A stretch of DNA of 64,000 nt. Source: Azospirillum brasilense (GTDB taxonomy: Bacteria > Pseudomonadota > Alphaproteobacteria > Azospirillales > Azospirillaceae). The stretch spans positions 849,001 to 913,000 of the forward strand of contig NZ_CP032346.1 of assembly GCF_005222205.1 (NCBI RefSeq). The letters are read 5' to 3'. The position numbers and the translations under genes were made by a program. The notes under the pieces were generated by a model. It ran no database searches. It saw only the letters and a list, made by a program, of their open reading frames with translations, and was not told where the DNA came from. Of this stretch, positions 1 to 64,000 are shown piece by piece. Position 1 is the stretch's first letter. Each line of letters opens with the position of its first letter.

Positions 1-119
1 GTGCGGATGCCGACGACCTTGGAGATGTCGGCGTAGCTGAAGCTGTTGTAGCCGCCCCTGGCGATCAGGGAGCGCGCACAGCTTAGGATGTCGTCGGCTC
101 TGGTCGATGTGTTCCCCAT
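1..119 (-). CDS. TetR-family transcriptional regulator, N-terminal part (cut by window edge)
   Basis: Reading the minus strand from the ATG at 119 gives about 39 residues beginning MGNTSTRADDIL. They have the helix-turn-helix layout of TetR N-termini: a helix ending in IARGGYNSFSY, then a recognition region ADISKVVGIR. The rest of the gene lies left of the window, so length and ligand domain are unknown. A palindrome sits just upstream at 127-142. The next gene-sized object on the right is an IS630 copy about 100 bp away, so the regulator's own promoter region is short but probably intact. TetR membership rests only on the N-terminal pattern. Confidence 0.6.
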   Translation of the reverse strand, partial: MGNTSTRADDILSCARSLIARGGYNSFSYADISKVVGIR

Positions 120-126
120 ATCTTTA

Positions 127-142
127 CCTACCAACTAGTAGG
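127..142. promoter_or_regulatory. Palindrome upstream of the TetR gene, possible operator
   Basis: CCTAC and GTAGG face each other across six bases, 8 bp before the TetR-family start codon. TetR regulators usually bind such palindromes at their own promoter, so autoregulation is a reasonable inference. No promoter elements could be assigned with confidence. Confidence 0.35.
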
Positions 143-219
143 GAGCCCGTCAACGCAAATTTGATGCCCGCATATCAACGGGTATCGTCACGTAAACCCG
201 AATCACGGGTTGCCGGCCT

Positions 220-1283
220 TAAAGCGGATTTCGGCTCAGTTTAGATTCGGGTAGCCGCATAGCTTGAACCACGCTTTGGCGTCGGTGGCGGTGATTGCAT
301 TGAGGGCTGGGCCGAGTTCCTCGTTGAGGGCCTCGACGGTGCGGGCTTCCTTGGCGCGCAGGATTCCTTTGAGCTTGGCCCAGCCGGGCTCGATGGGCGA
401 GAGGTCGGGCGAGTAGCGCGGGAGGAAGCGGACACGGATCCCTGCGGTCTCAAAGGCGGCGAGGATATCGGCCCGCTTGTGAGCGGAAAGGTTGTCCATC
501 ACGACCACGGCGCCGGGTTTGTCGCGCCGGAGCACGGGCAAGAGCACCTGCTCGACAAAGGCGAGAAACACGGCCGAGGAGGTAGACGCCTCGATGCTCA
601 TGGCGGCCAGCATGCCTTCGGCGCTCAACGCCCCGAGCACCGTGACGCGGTGCCACGACCCACAGGGCACGGACCCGAGCGCCCGCTGGCCGCGCGGCGC
701 CCGGGCCTGGGTGGGCGTCATCTGGGTGTTGATGCCGGTTTCATCGAGGAAAACCAAACGCGCCGGTTCGTGGACCACCGCATCGTCCCGGTAGGCCGCG
801 CGTTCCGCGGCGATATCCATGCGCTCTTGCTCGCTGGCCCTCAGCGTCTTTTTTTGCGCGCCAACCCCAGCCGCTTCAAGGTGCGGCACACCACCGCCGG
901 GCTCAGCGCGATGCCGGTGCGTGCGGCCAACCGGTCGCGGTACTGTGCCAGTGTCGCGTCATTATCCTCCCGCACCAAGGCCCGCAGCACGCTCACGCCC
1001 TCCGCGTCCAGTTTGGCTGGTACGCCGCCGGCATGGGGCTTGGCGACCCGCCGCCCCTCAAGGCGCGCGGCCCGCACCCAGTTGTACGCGCAGGCTCGGC
1101 TGATCTGGAAGCGCCGCGCCAGCAACTCGGGGCCGCCCTCGTGGCGCTCATAAGCCAGCAGAACCCGTTCGCGCAGATCGGCGGAATATGGCTGGCCCAT
1201 GGCGCGCGGTCCTTCAGCGGTGTCTTCCTCCAACCGCTCAGGCCAGCCAAAATTCCGTCTATACTCAGCGACAATCCGCTTTA
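220..1283 (-). mobile_element. IS630-family insertion sequence, copy 1
   Basis: The element is bounded by TA dinucleotides at 220-221 and 1282-1283, the IS630 target. Its imperfect terminal repeats begin AAAGCGGATT on both sides. The only gene is a transposase in two overlapping frames. All reading frames match those of the second copy at 14004-15067, so the two copies look identical or nearly so but in opposite orientation. Confidence 0.9.
236..1200 (-). CDS. IS630-family transposase (two frames, probable -1 frameshift)
   Basis: Cut-and-paste DDE transposase. The first frame starts at the ATG at 1200 (MGQPYSADLRERV) and carries the HTH domain, ending ...ARKKRR at about 841. The second frame, ending at 236, carries the catalytic domain with FLDETG, VVMDNLSAHK and SPDLSPIEPGW, which give the D, D and E residues. 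The frames meet at a run of seven A residues (minus strand), where a -1 slip would join them into a protein of about 320 residues, the usual IS630 length. The identical arrangement in the second copy argues for programmed frameshifting rather than decay. Confidence 0.88.
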
Positions 1284-1554
1284 GGAATCCCTATCCGTGA
1301 GTCAGCGCCTCCGCTCGCCGGTATTAGTTTATGCGTGATCCCACAAACATCCCCATAAGCTGAAAATCCGGCGGGTGGACCGGAAGGGGCTGAATGGACC
1401 CTTTCCCATACCGGAGGCGTATCGGCAGCCGCCGATCGCCAACGCGATCGATGGCTTTACCGTTACCTCCCACGTAATCGCAGGAGGATCACGGAACGAC
1501 GATGCTGCTGTGGAGATCCGGTCGATCCGGACAACCCCACGAAGGAGTTCCGCC

Positions 1555-1923
1555 ATGACGAACGCAGCCCACGTCGCTCAGCGCTACATCGCCGTCTGGA
1601 ACGAGACCGACCCCGACCGCCGGCTGGCCCTGCTCGTCGAACATTGGAGCGATGATGCGCATTACCTTGACCCGATGGTTCAGGCGAACGGCCACGCCGG
1701 CGTCAACGCCCTGATCGGCGCCATGCAGCAGCGGTTCCCGAACTGTCGTTTCATCCTGCAGGGCACGCCCGACGGCCACAACGGCCGCGTGCGCTTCTCC
1801 TGGTGCCTCGTTCCGGCGGGGGCAGAGCCCATTGCCGGCGGCACCGACTTCATCTGGTTGGCCGCCGATGGACGCATCCGCTCGGTGAGCGGCTTTCTGG
1901 ACCGGGTTCCGGAAGGCGCATAG
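1555..1923 (+). CDS. SnoaL-like / NTF2-fold protein
   Basis: A 122-residue protein with the small alpha+beta-barrel pattern of the SnoaL/nuclear transport factor 2-like group: an N-terminal helix (AQRYIAVWNETD), HWSDDAHYLDP, and a C-terminal strand region (GGTDFIWLAADGRIRSVSGF). The ATG at 1555 is chosen because AAGGAG lies about 8 bases upstream; an in-frame extension back to 1375 has no such signal. It is followed 49 bp later by the alpha/beta hydrolase on the same strand, and a second SnoaL-like gene occurs at 3830. Members of this fold include isomerases, cyclases and binding proteins, so the substrate cannot be named. Confidence 0.75.
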   Translation: MTNAAHVAQRYIAVWNETDPDRRLALLVEHWSDDAHYLDPMVQANGHAGVNALIGAMQQRFPNCRFILQGTPDGHNGRVRFSWCLVPAGAEPIAGGTDFIWLAADGRIRSVSGFLDRVPEGA

Positions 1924-1972
1924 CGCACCGGCCATCCCGTCCCGCAACGTCCCGAACCCAGGAGCACCGGCC

Positions 1973-2821
1973 ATGAGCATGGCTTCGACAATTCCCGCCG
2001 CATCGGATCAGCCCGGCTTCATCCGCACCGAAGACGGTGTGGCCCTCTTCTACCGGGATTGGGGACTGGGGAAGCCCGTCGTCTTCCTGTCCAGCTGGTC
2101 GCTGAATTCCGATTCCTGGGCCTACCAGATGCTGGCGCTGGCCGAGCGCGGCTACCGCTGCATCGCTTACGATCGCCGTGGCCATGGCCGGTCGAGCGAC
2201 CCGGGAACCGGCTTCGACTTCGACCGGCTGGCCGACGACCTCGCCACCCTGCTCGACACGCTCGACCTGAATGGCGTCACGTTGGTCGGCCATTCCATGT
2301 CCTGCGGGGAAATCGTCCGCTATCTGAGCCGGCACGGCGACCGCCGCGTTTCCCGTACGGTTCTGGTTGGCACGGTGACCCCAACGCTTTCCCGCACCGA
2401 TGACAACCCCGACGGAATCGATCCCACCGTCTTCGAAGCCTTCCGCTCGGATTGCCTGCTGCGGGACTTTCCGAAATGGCTCGAGGACAACATCCGCCCC
2501 TTTATGACGGCGGACAGTTCACCCGGCATGATGGCCTGGGTGAAATCGATGGCCTTGCAAGCCTCGTTGAAAGCGCTTCTGGACTGCCATCGGGCGACGA
2601 CGTCCACGGATTTCCGGCGGGAGCTTCAGGACATCACCGTGCCGACCTTGCTGATCCACGGCGATTTGGATGTGTCCAGCCCGCTTGGCACCACCGGGAT
2701 GACAACCGCCGAACTGATGTCGAACGCGACGCTGATCGTCTACGAGGGGGCGCCGCACGGTCTGTTCCTGACGCATATGGACCGCTTCAACCGGGACCTG
2801 CTGACCTTTCTGGATGGATGA
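1973..2821 (+). CDS. Alpha/beta hydrolase, haloperoxidase/arylesterase-like
   Basis: A 282-residue alpha/beta-hydrolase. The nucleophile elbow GHSMSCG puts the serine at residue 108. The acid is probably Asp233 in HGDLDVSSP and the histidine His262 in APHG. The YDRRGHGRS loop is typical of non-heme haloperoxidase and arylesterase-like members; these are usually esterases or lactonases in practice. No signal peptide is visible, so it should be cytoplasmic. It sits between a SnoaL-like gene and an XRE/MmyB regulator on the same strand, which suggests one small regulated unit for a minor metabolite or xenobiotic. The ATG at 1973 follows an AGGAGCACCGGCC stretch. Confidence 0.85.
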   Translation: MSMASTIPAASDQPGFIRTEDGVALFYRDWGLGKPVVFLSSWSLNSDSWAYQMLALAERGYRCIAYDRRGHGRSSDPGTGFDFDRLADDLATLLDTLDLNGVTLVGHSMSCGEIVRYLSRHGDRRVSRTVLVGTVTPTLSRTDDNPDGIDPTVFEAFRSDCLLRDFPKWLEDNIRPFMTADSSPGMMAWVKSMALQASLKALLDCHRATTSTDFRRELQDITVPTLLIHGDLDVSSPLGTTGMTTAELMSNATLIVYEGAPHGLFLTHMDRFNRDLLTFLDG

Positions 2822-2882
2822 GCGGCGGCGCTGGTATCATGGAACGCAGAACACCGAAGACGCCGGACGGGAGGCCGGAACG

Positions 2883-3728
2883 ATGCCGCAAACAGCCGCC
2901 CGTCACCAACCGCCCCCCAGGACCGTGCCGCGCCAGCCGGTCGGGGAATTGCTGCGCATCTGGCGCAAGCGGCGCGGCTTCAGCCAACTCGACCTTGCCT
3001 GCGAGGCCGACGTTTCGACCCGCCATGTCAGCTTCCTGGAAACGGGACGCTCGCAGCCCAGCCGGACCATGCTGCTTCATCTGGCGGAACGGATGGACAT
3101 TCCGCTGCGCGACCGCAACGCGCTGCTCGCCGCGGCGGGCTTCGCACCGGTCTTTTCCGAACACCGGTTGGACGATCCGGAGATGCAGGCCGCCCGTCAG
3201 GCCGTCGATCTCGTGCTGACCGGGCACGAGCCTCACCCGGCGCTGGCTGTGGACCGGCATTGGACGCTGGTCGCGGCCAACCGGGCGGTCGCACCGCTGC
3301 TCACCGGAGCCGCGCCGGACCTTCTCCAGCCTCCGGTGAACGTGCTGCGCCTCAGCCTCCACCCCTCCGGGCTGGCGCCGCGGATCGAAAACCTCGCTCA
3401 GTGGCGGGCGCACGTCCTGCACCGGCTGATTCGCCAGATTGACGTCAGCGCCGATCCTGTGCTGGCCGCGCTGTTCGGCGAGTTGAAGGGCTACCCGGTG
3501 CCCGATGGGCAGCCTTCGCACAGCCGGAGCGAGCCGCTGTCGTCGCATGATGGCGTGGTGGTTCCTTTGCGGCTCAGGACGGAAAGCGGGACGCTCAGCT
3601 TCTTCAGCACCACGACGGTGTTTGGAACGGCGGTGGACGTCACCTTGTCCGAGCTGGCCATCGAGGCTTTCTTCCAGGCCGACCTCGCCACAGCGGAGTT
3701 CATGCGGCAGGCCCTCGCCCGGTTGTGA
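2883..3728 (+). CDS. XRE-family regulator with MmyB-like ligand domain
   Basis: A DNA-binding regulator of 281 residues. Residues about 19-75 form an XRE helix-turn-helix (RGFSQLDLACEADVSTRHVS, then ETGRSQPS). The rest matches the MmyB-like domain, a PAS-like ligand pocket recognisable by WTLVAANRAVAPLL and the C-terminal FFSTTTVFGTAVDVTLSELA. The ATG at 2883 has GGGAGG upstream; an ATG at 2814 would overlap the hydrolase end and adds residues that do not look conserved. Regulators of this type commonly control the adjacent oxidoreductase or hydrolase gene, so the hydrolase at 1973 is the likely target. The ligand is unknown. Confidence 0.85.
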   Translation: MPQTAARHQPPPRTVPRQPVGELLRIWRKRRGFSQLDLACEADVSTRHVSFLETGRSQPSRTMLLHLAERMDIPLRDRNALLAAAGFAPVFSEHRLDDPEMQAARQAVDLVLTGHEPHPALAVDRHWTLVAANRAVAPLLTGAAPDLLQPPVNVLRLSLHPSGLAPRIENLAQWRAHVLHRLIRQIDVSADPVLAALFGELKGYPVPDGQPSHSRSEPLSSHDGVVVPLRLRTESGTLSFFSTTTVFGTAVDVTLSELAIEAFFQADLATAEFMRQALARL

Positions 3729-3829
3729 GGAGCAGCCCAGCCCGACAGAGGCACCACCCTTGCGCCGGCATGGCGCACGGGACCCGGCCCTATCATGGCG
3801 GACCATCCCATGATGGGCGGAGATGCGGC

Positions 3830-4246
3830 ATGGCGCAGACCGACATCGAGTTGCTTCGCAACCTGTACGACCGCTACGCCGTGGGCGATGTGGCGCCGTT
3901 GTTCGAGCATCTCGCCCCCGACGTCGAGTGGATATCCTGCGGCCGGTCCCCGGCCCTTGCGGCCTTTTCCGGCATCTTCAACGGCCTGGACGGTGTCCAG
4001 CGCTATTTCCAGGGTTTGACCCAGGAATGGACGATCACCAAGCACGAGATGCGGGACATCGCAAGGGATGGAGACCAAGTCGTCACGCGCAACCTCGTTG
4101 AGGCCGTCAGCAAAGTCACCGGGAAACCGGTGGCGGTGACGACCGAACACCGGTGGGTGCTGCAGGACGGCCGAATCCGCCGCTTCGAGGAGCGTTGCGA
4201 CGATGAGGCGGCCCTGGAGGCGGCTTGCCGCCCATCCGAGCCTTAA
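3830..4246 (+). CDS. SnoaL-like ketosteroid-isomerase-fold protein
   Basis: A 138-residue protein with the SnoaL/ketosteroid isomerase-like pattern: LLRNLYDRYAVGDVAPLFEHL, VEWISCG, FNGLDGVQRYFQGL, and a terminal TEHRWVLQDGRIRRFEER strand pair. The ATG at 3830 gives the usual length for the family; further upstream the frame lacks conserved character. It follows the XRE/MmyB gene by about 100 bp on the same strand and may be part of its regulon. The protein is not the same as the SnoaL-like one at 1555. Enzymatic activity cannot be predicted from the fold alone. Confidence 0.75.
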   Translation: MAQTDIELLRNLYDRYAVGDVAPLFEHLAPDVEWISCGRSPALAAFSGIFNGLDGVQRYFQGLTQEWTITKHEMRDIARDGDQVVTRNLVEAVSKVTGKPVAVTTEHRWVLQDGRIRRFEERCDDEAALEAACRPSEP

Positions 4247-4316
4247 CGGCCCGGTTGCCCAACGGAGCGCGATGATGGGAGTGGCGCTCGCCGGAAGGAT
4301 CCTCATTCGCTGTCCG

Positions 4317-4769
4317 GGCGACTTTTGGACCTTGGCTTGACCGCGAGAAGCATCCGTGATCCTGCAAACGACATCGTCCAGTTGCCCGCAAGGAACCTTG
4401 ATCTGGAGTTGCACGCCTTGGGGCGTGAAGCTGTTGGCCTCGGAAGAGGCCGCCGGGAAGGCGCCAAACCCCGACCTGATCCTGGCCTCGTCGGCGAAGG
4501 CGCACGTGACGGTCAAGGCTGCAAAGCGGATGATCGGCTGACGTTCAGCGGCATGAGGACACGCCGCTGCGGTGCCACCGTAGGCACGCACCGGGAAGAA
4601 CGCCACCGAACCAGCGGCTGACCACCAGCGCCACCCGATCCAGCGTCTGGCCGTCCATGGCCTGAAGAATCAGGCGTCCCGCCGTTCCCCCCGGTTCGCC
4701 GTCATCGCTGGACCGGCAGAGGTCGCCGATCCGGATGGCCTAGCAGTTGGACGCCTCAAAAAGCCGTAG
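4317..4769 (-). pseudogene. Decayed IMPACT/YigZ-family gene
   Basis: Reading the minus strand, the conserved IMPACT core is visible: FEASNC, then an in-frame TAG where Trp is expected (at about 4740), RIGDLCRSSDDGEPGGTAG, and LVVSRWFGGVLPGA. About 11-12 bases seem to be missing at about 4580, after which another frame resumes with VRAYGGTAAA and the C-terminal domain ending near DASRGQAKVQ. The N-terminal part upstream of FEAS is absent. A nonsense change, a frameshifting deletion and 5' loss make this a clear pseudogene. An IS5-type relic lies immediately on its 5' side. Confidence 0.75.
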
Positions 4770-4822
4770 CGCTGTCGACGTTCTGGTGATTCCCTTTGCT
4801 TGAGGGCGAAGGAGGACGGAAC

Positions 4823-5022
4823 ATGGCCGGTCAAGCTGGGCTGTTCGATCTACAGGACCGCTACGCGGAACTGAGCAGGAGCGGCAACCAGAAGGCGGGT
4901 ATGGGCTGTTCATCCGCACCATCGGCCTGGGTCGCGCGACGGTGAAGATCGGCTACGCCAACCTCGTCCACAATTTTAGACGGCTGATCTGGCTTGAGGG
5001 GCGAACTGCGCCCCTATTAAGG
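4823..5022 (+). pseudogene. Internally deleted IS5-family transposase relic
   Basis: The first 23 codons (MAGQAGLFDLQDRYAELSRS...) match the N-terminus of IS5-type transposases and are preceded by AAGGAGG. From 4906, in a different frame, comes the C-terminus typical of the same family: LFIRTIGLGRATVKIGYANL and RRLIWLEGRTAP. About 300 central codons, including the catalytic residues, are gone. Terminal repeats were not identified. It cannot encode an active transposase. Confidence 0.7.
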
Positions 5023-5108
5023 CCAAAACCGAGAGTTCAGCCCCTGAAGAACGCCGCTCTTCCACCCGCGTGGCCCCTCATCGGCATCAACCCGCGCTCA
5101 GGGGCGGT

Positions 5109-5549
5109 CTAATCGAGGTGTTCCAATGCAGTCAGCGTCGCCTTGTCCATTCGGCCATCAAAGCAGAGCGCAAGCGCCTCTTGGTAAAGGGGAACGGACT
5201 CCTTCGCAGCCAAGGCGAACAGGGTCATGCAGGAGTGGAACTTCAAGTCGTCCGGGGAGCCGAAGATCTCATGGAGCGATCGCCCCCGGATCGCCAGAAC
5301 GGCCCGCGTCGCGGCTTTCAATCGTGGGCCGAGCGTCGGATGCTCCAGATAGGCGTGCGCCTCGTCGAGGGAAGCGATGCCGTAGAACTCAGCGGTTGTC
5401 GAGCGGCCGAGGCCGCGCAGTTGCGGAAAAATGAACCACATCCAATGGCTCCGCTTGCGCCCGTCCCGCAGTTCGTCGAGCACCGTCGCGAACACCGGCT
5501 CCTGTGCGGTCACGAACCGTTGGAGATTGAAGGGATCGTCCAGTTGCAT
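5109..5549 (-). CDS. DUF1810 family protein
   Basis: A 146-residue protein matching the DUF1810 pattern: DPFNLQRFVTAQ at the start, KRSHWMWFIFPQLRGLGRS, AHAYLEHPTLGPRL, and DDLKFHSCMTLFA. Structures of this family show a calpastatin-like helical fold, but no activity is established to my knowledge. The ATG at 5549 is favoured by GGAGG six bases upstream; a longer reading from 5576 has no such site. The gene points away from the IclR regulator at 5833 and is separated from it by about 280 bp that appear non-coding. Confidence 0.85.
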   Translation of the reverse strand: MQLDDPFNLQRFVTAQEPVFATVLDELRDGRKRSHWMWFIFPQLRGLGRSTTAEFYGIASLDEAHAYLEHPTLGPRLKAATRAVLAIRGRSLHEIFGSPDDLKFHSCMTLFALAAKESVPLYQEALALCFDGRMDKATLTALEHLD

Positions 5550-5773
5550 TCCAGCCCTCCCGACTGAGGAGTCCACAGGATCGTCGCTCCGGTGATCTGC
5601 TGCCCGGTGGACGGCTTTCCCTGGTCAACATTCCGCCCTTTCGCGACAGTACCAGAGTGGGCCAAGTTGCCCCACAAACCTGTCGCCGATTGGATTTATG
5701 GAAAAACCGGATCTGCAATCGGACCACTCGGACCCCACCGACACCGTCACCATCGTCCGCTGGCTCAAAGTGA

Positions 5774-5784
5774 AATGGCGTTGC
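5774..5784. promoter_or_regulatory. Possible IclR operator upstream of the iclR-type gene
   Basis: The minus strand reads GCAACGCCATT, closely matching GCAACGCCGTT and GCAACGACGTT upstream of the rraA-type operon (13652-13735). It lies about 50 bp before the regulator's start, a natural position for autoregulation. The assignment rests on this shared 11-base word only. Confidence 0.4.
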
Positions 5785-5832
5785 ATACCTATCCATCTTC
5801 AGGCATTGAATGCTCACGTTGAGGGCTGGCAG

Positions 5833-6609
5833 ATGGCGAAGACGAAGGACACAGAACCGGAATCCGTGGCTGGTGTTTCCGCGGTGGAGCGAGCGCTCGC
5901 TGTTCTGACAGCGTTTCGGCGCGGCGACGGCGCTTTAACCCTGGCCGAGCTGGCCGAACGCACCGGTCTGGTCAAGAGTACGATCATGCGGTTGGCGGTC
6001 TCTTTGCAACGCTATCGCTTGATCGCACGCCTCCCGGACGGCAGCTACCGATTGGATGCAGAGACGCTGAGGCTCGGCACAGCTTACCAACAGGCCTTCA
6101 ACCTTGCAGACCACGTCATGCCCACACTGGAGCGTCTCGCCTCCGAGACGGGCGAGACCGCGGCTTTTTACGTGCATCATGGGGAGGAACGGCTTTGCCT
6201 GTTCCGAGTGGAGAGTTCGAACCGCATCCGCCTGCACGTGCAACCCGGCGACACGCGGCCAATGGACCGCTCGGCCTCTGCCCAGGTTTTGCAGTTGTTC
6301 GCCAACGGTCCGACGGGAACGGATGTCGATGCAAAGCTGCCGTTGTTCACCTCGGGCGCCACTGACCCCCACGCCGCCTCGCTTGCGACCCCCGTGTTCG
6401 GTGTCGGCCAAGCGCTCATGGGCGCGCTCATTGTGTCGGGGCCGGTGAGCCGATTGACAGCGGAGCGCGCCCAGCAGATCCGAGGCAGGCTGCTCGATGA
6501 AGCCGCCACGCTGACCCTGGCGTGCGGAGGGACGCCGATCGCCCCCCCGACCAAGAAATTTACGCTTCGTCGAAAACCTCTTGGGCCGAAACGTCGCAAG
6601 GATTTGTGA
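5833..6609 (+). CDS. IclR-family transcriptional regulator
   Basis: A 258-residue IclR-type regulator. Residues 15-75 form the winged helix (LTLAELAERTGLVKSTIMRL), and the C-terminal effector-binding domain follows (ETAAFYVHHGEERLCLFRVE, DRSASAQVLQLF, ATPVFGVGQALMGALIVSG). The ATG at 5833 is preceded by GAGGG; an earlier in-frame ATG at 5698 would add 45 non-conserved residues. It is convergent with the catabolic cluster at 6657-13569 and probably controls it, as the same short word occurs in both promoter regions. IclR proteins commonly respond to aromatic or sugar-acid intermediates; the effector here is unknown. Confidence 0.88.
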   Translation: MAKTKDTEPESVAGVSAVERALAVLTAFRRGDGALTLAELAERTGLVKSTIMRLAVSLQRYRLIARLPDGSYRLDAETLRLGTAYQQAFNLADHVMPTLERLASETGETAAFYVHHGEERLCLFRVESSNRIRLHVQPGDTRPMDRSASAQVLQLFANGPTGTDVDAKLPLFTSGATDPHAASLATPVFGVGQALMGALIVSGPVSRLTAERAQQIRGRLLDEAATLTLACGGTPIAPPTKKFTLRRKPLGPKRRKDL

Positions 6610-6656
6610 CGGAGCCTCCAGTTCGTAATGCTCCAAATCGTGCGAAGCGCCTCCTC

Positions 6657-7298
6657 CTATGAGGCGTGCGAGAACATGGGGAGCCCTGACACATCCAGTT
6701 CCGCGCGCAGCGGTGTGCCCGTCCTACTCGCCGTGATGAACAGGCTGCGCCGGTCCGGACCGCCGACGGCGAGGGTGGTGGTGCCGACACCGGCACAGGA
6801 CACAATGCGGTCCAATGGCTCCGCCACCGGCGAAAGCCGCCACACCGAACCGAATCCGGTATGGCAGATGAGCAGGTTGCCTCCCGCATCAAGCGCGAGC
6901 CCGCCCGGGCCTCCGGGACCACCATGCGGATAAGCGAATACACCGAGCTTGGTGACCAGCCCGCTGGCAGGCAACGGCACCCGCCAGATCTGGTTGGACC
7001 GCGTGACGGCAACGAGGAGGAATGCCTCCTCTGGGTCCACAACGATTCCATTTGGGCTTGGAACCGTGTTGACGAGGCAAGTCAGCCTGCCGTCCGGTGT
7101 CAGGCGCCAGACCCGACCCGTCGGATCGTGCATTCCGGTCTGGCCCTGGCCTGTGAAATGGAGGTTGCCCGACGGCGCAAACACGAGGTCGTTGACGCCC
7201 TTGGTCTCGCTCCCTTGGCGCGCGTGCTGCGCGCCATTGTGGTCCAGCGCGACGCCTGGACGGCTATTCAGCCGCTGCGGGGGTCTCGCCGACGGCAC
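6657..7298 (-). pseudogene. SMP-30/gluconolactonase-like gene, N-terminally truncated
   Basis: The 213 codons contain the second half of an SMP-30/gluconolactonase/LRE-type beta-propeller: KGVNDLVFAPSGNLHFT, GRVWRLTPDGR, PSPNGIVVDPEE and GGLALDAGGNLLICHTG. Intact members have about 90 more residues before the VNDL motif, including the first metal-binding glutamate. Here the frame begins inside the end of the MFS gene (overlap 7264-7298) with residues that do not look like the family. The lactonase is therefore probably inactive. It may have been joined to the operon's 3' end by a deletion. A short domain with another role cannot be excluded. Confidence 0.6.
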
Positions 7299-8586
7299 GC
7301 GTCTTCCGAACGCCCATCACCAGCACGATCAGGGCGCCGGTCATCGCCAGGACTGCGATGGGCAGCAGGGCCGCGCCAAAGCTGCCGGTCGCATCCTGGA
7401 TCGCCCCCACCAGAGACACCATCCCGCCGCCGACGAGGTTGGACACCGCGTTGATGCCCGCGATGCCGGCGGCGGCCGTCGTGGGCGACAGCGTGGTCGA
7501 GGTGAACGCCCAGAACGGCCCCTTGAAGGAGGAGTAGCTCGCCAGCACGCAGCTCAGCAACACCACCGTCAGCGCCAGCGAATCGCGTGCGAAGAACACA
7601 CCGATCACCCCGGCGGAAATGACCATCAGAGGCAATGCCGTGTGCCACCGCCGTTCCCCCGTGCGGTCGGAGTGCATGCCCCAGAACATCATGAGCGCCG
7701 CGGCGATGCCGTAGGGGATCGAGTTGACCAGCCCGGTCTGGAAGTTGGTCAGGCCGAAGCTCTTGATGAGCTGGGGCTGCCAGACCGACAGGCTGGAGCT
7801 CGCCGCCGAGCTGGCGGAGCAGGCAAGGGCCAGGCCCCAGACGTAGGGGTTGCGGGCAAGCTGGGCAAGCGAGAGGTGACCGACGGCGTGCTTGGTTGCC
7901 TTCTCCGCGTCCAGCGTCCGGGTCAGCCAGCCTTGCTGCTCGGCCGACAGCCAGTGCGCATCCTGGGGCCGATCCTTGAGGACGAACAGGCAGGTGATGC
8001 CGAGCAGCACCGTCGGAATGCCTTCCGCGACGAACACCCATTGCCAGCCGTGCAGCCCCAACACTCCGTCCGCCTGCAACAGGCCCGCCGAGACCGGCGA
8101 ACCGATGAAGCTGGCGAGCGGGATGGACATCGAGAAGGCGGCGACAATCCGTGCGCGGTAGCGGGCTGGGAACCAATAGGTCGCGAACAGGATGATGCCG
8201 GGGTAGAAGCCCGCCTCGGCGACGCCCAAAAGGAATCGCAGCACGTAGAAGGAGAGAGGTCCTTGCGTCAGGGCCATCAGGACGCACATGGCGCCCCAGG
8301 AGATCATGATGCGCGCAATCCAGCGCCGGGCGCCGTACCGCTGCAGCATCAGGTTGCTGGGCACCTCGAACAGGAAGTAGCCGATGAAGAACAGGCTGCC
8401 ACCGAGGCCGTACGCGAACGCGGAAAGGCCAAGTTGCGGACGCATCTGCAGCGAAGCCACGCCAATGTTCGAGCGATCGAGCAGATTGAAGAAATAGCAG
8501 AGCATCAGGAACGGCACGAGGCGAAAAATCACCTTCCGCATCGTTGCCCGTTCCAGACCGTCTTGCCCGACATGGTTGCCTTGCAT
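7264..8586 (-). CDS. MFS transporter, anion:cation symporter type
   Basis: A 440-residue inner-membrane transporter with twelve predicted hydrophobic segments. The ACS-type signatures are present: CYFFNLLDRSNIGVASL after the first helix, RFLLGVAEAGFYPGIILF, and YWFPARYRARI in loop regions. Such transporters bring in organic acids (tartrate, phthalate, 4-hydroxyphenylacetate, hexuronates). The ATG at 8586 is chosen because GGAGGA lies 7 bases upstream. It follows the FAD/Fe-S dehydrogenase by about 150 bp and is probably in the same operon, so its substrate is likely the hydroxy or sugar acid metabolised by the upstream genes. Its 3' end overlaps the truncated SMP-30 frame. Confidence 0.88.
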   Translation of the reverse strand: MQGNHVGQDGLERATMRKVIFRLVPFLMLCYFFNLLDRSNIGVASLQMRPQLGLSAFAYGLGGSLFFIGYFLFEVPSNLMLQRYGARRWIARIMISWGAMCVLMALTQGPLSFYVLRFLLGVAEAGFYPGIILFATYWFPARYRARIVAAFSMSIPLASFIGSPVSAGLLQADGVLGLHGWQWVFVAEGIPTVLLGITCLFVLKDRPQDAHWLSAEQQGWLTRTLDAEKATKHAVGHLSLAQLARNPYVWGLALACSASSAASSSLSVWQPQLIKSFGLTNFQTGLVNSIPYGIAAALMMFWGMHSDRTGERRWHTALPLMVISAGVIGVFFARDSLALTVVLLSCVLASYSSFKGPFWAFTSTTLSPTTAAAGIAGINAVSNLVGGGMVSLVGAIQDATGSFGAALLPIAVLAMTGALIVLVMGVRKTRAVGETPAAAE

Positions 8587-8734
8587 TGTGCGTTCCTCCA
8601 TGGCTGTTTTCGGTATGCTTCGCCGTCCGGCACCCAGAAGCTCGCCCATTTGGATGTGCAGGCGGAGGCGGCGTTGTCAGCAAAATAAAATAGCGCTGCG
8701 AAACTCTGATGAGCTGGACCCTGGCAAGACCTGC

Positions 8735-11700
8735 TCAGCGTCGTGAACCGAGGTGACGCAGCAGAGCCTGCACGGGGTGCGGCAGCCGAACCCCACTGAT
8801 CAGCATCGCCTGAGAGCGGCAGGAATAGCCGGTCGCCAGCAACCGTCCGGTCGGGCCGGCGTCGGCGACGTGCCTCGCCCAGCTCTGGTCGTAGATCCGT
8901 TCGGAGGTCGAGCGGTGCTCCGCCTCGTGTCCATAGGTGCCGGCCATGCCGCAGCACCCAGACGGCAGGATCCGCAGATCGAGGCCGCACTGCGCGAACG
9001 CCGCCTTCCACGCCGGCAAACTGGCGGCCGCCGTCGTACGCTCCGTGCAGTGCGGAAGAAGCTGGTATTCGATGCGCTCGGCCACCCGCGGAAGAGCATC
9101 AAGATTTCGGGCAAGCCATTCCTGGACGAGGAGCACGCTGGGCCGCTCGCTCGGGTTCAGGACACCCGCGTATTCCGCGCGGTAAGTCAGCGTCATCGAG
9201 GGATCGAGGCCGACCAAGGTTGCCCCCGTGCCGGACAAGGTCCGCAGCATGGCCGCGTTGGCGCGGGCAACGCGCTCGAACCGGCCGAGGAAGCCATGGA
9301 CATGCAGCGGCTTGCCGTTCGGGCGGAAGGGCGCCAGCCACGGGCGGAAGCCGAGCGCGGCAACGAGGTCGAGCAGGTCGAGGACGAGGCGGGTCTCGTA
9401 AGCGCTGGTGAAGGCATCCTGCACGACAACCACGCTGCGCGCCCGCTCCGGCTCGTCGAGGGCCCGCAGGGCGGCCGGCGTCGCCACCCGCACGCCACGG
9501 GACGCCAACTCGCGCCGCAGGTCCAGCCCGGACAGCGTCGGCGTCGCCGCGAGCCCGATCGCCCGCAGCCCGCCCCGCCCCATGGCGCTGCCTACCACGG
9601 CGTTGTAAAGGCGCGGCATCCGCATCAGCAGCGGTGTCAGATGCTCGATCGAGCCGACGACATGGTCCCGCAAAGGGCGCAGATAGCGGCTGTGGTAGAG
9701 CTCAAGGAACTTGGCGCGGGTGGTCGGGATGTCCACCTTGATCGGGCATTGGCCGACGCAGGACTTGCAGGCGAGACAGCCATCCATGGCGTCCTTGACC
9801 GCGTGGGAGAAGTCCGGTGCGCCGCGGCGGCGCGCCAGAGTGTTGCGCAGCCGTTCGGGAAACGACCGCCAGGGTGACTCCCGACGCAGCCGGCGCGCTT
9901 CCGCCGCCGGATCGACACCGAGGACCGCCAACTGCCGGAGCCATTCCCGCATCAGCGAGGCGCGGCCCTTCGGTGAATGCCGGCGGTCGCGCGTCGCCTT
10001 GTAAGACGGGCACATCGCGTCATCCGGGTCCCAGTTGAAGCAGGCCCCGTTTCCGTTGCAATGCATGGACTCGTCGTACGCGGCGCGCACGTCGGGCGGA
10101 ATTTCGCGGTCATGGGCGCCGCGCAAGGGCACACCGTCGATGGTCAGCAACTCGCCCGACCCGGGAGTGGCGATCTTGCCCGGATTGAGCTGGTTGCGCG
10201 GATCGAACGCGGCCTTGATCTCCTGCAGCGCGGGGTAGAGCGGGCCGAAGAAGCGCGGCGAGAACTCCGAGCGCACGCCCTTGCCGTGCTCGCCCCAGAG
10301 CAGGCCGTTGTACTTGCGCGTGAGGCGGACGACGTCCTCGGTCACTTCGCGGATCAGGGCTTGCTGCTCCGGGTCCTTCAAATCGATGGCGGGCCGGACG
10401 TGCAGGACGCCGGCATCGACGTGACCAAACATGCCGTAGTCCAGATGGCGCGCGTCGAGAGCGGCGCGGAACTCCGCGATGTAGTCGGCCAGACTCTCCG
10501 GCGGCACGGCCGTGTCCTCCACGAAGGGGACCGGCCGCTTGTCGCCCCGCATGTTGCCAAGCAGCCCGACCGCCTTCTTGCGCATCGCCCAGATCGCGGT
10601 CACGTCCCGCTCGCCCCGGGCAACCGTAAAGCCGCGTCGGTCCGAGGCGCGGCCCCCGGACTGGCCCCCGGACTGGCCATCATCCGCCAACGCGGTGATC
10701 ATGCGCTCCAGCGCGGCCTCGACCTCGTCCGCGGTGTCGCCCACGAACTCGATCAGGTTCACGCCACTGGCCCTCTGCCCGTCGTCATCGGGAAAGAAGG
10801 CCCGCACACTGTCCCAAATGATGTCGTCCTGGGCGAGCCCGAGGACCTTGGAGTCCACCGTCTCGATCGACGCCGGCTTGAAGCCGATCAGCGTCTGCGC
10901 GTCCCGCAGCGCCGCGTCGAAGCTGCCGTAGCGCAGGTTGACAAGGGCGGTGTGGCGCGGGATCGGCAACACATTCAGCTTGGCTTCGGCGAGGAGAGCG
11001 AGCGTGCCTTCGGAGCCGCACAGCACCGAGTTCAGGTGGAAGCGCCCGCGCTCGTCCCGGATGTGCGCCAGGTCGTAACCGGTCAGGCATCGGTTGAGCG
11101 GCGGGAAATGCCGCGCGATGAGGTCGGCCCGCTCGCGCTGGATGGCATCCACCGCCCGATGCACCGCGCCGACGCGGTCCGGGCGGCGCTGGACCAGAGC
11201 CAGGTCCGCGGGCTCCAGGGCGCGCGAGGTCCAGACCGTGCCGTCGAGGAGCACGGTCGTCAGCTCCAGCACATGGTCGCGGGTCTTGCCGTAGAGGCAC
11301 GAGCCCTGGCCGCAAGCGTCGGTGCTGACCATCCCGCCGATGGTCGCCCGGTTCGACGTGGACAGCTCGGGCGCGAAAAACAGGCCGTGCGGTTCCAGGG
11401 CGGCGTTCAGCTGGTCCTTGACCACGCCCGCCTGCACGCGGACCCAGCGTTCGGCGACGTTGATTTCCAGAACCGCATTCATGTGCCGCGAGACGTCCAC
11501 GACCAGCCCATCCGTGAGCGATTGGCCGTTCGTCCCCGTACCGCCACCCCTCGGCGCGATCCGCACGTCCGCGAAGCGCGGCTCCGCTGCAACGCGGGCG
11601 ATGCGGACCAGATCCTCCGTGCTCCGTGGAAAGGCGGCCACCTGTGGCGCAACCTGATAGATGGAGTTGTCGGTCGCCAGCACGGTGCGCGCGGCATAGT

Positions 11701-11800
11701 CCGGCGACAGATCGCCCTCGAAGCCGCGCACCCGGAGTTCGGTCATGAACTCCAGATACAGCGGCGCGGGGTCGGGGGTGTGCGACAGGCGGGGCAGCAT
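8735..11800 (-). CDS. YdiJ-like FAD-linked dehydrogenase with Fe-S/CCG domains
   Basis: A 1021-residue enzyme with the complete architecture of E. coli YdiJ (about 1018 residues), which oxidises D-2-hydroxyglutarate or related D-2-hydroxyacids. A PCMH-type FAD-binding domain is seen around residue 85 (RGGGTGTNGQS), followed by the FAD-oxidase C-terminal domain. Cysteine clusters occur near residue 583 (CNGNGACFNWDPDDAMC) and 676 (CLACKSCVGQCP), and a CCG-type motif near 946 (SGCCGMAGTYGHE). Electrons probably pass to quinone. The gene lies 19 bp downstream of a 2-hydroxyacid dehydrogenase, so both likely act on one hydroxyacid pool. Exact substrate is not readable from sequence. Confidence 0.88.
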   Translation of the reverse strand: MLPRLSHTPDPAPLYLEFMTELRVRGFEGDLSPDYAARTVLATDNSIYQVAPQVAAFPRSTEDLVRIARVAAEPRFADVRIAPRGGGTGTNGQSLTDGLVVDVSRHMNAVLEINVAERWVRVQAGVVKDQLNAALEPHGLFFAPELSTSNRATIGGMVSTDACGQGSCLYGKTRDHVLELTTVLLDGTVWTSRALEPADLALVQRRPDRVGAVHRAVDAIQRERADLIARHFPPLNRCLTGYDLAHIRDERGRFHLNSVLCGSEGTLALLAEAKLNVLPIPRHTALVNLRYGSFDAALRDAQTLIGFKPASIETVDSKVLGLAQDDIIWDSVRAFFPDDDGQRASGVNLIEFVGDTADEVEAALERMITALADDGQSGGQSGGRASDRRGFTVARGERDVTAIWAMRKKAVGLLGNMRGDKRPVPFVEDTAVPPESLADYIAEFRAALDARHLDYGMFGHVDAGVLHVRPAIDLKDPEQQALIREVTEDVVRLTRKYNGLLWGEHGKGVRSEFSPRFFGPLYPALQEIKAAFDPRNQLNPGKIATPGSGELLTIDGVPLRGAHDREIPPDVRAAYDESMHCNGNGACFNWDPDDAMCPSYKATRDRRHSPKGRASLMREWLRQLAVLGVDPAAEARRLRRESPWRSFPERLRNTLARRRGAPDFSHAVKDAMDGCLACKSCVGQCPIKVDIPTTRAKFLELYHSRYLRPLRDHVVGSIEHLTPLLMRMPRLYNAVVGSAMGRGGLRAIGLAATPTLSGLDLRRELASRGVRVATPAALRALDEPERARSVVVVQDAFTSAYETRLVLDLLDLVAALGFRPWLAPFRPNGKPLHVHGFLGRFERVARANAAMLRTLSGTGATLVGLDPSMTLTYRAEYAGVLNPSERPSVLLVQEWLARNLDALPRVAERIEYQLLPHCTERTTAAASLPAWKAAFAQCGLDLRILPSGCCGMAGTYGHEAEHRSTSERIYDQSWARHVADAGPTGRLLATGYSCRSQAMLISGVRLPHPVQALLRHLGSRR

Positions 11801-11819
11801 TGGACGGTTCTCGCCTGGG

Positions 11820-12851
11820 CTAAGCGGCGTGGCCGATGGCGAGCGGAGTCTTCTCGCCCAGGGTGACGATCGCGCCCTTCAACGCGGGTTCGCGGCCGGC
11901 CAGCACCTGGATGATGCAATCGGCGGCGCCGGCGGCCATGCCCACGGCCCCGCGCGGGGTGTTGGCCGCGATGTGCGGCGTCGCGACGACCTTGGGGTGC
12001 CGCCGCAGCGCACTCTCTTGCGGCAACGGTTCCGTCTCGAACACGTCGATGCCGGCGCCGGCGATGTGACCCGAGTCCAAGGCCTCCAGCAACGCCGCCT
12101 CGTTCACGATGCCGCCACGGGCGGCGTTGACCAGCAGCGCGCCTTTCGGCAGCCGGGCGAGTTCTGCCGCGCCGATCATGCCACGGGTCTCCGCGCTCAG
12201 CGGGCAGTGCAGCGACAGGACGTCGGAGCGGGCCAAGAGATCCGTGAGCGATCCGACGCGCTCGCCGGGCCCCGGCAGGCCATCGCCCGGCAGATAGGGG
12301 TCATAGGCCAGGACCGGCATGCCGAAGGCCTCGGCGTAGCGGGCAACCTTGGAGCCGATCGCGCCGTAGCCGACGATGCCGATGGTCCGCCCCTCGGCGT
12401 CGCGCGTGTGACGCGAGGTCTTCTCCCAAAGACCGCCCGCCATGCCGGCGCCGATCGATGGCAAATCCTTCAAAACGGCCAGCAGCAGCGCCCAGCTGTG
12501 CTCCGCGACCGCGCGGGAGTTGGCGCCGGCCGCCCGGGTGACGGTCACACCGCGCGCCTTGGCGGCCGCGACGTCGATTCCGTCGATGCCGGCGCCATGA
12601 CGGGCGACGACCCGCAGACCCGGCCCCGCGGCGTCGAGGACGGCACCGTTGATGTGGCCCTGGCGATGCAGCAGCGCGACCGGACGGTGCTCCCGCACCG
12701 CGTCAAGAAGCTCGCTCTCGGACGGATAGGCGGAGGTGGTGATCACGGCGTAACCGGCCTGCTGCAGCAGGGCGACGGCTTCGGGCGCGAGCGCTGCGGC
12801 GCTGACCAGAACGGCGGGCCGGCCTTCGCGGCCAGTCGGGGAAGCGTTCAT
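11820..12851 (-). CDS. D-2-hydroxyacid dehydrogenase (SerA-like)
   Basis: A 343-residue NAD-dependent dehydrogenase. The Rossmann motif GIVGYGAIGSKVARY falls near residue 162. The catalytic set is visible: Arg in NAARGGIVNE (about 244), Glu in DVFETEPLP (about 272), His in TPHIAANT (about 292). It lacks a C-terminal ACT domain, so it is more likely a catabolic hydroxyacid dehydrogenase than the serine-pathway enzyme. The ATG at 12851 is supported by AAAGGA about 9 bases upstream. It lies between the RraA-like gene and the YdiJ-like gene in one minus-strand operon. Confidence 0.9.
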   Translation of the reverse strand: MNASPTGREGRPAVLVSAAALAPEAVALLQQAGYAVITTSAYPSESELLDAVREHRPVALLHRQGHINGAVLDAAGPGLRVVARHGAGIDGIDVAAAKARGVTVTRAAGANSRAVAEHSWALLLAVLKDLPSIGAGMAGGLWEKTSRHTRDAEGRTIGIVGYGAIGSKVARYAEAFGMPVLAYDPYLPGDGLPGPGERVGSLTDLLARSDVLSLHCPLSAETRGMIGAAELARLPKGALLVNAARGGIVNEAALLEALDSGHIAGAGIDVFETEPLPQESALRRHPKVVATPHIAANTPRGAVGMAAGAADCIIQVLAGREPALKGAIVTLGEKTPLAIGHAA

Positions 12852-12892
12852 AGCGGATGTCCTTTCAAGCAAGGGATGAGCCGGATGGGAGC

Positions 12893-13569
12893 CTATTCCA
12901 CCCCTTCGCAATTCAGCCTGCGCAGGGTCTCATCCACCCACGCCGCGCTGTGCGTGCCCGCCTGGATGTTCGCGATCTGACGCTGCTCCGCCTCATACTT
13001 CGCCGTCGCCGCCGCGAAGACGGGGTCAACGTCGTCGTACGGCACGCAGAGCACGCCGTCGTCGTCGCCAAGAATCAAATCGCCCGGCGCGATGACCATG
13101 CCATCGATGGCAACCGGCACATTGACCTCTCCCGGGCCGTTCTTGTAGGGGCCGCGATGGGTGACGCCGGCTGCGAAGACCGGAACCCCCTGGCTCCGGA
13201 TGTAGGCGGCGTCGCGGATGGCGCCGTTGATGATCACGCCGGCCACGCCGCGCCTGACCATCTGCATCAGCATCATCTCTCCCATAAGCGCGTTGGTCAG
13301 CTCGCCCCCCGCGTCCACGACGATGACGTCGCCCGGCTGGGCCATGGCAATGGCCTTGTGCATCATCAGATTGTCGCCCGGGGGGTCTTCACGGTCAGCG
13401 CCGGGCCGGCCAAGCCACCGCCAGCGTGCATGGGGCGCAAGCGCGCTCCGCCGGCCACCATGCGTGCCATGCTGTCACTGACGTTGGCGACCGGCAGTTG
13501 GGCGAACCGCTCCACCACTTCGCGGCTGACGGCGCGCTGACGCGACAGAACACGGAATCCTGACGGCAT
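12893..13569 (-). pseudogene. RraA-like protein, interrupted by a 1-base frameshift
   Basis: Two overlapping frames together make a full RraA/HMG-aldolase-type protein. The first (13569 to 13366) begins MPSGFRVLSRQRAV and reaches ALTVKTP; the second continues from DNLMMHKAIAMAQPGDVIVV to the end at 12893. It includes the family's GGAIRD-like element (NGAIRDAAYIRSQGVPVFA). One missing C in the homopolymer seen as GGGGGG at 13380-13385 (plus strand) explains the break: with seven bases the frame reads TPPGDNLMMH. It could be a sequencing error or a recent mutation. The family includes 4-hydroxy-4-methyl-2-oxoglutarate aldolases, which fits an acid-catabolism operon. Confidence 0.75.
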
Positions 13570-14003
13570 TGTGTTTTCTCCCCTGAGCCGGGCCGGGCAC
13601 GGTGCGGGCCGATGCGGCTCGGCACGCGAGCGCCTCTTGGCTTCTAATTTCGCAACGCCGTTCTATTATCAGCGATCAGGCGACGCATCAAGCCGAATCA
13701 TCAGCAATCTGAATTTTTGCAACGACGTTCTATTACGTTTGCAACGGGTTTCCGTGAAGGACATCCGTTCCAAGGCATCGGGTGCCGCGGTGGGCCGATT
13801 ACCGAGCCGAACAGAGATCAGCTTGAGGCCGAGCTCATCAGGATGAGAGGGCAGAGATGAATGGCGACCAAGCCTGATGCTGGTCAGGTGGAATGCGGCG
13901 GCCTGCGAATGCTCACAGAATTCATTTCGCAATAAACGGGAGACCGCCCCAACCTTGGTTGCTTGGCAGCCTTGGTTGGCGATAGGCCAGCCTCCGTCAG
14001 CTT
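13570..14003. promoter_or_regulatory. Intergenic region with direct repeats upstream of the catabolic operon
   Basis: No convincing gene occurs here. GCAACGCCGTTCTATTA at 13652-13668 and GCAACGACGTTCTATTA at 13719-13735 differ by one base and are 67 bp apart; a weaker GCAACGGGTTT begins at 13741. They lie 80-170 bp upstream of the rraA-type start and share GCAACG-C-TT with a site before the iclR-type gene. They are reasonable candidates for IclR binding. The rest, up to the IS630 end at 14004, shows nothing recognisable. Confidence 0.45.
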
Positions 14004-15067
14004 TAAAGCGGATTGTCGCTGAGTATAGACGGAATTTTGGCTGGCCTGAGCGGTTGGAGGAAGACACCGCTGAAGGACCGCGCGCCATGGGCCAGCCATA
14101 TTCCGCCGATCTGCGCGAACGGGTTCTGCTGGCTTATGAGCGCCACGAGGGCGGCCCCGAGTTGCTGGCGCGGCGCTTCCAGATCAGCCGAGCCTGCGCG
14201 TACAACTGGGTGCGGGCCGCGCGCCTTGAGGGGCGGCGGGTCGCCAAGCCCCATGCCGGCGGCGTACCAGCCAAACTGGACGCGGAGGGCGTGAGCGTGC
14301 TGCGGGCCTTGGTGCGGGAGGATAATGACGCGACACTGGCACAGTACCGCGACCGGTTGGCCGCACGCACCGGCATCGCGCTGAGCCCGGCGGTGGTGTG
14401 CCGCACCTTGAAGCGGCTGGGGTTGGCGCGCAAAAAAAGACGCTGAGGGCCAGCGAGCAAGAGCGCATGGATATCGCCGCGGAACGCGCGGCCTACCGGG
14501 ACGATGCGGTGGTCCACGAACCGGCGCGTTTGGTTTTCCTCGATGAAACCGGCATCAACACCCAGATGACGCCCACCCAGGCCCGGGCGCCGCGCGGCCA
14601 GCGGGCGCTCGGGTCCGTGCCCTGTGGGTCGTGGCACCGCGTCACGGTGCTCGGGGCGTTGAGCGCCGAAGGCATGCTGGCCGCCATGAGCATCGAGGCG
14701 TCTACCTCCTCGGCCGTGTTTCTCGCCTTTGTCGAGCAGGTGCTCTTGCCCGTGCTCCGGCGCGACAAACCCGGCGCCGTGGTCGTGATGGACAACCTTT
14801 CCGCTCACAAGCGGGCCGATATCCTCGCCGCCTTTGAGACCGCAGGGATCCGTGTCCGCTTCCTCCCGCGCTACTCGCCCGACCTCTCGCCCATCGAGCC
14901 CGGCTGGGCCAAGCTCAAAGGAATCCTGCGCGCCAAGGAAGCCCGCACCGTCGAGGCCCTCAACGAGGAACTCGGCCCAGCCCTCAATGCAATCACCGCC
15001 ACCGACGCCAAAGCGTGGTTCAAGCTATGCGGCTACCCGAATCTAAACTGAGCCGAAATCCGCTTTA
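14004..15067 (+). mobile_element. IS630-family insertion sequence, copy 2
   Basis: Bounded by TA at 14004-14005 and 15066-15067, with the same AAAGCGGATT-type terminal repeats as copy 1. It is in inverted orientation relative to copy 1. Together the two copies bracket 1284-14003. Confidence 0.9.
14087..15051 (+). CDS. IS630-family transposase (two frames, probable -1 frameshift)
   Basis: Same protein as the copy at 236-1200. The HTH frame runs from the ATG at 14087 to the stop at 14446. The catalytic frame continues to 15051 with FLDETG, VVMDNLSAHK and SPDLSPIEPGW. The overlap contains the A7 run at about 14431-14437 (CGC AAA AAA AGA in frame 0). A reading frame that starts outside the element at 13877 and runs into the HTH part is a chance host-IS fusion; MGQPYS is the correct start. 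Confidence 0.88.
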
Positions 15068-15128
15068 ATGCTGCTTTGACCTTATCCATATCGACGGAGT
15101 ACCGACCTGGGCGTTTGCCGCGGGCCAT

Positions 15129-15581
15129 TGGCCGCGCCGGGGGCGGCGGGTGAAGATACCAAGGGGGATGTCCAGCCGGTCCCCAGCCGGGGCGTCATCG
15201 GTGAGGGTGAGGCGGGCGGTGATGAGATAATCGACCTCGACCAGCGACCTCGACCAGGATGGTGGCGGCGCGTCGTTGCCGGTTGTCGGCGGCGATTCGC
15301 GGCAGGGCCTGAAAGGCACCGTTCCGCATGGCATGGCGCACCGAGGCAACCGGGATGCGGTCACCGATCTCGTTGCGGCTCAGCGACTGGAAGCGGATTG
15401 GCTTGAGGACATGGATGCGGTCGATGATCCAGCGCAGCCCGGGGCGCCAATACACGCTGTCGAAGATGCCGCGAGCGGCGGACGGAGTAATGACATCGTA
15501 GGAAACGCGTTCGGTTTTGAACTCCGCGCGAGAAAAGCAAGCTCGGGCCCCCGAGACGCGCAATGTGACGCCGTGCAGCAT
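15129..15581 (-). pseudogene. cas5c: Degraded type I-C cas5 (Cas5c/Cas5d) gene
   Basis: The minus-strand frame from the ATG at 15581 (AGGAG upstream) reads a characteristic Cas5 I-C N-terminus: ACFSRAEFKTERVSYDVITP, SAARGIFDSVYWRPGLRWII and DRIHVLKPIRF. The endoribonuclease Cas5c normally processes the crRNA precursor in type I-C Cascade. A perfect 13-bp tandem duplication at 15232-15257 shifts the frame; the other frame then continues LVEVDYLITARLTLTDD to FTRRPRRGQ. After about 15129 the sequence no longer resembles Cas5, and the IS630 begins at 15067. No cas3, cas8c, cas7, cas4-1-2 or repeat array is present nearby. It is an orphan relic. Confidence 0.8.
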
Positions 15582-16038
15582 GGAGAATCTCCTGCGATGA
15601 GCGTTCCCCAGCAGGATAGTCAAATTCCATCTCCCTAAAATCGGGTACTCATAAATGAAATATATAAAAAATTCACTGATATATCGAATTTCAACCCATT
15701 CAATACTGACTACTTTGGCTCTCCATTGGGTTCATCAGAAGACATTGATCCAATTCATATTCGCCCCGATGCCTTTTTTTACTTATAGATCGGAGGAATA
15801 GATATTATTTCTCAAACATCGCGAAACCTACCCTTCCTAACCATGAAAGCCATCCAAAAGCGAGCGTTGGCCAAGCGGCCACAACACGCAGAAAGCGCAT
15901 CATGTTTCACAAGGGAAATTGTCCATCGGATGCTGTTTTACAGCCGCCCGGCATCTTGACCGCCGATCTTAGCGCGCGGTTGCAGCGGACCATTTCATGG
16001 TTCCGCGGAAGGCTGCTTATGCGTGCTCTCGTAACGGA
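15582..16038. other. AT-rich intergenic stretch without a clear gene
   Basis: From 15640 to about 15850 the base composition drops sharply compared with the flanks. One plus-strand frame (about 15639-15788) reads plausible protein ending FNPFNTDYFGSPLGSSED then a tail to FFYL and stop, but has no start codon, so it may be the 3' fragment of a lost gene. No CRISPR repeats or IS ends were recognised. Confidence 0.35.
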
Positions 16039-16791
16039 TTATGGTTCCATCGAAAGGTCCTTTACCGCGCCGATCAGAAACTCCTTGTTCCCTTCGGGGC
16101 CGGTGATCGGGCTTTCGGTGATGTCCAGCACACGCCATCCCGGCAGGGCATCGAGCCACCCGCGGATGCGGTCGCAAACCTCTTGGTGCAGCTCCGGCTC
16201 ACGCACCACCCCGCCCTTGCCGACGCGGCCCTTGCCAACCTCGAACTGCGGCTTGATGAGGGCGACGAGCCGCCCGCCCGGCACGGTCAGGGCGAGGGCG
16301 GCGGGAAGCACGACCTCCAGCCCGATGAAGCTGGCGTCGCACACCACGAGGTCCACGGGATCGGCAATCTCGGCGCTGGTCAGATGACGGGCGTTGGTTT
16401 TTTCCAGAACCACGACGCGCGGGTCGTTGCGCAGCTTCCAAGCCAGTTGGCCGTGTCCGACGTCCACCGCGTAGACCTTGGCGGCGCCGCGGGTCAGCAG
16501 CACGTCGGTGAATCCGCCGGTCGAAGCGCCGACATCGACGGCGGTCAGGCCGGTGGGATCGACGCCGAAGACGTCGAGCCCCTTCACCAGCTTCAGCCCG
16601 CCGCGCGACACCCAGGGATGGTCCTGCCCCTTCACCGACAAGGGAGCGTCCTCGGCGATCGCATCGCCGGCCTTGTCGATGCGCTTGGTGTCGGAATAGA
16701 CCAGCCCGGCCAGGATCAGCGCCTGCGCCTTGGCCCGGCTTTCGGCCAGCCCGCGCTCCACCAGCGCCACATCCGCACGCACCCGCGCCAT
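16039..16791 (-). CDS. TlyA-family rRNA 2'-O-methyltransferase
   Basis: A 250-residue protein with an N-terminal S4 RNA-binding domain (residues about 1-60, RVRADVALVERGLAESRAKA) and an FtsJ-like methyltransferase domain. The SAM motif DVGASTGGFTDVLL lies near residue 87. VCDASFIGLEVVLPAAL and ALIKPQFEVGKG are the usual TlyA motifs. In mycobacteria TlyA methylates cytidines in 16S and 23S rRNA; proteobacterial homologues are often annotated as haemolysin A from older work. The gene is monocistronic or precedes other minus-strand genes on its left, which are absent here. The length matches the family. Confidence 0.9.
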   Translation of the reverse strand: MARVRADVALVERGLAESRAKAQALILAGLVYSDTKRIDKAGDAIAEDAPLSVKGQDHPWVSRGGLKLVKGLDVFGVDPTGLTAVDVGASTGGFTDVLLTRGAAKVYAVDVGHGQLAWKLRNDPRVVVLEKTNARHLTSAEIADPVDLVVCDASFIGLEVVLPAALALTVPGGRLVALIKPQFEVGKGRVGKGGVVREPELHQEVCDRIRGWLDALPGWRVLDITESPITGPEGNKEFLIGAVKDLSMEP

Positions 16792-16880
16792 CTCAAACCT
16801 CCCCCATCGACGAGGGTGGATGCATGGCCCAGGACGCCGCGTTCGGCAAGGGGCGATGACGCGTCACCGGCGACGGAACA

Positions 16881-17876
16881 TCAGAAAGGAAGGTCGAGAA
16901 CGAAGCGCGTGCCGGGACTGTTCACCTCTGCGCGCAGCTTTCCCTTCAATTGACCGGCGAAGGCCCGCGCCACCTTCATGCCCAGCGAGTCGGCCCGAGC
17001 GACCTCGAACCCCGGCGGCAGGCCGCGCCCATGATCGGCGACGGTCAGGCGCCGCCCACCCTCCTCGCGCGGAAGGAGGCTGACCTCGATGTCCCCCGGG
17101 CTGCCCGCCACGTAGGCGTATCTGGTGGCGTTGCCGACCAGTTCGTTGACGATGAGGGCCAGAGGAATCACCGAATCCACCGGCAGCATCGCCTGTTCCA
17201 CCGTCACGGCGATGCGCCGTTCCGGCCCGCCCACCGCGAAGTGGCTTTCCATCTCCCGGCAGGCGTCGCTCAGATAAGCCCCGAAATCGACAAGGCTGCC
17301 GCGGGTGGCGGCGTGGACGCGCTGGTGGGCCTGGGTCACCGTGCCGATGCGGCTGCACGCCTCCTGGAAGGCGCGGCGCATGTCCGGGTCCTTGGCCGAC
17401 AGGGTCTGGAGCGTGAGCAGGCTGGAGACCAGCTGAAGGGTGTTCTTGACCCTGTGGCTGACCTCCCGCGCGTGGTGATGGGCGGTCTCGGTCGACTCGG
17501 ATTCGGCGGGGCGCAGGGTGACCAGCAGCGACGGCCCGCCGTCCAGGGCGGACAGATCCAGGCTCCAGGACACCTCGTCCGGCCCGGTGATCCGCAGACG
17601 GACACCCTCGCCGCTGCCCAGCACCCCGGCGATGCGCTCGGCGGTGGCTTCCGGGAACCGGTCCGCCAGCAAATGCCCCGATTCCAGACCGAGGGCGCGC
17701 ATGGTGGCGTTGGCGTAAAGACAACGAAAGGACGCACCGTCGATCACGGCGGTGGGCATCGATGACGACTCAACGATGGACCGGAACATCCCCGGACCGT
17801 CCTGAGCCGAAGCACCGTTTTCGTCGGATGCGCGCCCAGCATCCGCTGCAAACACCTGAGGCATGTTCGACAACAC
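16881..17876 (-). CDS. PAS-containing histidine kinase (HisKA_2 type)
   Basis: A cytoplasmic sensor kinase of 331 residues. Residues about 30-125 form a PAS-like domain (RSIVESSSMPTAVIDG). The phosphoacceptor His lies near 138 in REVSHRVKNTLQLVSSLL, the HisKA_2 variant common in alphaproteobacterial HWE-like kinases. The ATPase N box is ALIVNELVGNATRYAY, and DHGRGLPPGF is the G1 region. There are no transmembrane segments. Kinases of this type often act in the general stress response or light/redox sensing. No partner response regulator is adjacent. An alternative start is the ATG at 17864. Confidence 0.85.
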   Translation of the reverse strand: MLSNMPQVFAADAGRASDENGASAQDGPGMFRSIVESSSMPTAVIDGASFRCLYANATMRALGLESGHLLADRFPEATAERIAGVLGSGEGVRLRITGPDEVSWSLDLSALDGGPSLLVTLRPAESESTETAHHHAREVSHRVKNTLQLVSSLLTLQTLSAKDPDMRRAFQEACSRIGTVTQAHQRVHAATRGSLVDFGAYLSDACREMESHFAVGGPERRIAVTVEQAMLPVDSVIPLALIVNELVGNATRYAYVAGSPGDIEVSLLPREEGGRRLTVADHGRGLPPGFEVARADSLGMKVARAFAGQLKGKLRAEVNSPGTRFVLDLPF

Positions 17877-18036
17877 CCAGTCCCGCCGGATACGTTAATT
17901 ATCTATTGTTTGCGAATTGTAAGACAGCAGTCCCAGCCGCACCAGCGAAAGCGCCCTGCCTGACCTTAGGCTAATGGCATTAGCTCCTTCGTCCAGGGCC
18001 GGAGACAACACCGGACGGCGACGCTTTCTTCCGCCG

Positions 18037-19953
18037 TCAGGCCCGCACCGCCGCCGCCTCGATCCCCAGCGCCTGCAAGGCGGTGGCGACGATGTGGCGG
18101 GCGGCGAGACCGGCCTCCTCATACTGCTTGGCCGGGCTGTCATGGTCGAGGAAGCGGTCGGGCAGGACCATCGGACGGATCTTCAACCCGCCGTCCAACA
18201 GCCCGGCCATCGCCAGATGCTGCAGCACGAAGCTGCCGAAGCCGCCGACCGAACCCTCCTCGATGGTGATCAGCACCTCATGCTCCAGCGCCAGACGGCG
18301 CACCAGCTCCTCGTCCAGAGGCTTGGCGAAGCGCGCGTCGGCCACCGTCGTCGACAGCCCGCGCGCGCCCAGCTCCGCCGCCGCCTTGCGCGCCTCGGCC
18401 AGACGCGTGCCGTAGCTGAGGATCGCCACCTTGGTGCCTTCCTGAAGGATGCGGCCCTTGCCGATGGGCAGCACCTCGCCGCGCTCCGGCAGCTCCAGCC
18501 CCACCCCCTCGCCGCGCGGGTAGCGCAGCGCCGAGGCGCGGTCGTCGATGGCAGCGCTGGTCGCCACCATGTGCATCAGCTCCAGCTCGTCCGCCGCCGC
18601 CATCAGCACGATGTCGGGCAGACAGCCGAGATAGGCGACGTCGAAGGCCCCGGCGTGGGTCGCCCCGTCCGCCCCGACCAGACCGGCGCGGTCGAGCGCG
18701 AAACGCACCGGCAGGCGCTGCAGCACCACGTCATGCACCACCTGGTCATAGGCGCGCTGCAGGAAGGTCGAATAGATCGCGCAGAAGGGCTTGAAGCCCT
18801 CCGTCGCCAACCCGGCGGCGAAGGTCACGGCGTGCTGCTCGGCGATGCCGACGTCGAAGCAGCGGTCGGGGAAGCGCTGGCCGAACAGGTCGAGCCCGGT
18901 GCCCGAGGGCATGGCCGCGGTGATGCCGAGAACGCGGGAGTCGCGCTCGGCCTCGGCGATCAGGGCGTTGGCGAAGACGCGGGTGTAGGTCGGGGCGTTG
19001 GACTTGGGCTTGGACTGGGCGCCGGTGACGACGTCGAACTTGGCGACCGCGTGCAGCTTGTCGGCCGACGCCTCGGCGGGGCCGTAGCCCTTGCCCTTCT
19101 TGGTGACGACGTGGATCAGGACGGGCTTGTCGTCCTCGGCGTCGCGGACGTTCTGCAGGACCGGCAGCAGGTGGTCCAGATTGTGCCCGTCGATCGGGCC
19201 GATGTAGTAGAAGCCCATCTCCTCGAACAGCGTGCCGCCGGTGACCATGCCGCGGGCGTACTCCTCCGCCCGCCGCGCCGCCGTGCGCAGCGGCCGCGGC
19301 AACTGCTCCGCGATGTCCTTGGCCAGATGGCGCAGGCTGAGGTAGGGCTTGGAGGAAATCAGCCGCGACAGGTACGCGCTCATCGCGCCGACCGGCGGGG
19401 CGATGGACATGTCGTTGTCGTTGAGGATGACGATCAGCTTGCTGTTCGCCGAGCCGGCGTTGTTCATCGCCTCATAGGCCATGCCGGCGCTCATCGCGCC
19501 GTCGCCGATCACGGCGACCACATGGTTGTCGCGGCCCAGCTGGTCACGCGCCACCGCCATGCCCAGCCCGGCGGAGATCGAGGTGGAGCTGTGACCGGCG
19601 CCGAACGGGTCGTATTCGCTCTCCGACCGGTTGGTGAAACCCGACAGGCCGCCGCCGGTGCGCAGCGTGCGGATGCGGTCGCGGCGCCCGGTCAGGATCT
19701 TGTGCGGGTAGCACTGGTGCCCGACGTCCCAGATCAGCCGGTCGGCCGGGGTCTGGAACACGTAATGCAGGGCGACGGTCAGTTCGACCACCCCCAGCCC
19801 GGCGCCCAGATGACCGCCGGTCACCGACACCGCGCTGATGGTCTCCGTCCGCAGCTCGTCGGCCACCTGCCTGAGCTGCTCGGGCTTGAGCGCGCGCAGG
19901 TCGGCGGGGGTGCGGACGAGGTCGAGAAGCGGCGTCTTGTCGTTGGGGGTCAC
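18037..19953 (-). CDS. dxs: 1-deoxy-D-xylulose-5-phosphate synthase
   Basis: A 638-residue thiamine-diphosphate enzyme catalysing the first step of the MEP isoprenoid pathway, condensing pyruvate and glyceraldehyde 3-phosphate. Seen motifs: [31 protein letters not shown], the ThDP motif [18 protein letters not shown] near residue 154, and [18 protein letters not shown]. Full length and no gaps. It follows ispA by 18 bp on the same strand, so xseB, ispA and dxs form an operon, a common alphaproteobacterial arrangement. It supplies precursors for carotenoids, hopanoids, ubiquinone and undecaprenyl phosphate. Confidence 0.97.
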
Positions 19954-19971
19954 GTTGGAAACGTCCTCCGT

Positions 19972-20862
19972 TCAGGTCCGCCGCGCGACGACGAAGTCGG
20001 CGACCGCTTTGAGGATATCGGCGCGCCCGTCGAAGATCTCCAGGTGCGCCTTGGCCTGGACGGCCAGCATGGCGGCCTGCGAGCGGGCGCGGTCCCGCCC
20101 GAGGATGGACACGAAGGTCGCCTTTCCGGCCTCGGCGTCGCGCCCGACCGACTTGCCGGTCTCCGCCTCCGTGCCCTCCACATCCAGCAGGTCGTCGACG
20201 ATCTGGAAGGCCAGCCCGAGGTCGTGGGCGTAGGCGCGCAGCGCGAGGCGCTGCGGCGGCGGGGCCTTGCCCAGGATGCCGCCGGCCTCGCAGGAGAAGG
20301 CGATCATGTCGCCGGTCTTCATGCGCTGGAGCCGCGTCGTGGTGCCGAGGTCGAAGCTCTCATGCTCGGCGATCAGGTCGAGCATCTGGCCGCCGACCAT
20401 GCCGTGCGGTCCGGCCGCCTTGGCGAGCGCCGCCACGAGCTGGCAGCGCACGTTGGGGTCCTCGTGGGTCGCCGGGTCGGCCAGCACCTCGAAGGCGTAG
20501 GTCAGCAGCCCGTCGCCGGCCAGGATCGCGGTCGCCTCGTCGAACTTGTGGTGCACGGTCGGCTTGCCGCGGCGCAGGTCGCTGTCGTCCATCGCCGGCA
20601 GGTCATCGTGGACCAGCGAGTAGCTGTGGACGAACTCCACCGCCACGGCCACCCGCAGCGCGCAGTCCGGATTGACGCCGAACAGCGCCGCCGACTGGCA
20701 AACCAGGAAGGGACGCAGCCGCTTACCGCCGTTCAGGCAGCCGTAGCGCATCGCCTCCAGCACACGCGATTCGGGGAGATCGGTGGTCGGCAGGAGGTGC
20801 AGGATCGCACGCTCCACATCGGCGGCCATGTCGGCCATGGCTGTCTTGAGGTCGGTCTGCAC
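19972..20862 (-). CDS. ispA: Polyprenyl (farnesyl) diphosphate synthase
   Basis: An all-helical prenyltransferase of about 296 residues making farnesyl (or geranylgeranyl) diphosphate. The first aspartate-rich motif is [14 protein letters not shown] (near residue 90) and the second is FQIVDDLLD (near 222). KPTVHH and GGKRLRPFL are also typical. I choose the GTG at 20862, one base after the xseB stop, as it fits a coupled operon. An ATG at 20910 would overlap xseB by about 47 bp, and an ATG at 20838 would shorten the N-terminus. Product chain length cannot be certain from motifs alone. Confidence 0.92.
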
Positions 20863-20863
20863 G

Positions 20864-21118
20864 TCAGTCGATCCGGGCGGGTTCGGTGCCGAGGGTGCCG
20901 TCGGCGGCAACGGTGATGCGGTCGATCTTGGCCTGGGCCTCGCGCAGCTTCGCCTCGCAATGCCGCTTCAGCGCGGTGCCGCGCTCGTAGGAGGAGATTG
21001 CGTCGTCGAGCTTGCCGCGCCCGTCCTCGAGCTGGCGCACGATGCGCTCAAGCTCGGCCAGCGCGTCCTCGAAGCTGAGGGCGGCGATGTCGGGGGGAAT
21101 GTTAGCGAGGTCAGCCAT
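20864..21118 (-). CDS. xseB: Exodeoxyribonuclease VII small subunit
   Basis: An 84-residue protein with the XseB signature: ALSFEDALAELERIVRQLED, GKLDDAISSYERGTALKRHC and EAKLREAQAKID. It forms a coiled-coil that binds the large subunit XseA, which is not in this window. The ATG at 21118 (MADLANIPPD) is preferred over 21133. It is the first gene of the xseB-ispA-dxs unit. The C-terminus ends one base before the ispA GTG. Confidence 0.93.
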   Translation of the reverse strand: MADLANIPPDIAALSFEDALAELERIVRQLEDGRGKLDDAISSYERGTALKRHCEAKLREAQAKIDRITVAADGTLGTEPARID

Positions 21119-21275
21119 GATCCATCCGGCCAATGATCCATACGATGGGGTGCCCGCGATGGGACCGAAAACCGAAATTATGGCTCAGCCCCCAAATGCG
21201 CAAGGCCCGCGGCGGGCGTATCACGCTCCCACCACGGGCCTAGCCGGAAGAATCGGCCGGAAGAATTCGGAAAGC

Positions 21276-22205
21276 TCAGCAGTACATCAATTCGCGCACA
21301 TGCGCCGCGGTGGCGGAGGCGAGGGCGCGCAGATTGTATCCGCCTTCCAGCACCGACACGATGCGGGCGCCGCAATGGGTGCGGGCCAGATCGCCCAGCT
21401 TGCGGGTGGCCCAGGCGAAGTCGTCGTCGGTCAGGTGAAGCCCGGCCAGCGGGTCGCGCGAATGGGCGTCGAACCCGGCGGAGATGATCAGCAGGTCCGG
21501 TTTGAAATGGTCGATGGCCGGCAGGATGATGTGGGTCATCGCGTGGCGGAATTCCGGCGAGCCGGACATGGCGGCGAGCGGCGCGTTGACGCAGTTGCCG
21601 TACTCGCCCTTCTCACCCGCGTCGCCCGTGCCGGGATAGAGCGGCGACTGGTGGGTCGAGCAATAGAGCATGTCGGGGTCGCGCTGGAAGATGTCCTGCG
21701 TTCCGTTGCCGTGGTGCACGTCGAAATCCATCACGGCAACCCGCTGCAGCCCATGCGCCGCCCGCGCGTGGTAGGCGCCGACCGCGGCGTTGTTGAACAG
21801 GCAGAAGCCCATGGCCTTGTCATGCTCGGCATGGTGCCCCGGCGGGCGCACGGCGCAGAAGGCGTTGCGCGAATGGCCCGACGCCACCGCGTCCACCGCC
21901 GCGACCACCGCGCCGGCGGCGCGCAGCGCGGCCTCGCCTGAACCGGGGGACATCACCGTGTCGGCGTCGATGCCCGCGTGCTCCTGCTCCGGCACCAGGG
22001 CCAGGATGCGCTCGACATGCTCCCGCGGGTGCGCGCGGGAGAGCTGTTCGAGGGTGGCGAGCGGCGCCTCCTGCCGTTCGAGCATATAGAATTCTTCGGT
22101 CTCAAGCGACGCCAGCACCGCACGAAGCCGGTCGGCGCACTCCGGATGGCCCAGCCCTGTGTCGTGGTCCAGGCAGGCGGCGTGGGTGAACAGGGTGGTG
22201 AACAT
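21276..22205 (-). CDS. Histone deacetylase-family amidohydrolase
   Basis: A 309-residue zinc-dependent deacetylase of the arginase/HDAC fold. The catalytic elements are intact: RPPGHHAEH (near 123), DFDVHHGNGTQ (near 160), ISAGFDAHSRDPLAG (near 247), and VLEGGYN. Bacterial members act on acetylpolyamines, acetoin-like or other acyl amides; the physiological substrate here is unknown. The ATG at 22205 gives MFTTLFTHA, the normal start for the group. It lies upstream of xseB on the same strand, with about 150 bp between them. This gene order is common in alphaproteobacteria. Confidence 0.92.
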   Translation of the reverse strand: MFTTLFTHAACLDHDTGLGHPECADRLRAVLASLETEEFYMLERQEAPLATLEQLSRAHPREHVERILALVPEQEHAGIDADTVMSPGSGEAALRAAGAVVAAVDAVASGHSRNAFCAVRPPGHHAEHDKAMGFCLFNNAAVGAYHARAAHGLQRVAVMDFDVHHGNGTQDIFQRDPDMLYCSTHQSPLYPGTGDAGEKGEYGNCVNAPLAAMSGSPEFRHAMTHIILPAIDHFKPDLLIISAGFDAHSRDPLAGLHLTDDDFAWATRKLGDLARTHCGARIVSVLEGGYNLRALASATAAHVRELMYC

Positions 22206-22373
22206 GCTTTTCTGTCTTTTTCGTTCGTGTTCGAGGCATTTCCCTGCGTCCATTCTTCCTGGATCGCTAATGAAAGTACAGGATGATTGCGGGGCTTATC
22301 GTCACATCCCCCAACCGCCGCCGGCACCCCTTTTGCGCGGAGGACGTGCAAGCCATCCCGCCCTTCGGCGCGG

Positions 22374-22601
22374 TCAGGCGCAACGCTCGATCACGAAGCG
22401 GTAGACGCCGCCCTCCTCGACGCTGGAGGCCAGCCGGTTGCCGGTGGCCTCGCAGAAGGCGGCGAAATCCTTGGGCGCGCCGGGGTCGGTCGCCTCGACG
22501 GTCAGCGTCGATCCGGGCGGCACCGTCTTCAGCACCTTGCGCGCGCGCAGCACCGGCAGCGGGCATTGCAGCCCCTTGGCGTCGAGCGTCTGGTCGGCCA
22601 T
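22374..22601 (-). CDS. TusA/SirA-family sulfur carrier protein
   Basis: A 75-residue TusA-like protein with the CPxP motif at Cys13 (LQCPLPVLRA), the persulfide-carrying site. Later GSTLTVEATDPGAPKDFAAFC matches the family. Such proteins relay sulfur for tRNA thiolation, molybdenum cofactor or sulfur oxidation. The ATG at 22601 (MADQTLD) is preferred. It is divergent from the ArsR-type regulator at 22877, with a 275-bp shared promoter region in which I see no strong motif. No other tus genes are adjacent, so the partner is unknown. Confidence 0.88.
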   Translation of the reverse strand: MADQTLDAKGLQCPLPVLRARKVLKTVPPGSTLTVEATDPGAPKDFAAFCEATGNRLASSVEEGGVYRFVIERCA

Positions 22602-22876
22602 CGTTCCTTGAACTCCTTCGGTCACCGCCGCAACGATTCGAGGCGGCGAGTCTAGAACGGCGGCCCGCGCGCCATCAACCCGTTGAACGGTGCTGCCCCA
22701 TTGAACGGTGCTTTCGCGAAACGGGGAACATTCTTTCGACTACGGGACATCCACGGGTAGACAGCGCAGTACACTCTTCCATATGATTGAACACGAACGA
22801 TAAACGGCGGTGCTGCGGCGCAGGGATTGGGCGCAACGGTTCGCTGTTGCTTGGCGCCGACAGAAACGGTCGTTTC

Positions 22877-23236
22877 ATGAACATTGCCGATTTGCAGAGC
22901 AACGCACGGCGGGCCAGCACGCTGCTCAAGGCCATGAGCAACGAGCGCCGCCTGCTCATCCTGTGCTACCTGACCGAGGGCGAGAAATCGGTCGGCGAAC
23001 TGGAGGAGTTGGTCGACCTCAGCCAGTCGGCGCTGTCCCAGCATCTGGCCCGCCTGCGCCGCGACAAGCTGGTGCGGACGCGGCGCGCCGCCCAGAACAT
23101 TTATTACTCGCTGAACGGGCACGAGGCGCAAACCATCATGGCGACTCTCCATGAGCTGTTCTGCGCGCCCGTCGCCCGCAAGAAGGACGAGGGGTCCCCC
23201 ACCTCCGCCGAGGAAACCAGCAGCGCCCCGGCCTGA
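22877..23236 (+). CDS. ArsR/SmtB-family transcriptional regulator
   Basis: A 119-residue winged-helix regulator. The HTH is clear: LLKAMSNERRLLILCYL, KSVGELEELVDLSQSALSQ, and HLARLRRDKLVRTRRAAQNI. The paired-cysteine metal site of ArsR is absent; Cys appears only in LILCYL and ELFCAP. Together with the divergent TusA-like gene this recalls the sulfide/persulfide-sensing BigR/SqrR subgroup. That subgroup needs two conserved cysteines: LLILCYL fits the first, while the second is less clear. The ATG at 22877 gives a typical MNIADLQ start. Confidence 0.85.
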   Translation: MNIADLQSNARRASTLLKAMSNERRLLILCYLTEGEKSVGELEELVDLSQSALSQHLARLRRDKLVRTRRAAQNIYYSLNGHEAQTIMATLHELFCAPVARKKDEGSPTSAEETSSAPA

Positions 23237-23253
23237 CGCGGTCCTGTCCGGTT

Positions 23254-23658
23254 TCAGGCCCGTCCGAAGAAGCGCCGCCCGAACAGAAGAACCGCCAGGG
23301 CCAGGACCAGCCAGCCCAGGATGAAGGCGCTGCCGCCCGTGGGGGCCGTCATGGCGAAGGGCAGCGGGCCGCTGGTCGCGGTCGCGTAGAGCGTGCCGCT
23401 GAAAAGCAGGATTCCCGCCACGAACAGCCACCCTGACAGGCGCAGCGCCAGACGCGCAGGGCCGTCGGCGGTGCGCAGCAGCGCGACCAGGGCGACCAGG
23501 GCCAGCGCGTGCCACATCTGGTATTGCCCGGCCAGCCGGAACAGCTCCTGCCCGCGCGGATCGCCGGCCAACCCGTGGCTGGCATAGGCCCCGGCTCCCA
23601 CCGCGACGGCGCCGTTCAGGGCCGCGAAGGCGACCCACAGCCGATCAACCAGTCCCAT
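23254..23658 (-). CDS. DUF423 family membrane protein
   Basis: A 134-residue, four-helix inner-membrane protein of the DUF423 group (YgdD-like). The conserved stretches FAALNGAVAVGAGAYASHGL, QYQMWHALALV, FSGTLYATA and APTGGSAFILGW are all present. The start MGLVDRL at 23658 is preferred over a longer frame from 23754 whose extra residues are unlike the family. Its function is not established. It is convergent with the ArsR regulator (17 bp apart) and divergent from the response regulator at 23857. Confidence 0.88.
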   Translation of the reverse strand: MGLVDRLWVAFAALNGAVAVGAGAYASHGLAGDPRGQELFRLAGQYQMWHALALVALVALLRTADGPARLALRLSGWLFVAGILLFSGTLYATATSGPLPFAMTAPTGGSAFILGWLVLALAVLLFGRRFFGRA

Positions 23659-23856
23659 CGTTCCCCTCCACGCTGGCCTTTCCACGCTGGCATTCCCGCC
23701 GCACTCCCATTGTGGGGGACGGGAAAAGTTCGATCTCGAAACCAACTGGCCCATCCTTTGCTTAGCACGGGCAGGCCAGCCATCCTACCCCCTCGGGAAA
23801 CCGGGAGTCTGCGGCGGTTCGGCGCAAATTGATTTGCAAAATGCCAAAGGCTCGTC

Positions 23857-24411
23857 GTGAACCACATCATTCTGCACCGACAGCCGCAAGACACGTCCCA
23901 GGCCGAGCCCGTGCCACGCGCCGGGCCGGAGGGCGTGAGCACACCGCTGTCGCGCGAGGAGGACCGGCTGATCGCCTGGGCGATGGCCCGCGGCGGGCGT
24001 CTGCTGGTGGTGGACGACAGCCCGACCAACCGTCTGCTGACCGCGGCGCTGATGCGCAAGGTCGGCTTCACGGTCGACACCGCGGACGGCGGAGCGGAGG
24101 CCGTCGCCTCCGTCGCCACGGCGGAGGCTCCCTACGACGCCGTGCTGATGGACGTCGCCATGCCCGAGGTGGACGGGATCGCCGCGACCCTGGCGATCCG
24201 GGCGATGACCGGCCCGCGCGCCGCGGTTCCGATCATCGCGGTCACCGCCCACGGCTTCGCCGAGGACCGCGACCGCTGCGTGTTCGCCGGGATGAACGAT
24301 TACGTGCCCAAGCCGGTCCGCCGCCCCGAGCTTCTGGCGGCCCTGAGGCGCTGGCTGGAACCCGGGTCTTCGGAGGGTGAGACCGTCAGAAGGACGAGCC
24401 CGGCTCCTTGA
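23857..24411 (+). CDS. Single-domain response regulator
   Basis: A 184-residue protein with one receiver domain. LLVVDDSPTNRLLT gives the acidic pair, DAVLMDVAMPEVDG the phosphoacceptor Asp near residue 98, IIAVTAHG the Thr, and MNDYVPKPV the Lys. The approximately 45-residue N-terminal extension and the C-terminal tail are low-complexity and have no output domain. Receiver domains of this kind commonly derive from hybrid kinases (note the CheY-like DSPTNR). No kinase is adjacent. The 3' end overlaps the convergent DUF924 gene by 26 bp. Confidence 0.85.
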   Translation: MNHIILHRQPQDTSQAEPVPRAGPEGVSTPLSREEDRLIAWAMARGGRLLVVDDSPTNRLLTAALMRKVGFTVDTADGGAEAVASVATAEAPYDAVLMDVAMPEVDGIAATLAIRAMTGPRAAVPIIAVTAHGFAEDRDRCVFAGMNDYVPKPVRRPELLAALRRWLEPGSSEGETVRRTSPAP

Positions 24412-24937
24412 GGAACTCCGCCTCCTCCGGCGTCGTCTCGCGGCCGAGGACGGCGTTGCGGTGGGGGAAGCGGCCGAAGCGCGCGATGACCGCGCGGTGG
24501 CGCTCCGCGTAATCCACGACTTCCGGATCGCTGACCCGTTCCCGGAACAGGGTGCAGGACAGCTCCTGGCAGTCCATGTCCTCCTGATGCTCGAACGGCA
24601 GATAGAGGAAGATCCGCTCATCCTCGGTGCATTCCAGGTCGTAGCCCTGCTCCACCACATGGCGGGCCACCGCCAGCGCCTTGCCGTCGGTCGCGAAGGC
24701 CCGCGGCGAACCGCGGAAGACGTTGCGCGGCACCTGGTCCAGCAGGACGCAGAGCGCCAGGCAGCCGTCCACATCCTCCAGCCAGTGATCGTAGAGGCCC
24801 GCCGCCGCCGCTTCGTGATGGGGAAGCAGCGTGTCGCGCACCGTCCGGTCGAAACTGTCGGACTGGCGGAACCAGTAGGGCTTCATCGCCTCGTCGAACC
24901 AGAAATCCACGATCTCGTCGATCAGCCTGTCGGTCAT
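24386..24937 (-). CDS. DUF924 family protein
   Basis: A 183-residue protein of the DUF924 (TPR-like helical) group. Diagnostic motifs: IVDFWFDEAMKPYWF, FDRTVRDTLLPHHEAA, ALCVLLDQVPRNVFRG, and RFPHRNAVLGRETTPEE. Length matches the family. The ATG at 24937 (MTDRLIDEIVDFWF) is preferred. Its biochemical role is not known. It lies downstream of petC on the same strand but beyond a strong terminator, so it is transcribed separately. Confidence 0.9.
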   Translation of the reverse strand: MTDRLIDEIVDFWFDEAMKPYWFRQSDSFDRTVRDTLLPHHEAAAAGLYDHWLEDVDGCLALCVLLDQVPRNVFRGSPRAFATDGKALAVARHVVEQGYDLECTEDERIFLYLPFEHQEDMDCQELSCTLFRERVSDPEVVDYAERHRAVIARFGRFPHRNAVLGRETTPEEAEFLKEPGSSF

Positions 24938-24985
24938 CTGCACCACCTTCGCCTGGACATGGGTCGTCGTTAAAAGAACCTCGGC

Positions 24986-25019
24986 CAAAAAAAGAACAGG
25001 GCGCCCGAAGGCGCCCTGT
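24986..25019 (-). terminator. Rho-independent terminator of the petABC operon
   Basis: On the minus strand a perfect 10-bp stem, ACAGGGCGCC with TTCG loop, is followed by a run of seven T residues. It lies 37-70 bp after the petC stop. It is the clearest intrinsic terminator in the window. Confidence 0.9.
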
Positions 25020-25055
25020 CCAGTCTTAATCATCCACACCGGGCCGGGACGCGGC

Positions 25056-25820
25056 TCAGTGCAGGGTGCTCCACAGCTTGCGCTTGGTGGCGTACATCAG
25101 GCCGGCCAGCACGATCAGGAACAGGATCACCTTCACGCCCATCTGCTTGCGCGCGTCCATGTGCGGCTCGGCGATGAAGGTCAGGAAGGTGCTGATGTCG
25201 TGGGCCTGCTGCTGCACCGTCGCCGGGGTGCCGTCGGCGTAGGTCACCCCGTCCGGCATCAGGATGTTGGGCATGCCCACCTGATGGCCCGGGAAGTACT
25301 TGTTGTAGTTCATGCCCGGCATCAGGGTCACGCCTTCCGGCGGGTTCTCCTCGAAGCCGGTCAGGAAGGCGTAGAGATAGTCCTCGCCGCCGACGCGGGC
25401 CTTCGCCATCAGCGACAGGTCCGGCGGCAGGGCGCCGTTGTTGGCGGCGCGGGCGGCGTTGTCGTTGGGGAACGGCGACGGGAAGCGGTCGGCCGGGATG
25501 CCCGGACGCATGAACATCTCGCCCGCGTCGTTCGGACCGGCCTGGACCTCATAGCCGGCGGCGATCGCCTTCAGCTCGTCCTCGCTGAAGCCGATGCCGG
25601 CGAGGGTGCGGATCGGGACCAGCTTGGCCGAGTGGCAGGTCGAGCAGACTTCCTTGTAGATCTGGAAGCCGCGCTGCGCCGAGGCCTTGTCGATGGTGCC
25701 GAACACGCCGCTGTGCGACCACTCCTGCTTGGGAATGTGCACCGCTTCCGACGCCTGCGCGGCGCCGGCCAGACCCAGGGCGACGGCCGCGGAGAGGATG
25801 GCAGACTTCAGAGAGCGCAT
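25056..25820 (-). CDS. petC: Cytochrome c1 of the bc1 complex
   Basis: A 254-residue periplasm-facing haem subunit that passes electrons from the Rieske protein to cytochrome c. A signal peptide spans residues 1-23 (cleavage after AQA). The haem c site is CSTCH at 59-63. MPGMNYNKYFPGHQV contains the expected Met-ligand region. A single C-terminal membrane anchor (VKVILFLIVLAGLMYA) ends the protein. Its ATG shares bases with the petB stop in a TAATG overlap, so the two are translationally coupled. A larger reading frame running back to 26960 in this frame is antisense-type noise over petB. Confidence 0.96.
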   Translation of the reverse strand: MRSLKSAILSAAVALGLAGAAQASEAVHIPKQEWSHSGVFGTIDKASAQRGFQIYKEVCSTCHSAKLVPIRTLAGIGFSEDELKAIAAGYEVQAGPNDAGEMFMRPGIPADRFPSPFPNDNAARAANNGALPPDLSLMAKARVGGEDYLYAFLTGFEENPPEGVTLMPGMNYNKYFPGHQVGMPNILMPDGVTYADGTPATVQQQAHDISTFLTFIAEPHMDARKQMGVKVILFLIVLAGLMYATKRKLWSTLH

Positions 25821-27088
25821 TATGCCTTCTCCATGGGCTTGGCGTGGGCGCCGGCGGCAACACGGCCACCGCCCTTCAGAACCGGTTCGCAGATGCTGGC
25901 GGGAAGCGGCAGCGGACGCTCCAGCTTGCCCAGCAGCGGCAGCAGGATCAGGAAGTGGAAGAAGTAGTAGGCCGTGCCGATGCGGGCGACCAGCAGCCAC
26001 ACGCCTTCCGCGGGCATCGCGCCGGCGTAGCCCAGGACCAGGGCGTCGATGGCCAGGATCCAGAAGAACTGGCGGTAGATCGGACGGAACTTGCAGCTGC
26101 GCACCTTGGAGGTGTCGAGCCACGGCAGGGCCGCCAGCACCGCGATGGCGCCGAACATGGCGAGCACGCCGCCCAGCTTGTCCGGGATCGCGCGCAGGAT
26201 CGCGTAGAACGGCAGGAAGTACCATTCCGGAACGATGTGCGCCGGGGTGACCAGCGGGTTGGCCGGGATGTAGTTGTCCGGGTGGCCGAGGTAGTTCGGG
26301 GCGAAGAAGACGAAGGCCGCGTAGAAGATCAGGAACACGACGACCGCGAAGCCGTCCTTGATCGTGACGTACGGGTTGAACGGCACGGTGTCCTGCGGGC
26401 CCTTGGCGTCGATGCCCAGCGGGTTGTTGGAGCCGGAGACGTGCAGGGCGGCGGTGTGGAGGATCACCAGGCCCAGCAGCACGAACGGCAGCAGGAAGTG
26501 CAGCGCGAAGAAGCGGTTCAGCGTCGGGTTGTCGACCGAGAAGCCGCCCCACAGCCAGGTCACGATCGGGTCGCCGACCAGCGGGAAGGCCGAGAACAGG
26601 TTCGTGATGACGGTGGCGCCCCAGAAGCTCATCTGGCCCCACGGCAGCACGTAGCCCATGAAGGCGGTCGCCATCATGGCCAGCAGGATCAGCACGCCGA
26701 GGATCCACAGGATCTCGCGCGGCGCCTTGTAGGAGCCGTAGTAGAGACCGCGGAACATGTGGATGTAGACGGCGATGAAGAACATCGACGCGCCGTTGGC
26801 GTGGACGTAGCGCAGCAGCCAGCCGTAGTTGACGTCGCGCATGATGCGCTCCACCGACTCGAAGGCGATGTGCGTGTTGGCCGCATACTGCATCGCCAGC
26901 ACGAGGCCGGTGGCGATCATGATGACCAGCATGATGCCGGCGATGGCACCGAACGCCCACAGATAGTTGACGTTCCGGGGCATCGGATACTGGTTGTACT
27001 CATGGTCCAGCATCGTGAAGATCGGCAGGCGGCTGTCGATCCACTTCACGACGGGATTCTTGAACTGGGGGGCGTGAGCCTGAGCCAT
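25820..27088 (-). CDS. petB: Cytochrome b of the bc1 complex
   Basis: A 422-residue integral membrane subunit carrying haems bL and bH and the Qo/Qi quinone sites. Visible signatures: [32 protein letters not shown] with a haem-ligating His, [18 protein letters not shown], and the [13 protein letters not shown] motif of the Qo site. Eight membrane helices are expected; the length is that of a fused bacterial cytochrome b. It lies 29 bp downstream of petA. Together they oxidise quinol and reduce cytochrome c. Confidence 0.97.
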
Positions 27089-27117
27089 CTTGGGGTCTCC
27101 AGAACCTTAAGGGCCGC

Positions 27118-27687
27118 TTAGCCGAGCCGGACCGCGGTGTCGCTCGTGAAAGCGTACTGCGGAACGACGAGGTTGGCCGGGGCGGGACCCTTGCGGATGC
27201 GCCCTGCGGTGTCGTAGTGCGAGCCGTGGCACGGGCAGAACCAGCCGTCATAGTCGCCGCGCGGATCGGTCGGCTTCTGGCCCAGCGGCACGCAGCCCAA
27301 GTGCGTACAGATGCCGACGACGATCAGCCATTCCGGCTTCTTGACGCGGGCGTCGTCGGCGGCCGGGTCGCGCAACTCGCCGAGGTTGACGGTGCGGGCT
27401 TCCTCGATCTCCTTCGCCGTGCGGTGGCGGACGAAGACCGGCTTGCCGCGCCAGGTGACGGTGATCGCCTGGCCTTCCTGGACCGGGGCCAGATCCACGT
27501 CGATCGAAGCCAGCGCGAGGGTGTCGGCGGCCGGGTTCATGCTGTCGATGAACGGCCAGACGGCCGACGCGACACCAATGGCACCCACGGCACCGGTGGC
27601 GAGGTAGAGAAAATCACGGCGGGAAGCCCCCTCGCCGCCGGAGGCCGCGTGGCCACCCGTCCCGGGCGGATGCGTGGTCTGAGCCAT
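27118..27687 (-). CDS. petA: Rieske iron-sulfur subunit of the bc1 complex
   Basis: A 189-residue 2Fe-2S protein. A twin-arginine signal-anchor is seen at residues 22-30 (SRRDFLYLA) followed by a hydrophobic helix. Cluster ligands are Cys127 and His129 in CTHLGC and Cys151 and His154 in CPCHGS, with the Cys132-Cys153 disulfide pair present. It is the first gene of the petABC operon. The 256-bp region to the divergent trmL holds the promoter, which I could not pinpoint. Confidence 0.97.
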
Positions 27688-27943
27688 AAGCGTTAATCTC
27701 CTCAAGGCATACGCGGCGCGCCGAAGCGCCCTATGACACGTGGACCAGTGTTTATCACGACTTGACGGGCATGTCCGCTCACTGGGTGGGTGGGTGCGCG
27801 CCGCGTCGACCGGGGTTGTATGTCCCGGGTATCCGGGGTGCGGTATACAGTCGCGGCAACGCCTTGAAAAGGTTTTGTCATCGGGACAACTTGTCGCGCT
27901 TTGCGGTGCACCATTAGACTTCGCTGAACCAAAAGGGAATTTC

Positions 27944-28417
27944 ATGCGCCTCGTTCTCTTCGAACCGGACATTCCCCAGAACGCCGGGACTCTGATGCGT
28001 CTGGCGGCGGGACTCGGGGTAGCGCTGGACCTGATCGAGCCCTGCGGCTTCGTTCTGGACGACCGCAAGCTGCGGCGGGCCGGCATGGACTACATCGACC
28101 AGCTTGCCCTGGTCCGGCACAGCTCCTGGGGCGCCTACCGGGCGTTGCCGCAGGCCGGGCGGCTGGTCCTGCTGACCACCCGCGGCGCCGTTCCCTACAC
28201 CGATTTCGCTTTCGCGCCCGACGACCGGATCATGGTCGGGCGCGAGAGCGCCGGGGTGCCCGACGAGGTGCACGAGGCCGCCGACGCCCGTCTGGTCATT
28301 CCGTTGAAGCCGCCCGCCCGGTCGCTGAATGTTGCGCTGAGTGCCGCGATGGTGTTGGGTGAGGCGCTGCGGCAGACGGCCGCATTGCCGAGCCCCCCGC
28401 CCCTCCCCTCGCCCTGA
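27944..28417 (+). CDS. trmL: tRNA (cytidine/uridine-34) 2'-O-methyltransferase
   Basis: A 157-residue SPOUT-class methyltransferase. The knot motifs are intact: [20 protein letters not shown] at the N-terminus, [17 protein letters not shown], and [20 protein letters not shown]. TrmL modifies the wobble ribose of tRNA-Leu isoacceptors. The ATG at 27944 is the only sensible start. It is divergent from petA and lies 20 bp upstream of hemF, so the two may be co-transcribed. Confidence 0.93.
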
Positions 28418-28437
28418 CCGATGCCGGACGCCCGCCC

Positions 28438-29325
28438 ATGACCACCTCCCCCGCCGACGCCATGGACATCAGAGCCGCCCGTCAGGCCCAGGCCAGCGCC
28501 TGGTTCGCCGAGCTGCGCGACCGCATCTGCGCCGAGTTCGAACGGATCGAGGACGAGCTGACCGGCACCCATTCCGACCTGCCGCCGGGCCGCTTCGAGC
28601 GCAAGGGCTGGCAGCGCCCCGACCATGGCGGCGGCGAGGGCGGCGGCGGCGTGATGTCGGTGATGCGCGGCCGCGTGTTCGAGAAGGTGGGGGTCAACGT
28701 CTCCACGGTGCACGGCACCTTCAGCCCGGAGTTCCGCGCCAACATCCCCGGCGCCGCGGAGGACGGGCGGTTCTGGGCATCGGGGATCAGCCTCGTCGCG
28801 CACATGCGCTCGCCCCTGGTGCCGGCCACCCACATGAACACGCGCCACATCGTGACCAGCCTCGGCTGGTTCGGCGGCGGCGCCGACCTGACCCCGATGG
28901 TGCCCGACGAGCAGGACACCGCCGACTTCCACGCCGCCTTCCGCGGCGCCTGCGACCGCCACGACCCGACCTGCTACGCGCGTTACAAGGAGTGGTGCGA
29001 CCGCTACTTCTTCCTGCCGCACCGGGGCGAGGCGCGCGGCGTCGGCGGCATCTTCTACGACAACCTGGATTCCGGGAACTGGGAGGCCGACTTCGCTTTC
29101 ACCCGCGACGTGGGCTTGGCCTTCCTGGAGGTCTTCCCCGCCCTGGTCCGCCGCCACATGAACCGCCCTTGGACCCCCGAGCAGCGCGAGCACCAGCTGA
29201 TCCGCCGCGGCCGCTACGTCGAGTTCAACCTGCTCTACGACCGCGGGACGACCTTCGGCCTGAAGACCGGCGGCAACACCGAGGCCATATTGATGAGCAT
29301 GCCGCCCGAGGTGAAGTGGCCGTAA
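28438..29325 (+). CDS. hemF: Oxygen-dependent coproporphyrinogen III oxidase
   Basis: A 295-residue haem-biosynthesis enzyme converting coproporphyrinogen III to protoporphyrinogen IX with O2. Signature segments include [56 protein letters not shown], and [14 protein letters not shown]. Its presence indicates aerobic haem synthesis, consistent with the bc1 operon nearby. It ends 10 bp before the convergent CCA-adding enzyme gene. Confidence 0.97.
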
Positions 29326-29335
29326 CGACGGCGCT

Positions 29336-30574
29336 TCACCCGAGACGCCGCCTCGCCTCCGCCAGACACGCCTCTCGTCCCGGACGGAAGTCCTCGGCGA
29401 TCCACCACGCCTCGACCTGCTTCAGCAGCGCGCCCACCGCCGGGCCGCGCGGCATCCCCATGGCCAGCAGGTCGCGCCCGGCAATGGGAAGGACCAGGGC
29501 CGGCAGATCCTCGGCGGTCGCCAGCGCCGCCTTCACCGCGTCGAGCGCCACCGGTCCGGGGGCGTCCAGCGCCGCCACCAGCACGAGGTCGCGGTACAGT
29601 TCGGCGTCGCCCAGCCGGTAGAGCGCCTGCCGCCGCTTCACACAACCGTCGGAGGGCGCCACGGCCATCGGCGGCTCGGTCAGGGCGGCGAGGCGGTCGC
29701 GGTCGGCGTTGGACAGGCGCAGAGTCTGGGCCACGGCCAGCGCCCCCGCCCGGTCGGTGTCCAGCACGGCGGCGAAGCGGCGCACCGCGTCGGGCGGCTC
29801 GTCCAGATCGTGCTCCAACCGGACCAGCCCGTCCAACCGTGCGGTGCGCACCGCCTCCGGCAACAGATGGGCCATCACGCCGAGCCGGATCATCAACTCC
29901 CAGGCCGACGCCGGATCGGGCGCCGCCAACAGGCGGGACAGCTCGCCCCGAACCCGCTCGCCGGACAGGGTGGGCAGGCGGGGGGCCATCTCCGCGCAGG
30001 CGGCCAGCGCCGCCGCGTCCGGGGCGCCGCGCCCGTAATGGGCGTGGAAGCGGAAGAAGCGCAGCAGGCGCAGCACGTCCTCCTCGATGCGCTGGCGCGG
30101 GTCGCCGACGAAACGCACCCGCCCGGCGGCCATGTCCGCCAATCCCCCGAAGGGGTCATAGACGCAGCCGTCCAGCGTGCAGCTCAGCGCGTTCATGGTC
30201 AGGTCGCGCCGGGCCGCGTCCTCCCGCCAGTCGTCGGTGAACTCGACGCGGGCGTGGCGCCCGAAGGTCTCGACGTCGCGGCGCAGCGTGGTGATCTCGT
30301 AATGGGCCTTCCCGACCACGGCGGTGATGGTGCCGTGCTCGATCCCGGTGGGGATGGCGCCGATGCCCGCGGCCTTCAGCAAGTCCATCACCCGCTCCGG
30401 CGGGGCGTGGGTGGCGATGTCGATGTCCTTGACCTTGCGGCCCAGCCACGCGTCGCGCACGCAGCCGCCGACGAAGCGGGCGTCCGCCCCTCCGGCGGCC
30501 AGGGCGTCGAACACGGCGCGCGTCTCGGGCGCGGTCATCCAGGGCTGGGGAGCGATGCGGGCGTTGACGGTCAT
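29336..30574 (-). CDS. CCA tRNA nucleotidyltransferase / poly(A) polymerase family
   Basis: A 412-residue class II nucleotidyltransferase. FVGGCVRDAWLGRKVKDIDI carries the catalytic GGxVRD and the DxD pair; RRDLTMNALSC and RIEEDVLRLLRFFRF follow as expected. In alphaproteobacteria this single-copy gene is normally the CCA-adding enzyme that finishes or repairs tRNA 3' ends. It is the last gene of a four-gene minus-strand group (DUF1285, NUDIX, DUF6111, this), a widely shared order in the class. Confidence 0.92.
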   Translation of the reverse strand: MTVNARIAPQPWMTAPETRAVFDALAAGGADARFVGGCVRDAWLGRKVKDIDIATHAPPERVMDLLKAAGIGAIPTGIEHGTITAVVGKAHYEITTLRRDVETFGRHARVEFTDDWREDAARRDLTMNALSCTLDGCVYDPFGGLADMAAGRVRFVGDPRQRIEEDVLRLLRFFRFHAHYGRGAPDAAALAACAEMAPRLPTLSGERVRGELSRLLAAPDPASAWELMIRLGVMAHLLPEAVRTARLDGLVRLEHDLDEPPDAVRRFAAVLDTDRAGALAVAQTLRLSNADRDRLAALTEPPMAVAPSDGCVKRRQALYRLGDAELYRDLVLVAALDAPGPVALDAVKAALATAEDLPALVLPIAGRDLLAMGMPRGPAVGALLKQVEAWWIAEDFRPGREACLAEARRRLG

Positions 30575-30616
30575 GGCGGCAGGCTAGCCCGCAAGGCATT
30601 CAATTGCCAGAGACGC

Positions 30617-30907
30617 TCAATTGCCGGAAGGCCCGCCGCCGACCACCCGCCCGTCTTCGACATGGGCCGGGGTGTAGGGCGTGTGCGGCGCCACCCCGCT
30701 GGTCAGGGCGACGGAGCCCAAGGTCACCGCCATCGCCGCCACCCCGGCGAAGACCAGCCAAGGCCAGGGCGCCGTCGCCCACCAGGGGGCCGGGGTGTGC
30801 GCCTCCTCCGCCTCGCGGCGGCGGCGCTCGACGACCAGCACATAGAGGGCATAGCCGACCGTGGGCAGGAACAGCGGCAGGATGACCGTCAGGAAGATCC
30901 GCAGCAC
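30617..30907 (-). CDS. Small membrane protein, DUF6111-like
   Basis: A 96-residue protein with two hydrophobic segments (FLTVILPLFLPTVGYALYVL and WLVFAGVAAMAVTLGSVAL) separated by a charged linker ERRRREAEEAH. Position and size fit the DUF6111 proteins commonly found between the CoA pyrophosphatase and CCA-adding enzyme genes. It lies 13 bp after the NUDIX gene and 42 bp before the CCA gene. Its function is unknown. The assignment is from context and topology more than from sequence signatures. Confidence 0.75.
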   Translation of the reverse strand: MLRIFLTVILPLFLPTVGYALYVLVVERRRREAEEAHTPAPWWATAPWPWLVFAGVAAMAVTLGSVALTSGVAPHTPYTPAHVEDGRVVGGGPSGN

Positions 30908-30920
30908 CGCGCCGCCCGCC

Positions 30921-31640
30921 TTACGATGGACCGCCGGCGGGCTGGTCGCCCAGGCGATCGGTTCCCAGGCCGTCGCAGCCCAGCCCTTCAGCGCGCAGGA
31001 CGTCGCAGAGGTTGACCAGCATCCCCGCCGTCGCTCCCCAGATGAAGCGCTGCTGGTACGGGAAGGCGTAGAAAAAACGCTGGGCGCCCTGGAACTCGCG
31101 GCTGTGGCGCTGCGGGTTGGTCGGGTCGAGGATGGCGGCCAGCGGCACCTCGAACACTTCCGCCACCTCGGTCGGGTCGGGAGTCACCTGGAAGGGCGGG
31201 CGCACCAGCCCGACCACCGGAGTCACCCGGAAGCCGGTGCGCGTCACATAGGTGTCGAGCCGCCCCAGCACCTCGATATGGTCACGCGCCAGCCCGATCT
31301 CCTCCTCGGTCTCGCGCAGGGCGGTGTCCTCCGGGTCGCGGTCGTCGCTCTCCATCCGCCCGCCGGGGAAGCTGATCTGCCCGGCGTGGGCGGTCAGGTT
31401 GGCGGTGCGCTGGGTGAAAATGACCGTCAGCTCCTCCGGACGGTCGACCAGCGGCACCAGAACGGCGGCCTCCCGCAGCTTGCCCTGCGACGGCTCGAAA
31501 CCGGGATTCAGATCATGGTCGCCGCGCACCTTGGCCGGGCGCAGGCCGGCGGCGGCGCTTCCCGGAAAGCGCTTGCGGACCTCATCGAGACTCACCCGCC
31601 AGGCAGCCTGCCCAGCGCGAAGAAGACCTTCTTGCTCCAT
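30921..31640 (-). CDS. CoA pyrophosphatase, NUDIX family
   Basis: A 239-residue NUDIX hydrolase. The NUDIX box spans residues about 94-116 (GRMESDD... RETEEEIGL) with the UPF0035-type element LTAHAGQISFPGG just before it, diagnostic of CoA diphosphatases (E. coli NudL-like). It splits CoA and its derivatives to phosphopantetheine and 3',5'-ADP. The ATG at 31640 overlaps DUF1285 by 49 bp; a GTG at 31595 that overlaps the DUF1285 stop (GTGA) is an equally good start. Confidence 0.9.
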   Translation of the reverse strand: MEQEGLLRAGQAAWRVSLDEVRKRFPGSAAAGLRPAKVRGDHDLNPGFEPSQGKLREAAVLVPLVDRPEELTVIFTQRTANLTAHAGQISFPGGRMESDDRDPEDTALRETEEEIGLARDHIEVLGRLDTYVTRTGFRVTPVVGLVRPPFQVTPDPTEVAEVFEVPLAAILDPTNPQRHSREFQGAQRFFYAFPYQQRFIWGATAGMLVNLCDVLRAEGLGCDGLGTDRLGDQPAGGPS

Positions 31641-32176
31641 ACCCCCACCTCAGCCTCACCATCATGGCCGCGCGTGTCGGCCCGGTCCACCAATTCGTAG
31701 TAGACCGGCCGGAGAATTCGCGCTTCGAGCCCGTTTCTTATGAGGATATAGGGCGTCGGCTCGCCATTTTCAGCATTGTGGACGACCCTGATCGGATGAT
31801 CCGGCCCGCATTCAACCCATTCGTCTAAATTTGTACGGAATGACAGGACCTGTTCGTCTCCACCTCCGCTTGCAGTCATTTCCACGGCGACGAAGGGCGT
31901 GTCCTCGACCACGATCCGCCCGCGCTCGACCGGGGTGACCAGCCAGAAGTCGCCGGCCTCGTCGCGCCGCAGGACGGTGGCGAACAGCTTGACCAGCTCG
32001 ATCCGCCGGATCGGGTCGCCCTCGTGGAACCAGGTGCCGTCGCGGGCGATGCGGATGTCGAACCGCTGCTCCCTTGCGGTCAGGGGCAGGCTATCGACGT
32101 TTTCCTCACCTGTCATCCCACCGGGGCGCGTTTCATTTGGGCGCTTGTCATTCGCCCCGTCATTGCCGACCTTCAT
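31592..32176 (-). CDS. DUF1285 family protein
   Basis: A 194-residue protein of the DUF1285 group. Typical segments are FDIRIARDGTWFHEGDPIRR, ELVKLFATVLRRDEAGDFWL, VTPVERGRIVVEDTPFVAVE, and GLEARILRPVYYELVD. Its role is unknown. The ATG at 32176 (MKVGNDG) is chosen over a longer frame. It is the first gene of the minus-strand group ending with the CCA-adding enzyme and is divergent from the MoxR gene. Confidence 0.88.
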   Translation of the reverse strand: MKVGNDGANDKRPNETRPGGMTGEENVDSLPLTAREQRFDIRIARDGTWFHEGDPIRRIELVKLFATVLRRDEAGDFWLVTPVERGRIVVEDTPFVAVEMTASGGGDEQVLSFRTNLDEWVECGPDHPIRVVHNAENGEPTPYILIRNGLEARILRPVYYELVDRADTRGHDGEAEVGVWSKKVFFALGRLPGG

Positions 32177-32365
32177 CGCTAGCCTTCTCGTCTTTTTCGA
32201 GCCTGAGGGGCACAGAGGGAACTGGCCGCGCAACGTAATTTCGCCATACTCGTCACATAGGTCCGGACTGGCGGATTTGCCACGATGGCCGTTTCGACAC
32301 CAGCGGTCATGATTGAGCGGTCATGATTGCCCACCGAGTGCATGGTCTTAAACGGGAGCAGAGAC

Positions 32366-33397
32366 GTGAGCGCAACCGACGCCGCTAATCCGAGCCAGAG
32401 CTTTCCCGCCGGCGAGAACCCGCACCAGCTCATGGCGGAGATCGAGGCGCTGGGCGGCCGGCTGACCCATGTCCGCGACCGCATCGGCCGGATCATCTTC
32501 GGCCAGCAGGAGGTCATCGACCTCACGCTCATCACGCTTCTGGCCGGCGGCCACGTGCTGCTGATCGGCGTGCCGGGCCTCGCCAAGACGCGGCTGGTCG
32601 AGACGCTGGGCACGGTGCTGGGCCTCGCCGAGAAGCGCATCCAGTGCACGCCCGACCTGATGCCCGCCGACATCCTGGGGTCGGAGGTGCTGGAGGAAAA
32701 CGAGCAGGGCCGCCGCTCCTTCCGCTTCATTCCCGGGCCGGTGTTCAGCCAGCTCCTGATGGCGGACGAGATCAACCGCGCCAGCCCGCGCACCCAGTCC
32801 GCCCTGCTCCAGGCGATGCAGGAGCGGCGCGTGTCGGTCGCCGGCCAGTACCACGCCCTGCCCCAGCCCTTCCACGTGCTGGCCACCCAGAACCCGCTGG
32901 AGCAGGAGGGTACATACCCGCTTCCGGAAGCCCAGCTCGACCGCTTCCTGATGCAGATCGACGTCGATTACCCGGACCGCGACGCCGAGCGGCGGATGAT
33001 GATCGCCACCACCGGTTCGCTGGACGAGCAGGCGGTGACGGTGCTCTCGCCCGCCGACCTCCAGGTGGCGCAACGGCTGGTCCGCCGCGTGCCGGTCAGC
33101 GAGGGGGTGGTGGACGGCATCCTCGACCTCGTGCGGCGGGGCCGCCCGGAGGCGACCGACCTGCCGGAGGTGCAGCGCCACGTCGCCTGGGGCCCCGGCC
33201 CGCGCGCCAGCCAGGCGCTGATGCTCGCCGCCCGCGCCCGCGCGGTGCTGGACGGGCGGCTGGCGCCGTCGCTGGACGACGTGGTGGCCCTGGCGAAGCC
33301 CGTGCTGCGCCACCGCATGGCGCTGAACTTCGCAGCTCGGGCGGACGGGATCACGCTGGACGACATCATCAACCGCCTCTGCGCCCCGCTGTCGTAA
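32366..33397 (+). CDS. MoxR-family AAA+ ATPase
   Basis: An AAA+ ATPase of about 343 residues. Walker A is GVPGLAKTRLVE, Walker B LLMADEINRASP, and the MoxR sensor stretch is VLATQNPLEQEGTYPLPEAQ. MoxR proteins act as chaperones for metal-centre insertion or for assembly of von Willebrand/DUF58 partner complexes. I place the start at the GTG at 32366 because GGGAG lies about 8 bases upstream; ATGs at 32342 and 32327 have no such signal. The DUF58 gene follows 10 bp later. Confidence 0.92.
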   Translation: MSATDAANPSQSFPAGENPHQLMAEIEALGGRLTHVRDRIGRIIFGQQEVIDLTLITLLAGGHVLLIGVPGLAKTRLVETLGTVLGLAEKRIQCTPDLMPADILGSEVLEENEQGRRSFRFIPGPVFSQLLMADEINRASPRTQSALLQAMQERRVSVAGQYHALPQPFHVLATQNPLEQEGTYPLPEAQLDRFLMQIDVDYPDRDAERRMMIATTGSLDEQAVTVLSPADLQVAQRLVRRVPVSEGVVDGILDLVRRGRPEATDLPEVQRHVAWGPGPRASQALMLAARARAVLDGRLAPSLDDVVALAKPVLRHRMALNFAARADGITLDDIINRLCAPLS

Positions 33398-33407
33398 GGA
33401 CCCGCCG

Positions 33408-34307
33408 ATGGCCAGCCCCACTCTCGGCGCCACCACCCTGCGGGCGCAGCAGCGCGCGGAGGGGCTGGCCGCCACCCTGCCGCCGCTTCTGGTCGCGGCG
33501 GAGCGCGTCGCCTCCACGGTGGCGCAGGGCGTGCACGGGCGGCGCCGCGTCGGGCTGGGCGAGACCTTCTGGCAGTTCCGCCGCTACCAGCCCGGCGATT
33601 CGCCGCAGATGATCGACTGGCGGCAGTCCGGCAAGACCCAGCCCGTCTATGTGCGCGAGAACGAGTGGGAGGCTGCCCAGACCGTCTGGCTGTGGCGCGA
33701 CCGCTCGCCCTCCATGGACTACCGCTCGGTCAACGGCCTGCCGACGAAGCGGGAGCGCGCCGACCTGCTGACCCTCGCCACCGCGGTGCTTCTGGTGCGC
33801 GGCGGCGAGCGGGTCGGCCTGCTGAACTCCGGCCAGCGCCCGGACCATGGCAAGTTCGCCCTGAACCGCATGGCCGGTCAGATGACCGACCCGCGCAACG
33901 CCCATTCCCCCGACGCGCTGCCGCAGCCCGAGCCGCTGCCCCGCCACGCCCAGGTGGTCCTGGTCGGCGACCTGCTGTCGCCGCTGCCGGAGATCCACGC
34001 CACCGTGGCGGCGCTCACCGGACGCGGCGTGCGCGGCCACCTGCTGCAGATCCTCGACCCGGCGGAGGAGACCCTGCCCTACGAGGGCCGCGTCGAGTTC
34101 GAAGGCTTCGAAGGCGAAGAGGAACTGCTGGTCCCGCGGGTCGAGGCAGTGCGCGAGACCTACCTGGAGCGGCTGCGCGCCCATCAGGACGGTCTGGACG
34201 CGCTCGCCCGCACCGCCGGCTGGACCTACGCCGTCCACCGCACCGACCGGCCGCCACAGACGGCCCTGCTCGGGCTGTGGGGCGCCCTGGCGCGGGAGGC
34301 GGTTTAG
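33408..34307 (+). CDS. DUF58 domain protein
   Basis: A 299-residue protein with the DUF58 signature FRRYQPGDSPQMIDWRQSGK, then YVRENEWEAAQTVWLWRDRS, which resembles the start of a VWA-like fold (DRSPSMDYRS). It is the invariable partner of MoxR in bacterial gene clusters related to BatA/CoxE. No membrane segment is visible. It is followed by the repeat at 34319-34433 and then by two large membrane-protein genes of the same cluster. Confidence 0.9.
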   Translation: MASPTLGATTLRAQQRAEGLAATLPPLLVAAERVASTVAQGVHGRRRVGLGETFWQFRRYQPGDSPQMIDWRQSGKTQPVYVRENEWEAAQTVWLWRDRSPSMDYRSVNGLPTKRERADLLTLATAVLLVRGGERVGLLNSGQRPDHGKFALNRMAGQMTDPRNAHSPDALPQPEPLPRHAQVVLVGDLLSPLPEIHATVAALTGRGVRGHLLQILDPAEETLPYEGRVEFEGFEGEEELLVPRVEAVRETYLERLRAHQDGLDALARTAGWTYAVHRTDRPPQTALLGLWGALAREAV

Positions 34308-34318
34308 GTGGGGCCGCG

Positions 34319-34433
34319 CATTGCCCCCACCCTCCCGCTTCGCGGGTCCCTCCCTCCCCCGCTTCGCAGGGGAGGGCCAGTACGCAAAATCCCCTCCCCT
34401 GCGAAGCGGGGGAGGGTTAGGGAGGGGGCAATC
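34319..34433. repeat. Long GC-rich inverted repeat between DUF58 and DUF4159 genes
   Basis: Perfect 24-bp arms lie at 34353-34376 and 34392-34415 with a 15-bp loop. Outer arms of about 17 bp (ATTGCCCCC... pairing with ...GGGGGCAAT) extend the hairpin with imperfections to the full interval. It looks like a dispersed extragenic palindromic element rather than a terminator: there is no T-run, and the downstream genes belong to the same cluster. Confidence 0.75.
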
Positions 34434-34475
34434 GCTTCGCCCTCCATTCCTCATCCTCCAACAGCGTAGACGCCG

Positions 34476-37226
34476 ATGCTGGGTTTCGGACCGATCGCCT
34501 TTGCCGTTCCGTGGGTGCTGGCCGCCCTGGCCGTCCTGCCGGTGCTGTGGTGGCTGCTGCGCGTCACACCGCCGGCCCCGCGGGTGGTGCGCTTCCCCGC
34601 CATCCGGCTGCTGCGCGACCTGACGGCGCGGGAGGAGACTCCCGCCCGCACCCCGCTGTGGCTGCTGATCCTGCGCCTGATCGTCGCCGCGCTGCTGATC
34701 CTGGCGCTGGCCGGGCCGCTGCTGAATCCGCGCGCCGCCCTGCCGGGCAGCGGGCCGCTTCTGCTTCTGGTCGACAACGGCTGGGCGTCGGGCCGCGACT
34801 GGACGAGCCGCCGCGCCGCCATGGAGGAGCTGGTGTCGCAGGCGGAGCGGCAGAACCGCCCGGTCGTCCTGCTGCCGACCGCCCGGCCCGCCGGGGGCGA
34901 GGCGGTGAAGGCCAGCCCGCCCCTGCCCGCCTCGGAAGCCCGCCGCCTGATCCAGGCGCTGGAGCCACATCCCTGGCCGACCGACCGCGCCGGCGCGCTC
35001 GAGGCGGTGCGCGGGCTTGCCGCGCGCGGCTCCGCCCACACCGTCTGGCTGTCGGACGGCATCGGCGACCGCACCGCCCGCGGCCTCGCCGAGACGCTGC
35101 AGCGCATGGGCTCCCTGGAGATCCTCGACGATTCCGCGGAGAAGCCGCCCCACCTGCTGCTCCCGCCATCGTCGGAGGGCGCCGGCCTGTCGGCCCGCGT
35201 GGTGCGCGCCGACGCCTCGCGCCCGGAAAGCGTCACCGTGCGCCTGTCCGGCGCCGACGGCCGCCTGCTGACCCGCCAGCCCGTCGCCTTCGACGCCGGG
35301 CAGCTCACCCGCGAGGTGCGTTTCGAGGTGCCGGCGGAGCTGCGCAACGACGCCGCCAGCCTGCGCGTGGAGAACGACACCACCGCCGGGGCCACCGTCC
35401 TCCTTGATGAGCGCTGGCGCCGCCGCCCGGTCGGGCTGGCCTCGGGCCGCGCCAGCGGCGAGAACCAGCCGCTGCTGTCCGACCTGCACTATCTGGAACG
35501 GGCGCTGGCCCCCTACAACGAGGTGCGGCGCGGCGAGCCGGACGAGCTTCTCAAGCGCGACCTCGCCGTACTGGTGCTGTCGGACATCGGCGCCCTGACC
35601 GGGCAGGAAGCCCAGACCATCGAGGACTGGGTGCGCAAGGGCGGCGTCCTGCTGCGCTTCGCCGGGCCGCGGCTGGCCCAGAACCCCGACCGTCTGGTGC
35701 CGGTGCGCCTGCGTCTGGGCGACCGGGCGCTGGGCGGCGCCCTGTCCTGGTCGGAGCCGGCGAAGCTCCAGCCCTTCGACGGCCGCAGCCCCTTCGCCGG
35801 CCTGCACATCCCCGACGACGTCGCCGTCTCGCGGCAGGTGCTGGCCGAACCGGCGCTGGACCTCGCCGACCGCACCTGGGCGCGGCTCCAGGACGGCACG
35901 CCCCTGGTCACCTCGGAGAAGCGCGGAGACGGCTACATCGTGCTCGTCCACACCACCGCCAGCCCGGAATGGTCGAACCTGCCGATGTCCGGCCTGTTCG
36001 TCGACATGCTGCGCCGTCTGGTGACGCTGAGCGGCGGCGTCGCCGGGGGCGCCCATGGCGGCACGCTGGAGCCGCTGGAGGTGCTGGACGGCTTCGGCCG
36101 GCTGGTGCCGCCGCCGGCCGCCGCCTTCCCCATCGCCGGGGACGCCGGGGCCGACGTGCTCGGCCCGCGCCACCCGCCGGGCTTCTACGGCACTGAGGAA
36201 GCCCGCCGCGCCCTGAACCTGACCGCCACGCTGACGCGGATCGAGCCGCTGGGCGCCATGCCCGGCGGCGTCGCCCGCGGCCCCTACGGCACGCGGGGCG
36301 AGGTGGCGCTGAAGCCGGCGCTGCTCGGCATCGCGCTATCGCTCGCCATGATCGATCTGCTGATCGCCCTCATGCTGCGCGGCCTGCTCGGCGGCTGGCG
36401 CTTCGGCGGCAAGGGAGGCGGTGGCAAGCGTCGCCGGGCCGGGGCCGCCGCCGCGGTCCTGCTGACGCTGGGCGCGGCGCTGCCCATGGCCGCGGTGCCC
36501 TGGTCCTCCGCCCGCGCCGACGACGCGCAGTCGACCAAGGTGACGGCGGAGACCTACCTCGCCTATGTGCGCACCGGCAACGGCGCGGTGGACGACACCT
36601 CGCGCGCCGGGTTGGAAAGCCTCGTGGACGTGCTGACCCGCCGCACCGCGGTGGAGGCGGCCGGGGCGGTGGGCGTCGATCCGGAAACCGACGAGCTGGC
36701 CTTCTACCCCCTGCTCTACTGGCCGGTGTCGGGCGGCCAGCGCGCGTTGAGCGACCACGCCCGCGCCCGGCTGAACGAGTACATGCGCAACGGCGGCACC
36801 ATCCTGTTCGACACGCGCGACCAGTCGGCGGGTGCCGTCGGCGGCAACCAGGCGCTCCAGGGGATGGTGGAGGGGCTGGACATCCCGCCGCTGGCCCTGG
36901 TGCCGCCCGACCATGTGCTGACCAAGTCCTTCTATCTGCTGAACGATTTCCCAGGCCGCTACAACGGCGGCAATCTGTGGATCGAGGCGCGCGAGGGTCG
37001 CGCCAACGACGGCGTGTCCCCGGTGCTGATCGGCGGCAACGACTGGGCCGCCGCCTGGGCGGCGAACCGCAACGGCCAGCCTCTGTACGCCGTCGTCCCC
37101 GGCGGGGAGCGGCAGCGCGAGATGGCCTACCGCTTCGGCGTCAACCTCGTCATGTACGCGCTGACCGGCAACTACAAGGCCGATCAGGTCCATGTGCCCG
37201 CGATCCTTGAGAGGCTCGGCCAGTGA
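34476..37226 (+). CDS. BatA-N-terminal/DUF4159 membrane protein
   Basis: A 916-residue inner-membrane protein. Two N-terminal helices (FAVPWVLAALAVLPVLWWLL, WLLILRLIVAALLILALAGP) match the BatA-type N-terminal domain. A central periplasmic or cytoplasmic part has a class I glutamine-amidotransferase-like stretch (VLVLSDIGALTGQEAQTIED). After a third membrane segment near residues 607-625, the DUF4159 domain occupies the C-terminus (TYLAYVRTGNGAVDDTSRAG, YMRNGGTILFDTRDQ, KSFYLLNDFPGRYNG). Its stop overlaps the GTG of the next gene. Function is not established; the MoxR/DUF58 context suggests a role in cell-envelope maintenance. Confidence 0.88.
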   Translation: MLGFGPIAFAVPWVLAALAVLPVLWWLLRVTPPAPRVVRFPAIRLLRDLTAREETPARTPLWLLILRLIVAALLILALAGPLLNPRAALPGSGPLLLLVDNGWASGRDWTSRRAAMEELVSQAERQNRPVVLLPTARPAGGEAVKASPPLPASEARRLIQALEPHPWPTDRAGALEAVRGLAARGSAHTVWLSDGIGDRTARGLAETLQRMGSLEILDDSAEKPPHLLLPPSSEGAGLSARVVRADASRPESVTVRLSGADGRLLTRQPVAFDAGQLTREVRFEVPAELRNDAASLRVENDTTAGATVLLDERWRRRPVGLASGRASGENQPLLSDLHYLERALAPYNEVRRGEPDELLKRDLAVLVLSDIGALTGQEAQTIEDWVRKGGVLLRFAGPRLAQNPDRLVPVRLRLGDRALGGALSWSEPAKLQPFDGRSPFAGLHIPDDVAVSRQVLAEPALDLADRTWARLQDGTPLVTSEKRGDGYIVLVHTTASPEWSNLPMSGLFVDMLRRLVTLSGGVAGGAHGGTLEPLEVLDGFGRLVPPPAAAFPIAGDAGADVLGPRHPPGFYGTEEARRALNLTATLTRIEPLGAMPGGVARGPYGTRGEVALKPALLGIALSLAMIDLLIALMLRGLLGGWRFGGKGGGGKRRRAGAAAAVLLTLGAALPMAAVPWSSARADDAQSTKVTAETYLAYVRTGNGAVDDTSRAGLESLVDVLTRRTAVEAAGAVGVDPETDELAFYPLLYWPVSGGQRALSDHARARLNEYMRNGGTILFDTRDQSAGAVGGNQALQGMVEGLDIPPLALVPPDHVLTKSFYLLNDFPGRYNGGNLWIEAREGRANDGVSPVLIGGNDWAAAWAANRNGQPLYAVVPGGERQREMAYRFGVNLVMYALTGNYKADQVHVPAILERLGQ

Positions 37227-39322
37227 CCCTGCTTGACGGAACCTCCATCGCCCTGGCGCCGCTGCTCCCCTGGGTCTTCCTGGTGCCGCTGTTCGTGGTG
37301 GCGCTGGCGATCCTGGCGCTGGCCGTCTTCCGCCGGGCGCGCGGCGTCTGGCTGCGCGCCCTGGCGGTGGCGGTGCTGGCGCTGGCGCTGATCAACCCGT
37401 CGCTGGTGCAGGAGAAGCGGGAGCCGATCAAGGACGTGGCCGTCGTCGTGCTCGACGCCTCGCCCAGCCAGAACATCGGCGACCGCCGCGCCCGCGCCGA
37501 GGCCGAGCTGGAGCGGCTGACCGAGCGGCTGAAGGCCTTCGACGATCTGGAGCTGCGGGTGGTCCGCGCCGGCGACGCGGAATCCGGCGCCTCCGCCATC
37601 AACGAGACGCACCTGTTCGACGCGCTGAACCGCGCCATGGCCGACGTGCCGCGCCGCCGCATGGCCGGGGCTGTGCTGATCACCGACGGGCAGGTCCACG
37701 ACGTTCCGGAAAACCTCGCCCGGCTGGCCGAGATCGGCCCGGTGCACACGCTGCTGACCGGCAACCGCGACGAGGGCGACCGCCGTCTGGCCATCGTCCA
37801 GGCCCCGGCCTACGGCCTCGTCGGCAAGCCGGTGGAGCTGACCATCCGGGTGGACGACATGCCGCGCCGCCAGTCGGCCGACGCGGCGGTGACCCTGCGC
37901 CAGGACGGCGGGCCGCCGCGCACCATCCGCGTGCCCGTGGGCCAGGACTTCCACATGGAGCTGCCGGTCAACCACGGCGGCCAGAACGTTTTGGAGATGG
38001 AGGTCGAGGCGGCGCGGCAGGAGTTGACGCTCGCCAACAACCGCACCGCCGTGGTGGTGAACGGGGTGCGCGACCGCCTGCGTGTCCTGCTGGTCTCCGG
38101 CGAGCCGCACGCCGGCGAGCGGACGTGGCGCAACCTGCTGAAGGCCGACCCGTCGGTCGATCTCGTCCACTTCACCATCCTGCGCCCGCCGGAGAAGCAG
38201 GACGGCACGCCGATCCGCGAGCTGTCGCTGATCGCTTTCCCGATCCGCGAGCTGTTCGAAATCAAGCTGGACGAGTTCGACCTGATCATCTTCGACCGCT
38301 ACCGCCGGCGCGGCGTGCTGCCGCAGATGTATCTGGAGAACATCGCCGAGTACGTGCAAAAGGGCGGCGCCCTGCTGGAGGCCTCCGGTCAGGGCTACGC
38401 CACGCCGCTGTCGCTGTTCCGCACGCCGCTGGGCCAAGTGATGCCGGCGGAGCCGACCGGTCAGGCCATCGACCGCCCCTTCAAGCCGACCGTGACGGAG
38501 GTTGGCCGCCGCCATCCGGTGACCGCCGGCCTGCCCGGCGACCGCCCGGACGGCGAGCCGAGTTGGGGCCGCTGGTTCCATCAGGTGGAGGTGGTGCCGG
38601 GCAACGGCGCGGTGGTGATGAACGGCGCCGACGACCGGCCGCTGCTGATCCTCGACCGCGTCGGCAAGGGCCGGGTGGCGCAGCTGGCGTCCGACCAAAT
38701 GTGGCTGTGGAGCCGCGGCTTCGAGGGCGGCGGCCCGCAGGCCGAGCTTCTGCGCCGCCTCGCCCACTGGCTGATGAAGGAGCCGGAGCTGGAGGAAAAC
38801 GACCTGCGCGCCCATGTGGACGGCAACCGCATCACGGTGGAGCGCCGCTCCCTGGAGCCCGACCCGCGCAGCATCACCCTCACCACCCCGTCCGACGAGA
38901 CCCGAACGCTGGAAATGACCGAGGACCGCACCGGCCGCGCCAGCGCCACCGTGGTCGCCGGCGAACCGGGCATCTACCGCATCACCGACGGCGAGCGCAC
39001 GGCGCTGGCCGTGGTGGGCGCCGTCAACCCGCCGGAGCTGGCCGACGTGCGCTCCACCGGCGACCGCTTGTCGGGCGTCGCCGACGAGACCGGCGGCGGC
39101 GTGCATTGGATTTCCGACACGGAGGGCGGCGTGCGTCCCGGCATCGACGTGCGCCGCACCCGCCCCGACCGGACGCAGACCGGAAACGACTGGATCGGCC
39201 TGCGCGCCAACGGCGATTTCACGGTGACGGGGGTGTCGGAAGTGCCGTTGCTGCCGGTGGGCGCGGTGCTGGCGCTGGCGCTGGGCGCTCTGCTGATGGC
39301 GTGGCGTCGCGAGGGCCGGTAA
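37223..39322 (+). CDS. Large membrane protein of the MoxR/DUF58 cluster
   Basis: A 699-residue protein starting at GTG 37223 inside the previous stop codon (GTGA). It has two N-terminal helices (PWVFLVPLFVVALAILALAV; ALAVAVLALALINP), then a VWA-like segment (DVAVVVLDASPSQNIGDRR and GAVLITDGQVHD). A glutamine-amidotransferase-like segment follows (LIIFDRYRRRGVLPQMYLEN, YVQKGGALLEASGQGY, then WGRWFHQVEV). A single C-terminal helix (VPLLPVGAVLALALGALLMA) ends it. The sequence suggests a sensor or scaffold that works with the DUF4159 protein. No enzyme activity can be assigned. Confidence 0.85.
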   Translation: MTLLDGTSIALAPLLPWVFLVPLFVVALAILALAVFRRARGVWLRALAVAVLALALINPSLVQEKREPIKDVAVVVLDASPSQNIGDRRARAEAELERLTERLKAFDDLELRVVRAGDAESGASAINETHLFDALNRAMADVPRRRMAGAVLITDGQVHDVPENLARLAEIGPVHTLLTGNRDEGDRRLAIVQAPAYGLVGKPVELTIRVDDMPRRQSADAAVTLRQDGGPPRTIRVPVGQDFHMELPVNHGGQNVLEMEVEAARQELTLANNRTAVVVNGVRDRLRVLLVSGEPHAGERTWRNLLKADPSVDLVHFTILRPPEKQDGTPIRELSLIAFPIRELFEIKLDEFDLIIFDRYRRRGVLPQMYLENIAEYVQKGGALLEASGQGYATPLSLFRTPLGQVMPAEPTGQAIDRPFKPTVTEVGRRHPVTAGLPGDRPDGEPSWGRWFHQVEVVPGNGAVVMNGADDRPLLILDRVGKGRVAQLASDQMWLWSRGFEGGGPQAELLRRLAHWLMKEPELEENDLRAHVDGNRITVERRSLEPDPRSITLTTPSDETRTLEMTEDRTGRASATVVAGEPGIYRITDGERTALAVVGAVNPPELADVRSTGDRLSGVADETGGGVHWISDTEGGVRPGIDVRRTRPDRTQTGNDWIGLRANGDFTVTGVSEVPLLPVGAVLALALGALLMAWRREGR

Positions 39323-39337
39323 GGGTCAACGAAGCTG

Positions 39338-39366
39338 TTGCATTCGGGTCGGGTTTCCGCTTATGG
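39338..39366 (+). promoter_or_regulatory. Probable sigma-70 promoter of tRNA-Gln
   Basis: TTGCAT and TTATGG are separated by 17 bp and lie about 35 bp upstream of the tRNA. Spacing is ideal, though the -10 hexamer is poor. Confidence 0.45.
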
Positions 39367-39401
39367 TCCCGACCCTTCCGGCGCTGATCGCGCCGTTCGG
39401 T

Positions 39402-39476
39402 TGGGGCGTCGCCAAGCGGTAAGGCAGCGGTTTTTGGTACCGCCATTCCCAGGTTCGAATCCTGGCGCCCCAGCCA
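39402..39476 (+). tRNA. tRNA-Gln (anticodon UUG)
   Basis: The 75-nt sequence folds as a tRNA: acceptor TGGGGCG pairs with CGCCCCA, a GCGGT/ACCGC anticodon stem encloses TTTTGGT (anticodon TTG), and the T arm holds GGTTCGAATCC. The encoded CCA tail is present. The 3' 17 bases are repeated at 46650-46666, so this gene is the attachment site of the genomic island. Confidence 0.95.
39460..39476. other. attL: 3' end of tRNA-Gln
   Basis: TCCTGGCGCCCCAGCCA, identical to 46650-46666 and in the same orientation. It marks the left boundary of the integrated island; the tRNA remains intact on this side. Confidence 0.85.
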
Positions 39477-39528
39477 TCTTCCTATTTCCTAACTAAATCA
39501 ATGCTTTACTGGGATTTTTTGGTAAGCA

Positions 39529-39550
39529 ATGGTACACGGCGATGGTACAT
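39529..39550. repeat. Tandem GGTACA motifs near attL (possible integrase arm site)
   Basis: ATGGTACACGGCGATGGTAC and following bases closely match the stretch at 46552-46575 on the other side of the island, in the same orientation. Each site holds two GGTACA words 12 bp apart. Such paired repeats near both att sites fit arm-type binding sites of a tyrosine recombinase. Confidence 0.5.
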
Positions 39551-40163
39551 ACCGCTGTGGCACGTTGCCTATCGGAACTGGCACTCCAATGCCCGGCAGA
39601 CCTTGCTCCTTGTAGACTCGCTGGATAGCCCCTCGGATCGTTAGGTAGTCGAGTAGCGTCCCTATCCTCAGACTAAGCCCAGCCGCCCCGCAATGGGCCT
39701 CCTTAGGGCCATGCGCTGGCCGAGACGCCAAGCACCTCGCCCTCATCGGAAGCGGAGACAACCGCAGATGCAGAGCGGCACGCTTGCCGTAGGAGTCCCA
39801 AACTTCCCTACATGGAACCAAAGCCCTCCCGCCCTTCCTCAATAGTCACTTCGAAAATACCGACTTTTGGGCTGTGTTGTGGTTGGTGTGGCTTCAGCAA
39901 TCCCCTCAATCCCGACCGCACTCGTATGGCAGGAATCACCGGAAGCTGTCCGTTAGGACGCCATGCAACGATGATTGGGATTTCAGCCTACCTTTTTTGA
40001 TGGCAACACCACCTATAGCGCACAATAAGCCCACAGAATACTAAGGGTTGGGTGTGCGATGCGCCATCACCGTCCGTGCTAGCCAATTCCACCACCCTGA
40101 GGGAAAATCGCCAACTCAGGGGATCGAATATGCTGTCAACCATCGCCGCGGACCTGACGTCCC
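39551..40163. other. Island left-end region without a recognisable gene
   Basis: Short open frames exist on both strands (for example 39498-39842 minus), but none has a good start, conserved pattern or codon bias. No repeat other than the 39529 motif stands out. Confidence 0.4.
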
Positions 40164-40490
40164 TTGGCCCATGAAGTGAACGACGCCCACGCTCAGGCCC
40201 ATCGTGACGCCGAACATGCTCTCCGTATCCATGCCCTTTCCGAACGCGGGATGGAACACGAACGGGATGTAGCGGCGAACAATCTAACCGAAGTAGCCGA
40301 AGCGTTTGGAATGACCGCGGAAGCCGTGGTTAAGCGAACAAACGAACTGTGGCCGGGCAACGACCTTACCGATCATGGAAGGAAGGTTCATGGCAGTGAA
40401 GAACGTCTGAAGATAGAAGCTTCTTCTTTCCAGAAAAGAGCATCCATCTACCGCGATCTAGAAGAGAGTTTCTTCAGCACCCCCAAGTAA
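40164..40490 (+). CDS. Hypothetical small protein of the island
   Basis: A 108-codon frame from a TTG at 40164, hydrophilic and probably helical (AHRDAEHALRIHALSERGME, EVAEAFGMTAEAVVKRTNEL). Internal ATGs, such as that beginning MEHERDVAANN, are possible starts. I do not recognise the protein. It lies about 170 bp upstream of the large ATPase gene on the same strand, so it may be its companion or a small regulator. The segment EVAEAFGMTAEAVVKR faintly resembles a helix-turn-helix, not enough to call. Confidence 0.4.
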   Translation: MAHEVNDAHAQAHRDAEHALRIHALSERGMEHERDVAANNLTEVAEAFGMTAEAVVKRTNELWPGNDLTDHGRKVHGSEERLKIEASSFQKRASIYRDLEESFFSTPK

Positions 40491-40660
40491 GACATTCTCC
40501 ATATCCTCGCGATCTTCGGATCAAAGGCGTTTAGCAATGGAGAAAGGCTGTATAGCGAAGACAGTCTGAAAACTCCTCCCTACAAATAAGGGGGATAAGT
40601 CTATTAGACAGAATAGAACCTCCCCTCTTAATTACATCAAACAACCAACATAGGAAAACT

Positions 40661-42484
40661 ATGAATCTGACCACTATCCCATCCACTGAGGCTGCGGACA
40701 ATGCACCGTCATACCCTACGGCCCATTACCATAGTTCTCTTTCCACTATCACGATTGATTGTTTGATGAGGTATTTCACCTCAGTCGGCCATAGTCCAAG
40801 CCCCTCCATGTGGGACGCTTTGTCCGATCAGGTTGGGGCTATGGAGGCCATGGCAAACGGTACAGCCCTGCCCAGCCTCTACTTGTCATCGCTGGACCCA
40901 GGGGTAGGCAAGACTCAGGCCCTCTACGCCTTTGTCCGCAACCTTGTCCGCTCCCCCGCCCATGCTGGTGTTGGTGTGTTGATCTGTCTTGGTCGTCTGG
41001 ATGAAGTCAGTAGCTTTGTGAAGGGTATGAACGCCTTCGGAACACTTCCGCCGACAGCCGTTGCCGTTATGACCAGCGATCCCAAACGGAATGCCCTCGG
41101 TCATCTCGTGCCCCAAGAGGCCCAGGTGTTGGTTACCACCCACCAGCGTTTGGAGCAGATGCGAGGCCGAAGGCTGTCCGAGGCCGCAGCCTTCTCCTTC
41201 CAGGGAAAGCCCAGGGCGGTAAGGGTCTGGGACGAGTCGTTCCTTCCTGCCCGTGCTGTGGTCCTGAACACCGATGCTATCGCGAGCCTTCTGGAAACTC
41301 TGTCCACCATCAACCACGACCTACGCAACCGGATCATGGCGATGGTGAATGAGATTGAAGGGCTGTCCGATAACAGCACCTACACCGTGCCTGACTTCGT
41401 GACGGATTACAGGATCAGGCTTCCGAAAGTGGTCCGTGCCTTGGGCCGGAATGCATCCACGAGGCTGAAGGATGCGGCAGCCGACCTCTGGCACCTCTCG
41501 GGGCGGACCGTGAGCGTCAGGTGCGGCAATAGGGACGGTTGGGCCTTGGTGGATTACCGGGACAGCCTCCCGCCCGATCTGGCCCCCATGCTCATTCTGG
41601 ATGCGTCTGGGCGTGTCCGTGCCACCTATGACGACATGGAAGCCCGTGGCCTACTGGTGAGGCTCAAATCGGCAGTGAAGCGGTACGATAACCTCACCGT
41701 CCATCTGTGGAACAAAGGCGGGGGCAAGTCTTCCTTTGCCAACAACAGCGAGGCGATGTGCAAGGAGGTTGCTCGCATGGTTCTGACTAGACCGAAGCAA
41801 CCGTGGTTGGTGATCGTCCACAAACCTCATCCCACTGGCGGAGATTATGAGCGGTTAGTTCGCCAGCATCTACAGGGGGCCGACGTGGATATAGCCTTCT
41901 TGACTTGGGGAAACCACATGGCGACCAATGCTCATGTAGACCGCCCAAATGTGATCCTCGCCGGAACGCTTTTCTACAGCATCGCTCAGTATGAGGCCCT
42001 GAAGCGAGCGGCAGCCGAAATCCGAGCACCTGATGGGCAGATCACTGAGGAAGCCATCGTACGGGTACGCCGAGGAGAATTCCTGCACCACATTCTCCAA
42101 GCCCTGTGCCGTGCATCCGTCCGGCGGTGTGTGGATGGAGGCTGTGCCCCGTGTAACGCCTATATCATCGCTGAAAGCCGCCATGGTGTCCAAAAGGCGC
42201 TGGCTGAGGCTTTCCCCGGTGTAAAGGCCCGGTCTTGGCGTGAAGAGGGGTGGGGTTTGACTGGCTTGGTAAGCAAGGCTGTAGAGTACCTTACGAATTG
42301 GGCGAAAACCGCCAGCGCAGGCGCTACAATTAAGTTCAAAGATGTAGCCCGCGCTATTGGCATGAAACCGGATAGTTTCAATAAGGACGTACGGAATCAC
42401 CCTGACTTCAGAGAATTTATTCTAGAGACTCATATTATTGAAGGAGGGGGGAGAATTCGGAAAACATCATTCGTGATTATATGA
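40661..42484 (+). CDS. Putative helicase/replication ATPase of the island
   Basis: A 607-residue P-loop protein. Walker A is DPGVGKTQAL, and VRVWDESFLPA resembles a Walker B. Later WLVIVHKPHP and LTWGNHMATNAHVDRPNVIL look like the helicase motifs that end SF2-type ATPases of the DEAD/DinG kind. A C(x5)C(x2)C cluster (CVDGGCAPCNAY) may bind metal. The C-terminus (FKDVARAIGMKPDSFNKDVR) looks like a DNA-binding winged helix. This pattern is seen in replication proteins of satellite-type integrative elements, so replication of the excised island is the likely role. The ATG at 40661 follows AGGAAA. Family assignment is uncertain. Confidence 0.55.
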   Translation: MNLTTIPSTEAADNAPSYPTAHYHSSLSTITIDCLMRYFTSVGHSPSPSMWDALSDQVGAMEAMANGTALPSLYLSSLDPGVGKTQALYAFVRNLVRSPAHAGVGVLICLGRLDEVSSFVKGMNAFGTLPPTAVAVMTSDPKRNALGHLVPQEAQVLVTTHQRLEQMRGRRLSEAAAFSFQGKPRAVRVWDESFLPARAVVLNTDAIASLLETLSTINHDLRNRIMAMVNEIEGLSDNSTYTVPDFVTDYRIRLPKVVRALGRNASTRLKDAAADLWHLSGRTVSVRCGNRDGWALVDYRDSLPPDLAPMLILDASGRVRATYDDMEARGLLVRLKSAVKRYDNLTVHLWNKGGGKSSFANNSEAMCKEVARMVLTRPKQPWLVIVHKPHPTGGDYERLVRQHLQGADVDIAFLTWGNHMATNAHVDRPNVILAGTLFYSIAQYEALKRAAAEIRAPDGQITEEAIVRVRRGEFLHHILQALCRASVRRCVDGGCAPCNAYIIAESRHGVQKALAEAFPGVKARSWREEGWGLTGLVSKAVEYLTNWAKTASAGATIKFKDVARAIGMKPDSFNKDVRNHPDFREFILETHIIEGGGRIRKTSFVII

Positions 42485-42529
42485 GATACCGAATATCAAT
42501 TCCTTCCAGAATATCGTGAAAATGACAAA

Positions 42530-42553
42530 GGGGAGGGGACTTCTGCCCTCCCC
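42530..42553. terminator. Hairpin between convergent genes
   Basis: GGGGAGGG and CCCTCCCC form an 8-bp stem with an 8-base loop between the stops of the ATPase (plus) and AAA-TIR (minus) genes. A T-tract is weak on either side, so it is probably a moderate bidirectional terminator. Confidence 0.55.
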
Positions 42554-42568
42554 ATGCTATTTCATTAC

Positions 42569-44125
42569 CTACACAGCCGCGACGGCGCCCTCCTTGCTTT
42601 CTTCCGTTTCCATTTCTTCAATTCTCGCCTGCGCTTGCGCAACCGCAGCTTCTTGCTTATCTGATGAAAGCCTTTTCTCAAGTGTATTGGCTATAGTCTC
42701 TACTTGTTGGTCTAAGTTGCCTGTGGGGTCATAGACCAGTCCCCCATACTTTTGAATGTCGGAGAAAAACCCCTCTTGCACAGTGGTAAACCGAATGGGA
42801 AGAACACTCTGATTGCCAAATCTGTGCTTGAAGTTTTCGCTTTCAATCTTTGTCCATAGGCGTGTCGGGTATTGTGGGCTCAGAAATGGGACAATGTATT
42901 TGGCCTCAGACCGGTAGATTGGAGCGAGGTATTCCTCGACATCCGCCCCAATTATTAAATGCTGCTCGTTAAAATCATAAAATACATGTATTTCCCTATC
43001 CTCAAGCGCTTTAAACAAAGCTTCCGCGACGGAGCGGTCCGCCCCCGCAAAGGACAATGCAAAATCGTAGCGAGATGGAAAGTGGTCATTGACGAACCCG
43101 GCCTGCTTTGTGAAATTTCTCCAGACGAGATTTTTTATGAAAAAGACGAATTTGGGATCTTCAATGCTAAGAACCGAGCTTTCTGGCTCATAGTGGAAGT
43201 ACGCCTCAAGCTTATCCCTTTTTTCAATTAGAAAATTCTGAAGGTGTCCCTTCTCTACTACCTGCCCAACACTACCACGGTGAAGTGGGCGCTGAGTAAT
43301 TTCAGACCTTAGATCGATTGACCATTCATTTGCTTCAGATAACCAGCGGAGTATATGAAGGTAGGGCGCCCTTCCACCTCTTCTTGGCTTGAATCCACGA
43401 GCGAACAAGATAGCTGGCTCGAAGAATACTCTTGAGAAACTTTCCATAACACTTTCGGTAATGACCTCTACGCTCGTTGGCACCTCGCAATGTTGATGTG
43501 ACGACTCGGTAATATCTGATTTTACGCAAATATTGTGGCATAGTATTTGTGTTATGTGGAAGCTACCTTGTGCCTTGGCGATCACGCTGTCCTTGTGCCT
43601 TAATGATATATTAAGCGCCTGTTCTCCGAGCCCGATGAGTTCTAAAATTTTGTCTTCTGGATTGGCCTCCAGTCGAAAGACGTCCATTCTCATGCCAAGG
43701 TCATGAGCAAACCTTACAAGGCGCTCTCCTGCCTTGTTGATGCCGACAAGAATAAGCTTATTACTTGGGCTGGCAGCGTCTGCCAGCGTCTTCATATAAT
43801 CCGAAAGCCGTTGCTTTACCTCATCCGGGAGCCGATGAAAATCATCAACTATGACTGTACCTATGTCCCTCATGTTGGGGAGTTCAGATATAAATTCTAC
43901 GTCATTAGGTTTTCTGGCACTCAACATGAGCGATGCATCAGCGACACCCAACTCTTCAAGAATGCGCGTCACGCTTGTCGTTTTTCCGATACCGGAAGGC
44001 CCTTCGACGACAACGCACCTCCCGGGCGTTCGGATAGCGACCTTTAGCTGCCCATACTCAACCGGCTGAACAAACGTGTGAGTCGGAACACCAGATAAGC
44101 AAAAAACTTCTTCCAAATATGGCAT
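42569..44125 (-). CDS. AAA ATPase-TIR domain protein, candidate anti-phage effector
   Basis: A 518-residue protein. Residues about 1-200 are an AAA/STAND-like ATPase: Walker A GPSGIGKTT (42-50), Walker B TVIVDDFHR with Asp94-Asp95, and a sensor-1-like Asn at 130 (LILVGIN). A helical middle part (about 200-350) includes a winged-helix-like stretch. From 352 a TIR domain begins (RYDFALSFAGADRSVAEALF), followed by FYDFNEQHLIIG and FLSPQYPTRLWTKIE, where Glu428 is the expected NADase catalytic residue. A charged tail ends the protein. TIR effectors coupled to ATP-binding sensors deplete NAD on infection. Start ATG at 44125. It is strongly AT-rich and stands alone on its strand. Confidence 0.8.
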   Translation of the reverse strand: MPYLEEVFCLSGVPTHTFVQPVEYGQLKVAIRTPGRCVVVEGPSGIGKTTSVTRILEELGVADASLMLSARKPNDVEFISELPNMRDIGTVIVDDFHRLPDEVKQRLSDYMKTLADAASPSNKLILVGINKAGERLVRFAHDLGMRMDVFRLEANPEDKILELIGLGEQALNISLRHKDSVIAKAQGSFHITQILCHNICVKSDITESSHQHCEVPTSVEVITESVMESFSRVFFEPAILFARGFKPRRGGRAPYLHILRWLSEANEWSIDLRSEITQRPLHRGSVGQVVEKGHLQNFLIEKRDKLEAYFHYEPESSVLSIEDPKFVFFIKNLVWRNFTKQAGFVNDHFPSRYDFALSFAGADRSVAEALFKALEDREIHVFYDFNEQHLIIGADVEEYLAPIYRSEAKYIVPFLSPQYPTRLWTKIESENFKHRFGNQSVLPIRFTTVQEGFFSDIQKYGGLVYDPTGNLDQQVETIANTLEKRLSSDKQEAAVAQAQARIEEMETEESKEGAVAAV

Positions 44126-44286
44126 TTTCAATCACCGCGCACACATTGTGGGTAATCCATTCTCCTAAAAGATGACCGCTATGGCAAGGGGCAGTGTCTT
44201 GGTTGTGTATAGGAAATCCGCTCATCTGACTGCGTCACATGATTGCCTCGTAAAAGTGCGCCTATCTCAATAGCCCTTGCCCCTGT

Positions 44287-44394
44287 GAGTCGTCCCAACG
44301 CCAAGCCCAAGCCGTCTCACTGAAATCCAGTTGACAGTTTTGGGACGATTGGGCGATAACGTCTAAGGGTTCATTGAGACGCTTGGGACGACTC
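44287..44394. promoter_or_regulatory. Repeated TTGGGACGA motifs upstream of the resolvase (res-like)
   Basis: GAGTCGTCCCAA at 44287-44298 is the exact inverse of TTGGGACGACTC at 44383-44394. Another TTTGGGACGATT lies between (about 44338). CGTCTCA/TGAGACG words accompany the outer copies. Serine resolvases act at such multi-subsite res regions next to their gene; they could equally be operators. Confidence 0.5.
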
Positions 44395-44397
44395 GCC

Positions 44398-44955
44398 ATG
44401 TTGATCGGATACGCTCGCACCTCCACCCTGGACCAGAAGGCCAGCATTGAGGCCCAGGCCCGCGACCTACAGGCCGCAGGGTGTGAGAGGCTGTTTCAGG
44501 AACAGGTGTCCTCAGTGGACGTGGCGAACCGGGATCAGCTTGCCCAAGCCCTCGACTTCATCCGGGAAGGGGATGCCTTGGTGGTGACGAAGCTGGACCG
44601 CTTGGCCCGCTCCGTCGCTCACCTCATGACGATCCTCGACGCGCTAAAGGCCAAGGGTGCGTCTCTGCGTATCCTCAATATGGGGATCGATACCGCCACC
44701 CCCACCGGCAAGCTGATGCTGACCATGCTCGCGGGTGTGGCCGAGTTCGAACGGGACATCATGTTGGAGCGCCAGCGCGAAGGCATCGCCAAGGCCAAGG
44801 CCGAAGGCAAGTACAAGGGACGCAAGCCCACGGCACAGGCCAAATCTGAGGACGTAATGGCCCTGAAGGCCCAGGGTATCGGTGCGTCGGAGATTGCTAA
44901 ACGCCTCGGGATCGGTCGGGCCAGCGTTTACCGGATTATCGAAGCACATCCCTAA
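44398..44955 (+). CDS. Serine recombinase, resolvase/invertase family
   Basis: A 185-residue small serine recombinase. IGYARTSTLDQKASIEAQ supplies the catalytic Ser; LVVTKLDRLARSVAHLM and the ERDIMLERQREGIAKAKAEG linker are typical. The C-terminal HTH is GIGASEIAKRLGIGRASVYR. The ATG at 44398 is favoured as it matches the family start MLIGYARTS. It probably acts on the repeats just upstream. Within the island it may resolve multimers or invert DNA; the tyrosine integrase handles integration. Confidence 0.9.
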   Translation: MLIGYARTSTLDQKASIEAQARDLQAAGCERLFQEQVSSVDVANRDQLAQALDFIREGDALVVTKLDRLARSVAHLMTILDALKAKGASLRILNMGIDTATPTGKLMLTMLAGVAEFERDIMLERQREGIAKAKAEGKYKGRKPTAQAKSEDVMALKAQGIGASEIAKRLGIGRASVYRIIEAHP

Positions 44956-45080
44956 GCCAAGCGGAGATGGCTATAGGAGTCCCTTGACACCCCTTAGGAC
45001 TCCAAGCCCCCTCCCACGGTTCCGAGAAAGCCGCTTAACAACAATGGCTAAAGGTTGCGTTGATATTTGTTGTTCGGCCT

Positions 45081-46541
45081 TTATCCCTGTCTACCCAACT
45101 CCGGCATTTCAAAACCCTCGTAAACAATCTTTTCGATAGTATCTCGACGCTGAAGCATTGTCATGCCATCAGGATTATAAACGCGATAAGTGATCCCGGC
45201 CTTTTCATGCCCTATGATTTCGGCAGCCTCGTTCTGGGGTACCCTGGCCCTTTCTAAACAGCGGGTTGCGTTCTTGCGGAAGGAATGGAAAGCTTTTCCT
45301 GCCCCAACAACTCCGCGCTTTCGCCTGTACTCGCTAAAATCTCCCGATAGGTACCAAGAAAGCTTCTGATCGGGCCCCCCAGGCTTCAATTGGGGCCAAA
45401 GTAGCTCCTTCGGGTTCTTCCCTCGCCTCTCTAATAGCCACATCAGTTTGCTGTGAATGGGTACAGGCCGAACACCGGCTTCCGACTTGGCCGCAACAAT
45501 ATCGAAGTACCAGACTCCCTCTTGCTGTCGCACATTCTCCCATGCAAGGGAACATATTTCGTTAAGTCGCATCCCAGTATAAAGAGCGACTAGAGGAACC
45601 TCCCACAAGGCAGGATTCTTCGGTAGTGGATCAAACAACTTGTTAAGATCACCAATCTCATAAGGAACATACGTCTCAGAGTTCTTCCCATTGACAGCAC
45701 GGAAAAGGCCATCAAACGGGTTTTCTCCTCCAGCCTCCTGGCGCTTCTTAGACCATTTCCACGCACAACTGAGTGAAGTGACGTACCTGTTGAGCGTTCT
45801 AACAGCCAACCCCTCTTCAGAGCCGCTATAAAGCTCCCGAAGCTCCTGAAACGACCGGCTCTTGGTTTTAGGGCTTCGCCCCCAGTTAGGATCGAATGTC
45901 GAAATAATATCTAAGAAACTTATTGCATCCTTAGGGCCAATGAGGCGCATTGGCTTATCCTTTACAAAATCACCAAACAGCCGAAAAACAGCTTGATACT
46001 GCCCGTATGTTTGATTTGTTAGCTCTGCCTTTACCTCGGCCAAATATTTTTTACAGCATTCACTAAAAGGCATGCCATATTCTGGCTTTACCTTAAGTGT
46101 TTTTCCATTTTTTTCCTTAGCATAATCGTTAAGCGCATCAACTTTTGCCTGAATGGCCGCAGGCAAAGGCGCGTCTTCGTCTGGATTAGCTTTAAGCCGT
46201 TCCGCTTCTATCGCCTCCAGGGCAAAGTCTATGCCGCTGGACGAAACCTCATCTCGGTATACGGCTCTTACGGCATCCCCAAACACCCCCGCTCGCGCTT
46301 GATCTAACGTCTCTCTGTAAACCTTCCAAGGCACGCTTTCAGCATTTCCTCGCATCTCCTCGAAAGTGCGGGTCCAATGCGCAGCGCGTTCCCAACGGCG
46401 CAACTGCGCAACTGACAGATCACGGGTTTGAAGGCTTTCAACTATGTCTACCTTCCCAACCTTGGCCCGCAAATCGGCAGGAACGGCGATACGGAAATAC
46501 CACGCTTGCCGGCGCTGCTTTAGGTAACGAAGGTCTGCCAT
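45081..46541 (-). CDS. Tyrosine-type site-specific integrase
   Basis: A 486-residue integrase starting MADLRYLKQRRQAWYFRI, an N-terminal segment common in integrases of alphaproteobacterial islands (DUF6538-type). Catalytic residues are Arg325 (TGMRLNEIC), His419 and Arg422 (HSFRKN), His445 (IIGHEKAG) and probably Tyr455. The ATG at 46541 is preferred over 46595. The gene ends about 125 bp from the resolvase stop and starts about 110 bp from attR, the normal position for an island integrase reading inward. AT-rich codon use agrees with acquired DNA. Confidence 0.92.
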   Translation of the reverse strand: MADLRYLKQRRQAWYFRIAVPADLRAKVGKVDIVESLQTRDLSVAQLRRWERAAHWTRTFEEMRGNAESVPWKVYRETLDQARAGVFGDAVRAVYRDEVSSSGIDFALEAIEAERLKANPDEDAPLPAAIQAKVDALNDYAKEKNGKTLKVKPEYGMPFSECCKKYLAEVKAELTNQTYGQYQAVFRLFGDFVKDKPMRLIGPKDAISFLDIISTFDPNWGRSPKTKSRSFQELRELYSGSEEGLAVRTLNRYVTSLSCAWKWSKKRQEAGGENPFDGLFRAVNGKNSETYVPYEIGDLNKLFDPLPKNPALWEVPLVALYTGMRLNEICSLAWENVRQQEGVWYFDIVAAKSEAGVRPVPIHSKLMWLLERRGKNPKELLWPQLKPGGPDQKLSWYLSGDFSEYRRKRGVVGAGKAFHSFRKNATRCLERARVPQNEAAEIIGHEKAGITYRVYNPDGMTMLQRRDTIEKIVYEGFEMPELGRQG

Positions 46542-46551
46542 AAATAGCCTC

Positions 46552-46575
46552 TGTGGTACACGGCAATGGTACACG
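46552..46575. repeat. GGTACA repeats near attR (possible integrase arm site)
   Basis: TGTGGTACACGGCAATGGTA and the following bases match 39529-39550 near attL in sequence, spacing and orientation. A third GGTACA follows at about 46580. They lie in the integrase promoter region, so they could also mediate autoregulation. Confidence 0.5.
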
Positions 46576-46649
46576 TTTACGGTACAGATAGCCATAGAAC
46601 ACCAGTAAATTCAATGAATATAACGGCTTTCGAGCGTTTTGGCTTGGGC

Positions 46650-46666
46650 TCCTGGCGCCCCAGCCA
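46650..46666. other. attR: duplicate of the tRNA-Gln 3' end
   Basis: TCCTGGCGCCCCAGCCA, identical to 39460-39476. Upstream bases do not continue the tRNA, so this copy is only the att core carried by the island. Confidence 0.85.
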
Positions 46667-46694
46667 CCGAATTTCCTGAAGACTCAGGCACCTA

Positions 46695-46748
46695 TGTCAG
46701 TTCCTCCTATAGATGCGAGTTAACAGCTATAGGTGAGAAGTTGACAGC
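46695..46748. repeat. Candidate left end of a Tn7-like transposon
   Basis: TGTCAG at 46695 is followed by two similar units: CTATAGATGCGAGTTAACAG at 46707 and CTATAGGTGAGAAGTTGACA at 46727. TGT ends followed by 20-22-bp repeats are typical of Tn7/Tn5053-type ends bound by TnsB/TniA. ACTCGCATCTAT, the inverse of the first unit, recurs at about 46875. The rest up to 47026 shows no gene. Confidence 0.5.
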
Positions 46749-47026
46749 GTTGGGTGCGAGCTGCGCTCGCTCGGTAAAGCAAAAGACAAAACGACAACAA
46801 TAGCTTAGCGCCTTGCGGTCGAGCATCGTCCCGAGTGTCCCGTCGCCAGCCACTTCGGAGACGCGTGCTGGATACTCGCATCTATTGATGTTACCGCGCG
46901 CACTCTGCGCCGACCCGACCAGGGCTCGTTCCATCGCGCATTCCGGTTGACCTCCCGCTCCGTGGCAAAAGCCCGCGCCGTCGCATACCGATGTAAGGCA
47001 TCGACGGACGACGGAGACGCCCGGAC

Positions 47027-48319
47027 ATGGTGTGGACGACGAGCGGTTTGTGGCCTTGGCGCCCGGCGCTGTTGCCGGACGAGACCTTCTCCTCCTGGTT
47101 TGCCCGGCTCGCCGCCGGCAACGGCTTGTACCCGGACGAGCTTTACCGGCTGGTCAAGCCCGGCGCCCATCCACGGCCCCGCGATCTCGACCGCCATGTG
47201 GAGCCGGACCTCCAGACCACCTTGGCCGAGCGTACTGGAGTTGATGCCGAAGCGTTGCGGCAAGCCGCCTTCACCCGCTGGGCTGGCCTCGTCTTCGAGG
47301 AGGATGACGGCCGCAACAAGTTGGCTTGGCTACCGCTGGCCGGCACCGAGGATTCCAAGCGATCCTTTGGTCAACAGGTCTGCCCGGCGTGCTTGAGTGA
47401 AGACACCGTCCCCTATCTTCGGCTCTCCTGGCGTCTCGGTTTCGTGACGGCCTGCCCCCGACACCGCAAGCTCCTGATTGACCGTTGCCCAGGCTGCGGC
47501 GAACCGGTGCAAATCCTTCGCACCATCCCCGACAAGGGCGTCCGCTGCTGGAAATGCGGCGCCGATTTCGCGCGAGCGCCCCAGGATGCTTTGCCCGACA
47601 CCTCGGACCCGGAGCGCCAGCAGCAACTCCTCGACATCACTGCAGCTGGCTGGACGAGCCTTGGCGCATACGGACCGGTCTACTCGTTCGTCTACTTTCG
47701 AGTGCTGATGCTGGTGTTCCGGCTGCTCGCTACCGGCCGCCACGCCGACCCGCTCCGAAACTGGATCGCAGCTCGGCGTGGTGATTCTCCGCCGAACGTG
47801 CCCCGGATCAAGCAGGTAGAACTGCTGAACACGCGGTGCCGGCACGAGCTGCTCAACATGACGGCCGAACTGCTGGAGGAATGGCCACATCGGTTCGTCG
47901 ATGCCTGTCGGGATGTTGGTGTCACCAACCGTCACGTCATCAAAGGAGATCGGCATTACCCCTTCGCCTTCGCGCACGCTGTGGAATGGAACCTGAGCGA
48001 GACCGTGCGGGCAGTCACTGCGGATGAGGTGCGCTCCGGGATGGCCTATCTGCGCGGGAAAGACCAACAACCGACATTCAGCGCGCTCGTCGACCTCTTT
48101 GGCGTTAAGCCGACAGCCCACCGCTCGCTTGCCGAACCCGCATCGGTCCGCACGCCTTACGGCCAGGGCCGCTACTGGAAGCTGGATGGGGTATCGAGTG
48201 ACATCCGTATCGCGGCGCGCGAAGCGGCCATCCGTTCCGGCGAGAGTGTCGCCGCCTGGGTCGAAAAGGCCCTGCGGAGCGCACTTGAATCACCGCACGG
48301 GAATACAACCGCTGCTTGA
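47027..48319 (+). CDS. tniQ: TniQ-family target-selection protein
   Basis: A 430-residue TniQ protein. The N-terminal signature is ALLPDETFSSWFARLAAGNG. Zinc-ribbon elements follow: CPACLSED, a TACPRHRKLLIDRCPGCGEP run, and VRCWKCGADF, giving the usual CxxC/CxxH sets. TniQ (TnsD-like) proteins choose the target site and recruit the AAA+ protein TniB/TnsC. Here it precedes tnsA-like, tniA and tniB genes on the same strand; finding it first in the order is unusual. No N-terminal extension or Cas partner is seen. The ATG at 47027 gives the normal N-terminus. Confidence 0.88.
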   Translation: MVWTTSGLWPWRPALLPDETFSSWFARLAAGNGLYPDELYRLVKPGAHPRPRDLDRHVEPDLQTTLAERTGVDAEALRQAAFTRWAGLVFEEDDGRNKLAWLPLAGTEDSKRSFGQQVCPACLSEDTVPYLRLSWRLGFVTACPRHRKLLIDRCPGCGEPVQILRTIPDKGVRCWKCGADFARAPQDALPDTSDPERQQQLLDITAAGWTSLGAYGPVYSFVYFRVLMLVFRLLATGRHADPLRNWIAARRGDSPPNVPRIKQVELLNTRCRHELLNMTAELLEEWPHRFVDACRDVGVTNRHVIKGDRHYPFAFAHAVEWNLSETVRAVTADEVRSGMAYLRGKDQQPTFSALVDLFGVKPTAHRSLAEPASVRTPYGQGRYWKLDGVSSDIRIAAREAAIRSGESVAAWVEKALRSALESPHGNTTAA

Positions 48320-48380
48320 CCGACGGCCGAAGCCGTGATTCATATCAGAATATTCCATTTGGTTAATGGAGCGCGGTCCA

Positions 48381-49022
48381 ATGCCTGTCCGCTCTATACC
48401 CCTGAGCCACAGCAGCGTCACCGGGCGTCTGGCGTCCCGACCGAATCAGCCGGCCCTTGCCTTCGAATCGTCACTGGAGCGTGATTTCGCCATCCTCCAT
48501 CTCTTCGACCCGACGGTCGAGAGCGTCGAGGAACAGCCGGTGCGTATTGACTACACGGCACCGACCGGTCGCAAAACCCACTACACCCCCGATTTCCTGG
48601 TGGTTTACCGATCAGGCGGTCCATCCGCCCGCCTCGTCGAAGTGAAGTACAAAGCCGAACTTGACCGCAAGGCTCTGCGCTACGCTGCGCGTTTCGAGGC
48701 TGCCCGTCAGTATGCCGCCGCTCGGGGATGGACCTTCGAGGTGGTGACGGAGACGGCGATCCGGACGCCGTGGCTGGAGAACGCTCGCTTCCTCCTGCAG
48801 TACCGGCATCGGCCTGCCGATCCCGGCCGATGCCGGCGGCTGCTGGACGCGCTGAACGCGATCACGACGGCGGCGGCTGGTGATCTGCTCCGGTCGGCGT
48901 TCACGACGTTGAGCGAGCAGCAGCTCGGCCTGCCATGCCTCTGGCATCTGGTCGCAACGGGCAGGATCACCGCGGACCTCGATTGTCCGCTCACCATGAA
49001 CACCGTGCTGCAGATGGCGTGA
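48381..49022 (+). CDS. tnsA: TnsA-like endonuclease of a heteromeric transposase
   Basis: A 213-residue protein with the restriction-fold core of TnsA: Glu33 in FESSLERDF, Asp71 in THYTPDFLVV, and Lys89 in LVEVKYKAEL, matching the E-D-(Q/E)xK set of E. coli Tn7 TnsA. TnsA cuts the 5' strands at transposon ends so that the element moves by cut-and-paste. The C-terminal half (LLRSAFTTLSEQQLGLPCLW) fits the part that contacts TnsB/TnsC. The ATG at 48381 has GGAG 9 bases upstream; 48366 is a weaker alternative. It ends 11 bp before the tniA start. Confidence 0.82.
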   Translation: MPVRSIPLSHSSVTGRLASRPNQPALAFESSLERDFAILHLFDPTVESVEEQPVRIDYTAPTGRKTHYTPDFLVVYRSGGPSARLVEVKYKAELDRKALRYAARFEAARQYAAARGWTFEVVTETAIRTPWLENARFLLQYRHRPADPGRCRRLLDALNAITTAAAGDLLRSAFTTLSEQQLGLPCLWHLVATGRITADLDCPLTMNTVLQMA

Positions 49023-49033
49023 GGGGGGTGCGC

Positions 49034-50977
49034 ATGGCCGCCAAGCTCAGTTACCGCCCGAAGTCGAAGGTGCTCCACCGCGACCGCGTCTGGACCATCG
49101 TGCGGGCCGTCACGCCGACCTCGGTGCTGATCGAGGACACTACCACCGGCGAGACCGATGTCGTCAATGTGACCGACCTCCAATCGCCGGAACCGAAGAA
49201 GGTCGAGGCAGCACGGCGGTCTTCACCAAGGCCCAAGGATGAGCAAAGCCTGGCCGAAGCCAAAAGACGGATGGAGATTATCAAGCCCCTGCTCGACCTG
49301 CCCGAAGGCCGTACGGAGGCCGTTGAGGCCGCAGCAAAGTCCGCCGGTATCAGCACGGCCACCCTCTTCCGCTGGATCAAGCTCTACCGTGACGGCGGTC
49401 AGCTCTCCTACCTCGCGCCGCTGCGTCGTGGCCGGGCGATGCCGTCCCGACTCGACGCGAAGGTGGAGACGATCATTCAGAGCGTGATCGACGAGTATTA
49501 CCTGACCCGTCAGCAGCGCAGTGGGACGAAGGCGATCGAAGAGGTGGAGCGCCGCTGTCGTACTGCCGGTCTCAAGCCACCACACGCCAACTCGATCCGA
49601 AAGCGGCTCCGTGCCGTCCATCCACGTGATGCCCTAGCCAAGCGTCGCGGACGCAAGGAAGCGCGTGACAAGCACGGAGAGGTGAAAGGTGAGTTCCCGG
49701 AGGGACGCTGGCCACTCGACGTTGTCCAGATCGACCACACCCTCCTGGACCTGATCCTGGTGGACGAGGAGTTTCGGCAGCCTATTGGCCGGCCCTGGCT
49801 AACCCTGGCGATCGACGTCTTCAGCCGCATGGTTGTCGGCTATCACATCTCGTTGGACGCTCCGAGCGCGTTCGGCGTCGGCTTGTGCCTGTGCCACGCC
49901 TTCCTGCCCAAGGAAGCGGAACTCGACCGGCTCGGTATCAAGGGCGAATGGCCGGTCTGGGGCATCATGACGAAGATCCACGCCGACAACGGAAAGGACT
50001 TCCGAAGCGCCACGCTGAAGCGGTCATGCGAAGAGTATGGTATCGACATCCAGTGGCGGCCGGTGCGCACCCCGCATTTCGGCGGTCACATCGAGCGGTT
50101 GATGGGTACTGTGGCGAAGGAAATTCACGCCCTGCCCGGCACCACCTTTGCGAACCCAAAGCAACGCGGCGAGTACGACTCGGACGCTCGGTCAATCATG
50201 ACCCTGCCGGAAATCCGGCGGTGGCTGGTCCAGTTCATCGTCGGCGTCTACCACAAACGCGAGCACCGCGGCATCGGCATGCCGCCCATCGAGAGGTGGC
50301 GCGAGGGCATCCTCGGCAACGGGAGGCAAAAGGGAATCGGCCTGCCGGAGCCAGTGTCCGATCCGCGACGTCTGCGGATCGACTTCCTCCCCTTCGAGGA
50401 GCGCACCGTCCAGCGCGACGGCATCGTCTGGGACAAGGTGGCCTACTACGGCGACGTGATCCGCCCATGGATCAACGTTTCCCACGGTCGGCAGAAGCGC
50501 AAGTTCGTGGTGCGGCGCGACCCCACCGACATCAGTCGCGTCTACGTGCTCGACCCCGACCAGAACGAGTACTTCGAAGTGCCCTACCGCGACCTGACCA
50601 AGCCGTCGATCTCGATCTGGGAATATCGGGCGGCTGAAAAGTTCCTGAGCGACCGCGGCATCAAGGGCGCCAACGAGGACGAAATCTTCGAGGCCCGCCA
50701 GGAGATGCTGCGAATCGAGGAGGAGGCCCAGAAGGAAACCAAGCGCAAGCGGCGGAACCGTGAACGCAAGAAGCACCATGCCGAAATCACCCTGCCTCCC
50801 GCGCCCTCTCCCGATCCAGCGCTAGACGACCGTCGTAACGACGGCCACCTGTCGCTCGTCGTAGACAACACAACTCCGGCCGCAAAGCCTGGCCGGGGAA
50901 AATCGCGGGGCGGCGATTCGGATTTCGACTTTGATTTCAATGAGCACGACGTGAAGACAGGGGTGGAAGAATGGTAA
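49034..50977 (+). CDS. tniA: TnsB/TniA-type DDE transposase
   Basis: A 647-residue Mu-type transposase. The catalytic triad is Asp234 (VVQIDHTLLD), Asp318 (IHADNGKDF) and Glu354 (GGHIERLMG). An N-terminal HTH region (GISTATLFRWIKLYRDGG) should bind the end repeats, and a C-terminal basic, coiled stretch (EEEAQKETKRKRRNRERKK) should contact TniB. It cuts and joins the 3' transposon ends. The ATG at 49034 is preceded by GAGGGGGG. The stop overlaps the tniB start by 7 bp. Confidence 0.9.
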   Translation: MAAKLSYRPKSKVLHRDRVWTIVRAVTPTSVLIEDTTTGETDVVNVTDLQSPEPKKVEAARRSSPRPKDEQSLAEAKRRMEIIKPLLDLPEGRTEAVEAAAKSAGISTATLFRWIKLYRDGGQLSYLAPLRRGRAMPSRLDAKVETIIQSVIDEYYLTRQQRSGTKAIEEVERRCRTAGLKPPHANSIRKRLRAVHPRDALAKRRGRKEARDKHGEVKGEFPEGRWPLDVVQIDHTLLDLILVDEEFRQPIGRPWLTLAIDVFSRMVVGYHISLDAPSAFGVGLCLCHAFLPKEAELDRLGIKGEWPVWGIMTKIHADNGKDFRSATLKRSCEEYGIDIQWRPVRTPHFGGHIERLMGTVAKEIHALPGTTFANPKQRGEYDSDARSIMTLPEIRRWLVQFIVGVYHKREHRGIGMPPIERWREGILGNGRQKGIGLPEPVSDPRRLRIDFLPFEERTVQRDGIVWDKVAYYGDVIRPWINVSHGRQKRKFVVRRDPTDISRVYVLDPDQNEYFEVPYRDLTKPSISIWEYRAAEKFLSDRGIKGANEDEIFEARQEMLRIEEEAQKETKRKRRNRERKKHHAEITLPPAPSPDPALDDRRNDGHLSLVVDNTTPAAKPGRGKSRGGDSDFDFDFNEHDVKTGVEEW

Positions 50978-51852
50978 GCGTTCCCCAGCCCCACCCCAAC
51001 GGCGCTGTCCCGGCGCCCCCTCCGGATGATCCCAGTTGGGAGCTGCATGAGCGTCTACGCTCCATCCGGAAAGTCCGCTGGATTGACTACCCGGTGGCGA
51101 CAGCGGCGGTCGAGCGGTTGACCAAGCTGATCGATGGACCCCAGACCCACCGGCCACCGTGCTGCCTGATCTACAGCGACACCAACAACGGTAAGACAAC
51201 CGTTTGCCTGAAGTTCGCTCGCGACATAAACGGCACGGCCGAAAGCGATGCCGGCGAACGTACCGAGGTTCCAGTGCTAATGGTTCAAGCGCCGGCACAT
51301 CCCGACATCGGCGGCCTCTATGACGCGTTTCTACGTCGCCTGAATGCACCCTACCTTGCCACGGCACGCACCGACCGGAAGTGCGATCAGGTACTGCGCC
51401 TGCTGCCGCAGGTCGGGGTGCGCATGATCGTGATCGACGAAATCCACCACGTTCTGGCCGGCAAAGTCGACCAGCGCAGCATCTTTCTGAACTCGGTGAA
51501 GGCCCTGAGCAACGAGTTGCCCATTCCCATCGTAGCCGTAGGCACTCAGGACGCCCTGCGAACCTTTCAGACCGACCAGCAACTCGGCAACCGCTTCGAG
51601 CCCTTCCACATTCCCCGCTGGACCGTCGGCAAGGACTACGCCCTTTTCCTCGCGCGCCTGTGCGATGCCATGGGGCTACAAAAGGAAAGCAACTTCCACT
51701 CCCGCCAGTTGGTGAGTCGCTTCCACACTTTGAGCGAAGGCCTGACCGGTGAGACGTACGCCTCCGGTGAGCGCCGCCTTGGCAAAGTAGGGGGTGGCGT
51801 CTGAGGTTTGTGTGGCGCGTCATCGCGCGGACGCAAACGAGTTGCAAACGTC

Positions 51853-52263
51853 ATGGCTTATCAGCGGGTCGAGGTTCTGACGGGAACGGAGCGGCGGCGG
51901 AATTACACGCCGGCGGAGAAGGTGCGGATGGTCGAGGAGGCGTTCCGCCCCGGCGTGGTGGTGACGGAGGCGGCCCGCCGGCTGGGCGTGCACGAAAGCC
52001 TGCTGTACCGCTGGCGGGGGCTGATGAAGGCCACAGGGAGCGCCGTGGCCGAACCGTCCAGCTTCGTCGCGGTGACCATCACGCCGGAGCCGACCCTAAC
52101 CGAACCGCCGGTCGTGGAGCCCCCTGGGCCATTGCCGCTTCCGGCCGCGCCGGCCACGCGCCCGGCGGTCCTCGAGGTCATCTTGCCCAGCGGGGCACGC
52201 CTGCGTCTGGAAGGGCCGGTCGACCCGGCTTTGGCGGCGGCTGTCATCGGTGCCCTGGCATGA
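51853..52263 (+). CDS. tnpA: IS66 accessory protein TnpA
   Basis: A 136-residue protein with an HTH (YTPAEKVRMVEEAFRPG and VTEAARRLGVHESLLYRWRG) and a proline-rich linker before ILPSGARLRLEGPVD. This is the standard IS66 OrfA. Its stop overlaps the tnpB start in an ATGA. The start at 51853 (MAYQRVEV) is preferred to 51808. Confidence 0.88.
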   Translation: MAYQRVEVLTGTERRRNYTPAEKVRMVEEAFRPGVVVTEAARRLGVHESLLYRWRGLMKATGSAVAEPSSFVAVTITPEPTLTEPPVVEPPGPLPLPAAPATRPAVLEVILPSGARLRLEGPVDPALAAAVIGALA

Positions 52264-52607
52264 TCCCGGTGCCGAGCGGGGTGCGGGTCTGGCTGGCCAC
52301 CGGGCACACCGACATGCGCAAGGGCTGGGCGAGCTTGGCGTTGCTGGTGCAGGAACGCTTCGCCCAAGACCCGCACAGCGGCCATCTCTTCATCTTCCGC
52401 GGACGCCGCGGCGATCTGGTGAAGATCATCTGGCATGACGGCCAGGGCAGTTGCCTGTTCATGAAGAGGCTGGAGCGGGGCCGTTTCATCTGGCCCACGC
52501 CGGCGGACGGCGCGGTATCGATCTCGGTCGGGCAGATGGGCTATCTGCTCGAAGGCATCGACTGGCGCAATCCGCAGAAGACTTGGCGCCCCGAGACCGC
52601 GGGGTGA
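52260..52607 (+). CDS. tnpB: IS66 accessory protein TnpB
   Basis: A 115-residue IS66 Orf2 protein: MIPVPSGVRVWLATGHTDMR at the start and HLFIFRGRRGDLVKIIWHDG in the middle are the family signatures. It is required with TnpA for IS66 transposition, but its biochemical role is unclear. The start overlaps the end of tnpA by 4 bp. Confidence 0.92.
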   Translation: MIPVPSGVRVWLATGHTDMRKGWASLALLVQERFAQDPHSGHLFIFRGRRGDLVKIIWHDGQGSCLFMKRLERGRFIWPTPADGAVSISVGQMGYLLEGIDWRNPQKTWRPETAG

Positions 52608-52686
52608 CTGCGACACGGTGAATCGACGGACCGGTTCAGGGGGGATTGCGGCGGTTCGACGGCGCGATCCCAGGTAAACTGGCTCC

Positions 52687-54294
52687 ATGACCGCCACCCT
52701 GCCCGACGACATCGCCCGCTTGCGCGCCGCCTTGGCGCAGGCCGAGGCACGGGCGGACGCGGCGGAAGCCGAAGCGGCCCGGGCCAGGGCGATGGCGTCG
52801 AACACCGAGGCGCTGATCGCCAGCCTGAAGCTGGAAATCGAGAAGCTCCGGCGCGAACTCTACGGCACGCGCTCCGAGCGCAAGGCGCGCCTGCTGGACC
52901 AGTTGGAGTTCCAGCTCGAAGAGCTGGAAGCAACGGCCAGCGAGGACGAACTGGCGGCCGAGCAGGCCGCCGCCAAAACCACCGCGGTGACGGCCTTCAC
53001 CCGCAAACGGCCATCGCGCCAGCCCTTTCCCGACCACCTGCCGCGTGAGCGCGTCGTTGTGCCGGCCCCGGCGAGTTGCCCGTGCTGCGGCTCGGACAAG
53101 CTGTGCAAGCTGGGCGAGACGATCACCGAGACGCTGGAGGTGATCCCGCGCCAGTGGAAGGTGATCCAGACAGTGCGGGAGCGGTTCTCCTGCCGGGCCT
53201 GCGAGACGATCAGCCAGCCGCCGGCGCCGTTCCACGCCACCCCGCGGGGCTGGGCCGGCCCCAACCTGCTGGCCACCGTTCTGTTCGAGAAGTTCGGCCA
53301 GCATCAGCCGCTGAACCGGCAAGCCGAACGCTTCGCGCGCGAGGGCGTGCCGCTCAGCCTGTCCACCCTGGCCGACCAGGTGGGCACCGCCGCCGCGGTG
53401 CTGAAGCCGCTGCACGACCTGATCGCGGCGCATGTGATGGCGGCCGGGCGGCTGCATGGAGACGACACGCCGGTGCCCGTGCTGGCCAAGGGCAAGACCG
53501 ACACCGGGCGGCTGTGGGTGTATGTGCGCGATGACCGGCCGTTCGCCGGCCAAGCCCCACCGGCGGCGCTGTTTCACTATTCGCGCGACCGTAAGGGCGA
53601 GCATCCCGAACAGCACTTGGCCGGCTTCACCGGCTGGCTGCAGGCCGATGCGTTCGCCGGCTACAACCGGCTGTACGAGCCCGACCGTCGGCCGGGGCCG
53701 ATCCATGCCGCGCTGTGCTGGGCGCATGCCCGGCGCGGCTTCTTCAAGTTGGCCGACATCGCCGCGAACACCAGACGCGGCAAGGACGCCCCGCCGATCT
53801 CACCGCTGGCGCTGGAGGCCGTGAGGCGCATCGACGCCCTCTTCGATCTCGAGCGCGCCTTGAACGGCAAGCCGGCGGCCGAGCGGCGGGCGGCCCGCCA
53901 GGAGCACGGCATCGCCCTGGTAGCCGCGCTGGAGGGCTGGATGCGGATGGAGCGTGCCCGGCTCTCCCGCCATGCCCCCGTGGCCAAGGCGATGGACTAC
54001 ATGCTGACCCGTTGGGACGGCTTCACCCGCTTCCTCGGCGATGGCCGGCTGTGCCTGACGAACAACGCCGCCGAACGCGGCCTGCGCGGGATTGCCTTGG
54101 GCAGAAAGGCGTGGCTGTTCTGCGGCTCCGATCGCGGCGGCCACCGGGCCGCCATCATGTACGGCCTGATCACCACAGCCAAGCTGAACGACGTTGACCC
54201 GCAGGCGTGGCTGGCCAATGTGCTGGCCCGCATCGCAGACCTCCCGCAAAACCGCCTGCCCGAACTGCTGCCCTGGAACTGGAAGCCAGCCTGA
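52687..54294 (+). CDS. tnpC: IS66 transposase TnpC
   Basis: A 535-residue DDE transposase. An N-terminal coiled coil (residues about 8-60) is followed by the zinc-finger part (CPCCGSDKLCKLGE) and the catalytic domain. Landmarks are HGDDTPVPVL, WAHARRGFF, and a C-terminal LTNNAAERGLRGIALGRKAW with the final Glu. The C-terminal IS66_C element (DPQAWLANVLARIADLP) is present, so the gene appears intact. Confidence 0.93.
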   Translation: MTATLPDDIARLRAALAQAEARADAAEAEAARARAMASNTEALIASLKLEIEKLRRELYGTRSERKARLLDQLEFQLEELEATASEDELAAEQAAAKTTAVTAFTRKRPSRQPFPDHLPRERVVVPAPASCPCCGSDKLCKLGETITETLEVIPRQWKVIQTVRERFSCRACETISQPPAPFHATPRGWAGPNLLATVLFEKFGQHQPLNRQAERFAREGVPLSLSTLADQVGTAAAVLKPLHDLIAAHVMAAGRLHGDDTPVPVLAKGKTDTGRLWVYVRDDRPFAGQAPPAALFHYSRDRKGEHPEQHLAGFTGWLQADAFAGYNRLYEPDRRPGPIHAALCWAHARRGFFKLADIAANTRRGKDAPPISPLALEAVRRIDALFDLERALNGKPAAERRAARQEHGIALVAALEGWMRMERARLSRHAPVAKAMDYMLTRWDGFTRFLGDGRLCLTNNAAERGLRGIALGRKAWLFCGSDRGGHRAAIMYGLITTAKLNDVDPQAWLANVLARIADLPQNRLPELLPWNWKPA

Positions 54295-54854
54295 CCGCGG
54301 CGCTCACCGGATGCTTACGGTGAGACTTGGAAACTGATGACCGCGGCGGCTGAGACCGCGATCGCCAGCGGCCGGGAGATGGTTGATGCGACACTCCTGG
54401 AAGAGTTGCCTTGGGTTGCACCGAGTGAAAGGAGGCGTGCAGGGAGACTTGGATGAGGAGAGCATGCCGCTATAAAAAAGCGTTTATATACTTCCCAAAC
54501 CCAAAGCTGGCGATACGACTCGCCGGGCACCGATGAGGCGCTCGATTATCTGTACTCGTTGATAAGATTTTCCACGGTTTTGCGCCAATATATCCTAGCT
54601 CGTTCTATGTCTATTGGGTCTTGTATGTAATCTTCAGGACTATCGCCGCCATCCAGCATCCTGCGCAACTCCGCGATAAACCGATCCTTTTTCTCGAGAA
54701 CATCTCGGTCGATTAGTGCGGAGTATACACTGGCTTCGGCTAATGTCATGTCGCCGATTGTCTTGTAACCTGTCTTTCCATTTTCCTTCTTGGCGGGAAT
54801 GGTGTCGAGATAGCCCCAGAGATCGAGAAAACGCTTATGAAACGATTTGTTTAG

Positions 54855-56159
54855 CAGGGTGCGGAAAAACGAACATATTCCGGCCTTTTTCCTCCGCTGA
54901 GGCTGAGAATGCGGGTTTCAGCGGGCGATTTGGTCGGGACGGAGCGTTTTTCCTCGCTCCGAGGCTCCCAGAACCGCCGTTCAGGCGGATTGCGGGCGTG
55001 ATTATGCCGCAGCCAGCAGCTTGGGCAGGCGGATCAGGTTGTAAGCGGTGGCGGTTAGGGTGAACATCCAACCGACACGGGCTGCTCCGCAATGGCGCGT
55101 CTTGCGCAAGCCGGCTCCCTTGATCCAGCCAAAGACCTCTTCGATCCGCTTGCGGACCCGCAGGCTGACGGCGTAGCCGGGATGGCGGGTGGTCCGGCCG
55201 TCGATCGCCGAGCGGCGGTTGCTGGTATTTCGGGCAACATGCGGAGCCACGCCCAAGTCGCGCATGTCCGCCACGAAATCCTTGGTGTCGTAGGCCTTGT
55301 CAGCGCCGACCGTGATGCGGTGGCGGCCGGGGATGGCCTCGATCATGGCCACCGCCGCCGCACGTTCGGCCAGGCCGCTGGCCGCGGTGAGCCGCACGTC
55401 CACCACCAGGGCGTGGCGGTTCTCCATCAGCGCGTGGCCCATGAAGGCCAGCTTCGCCGGCTGGCCGTTGCCCTTGCGATAGAGCCGCGCCTCGGGATCG
55501 CTGGTCGAGGCATGCGTCTCGTTGGACCGCTTCTCGCCATGGAAGTCGCGCTCGCCGTTGCGCCCCGGCCCCGGCGGCTCGCCGCTGCCGTCTTTGGGCC
55601 GGAAGCTCTTCACCGACGCCCAGGCTTCGATCAGCGTGCCGTCCACCGAGAAATGCTCGTCCGACAGCAGCGCCTTGACCTTCGGCTGACCCAGCACGGT
55701 CGCCAGGAACTTGGCCGCCACATCGCCGGCCAGAAGACGCTCGCGGTTCTTGGTGAACACGGTGACGTCCCACACCGGGGCGTCCATGGACAGGCCGACG
55801 AACCAGCGGAACAGCAGGTTGTAATCGAGCTGCTCCATCAACTGGCGTTCCGAGCGCACCGAGTAGAAGGCCTGGAGCAGCAGCGCCCGCAGCAGCTTCT
55901 CCGGCGGGATCGAGGGGCGCCCGATCTTGGAGTACAGCCCCTCGAACGCCGGCGACATCACCTCCAGCGCCTCGTCCACGATGGCCCGGATCGCTCGCAG
56001 CGGGTGGTTGGCTGGAACCCGCGCCTCGCAGCTCACGTAGCTGAACAGACCCTCGCTGCGTTCGTCCGAACCCCGCATCGTCCCCTCGTCGGTCGCGTTC
56101 TTCTCAACCGAAAAGAATCACGACCAACCGCCCGTGCACAGCCCTTTTTCCGCACCCTG
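54855..56159 (-). mobile_element. IS5-family insertion sequence
   Basis: A 1305-bp element with terminal repeats CAGGGTGCGGAAAAA on both sides. It is flanked by TTAG at 54851-54854 and 56160-56163, matching the 4-bp YTAR target of the IS5 subgroup. One transposase gene occupies most of it. Confidence 0.92.
55002..56078 (-). CDS. IS5-family transposase
   Basis: A 358-residue DDE transposase. RPSIPPEKLLRALLLQAFYS is the usual N-terminal domain; FSVDGTLIEAWASVKSF and VGADKAYDTKDFV carry the catalytic Asp residues, and RIEEVFGWIKGAGLRKTRH the Glu. The C-terminus has the typical TATAYNLIRLPKLL. It appears intact. It is not related closely to the short IS5 relic at 4823. Confidence 0.93.
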   Translation of the reverse strand: MRGSDERSEGLFSYVSCEARVPANHPLRAIRAIVDEALEVMSPAFEGLYSKIGRPSIPPEKLLRALLLQAFYSVRSERQLMEQLDYNLLFRWFVGLSMDAPVWDVTVFTKNRERLLAGDVAAKFLATVLGQPKVKALLSDEHFSVDGTLIEAWASVKSFRPKDGSGEPPGPGRNGERDFHGEKRSNETHASTSDPEARLYRKGNGQPAKLAFMGHALMENRHALVVDVRLTAASGLAERAAAVAMIEAIPGRHRITVGADKAYDTKDFVADMRDLGVAPHVARNTSNRRSAIDGRTTRHPGYAVSLRVRKRIEEVFGWIKGAGLRKTRHCGAARVGWMFTLTATAYNLIRLPKLLAAA

Positions 56160-56235
56160 TTAGGGCGTCCAGGTCCCAGCGCTCGTTACCCATGCGTCCG
56201 TCCTCAGGTGTTTTCTCTAGCCCGGCCTCAGGCTT

Positions 56236-56358
56236 CTACTTGACCTTCGCCATCCGCCGAAGCTTGTCCTCAAAAGCAGCTTCGCCCTTGTCGCAGTGGA
56301 GTGCTCGAGTGGTCTCAAGAAAACGCTTTTGCTGTTCACCAGAACGGTTGGCGGTCAT
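56236..56358 (-). CDS. 40-residue protein between the AlbA_2 gene and the split gene
   Basis: An ATG at 56358 overlaps the upstream stop (ATGA) and has AAGGAGG at good distance. It encodes 40 residues, MTANRSGEQQKRFLETTRAL then CDKGEAAFEDKLRRMAKVK, ending at TAG. The sequence is highly charged and helical. Very small hydrophilic proteins of this sort occur beside DNA-related genes in many bacteria, but I cannot assign a family. Translational coupling and a strong RBS are the main support. Confidence 0.65.
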   Translation of the reverse strand: MTANRSGEQQKRFLETTRALHCDKGEAAFEDKLRRMAKVK

Positions 56359-57929
56359 GTCGGTCGCCTCCTTAAAACAAAGTGAGCAGATGGATCACGT
56401 TGTTTATTGGTCTTCGTTTTTCGCATCAAAATTTGCTTATTCGCCAATCCCTCGAGGCAATTCTTCGCCGCTGACCAGTCGCGATGAAGCAGGCGACTTG
56501 CTTCGCTTACGTTGATTGTCCCTTTTTCAGCAACATAATTAATGACCTGCTTTTCCTCCTGAGCTAGCGTCTCGTATACCGTCTCGCCGATCAACTTGAG
56601 AGCGCCAGCATCGACAAACTCTTTGCGCGCTTCGATATTGTTTCTGAGGATTACATGAACTTGATGGGTTCCAACTTCTTTTTGAGAAAATTCTGGGGCT
56701 GGCAAATTTGCATCCTTCATCATATCTCGCATGCGACGAGTGCCCTCATGAGCGCACTTTACATAATCGAGATAGAATAGAGCGTTCATTAAATGAGGAT
56801 TACGAGGATTGTGTGTTTCGTAGATGTTGTCCGGAGTTACGGGCGGAGGGAAACCACCTGGACTCTCGACAACAAGCCTGTTGTCAAACATCTTAACGTA
56901 AATGTTCATATTGCGAAAGTTGTAAGATCTATGCACACACGCATTAACAATAGCCTCTAGCCACACGTCGTATGGATATTCAGGCTTTGTCTCAAACTTT
57001 CCATCGCGGCCAAGTCTGGTAAAATTCCTTATCTGGCTGGTAATCACCTCTTCAGCTTCTTGAATCATTCGCGGAAGAGGGCCGTCGACAGGGACATCTT
57101 TTACCGCATTGAACTGCTGGCCGGTCTTCTCCTCAGTTCCCTCAAACCGCATAAATCTGATGCGCGCTCCGGGGATAACCGTCCGAGGGTCAAGCGCAAA
57201 CAAGAGTGCGCAGGCAAGGTTCGGCCTGAATTTCCCATCAGACATTCGCCCGAGATGGTTTAAGCATAGGATTTGCTCTTTGGTGTGGTGCTGCACCAGC
57301 CCCCTCTTAATTTTGTATTCCTTACAGAACTCATCAACTAATAAATCGTCAAATTCCGCCGGATACGACAAAGATACTTCTTCTTTCTCGTACTCAATTT
57401 GGCCTTTGTTAATTCTAACTTCGCGCTTCTCTTCTTCGGAGAGACGGCGCTTCCTGTTTCCGGCGCGAGCAAAAGCGTCCCCGCGAACGGTTTCAACCAA
57501 TCGGTCATGACGGTAATACACGCGGATGGCGAGAAGAAAATCAGGTGTTCCGTCATCCCGCGTTACGGGAATGCGGCGAATGTCATACTGTGCATCCGGG
57601 CAGTAATCAGGGCCAGTCCTTTCGAACTCTGCGACTCTCTCGATTCCAACGCTGAGGCAGCCGCCAACCTTGCCATTCTTTTCAATGCCGACGACAACAA
57701 GGCCGCCGCTTGGTTGAGTGTTGGCCCACATCGAAAAATAGTCGCCGAGGTCTTTCGGCTCGTACTTTGCCGATTTCCATTCAATTCGACTATCTTCGGC
57801 GAAGCGGACAAGTGCTTCGCCGCCTTGCCTAATTGCCGCAGCGAAGATGTCATCTGGCGTCCATAGCTCGAGCAGATCCATCCGTGGCGGAGATATCCGG
57901 TCGAAATCCAAACAAAGCTGCTCAGCCAC
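56355..57929 (-). CDS. AlbA_2/Schlafen-type ATP-binding protein
   Basis: A 524-residue protein. Residues about 35-150 form an AlbA_2 (Schlafen-like) domain: RIEWKSAKYEPKDLGDYFSM and GLVVVGIEKNGKVGG. The middle has the HATPase_c_4-type region (AIVNACVHRSYNF, VVESPGGFPPPV, NPRNPHLMNALFYLDYV). The C-terminus carries a winged helix (TINVSEASRLLHRDWSAAKN). Such proteins are annotated as ATP-dependent helicase/transcriptional regulator-like and are frequent in defence islands, but the mechanism is not settled. The GTG at 57929 is chosen because GGAGG lies about 5 bases upstream. AT-rich codon use marks it as acquired. Confidence 0.85.
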   Translation of the reverse strand: MAEQLCLDFDRISPPRMDLLELWTPDDIFAAAIRQGGEALVRFAEDSRIEWKSAKYEPKDLGDYFSMWANTQPSGGLVVVGIEKNGKVGGCLSVGIERVAEFERTGPDYCPDAQYDIRRIPVTRDDGTPDFLLAIRVYYRHDRLVETVRGDAFARAGNRKRRLSEEEKREVRINKGQIEYEKEEVSLSYPAEFDDLLVDEFCKEYKIKRGLVQHHTKEQILCLNHLGRMSDGKFRPNLACALLFALDPRTVIPGARIRFMRFEGTEEKTGQQFNAVKDVPVDGPLPRMIQEAEEVITSQIRNFTRLGRDGKFETKPEYPYDVWLEAIVNACVHRSYNFRNMNIYVKMFDNRLVVESPGGFPPPVTPDNIYETHNPRNPHLMNALFYLDYVKCAHEGTRRMRDMMKDANLPAPEFSQKEVGTHQVHVILRNNIEARKEFVDAGALKLIGETVYETLAQEEKQVINYVAEKGTINVSEASRLLHRDWSAAKNCLEGLANKQILMRKTKTNKQRDPSAHFVLRRRPT

Positions 57930-57989
57930 AATTCCCTCCAACTCCGATCACTCGAGTGCACTCGAGACAAGAGAAAACACAGAAAAAAC

Positions 57990-58331
57990 AGCTAGTTATC
58001 CATCGCCTTCGTCGCCGCGCCGAATGAGTGGCAGTCTTTCAGCCGCTTTCCAACTGCTCCCGAAAACGCCTTACCAGTACGATCCGCATCGCACATTGCC
58101 CGTGCATCATATCGGAAGTCAAACACCGCGAGGTAACGATGCAGGTGCTTTTCAGCGCAGTGCTGATATACGCCCTTCATCCCGCGCTTTCAGATGCTGA
58201 AATAGCCTTCAACAGTATTCGTATACGTATCATCGCGCATGTGCTTCTTGGCGGAGTAGTTCACGGTGTCGCGTTTGGTGAACTCCTGCCCAACGTCCTT
58301 ATAGAGGCGGCTTTCGCCGGTGTGTAAAGGC
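57990..58331 (-). pseudogene. ISXO2/IS1595-type transposase relic
   Basis: The minus-strand reading TGESRLYKDVGQEFTKRDTV, then NTVEGYFSI, an in-frame TGA, KRGMKGVYQHCAEKHLHRYL and FDFRYDAR matches the C-terminal half of ISXO2-like transposases. The TGA replaces the Phe usually found in the SIFKRG motif. The N-terminal half is missing, and the fragment abuts the IS1182 element. Non-functional. Confidence 0.75.
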
Positions 58332-58360
58332 CGGATGAAAATTGGTCCATCCGCAAACTC

Positions 58361-60124
58361 GACACTGCTGGCGAAATGCTCCGGGGTTTGCGATGGTGGC
58401 GCGCTGCTCGGGTTGAAGGGGTTTTGCCCCCTCCAGAAGGACGCCAGCCATGTCCCTTCGCCTCAGCTTGGCCACTGCCGTGCCCGAGGAAACGGCCAAG
58501 GTTGCCCGGGCGGCGTTTCCCCGCGGCTGCCTGCTGATGGATGTGCGCGACAGCCTTGGGCCCGTCTTCGACGACACCCGTTTTGCTCGGCTGTTCTCGA
58601 CGCGCGGCCGCCCGGCCGAAGTCCCGTGGCCACTGGCGCTGGTCACCCTGCTCCAGTTCGCCGAGAACCTGTCGGATCGCGACGCCGCCGATGCGGTGCG
58701 AGCCCGCCTGGATTGGAAGTACCTGCTGGCCTTGCCGCTCGACGACCCGGGCTTCGACAGCACCGTCCTCTGTGAGTTCCGGGCCAGGCTCGTGGACGGG
58801 CATGCCGAGCACGAGTTGCTGGACGCGGTGCTCGCCGTGGCTGTCGCCCGCCGCCTGGTTCGCCCGCGAGGCCGCCAACGCACCGACTCCACCCACGTTC
58901 TGGCCGCCGTTAAGATGCGCAGCCGTATCGACGCCGCTACCGAAGCGTTCCGGCAGGCGTTGAACGTGCTCGCCGTCGCCGCGCCGGCTTGGCTGCTTGG
59001 CCAGACGCGGCCGCACTGGGCCGATCGCTACAGCGGGCATGGTGATTGGGGGCACGCCGCCAAAGCGCGGGCCGGCCGTGACGGCCATGTTCGGGAACTG
59101 GGCGAGGATGGCCATCATCTGTTGGCAGCGATTTGGGCGGACGAGGCTCCGGACTGGCTGCGCCGGCTGCCCGCGGTGGAGATCCTACGCCGCATCTGGG
59201 TCCAACAGTTCTACCTGTGCGACGACGGCATCCGTTGGCGCGGTCCCGGCGAAGGCTATGCGCCGTCGTCACGCTTCATCAGCTCGCCGTACGATGCGGA
59301 TGCCCGCTACGGGCGCAAGCGAACCATGACCTGGGTCGGCTACAAGGCTCACCTGACCGAGGCCTGCGACGAAGGACGGCCGCGGATCATCACCCACGTG
59401 CAGACCGAAACCGCGCCCACCGCCGATGGCGAGGTGACGACACCGGCCCATCGGGCTCTGGCCGCCAAGGGGCTGCTGCCGGCCGAGCATCTGGTGGACA
59501 CCGGCTACCTCGACGCCGCTCTTCTGATCGAGGCCACACGGGACTTCGGCGTTGACCTGGTCGGGCCAACCCGCCCCGACCTGCAATGGCAGGCACGCCG
59601 GGGAACGGGCTTTGCCGCCGCCGCCTTCCAGGTCGATTGGGACGCCCAGCACGTGACGTGTCCCAGAGGGGCCAAAAGCTCGGGTTGGACGGCGAGCACC
59701 GAGTTCGGCTGGGAAACGGTGAAAGTGAAGTTCTCCCAGGCTGACTGCAAGCCGTGTCCGAACCGCGCGGACTGTGCCGGTCCGACGGCGTCGCGCCGGG
59801 TGATGACGTTGCGCGACCGACGGGAGTTCGAAGCGCTTCAGGCCGCGCGCAAGCGCGAACGGACCCCGGAGTTCCGGGCCGTGCATGCGCTGCGGGCCGG
59901 AGTGGAGGCGACTCTGTCCCAAGGGGTGCGCAGCTTCGGCATGCGCCGGGCTCGGTACATCGGTCTCGCGAAGACCCGTCTCCAGCACGTTGCCATTGCC
60001 GCCGCCATGAACCTGGTCAGGATCGGCGACTGGCTGGCCGGCGTCCCGATCGCGCCAACCCGGCGGTCGCACTTCGGTCAACTCGTCGGGCTTGCAGGCG
60101 CCACCTGATTTCGCCAGCAGTGTC
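58361..60124 (+). mobile_element. IS1182-family insertion sequence
   Basis: A 1764-bp element ending in inverted repeats GACACTGCTGGCGAAAT. The hexamer AAACTC flanks both ends (58355-58360 and 60125-60130), a likely target duplication. One transposase gene fills it. Confidence 0.82.
58450..60108 (+). CDS. IS1182-family transposase
   Basis: A 552-residue transposase. FARLFSTRGRPAEVPWPLAL and LDDPGFDSTVLCEFRARL are characteristic of IS1182; QRTDSTHVLAAV holds a catalytic Asp. A cysteine group (ADCKPCPNRADCAGP) lies before the C-terminal RAGVEATLSQGVRSFGMRR with the Glu. No frameshift or stop is visible, so it may be active. The start ATG at 58450 is the first good one after the left repeat. 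Confidence 0.9.
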   Translation: MSLRLSLATAVPEETAKVARAAFPRGCLLMDVRDSLGPVFDDTRFARLFSTRGRPAEVPWPLALVTLLQFAENLSDRDAADAVRARLDWKYLLALPLDDPGFDSTVLCEFRARLVDGHAEHELLDAVLAVAVARRLVRPRGRQRTDSTHVLAAVKMRSRIDAATEAFRQALNVLAVAAPAWLLGQTRPHWADRYSGHGDWGHAAKARAGRDGHVRELGEDGHHLLAAIWADEAPDWLRRLPAVEILRRIWVQQFYLCDDGIRWRGPGEGYAPSSRFISSPYDADARYGRKRTMTWVGYKAHLTEACDEGRPRIITHVQTETAPTADGEVTTPAHRALAAKGLLPAEHLVDTGYLDAALLIEATRDFGVDLVGPTRPDLQWQARRGTGFAAAAFQVDWDAQHVTCPRGAKSSGWTASTEFGWETVKVKFSQADCKPCPNRADCAGPTASRRVMTLRDRREFEALQAARKRERTPEFRAVHALRAGVEATLSQGVRSFGMRRARYIGLAKTRLQHVAIAAAMNLVRIGDWLAGVPIAPTRRSHFGQLVGLAGAT

Positions 60125-60206
60125 AAACTCGCTGCATCCCCGATGCGGATCGAAGCGAAGATGAGCACATAGAGGGAACGGTTATCCCTCCAGTGCACCA
60201 GCTTCC

Positions 60207-61806
60207 TTGTCCAAATCACTGCTTTCGTTGCTCCCGGCCGGCCTTGTCGTCGACCGGGTTTCCGTTGAGGCGGATCGCGTCGCCGTCACGGCCCACGTGC
60301 GGGCCGCAAGGGCGGTCTGTCCGCTATGCCATCGCTCCTCCGTGCACGTCCACAGGCGGTACTCCCGATATCTGGGCGACCTGCCGTGGCAGGGCCGGGT
60401 CGGTGAACTGCACCGGCAGGTCCGCCGCTTCCGGTGTGCAACGGCGGGCTGTCCCCGCCGCATCTTCGCCGAATGCCTGCCCGCCGTGGCGGCGCCCCGG
60501 GTCCGGCGCACCCGCCGGCTCGCCGAGGCGCAGCGCGCCATTGCACTGAGTGCCGGCGGAAATCCTGGCGCCCGGCTGTCCACCCGGCTCGCCATGCCGG
60601 TCAGCGGCGACACGCTGCTGCGCTTGATCCGCGCGGCGCCCGTGGTGCCGGCCCCGACGCCCCAAATCATCGGGATCAATGACAGGGCGTGGCGCCGGGG
60701 CAAACGCTACGGCACCATCGTCGTCGATCTTGAGCGCAACCGCCCCATTGATCTGCTGCCCGACCGCCAGGCCGGCACCGTGGCAGCGTGGCTCAAAGCG
60801 CACCCCGGCGTGGAGATCGTCGCCCGTGACCGGGCCGGCGCCTACGCTGATGGCATTCGCCAGGGTGCGCCGAAAGCGATTCAGGTGGCCGACCGCTGGC
60901 ATCTTCTGCGCAATCTCGGCGATGCGCTGGGCGAGGTGTTCACCGCTCAGCAGCGGGACTTTCGGACCGCCGCCCAACGAGCCGTTGCTCCGGCCGCCAC
61001 CGAGGCATCGAAGCCGCCGGTTCGACCATCTCGACCAGCAACCCGCGGCGAGCAACGGCGGGCGGCAACCCGGGCCGCACGGCTCGCCCAATACAATGAG
61101 GTCGCCGCGCTGAACGCGCGCGGCTGGTCACAGACGCGCGTCGCCCAAACGCTCGAACTCGACCGCAAGGCGGTGCGGGGCTGGCTGCGTGCCGGACAAC
61201 CGCCGTCCTGGGATCAACCAGCGACAGGCAGCGTGCTCGATCCGTTCACCGGCCACTTGTCGCGGCGTTGGGACGAGGGCTGCCACAACGCCGCCGGGCT
61301 GTGGCGGGAGATCCGCACCCTGAGCCTCACCGGACAGCGAAGCGTCGTTCGGGACTGGGCACGGCCACGGCGCCAAGCTCTCCCCACGGCTCCATCCGGA
61401 GGAGCGGCCTCTTGGCGGACGCCTTCACGGCGTCTGGCACCGTGGCTGGTCGTGGCTGAGGACAACGAGATCGATGCGACCGAACGCGCCTTCGCCGCGG
61501 CCCTGATCGCCGGCGCGCCCAAGCTGACGGGGACCATTGAGGCGGCGCGGGCTTTTCGAGTCATGGTGCGCGGAAAGCGGGCCGGCGACTTGGACGGTTG
61601 GCTTGCGGCCACCGACGAAACAGCCCTGGCCGGCTTCGCCGCGGGCCTCAAGCGCGATTTGGCCGCGGTACGCGCGGCGTTGACCTTGCCGTGGAGCTAC
61701 CGGACCGGTGGAGGGACAGATCAGCAAGCTGAAGACGACCAAGCGCACCATGAACGGGCGCGGCGGCTTCGATCTGCTGCGCCATCGTGTTCTGGAAGCC
61801 GCCTGA
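60207..61806 (+). pseudogene. ISL3-family transposase, frameshifted near the C-terminus
   Basis: An ISL3-type transposase. The N-terminal zinc ribbon (CPLCHRSSVHVHRRYSRYLG and CATAGCPRRIFAECLP), IGINDRAWRRGKRYGTIVVD and VARDRAGAYADGIRQGAP are as expected. An extra T at 61699 shifts the frame after TLPWS. Without it the protein would continue TGPVEGQISKLKTTKRTMNG, containing the last catalytic Glu, and end at 61806. As it stands the frame runs on to 61895 with unrelated sequence. The start is a TTG at 60207. Terminal repeats could not be fixed. Confidence 0.82.
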
Positions 61807-61904
61807 ACGGCGGCGCTCCAGCCATGCCGCTGCACCGGGAATGCGGATGGACCCCACGAAGCCCTTCCAGAGCGCTGATGAATGATCCGGGTTAGGGACG
61901 AGTC

Positions 61905-62492
61905 CTACGGTGCGTTCCTGAGGCTTGCCGCGGCGACCTGGTGCTTTTCGCACCCGCCGCACTGGCCGCAGGCGAAGCGGGCGACGTGGCAGGAGAAGGT
62001 GTAGCCAAACAGTTCCCGTGGGAAGGCGCTTACAGCCAGCAGTTCCTGCGTGGTCATGTGGATCGCCGGAGCGGTGACGCGGACGCCTCCTTCCTGGAGG
62101 GTCATGAGGCGGTCCATCGCAGCGACGAACGGAGGCTTCCCGTCAGCGTGCATGTCCGTGGAGACGGCCCCCAGCATGACCTCGCGGAGCCCCTCGTTGA
62201 GGAGGCGCATGCCGGCGAGGGTGATGAGCATCTGGTTCCTGTATGCCCAAAACTCCGCCGCCTGACCGAGGCCGGAGGCCGCCGCGCCGGCCAGTTCGCC
62301 CATCCCGAGGGAGGAGAGGTCCGCCCTCACCACCTCGTGGCGAAGGCCGAGCGCGCCCGCTATGGCGGAGGCGGCCGCGACCTCGCCCTCGGCCGGCCGC
62401 TGCCCGTAGTCGACGGTCACGCACACGTCCGGGCGCAGCCAGTAGGCGAGCGACGACGACTCGACGCCGCCCGAAAGCAGCAATGCCCTCAT
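61905..62492 (-). CDS. QueC-like 7-cyano-7-deazaguanine synthase-family enzyme
   Basis: A 195-residue PP-loop ATPase. The ATP-binding loop SGGVESS is at residues 7-13. VTVDYGQRPAEGEVAAA and FWAYRNQMLITLAGM are QueC signatures. Four zinc-binding Cys are at 168, 175, 178 and 181 (CHVARFACGQCGGC). It is shorter than housekeeping QueC (about 220-230). Housekeeping QueC makes preQ0; QueC relatives also occur in defence systems such as Qat and type IV CBASS. Its ATG overlaps the stop of the PfkB-NDT gene (ATGA), and no queD, queE or queF is present, so a specialised role is likely. Confidence 0.82.
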   Translation of the reverse strand: MRALLLSGGVESSSLAYWLRPDVCVTVDYGQRPAEGEVAAASAIAGALGLRHEVVRADLSSLGMGELAGAAASGLGQAAEFWAYRNQMLITLAGMRLLNEGLREVMLGAVSTDMHADGKPPFVAAMDRLMTLQEGGVRVTAPAIHMTTQELLAVSAFPRELFGYTFSCHVARFACGQCGGCEKHQVAAASLRNAP

Positions 62493-63679
62493 GACATGGT
62501 CGCCCAGACCGCACGGTAGAGTGCCGTGGAGACGTCCCCGACGACCTCGCAACCAGTTCCCTCCAACATGGCCAGATCGCCGTCCGCCACGTTCTCCGCC
62601 AGTGCGACGACGGGAATCCCGCGTGCCCTGGCATAGCCGACCTCAAAGATCGTCCCGGGATCCCGGCCGTCAACAAGGGCGAGGACAGCGGAACACCGAT
62701 CGAGGCCGGCAAGGTCGGCGGGGGCGACGACCGATGCCGGAAGGTTCGTGCCAACCTCGTGCAGCGGCGAGAAGACCCCGGCCCCCAAGCCCATGAGCGC
62801 CGCCCGAGTCTCCTCCACCAACCATCGCTGCCCCGTAGTGAAGAACGGCCCAGCCAAGTAGACTTGGCCAGGCCCCATCCCAATGGGCACGGGGACCAGC
62901 GCCGCGAGCCCCGACCGGTCTGGCAGCGGCAGGTGCATGTCGTCGACATACGCGCAAACCGACCTGGACGCCATGTCGGCAGCCTCGGCCGGCGCCAAGC
63001 CCAGTTCCGCCCAATAATGGGCGAACGCGGCGCTGAACACGTCACCCGAGCCGATCTTGAACACCCGTTCGGAGCGGTAGGCAGGAACCTCCGCGTTGCC
63101 GGTCCCCGTGTGGTGCACCAGGGCGCCGCGGCCCCCCCGCTTGACCACCACCACCTCCGCCCCCTCTCGGGCGGCGAAGGTGGCCGCGGCCGCGGCCACG
63201 TCCGCTGGGCCAGTCGCGGCGAGCAGTTCCTGCTCGTTCAGCACGACGGCTAGGTGGCCGGCGGTGGACCCGTTGGCCCGATAACTCGCGTCTCGCCCAG
63301 CACCCTGGGGGTCGAAGACGACCCTTTCGCCGTCGACGACCGCCTCGCCCTCCACGAAACCGAATCGCAGCACGACCTTCCCGGAGACGCTTAGTGTTGC
63401 ATTCTGCGTGGGTTGAGCAGGAAACTGCCTTGCGGCGGACATCGGGTGGAGATACTCGAAAACGATCTCCTCGGCGATCTCAGTCACGTCGGCCGTGACA
63501 CCGAAACTTGCCGCCGTGGCACGCACGTCCTCAGCCCACCCGGCATGGGCGTAGGTGTGGAGACTGCTCCCGGGCGAGAGGCGGCCCACCGCCGCTGCGG
63601 CTCTACCTCCCGAGCCGAAAATCCTGTGCCAGTTTGGCCTGAGGCAGATTTCCCGGTAAGACCCGCCCGCGACGATCAC
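62489..63679 (-). CDS. PfkB-type kinase fused to a nucleoside 2-deoxyribosyltransferase
   Basis: A 396-residue two-domain protein. Residues about 1-250 are a PfkB/ribokinase fold: VLNEQELLAATG, VVVVKRGGRGALVHH, and GSGD at 210-213, with Asp213 as the expected base. From 273 a nucleoside deoxyribosyltransferase-like domain begins (VYLAGPFFTTGQRWLVEETR, ALVDGRDPGTIFEVGYARA), with Glu346 as the likely catalytic residue. The combination suggests sequential handling of a nucleoside: base removal or exchange and sugar phosphorylation. It overlaps the genes on both sides by 4 bp (ATGA each time), so all three are made together. I know of no characterised function for this fusion. Confidence 0.82.
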   Translation of the reverse strand: MIVAGGSYREICLRPNWHRIFGSGGRAAAAVGRLSPGSSLHTYAHAGWAEDVRATAASFGVTADVTEIAEEIVFEYLHPMSAARQFPAQPTQNATLSVSGKVVLRFGFVEGEAVVDGERVVFDPQGAGRDASYRANGSTAGHLAVVLNEQELLAATGPADVAAAAATFAAREGAEVVVVKRGGRGALVHHTGTGNAEVPAYRSERVFKIGSGDVFSAAFAHYWAELGLAPAEAADMASRSVCAYVDDMHLPLPDRSGLAALVPVPIGMGPGQVYLAGPFFTTGQRWLVEETRAALMGLGAGVFSPLHEVGTNLPASVVAPADLAGLDRCSAVLALVDGRDPGTIFEVGYARARGIPVVALAENVADGDLAMLEGTGCEVVGDVSTALYRAVWATMS

Positions 63680-64000
63680 AGCCCGACCCTCCTCAGCAGG
63701 ACGATGACCTCGCTGCCCCTGACCGACTTAACCAGTCCCTTGTAGGAGACACCGTCCTTGAGGCAACGGATGAGCCTGGTCAACCCGGGAAAGGCGGTGA
63801 TGCTGCCAAGCACCTGGTGGCTCGGTACCGTCCGGCAGACGACGGACGAGTAGACCCCCGCCGAATCAACCAATCCCACATCAAGGGTGTCGCCCGTGCG
63901 GACGGACGCCAACGGCGGGTTCCTAACCCCCGAAAGGCTGATCTCCTCGCTGAAGTCGCAACTGCCGGTGTCAGGCGGAAGGGGTGGGTCTGGTAATGGA
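63676..64000 (-). CDS. Unknown protein, C-terminal part (continues beyond window)
   Basis: The minus-strand frame is open from the right edge to the stop at 63676, at least 108 codons. The tail reads VRTGDTLDVGLVDSAGVYSS, TVPSHQVLGSITAFPGLTRL and GLVKSVRGSEVIVLLRRVG, a beta-rich pattern that could be a small barrel. I do not recognise a family. The start is outside the window; TTG at 63912 is unlikely to be it because the frame stays open further upstream. Its stop overlaps the PfkB-NDT ATG by 4 bp, so it is the preceding gene of the same operon. Confidence 0.6.
   Translation of the reverse strand, partial: PLPDPPLPPDTGSCDFSEEISLSGVRNPPLASVRTGDTLDVGLVDSAGVYSSVVCRTVPSHQVLGSITAFPGLTRLIRCLKDGVSYKGLVKSVRGSEVIVLLRRVGL

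Follow-up and report, generated by a model that had tools for sequence, protein, structure and literature searches.

One immune system is known to conjugate a protein to a nucleobase, and another is suspected of doing so. Type IV CBASS comprises a short QueC (Cap9), a TGT (Cap10), and a CD-NTase with an MGGS tip, the acceptor being Gly2; OGG likewise counts among the ancillary genes of this system. QatABCD contains a PP-loop QueC (QatC) and a partner, QatB, that has an N-terminal tail and a conserved MGTS tip. The Asp residue in the YxDC motif of Cap9 is the base reader, and the G2D substitution abolishes defence in both systems (PMC13279940). A paper from July 2026 describes the pairing of a further QueC relative with a PfkB-NDT fusion as Cluster 4 of PF06508, places PfkB-NDT in about 89% of the neighbourhoods, and guesses at a role in purine salvage (PMC13329287).

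The window analysed here (64,000 nucleotides of Azospirillum brasilense contig NZ_CP032346.1, positions 849,001 to 913,000) ends in three genes that an earlier note, made from the sequence alone, had described as an operon joined by ATGA overlaps. The genes are real and coupled, all on the minus strand, and encode a QueC-like enzyme, a PfkB-NDT fusion confirmed by matches to both families (Table 1), and the C-terminal part of a small protein, SML1. The overlap between the QueC-like gene and NDT1 is indeed ATGA; that between NDT1 and SML1 is GTGA. Extension of the sequence to the right gave the whole of SML1, the first 23 bases of which lie outside the window (TTG start, Shine-Dalgarno sequence GAGGT, reading MSKIRPD...), and further operon members. 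The operon is thus longer than three genes, its front being cut by the window edge: the full order is a divergent HTH gene, an OGG-like glycosylase upstream of SML, SML itself, PfkB-NDT, and the QueC-like enzyme. About 4 kb from this home operon is another SML/PfkB-NDT pair. The surroundings had been called rich in insertion sequences, and two transposase genes do lie directly downstream, on the one flank that was surveyed for transposases.

Queuosine genes, said in the note to be missing nearby, do occur as remnants about 1.2 kb past the window edge: queE (TIGR04508, 2.6e-36 and 3.4e-18) carries a frameshift and stops, and only the tail of queD is left (PF01242, 3.3e-7). We rejected a queuosine cassette as the reading of the locus because both genes are broken and because the queE piece, as a phmmer query against the loci collected up to then, matched nothing except itself and the home genome's core queE, in a search that distant queE subfamilies would escape.

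Table 1. Features of the home locus, numbered within the window or, with the prefix C2, on the replicon
Feature	Position	Strand	Remarks
DDE_Tnp_1_6 transposase	58450-60108		Immediately downstream of operon
ISL3 transposase	60207-61895		Immediately downstream of operon
QueC-like enzyme, PF06508 Cluster 4 type	61905..62492	-	195 aa; PF06508, E 3.2e-19
PfkB-NDT fusion (NDT1)	62489..63679	-	396 aa; GTG start; PF05014, 1.6e-16; PF00294, 1.3e-9
SML1 small protein	63676..64000 (whole: C2:912676-913023)	-	115 aa; 3' end in window
OGG-like glycosylase	C2:913058-913879	-	Beyond window; PF22175, 3.3e-13
HTH gene	C2:913812-914156	+	Beyond window; divergent from operon
Broken queE/queD	C2:914199-915031	+	Beyond window
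SML2	C2:916655-916999	+	Beyond window
NDT2 (second PfkB-NDT)	C2:916996-918243	+	Beyond window

As had been reported, the home QueC-like enzyme has a PP-loop and all four cysteines of the zinc site, although its loop deviates (SGGVES versus SGGxDS in most of 35 aligned relatives). In this alignment, C168, C175, C178, C181, and K183 of the zinc motif CHx5CxxCxGCxK are invariant, H169 and G180 are conserved at 90% or more, and RNQ and HxDG motifs are also present. Y29, Q31, and E37 are invariant as well, which by count gives YGQ(x)5E, versus YGQ(x)6E in the description of Cluster 4. The cysteine motif, the PfkB-NDT neighbour, and the frequent HTH gene are the same as in that description, and the home locus is a member of the cluster. 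The enzyme reaches 65.5 bits against TIGR00364, below the cut-off of 150.3 for canonical queuosine QueC, and has HADG where canonical QueC has YPDC. Its profile matches include QueC (2pg3, 1.5e-18), Cap9 (9nto_B, 5.5e-16), and PADLOC PDLC00911, a Cap9-like short QueC (2.7e-15). Across the aligned sequences the ATP loop, RN, the zinc site, and the Asp aligned to the YxDC Asp of Cap9 are retained, and the Tyr position of that motif is mostly His, else Tyr or Phe.

Type IV CBASS likewise has a short QueC with a base-reading Asp, a glycine-tipped partner, and a partner enzyme that handles nucleobases; however, its partner is a CD-NTase rather than SML and its enzyme a TGT rather than an NDT-kinase, and neither a CD-NTase nor a TGT-family Cap10 was found among the 10 home-locus proteins scanned. 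QatABCD shares with the home operon a PP-loop QueC and a partner with an N-terminal tail and a conserved tip. In contrast to the home enzyme, QatC is about 400 amino acids long and has Thr/Thr for Tyr/Asp; SML has no recognised fold, and the same 10 proteins included no QatA ATPase or QatD TatD. The note had held that such a system was not described under a known name. This does not apply to the QueC/PfkB-NDT pairing, which is in print, and holds for the rest of the operon as far as our literature search goes: the words "glycosylase," "HhH," and "nitroreductase" are absent from the main text of PMC13329287, and no mention of SML or its tip was found in the part of that paper that was covered. 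Our literature search found no paper in which the gene set of the operon had been tested against phage.

SML proteins share their N-terminal tip. With starts set by one Shine-Dalgarno score (the permitted start stretch differing between SML and the rest), M[SGA]G opens 50 of 55 SML proteins and 12 of 534 other genes; by family, the motif is seen in NDT (2/49), QueC (4/35), OGG (2/49), the nitroreductase-like gene (1/20), and HTH (0/11). Among 68 distinct SML sequences, Gly occupies position 3 in 59 and Ser position 2 in 43. The tail is glycine rich (a mean of 6.5 Gly in residues 2-26, versus 2.0 in other genes), and the tip is common to SML proteins of haloarchaea (MGGGG, MGGGS), Synechocystis (MSGSGSS), and a P. 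aeruginosa plasmid (MSGSGGS). It resembles the tips of the Cap9 and QatC partners, although SML mostly has Ser2 where the type IV CBASS acceptor is Gly2. In the home genome, SML2 starts with MSG, whereas SML1 starts with MSK and lacks the glycine.

A search of gene neighbourhoods for the co-occurrence of QueC-like and PfkB-NDT genes found the same order in many genomes, which is not chance. The initial locus set was the best 80 of 211. In 65 loci (52 nonredundant) anchored on PfkB-NDT and flanked on each side by 2.5 kb or more, QueC was present in all 65 (that is, beside PfkB-NDT, given the anchor), OGG in 63, SML in 62, HTH in 48, and the nitroreductase-like gene in 31. These figures are used in place of a QueC count of 55/55, which was discarded because its loci had been picked beforehand for QueC. 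In the three loci counted without SML, SML matches existed and had been removed by the overlap filter. PfkB-NDT is patchy, occurring in 5 of 194 related genomes (SML in 6 of 398 genomes of the phylum), yet it reaches cyanobacteria and haloarchaea; it was found on 36 plasmid records, 19 of them conjugative, and no phage-borne copy was found in 50,697 records.

Neighbours of the main type include immune genes (TIR, GajB-type helicase, dGTPase, Mrr, FRG, multiubiquitin/E2, and Cap15), and a VUT-type transporter gene adjoins the operon in loci L117, L046, L051, and L052. Among the families listed (the best 25 of 96, 118, 115, and 54), the flanks gave UvrD, Mrr, integrase, ParB, conjugation, GajB-type, and dGTPase families, and the controls gave chemotaxis, transport, and metabolism. 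This difference is suggestive, and we claim no enrichment figure for it: the samples covered 120 of 211 flank genes and 113 of 173 control genes, with seven long control genes left out, and UvrD/GajB-type matches numbered three in flanks and one in controls, those to mad3 three and two.

Sister loci were found on three Rhizobiaceae plasmids and in G114, four genomes in all. They carry PfkB with a degenerate NDT half, TIR-TGT, OGG, QueC, and a ThsB-TIR starting with MGGG, followed by SLATT/DUF4231 or Mrr, and their immune neighbours are DarT, AbiEii, and further TIR genes. The PfkB-NDT, OGG, and QueC families and a glycine-tipped small partner are common to both types; the sister type differs in that this partner is a ThsB-type TIR and in having a TGT and a gene for a SLATT-type effector or Mrr-type nuclease. 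The TIR, ThsB-TIR, SLATT, and Mrr genes tie the module to immunity. Loci with a TGT have lost the NDT site (from an alignment in two of the four, judged by eye in the others), as if one took the other's place.

Home NDT1 keeps the active-site residues of both NDT and PfkB. All 54 of the first copies inspected retain the NDT active-site residues. The 10 second copies inspected have mostly lost them, keeping the kinase GxGD in 10/10 and NDT Glu346 in 3/10; two sister-locus proteins similarly keep the kinase and have lost most of the NDT site. A nucleoside-degrading activity, as proposed in the note, is not established by this pattern. Binding or building of a nucleoside by the NDT half would fit just as well, and retention of the kinase where the NDT site is lost argues for a conserved function that goes beyond nucleotide cleavage. 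The OGG-like proteins have invariant K185 and D204 (28 sequences) and match PDB 9o00 (3.7e-15).

On balance, we consider it likely that the operon represents a third QueC-driven system for conjugating nucleobases to protein N termini, mobile and most likely antiviral, in which a repurposed base-making enzyme probably tags the tip of the small protein with a nucleobase. The core idea of the note, a conflict system that may modify a base or a protein, is in line with this and is supported by the M[SGA]G tip, the sister loci, plasmid carriage, and patchiness. SML, with its M-[S/G/A]-G tip, glycine-rich tail, and weakly HIRAN-like domain, would be a small carrier or sensor. After removal of Met1, its tip would enter the QueC-like enzyme, which, with ATP, may link a guanine-like base, the candidate being 7-carboxy-7-deazaguanine (CDG) or one related to it, to the amine of the N terminus, in the manner of Cap9 in type IV CBASS. 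PfkB-NDT would fill the slot of the TGT of type IV CBASS and the sister loci, its NDT half binding the tethered base or adding a sugar that the kinase half may phosphorylate, and the substrate of the OGG-like lyase might be a base of this kind, located either in DNA or on the tag. The Ser2 of most SML proteins, the MSK start of home SML1, and the SGGVES loop of home QueC speak against this model. A host supply of CDG as a firm premise is weakened: 12 of 45 host genomes have no QueC over the cut-off, and six of these, some being draft or metagenome assemblies, have no QueE or QueD either and show no route to CDG, although the QueE queries also missed two of six QueC-positive hosts.

Other readings account for parts of this evidence. 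PfkB-NDT might be a toxic effector that depletes nucleotides on infection and is sensed or restrained by the other genes; the intact NDT sites of first copies, the dGTPase-like genes near several loci, and the NDT-like effectors known in retrons would fit. We nevertheless regard this as unlikely, since second copies and the two sister proteins preserve the kinase rather than the NDT site, and the SML tip and QueC are left unexplained. Slightly less likely still is a reading in which the operon would build a deoxynucleotide on SML, the QueC-like enzyme adding the base, NDT the deoxyribose, and PfkB the phosphate; the protein could then insert into, cap, or trap the ends of phage DNA and be excised from host DNA by the OGG-like lyase, and the sister loci would form another new family, where a like tag arms a TIR signalling enzyme.

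The purine or nucleoside salvage put forward for Cluster 4 in PMC13329287, where the high frequency of PfkB-NDT neighbours favours it, would have PfkB-NDT exchange and phosphorylate nucleosides, the QueC-like enzyme aminate a purine, and HTH regulate. It agrees with the first copies, whose NDT and kinase sites are intact; we find it quite improbable, however, given that core purine salvage should be present in most relatives whereas PfkB-NDT and SML are patchy and PfkB-NDT is plasmid-borne, that the sister loci are TIR/SLATT cassettes, and that the glycine-tipped protein and the OGG-type lyase are left without a role. No purine-salvage family was recognised among the neighbours listed for the sampled flanks. 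Most improbable to us is a small-molecule pathway, for which QueC, NDT, the kinase, and the nitroreductase-like gene form a plausible route and the adjoining VUT-type gene a possible transporter: a modified (7-deaza)guanine nucleoside would poison phage polymerases, OGG would clear it from host DNA, and SML would be a carrier or chaperone. Making a free nucleoside does not require that a partner carry the M[SGA]G tip, and in the sister loci a TGT accompanies the loss of the NDT site, with a similarly tipped ThsB-TIR in place of SML.

If SML is a third substrate of protein-nucleobase conjugation and ThsB-TIR a fourth, the QueC reaction would act as a general switch that activates prokaryotic immunity, in which both the substrates (CD-NTase, QatB, SML, and TIR) and the nucleobase handlers (TGT and NDT) can be exchanged. 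The conjugation hypothesis would then supplant, for the whole PF06508 cluster, the recently published purine-salvage guess.

SML was also considered as a member of a known Pfam or PDB family, and neither search gave a meaningful match: the PDB search returned one match (E 0.78), and each weak Pfam match among 58 members concerned only 1 of the 58. Profile comparison of SML with QueC, OGG, and PfkB-NDT stayed under 1% in six comparisons, versus 16% with a HIRAN profile of 4 sequences and 51% (P 1.5e-4) with one of 34, a weak lead toward a HIRAN-like domain.

The home operon, which comprises genes for a QueC-like enzyme, a PfkB-NDT fusion (NDT1), a small protein (SML) and an OGG-like glycosylase together with a divergent HTH gene, is real, conserved, mobile and partly in print. 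The earlier note had seen three of its genes at the right edge of the window and proposed extending the sequence; the extension revealed the OGG gene, the HTH gene, queE and queD pieces, a PIN gene and a second SML/PfkB-NDT pair (SML2/NDT2). The PIN gene is placed between the two pairs, and its product has no relatives among the loci compared using profiles of the home proteins. The window spans C2:849001-913000. In the home genome (7.2 Mb, six contigs, among them C1 and C2), a canonical QueC is present elsewhere (C1:1071355, 257 bits).

Positions of the home genes (window or contig C2), of the sister cassette and of adjoining genes (L, loci with flanks)
Feature	Position	Strand	Remark
QueC-like gene	window 61905-62492	minus	
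PfkB-NDT gene	window 62489-63679	minus	
Small gene (SML)		minus	end only inside window
OGG-like HhH glycosylase	C2:913058-913879		beyond window
HTH gene	C2:913812-914156		divergent; beyond window
queE and queD pieces	C2:914199-915031		broken; beyond window
PIN gene	C2:915019-916503 (= L004:15019-16503)		494-aa protein; PF13638; beyond window
Second small gene and PfkB-NDT	C2:916655-918243		opposite orientation; beyond window
Sister cassette	L118:3709-8994; L116:7001-12553; L163 and L164:7001-12824		rhizobial plasmids and genome G114
Gene annotated DNA adenine methylase	L115:10237-10914; L114:10224-10973; L165:10234-10911		after OGG
VUT-type transporter gene	L117:9399-10040; L046 and L051:12399-13040; L052:7824-8432		adjoins operon

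PfkB-NDT proteins are common (2408 matches among 8000 candidates scored, 120 of these listed). Our genome scan gave 211 relatives, the best 80 of which constitute the loci with flanks; neighbor genes were called with profiles that had been built up from the home proteins, and gene sets were counted in the 65 of these 80 loci that have at least 2.5 kb on either side. The association of a QueC-like gene with PfkB-NDT, which the earlier note had wanted checked across neighborhoods, holds in all 65 loci. OGG is present in 63 and SML in 62 (the misses, L032, L052 and L072, each have an SML match dropped by the overlap filter). HTH was recorded at 48 loci and a nitroreductase-like gene (PF00881) at 31; 19 loci have a second PfkB-NDT. 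In the set below 90% identity (n = 52), the counts are QueC 52, OGG 50, SML 49, HTH 36, nitroreductase-like 28 and second PfkB-NDT 10. The SML profile found 57 places, a count of profile matches summed over 45 host genomes selected for carrying the operon.

The Lys and Asp of OGG (GxGxK, ILDxH) are kept and align with the residues that are catalytic in solved OGG-family lyases. D322, D340, G342 and E346 of NDT1 and the PfkB GxGD motif are intact in 54/54 proteins; the 10 second copies examined all have GxGD, with E346 and D340 in 3 each. By alignment, the QueC-like enzyme retains SGGxDS (SGGVES in the home protein), Y29-x-Q31, E37, RNQ, D113, D117 and the zinc site. Its HxDG lines up with the YxDC of QueC and of Cap9, the QueC of type IV CBASS (9nto_B); thus, the base-reading Asp is kept, and the stacking Tyr is mostly His, or else Tyr or Phe. 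QatC, the QueC of QatABCD, has Thr at both the Tyr and the Asp positions, according to the accessible part of PMC13279940.

SML starts were picked from Shine-Dalgarno score and codon alone. Among 68 distinct SMLs (copies out; L041 and L067, without a start under this rule, left out), position 2 is S in 43, G in 16, A in 6, P in 2 and T in 1; G occupies position 3 in 59. At a score threshold, with one score throughout, an M[SGA]G tip occurs in 50/55 SMLs versus 12/534 other genes of at least 150 aa, the allowed start stretch being unequal (SML, at least 95 aa remaining; other genes, first third of the ORF and at most 90 codons). Elsewhere in the operon, the tip was found in NDT 2/49, QueC 4/35, OGG 2/49, nitroreductase-like 1/20 and HTH 0/11. 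Glycines in residues 2 to 26 average 6.5 for SML, 3.3 for NDT and 2.0 for other genes. Haloarchaeal SMLs (L112, L113) have long tails and, judged by eye, seemingly two tandem SML domains; that of Halorubrum has a very long acidic tail. In the part of PMC13279940 available to us, the tips are MGTS for QatB and MGGS for the type IV CBASS CD-NTase, many QatBs have an N-terminal tail of 30 to 90 residues with predicted disorder, and the G2D change abolishes defense for QatB and CD-NTase alike. The home operon most likely represents a third QueC-type system for N-terminal conjugation in immunity, with both conjugation and defense being predicted.

As for the base, QueC exceeds the cut-off in 33 of the 45 host genomes. 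The 12 QueC-less hosts have a clear QueE in one (G237), a weak match (1.1e-4) in G221, a QueD-type PTPS in 6 and a transporter of the VUT type, to which the queuosine-precursor transporter YhhQ belongs, in 10. QueC, QueE and QueD were all undetected in 6 of the 12 (G198, G200, G202, G210, G216 and G226), absences that are soft because draft or metagenome assemblies are among the QueC-less hosts and because QueE queries failed in 2 of 6 QueC-positive hosts. Synthesis of 7-carboxy-7-deazaguanine (CDG) may be absent in some hosts, and the base may thus be other than CDG, as is likewise suspected for QatC. In roseobacters and Microvirga, a VUT-type transporter gene adjoins the operon.

The operon is sparsely distributed: PfkB-NDT occurs in 5/194 related genomes (home included; one, G114, of the sister type described below) and SML in 6/398 genomes of the phylum (home included). 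Among 72,556 plasmid records, 36 carry PfkB-NDT, a count that takes in many Rhizobium near-copies; of these, 19 are conjugative, 4 are mobilizable and 13 are non-mobilizable. None of 50,697 phage records carries it. The main type, home-like with SML, exists on a Synechocystis plasmid adjoining multiubiquitin/E2 genes, on haloarchaeal plasmids with TIR or Cap15 genes near, and within a Roseivivax plasmid transfer region. In a quick tree, a starred branch parts the Azospirillum agricola copy from those of A. oleiclasticum and the home genome, themselves separated by unstarred branches only, and the Synechocystis copy groups (starred) with gamma- and betaproteobacterial copies. A comparison of flanks with controls (120/211 flank genes, 113/173 control genes) went in the same direction, unquantified.

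The accessible part of PMC13329287 describes the QueC/PfkB-NDT pairing, along with HTH genes, under the name Cluster 4 and proposes a role in purine salvage; the terms "glycosylase," "HhH" and "nitroreductase" are absent from its main text. No paper on PfkB-NDT with QueC, OGG and a glycine-tipped partner was found by title or abstract start in the open-licence literature.

A sister cassette has three enzyme families, as well as the glycine tip, in common with the home operon. The NDT half of its PfkB-NDT is degenerate in R. etli pB (L116) and G114 (L118), where alignment shows GxGD retained and the NDT site mostly lost, and, judged by eye, on Agrobacterium leguminum (L163) and Neorhizobium (L164) plasmids. 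TIR-TGT, OGG, QueC and a ThsB-type TIR protein with the tip MGGGSSGSW or MGGGGGG follow. Scans covered the TGT part in R. etli, which has TIR and TGT in two frames, and in G114; the L163 and L164 genes have the G114 length and are annotated as TIR only. The next gene encodes SLATT in G114 (PF18184, PF18181), DUF4231 in A. leguminum and Neorhizobium, and an Mrr-type protein in R. etli (PF04471, 1.4e-4). PADLOC TGT and QueC models match sister proteins (1.1e-22, 3.6e-23, 7.2e-29). Judged from gene content, this is an immune cassette, and it has the look of a TIR immune system not yet described, which would use the QueC reaction; the same open-licence literature, by title or abstract start, gave no paper on it.

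The gene annotated as DNA adenine methylase, of the D12 class by Pfam in L115, follows OGG on two plasmids of Pseudomonas and one of a cyanobacterium. Downstream of NDT2 in seven loci (L017, L018, L019, L021, L022, L024 and L028), the SML2/NDT2 pair is followed by a gene with an FRG domain (PF08867, scanned in L028) and by a small one resembling pPIWI-associated nucleases (PF18166, scanned in L017).
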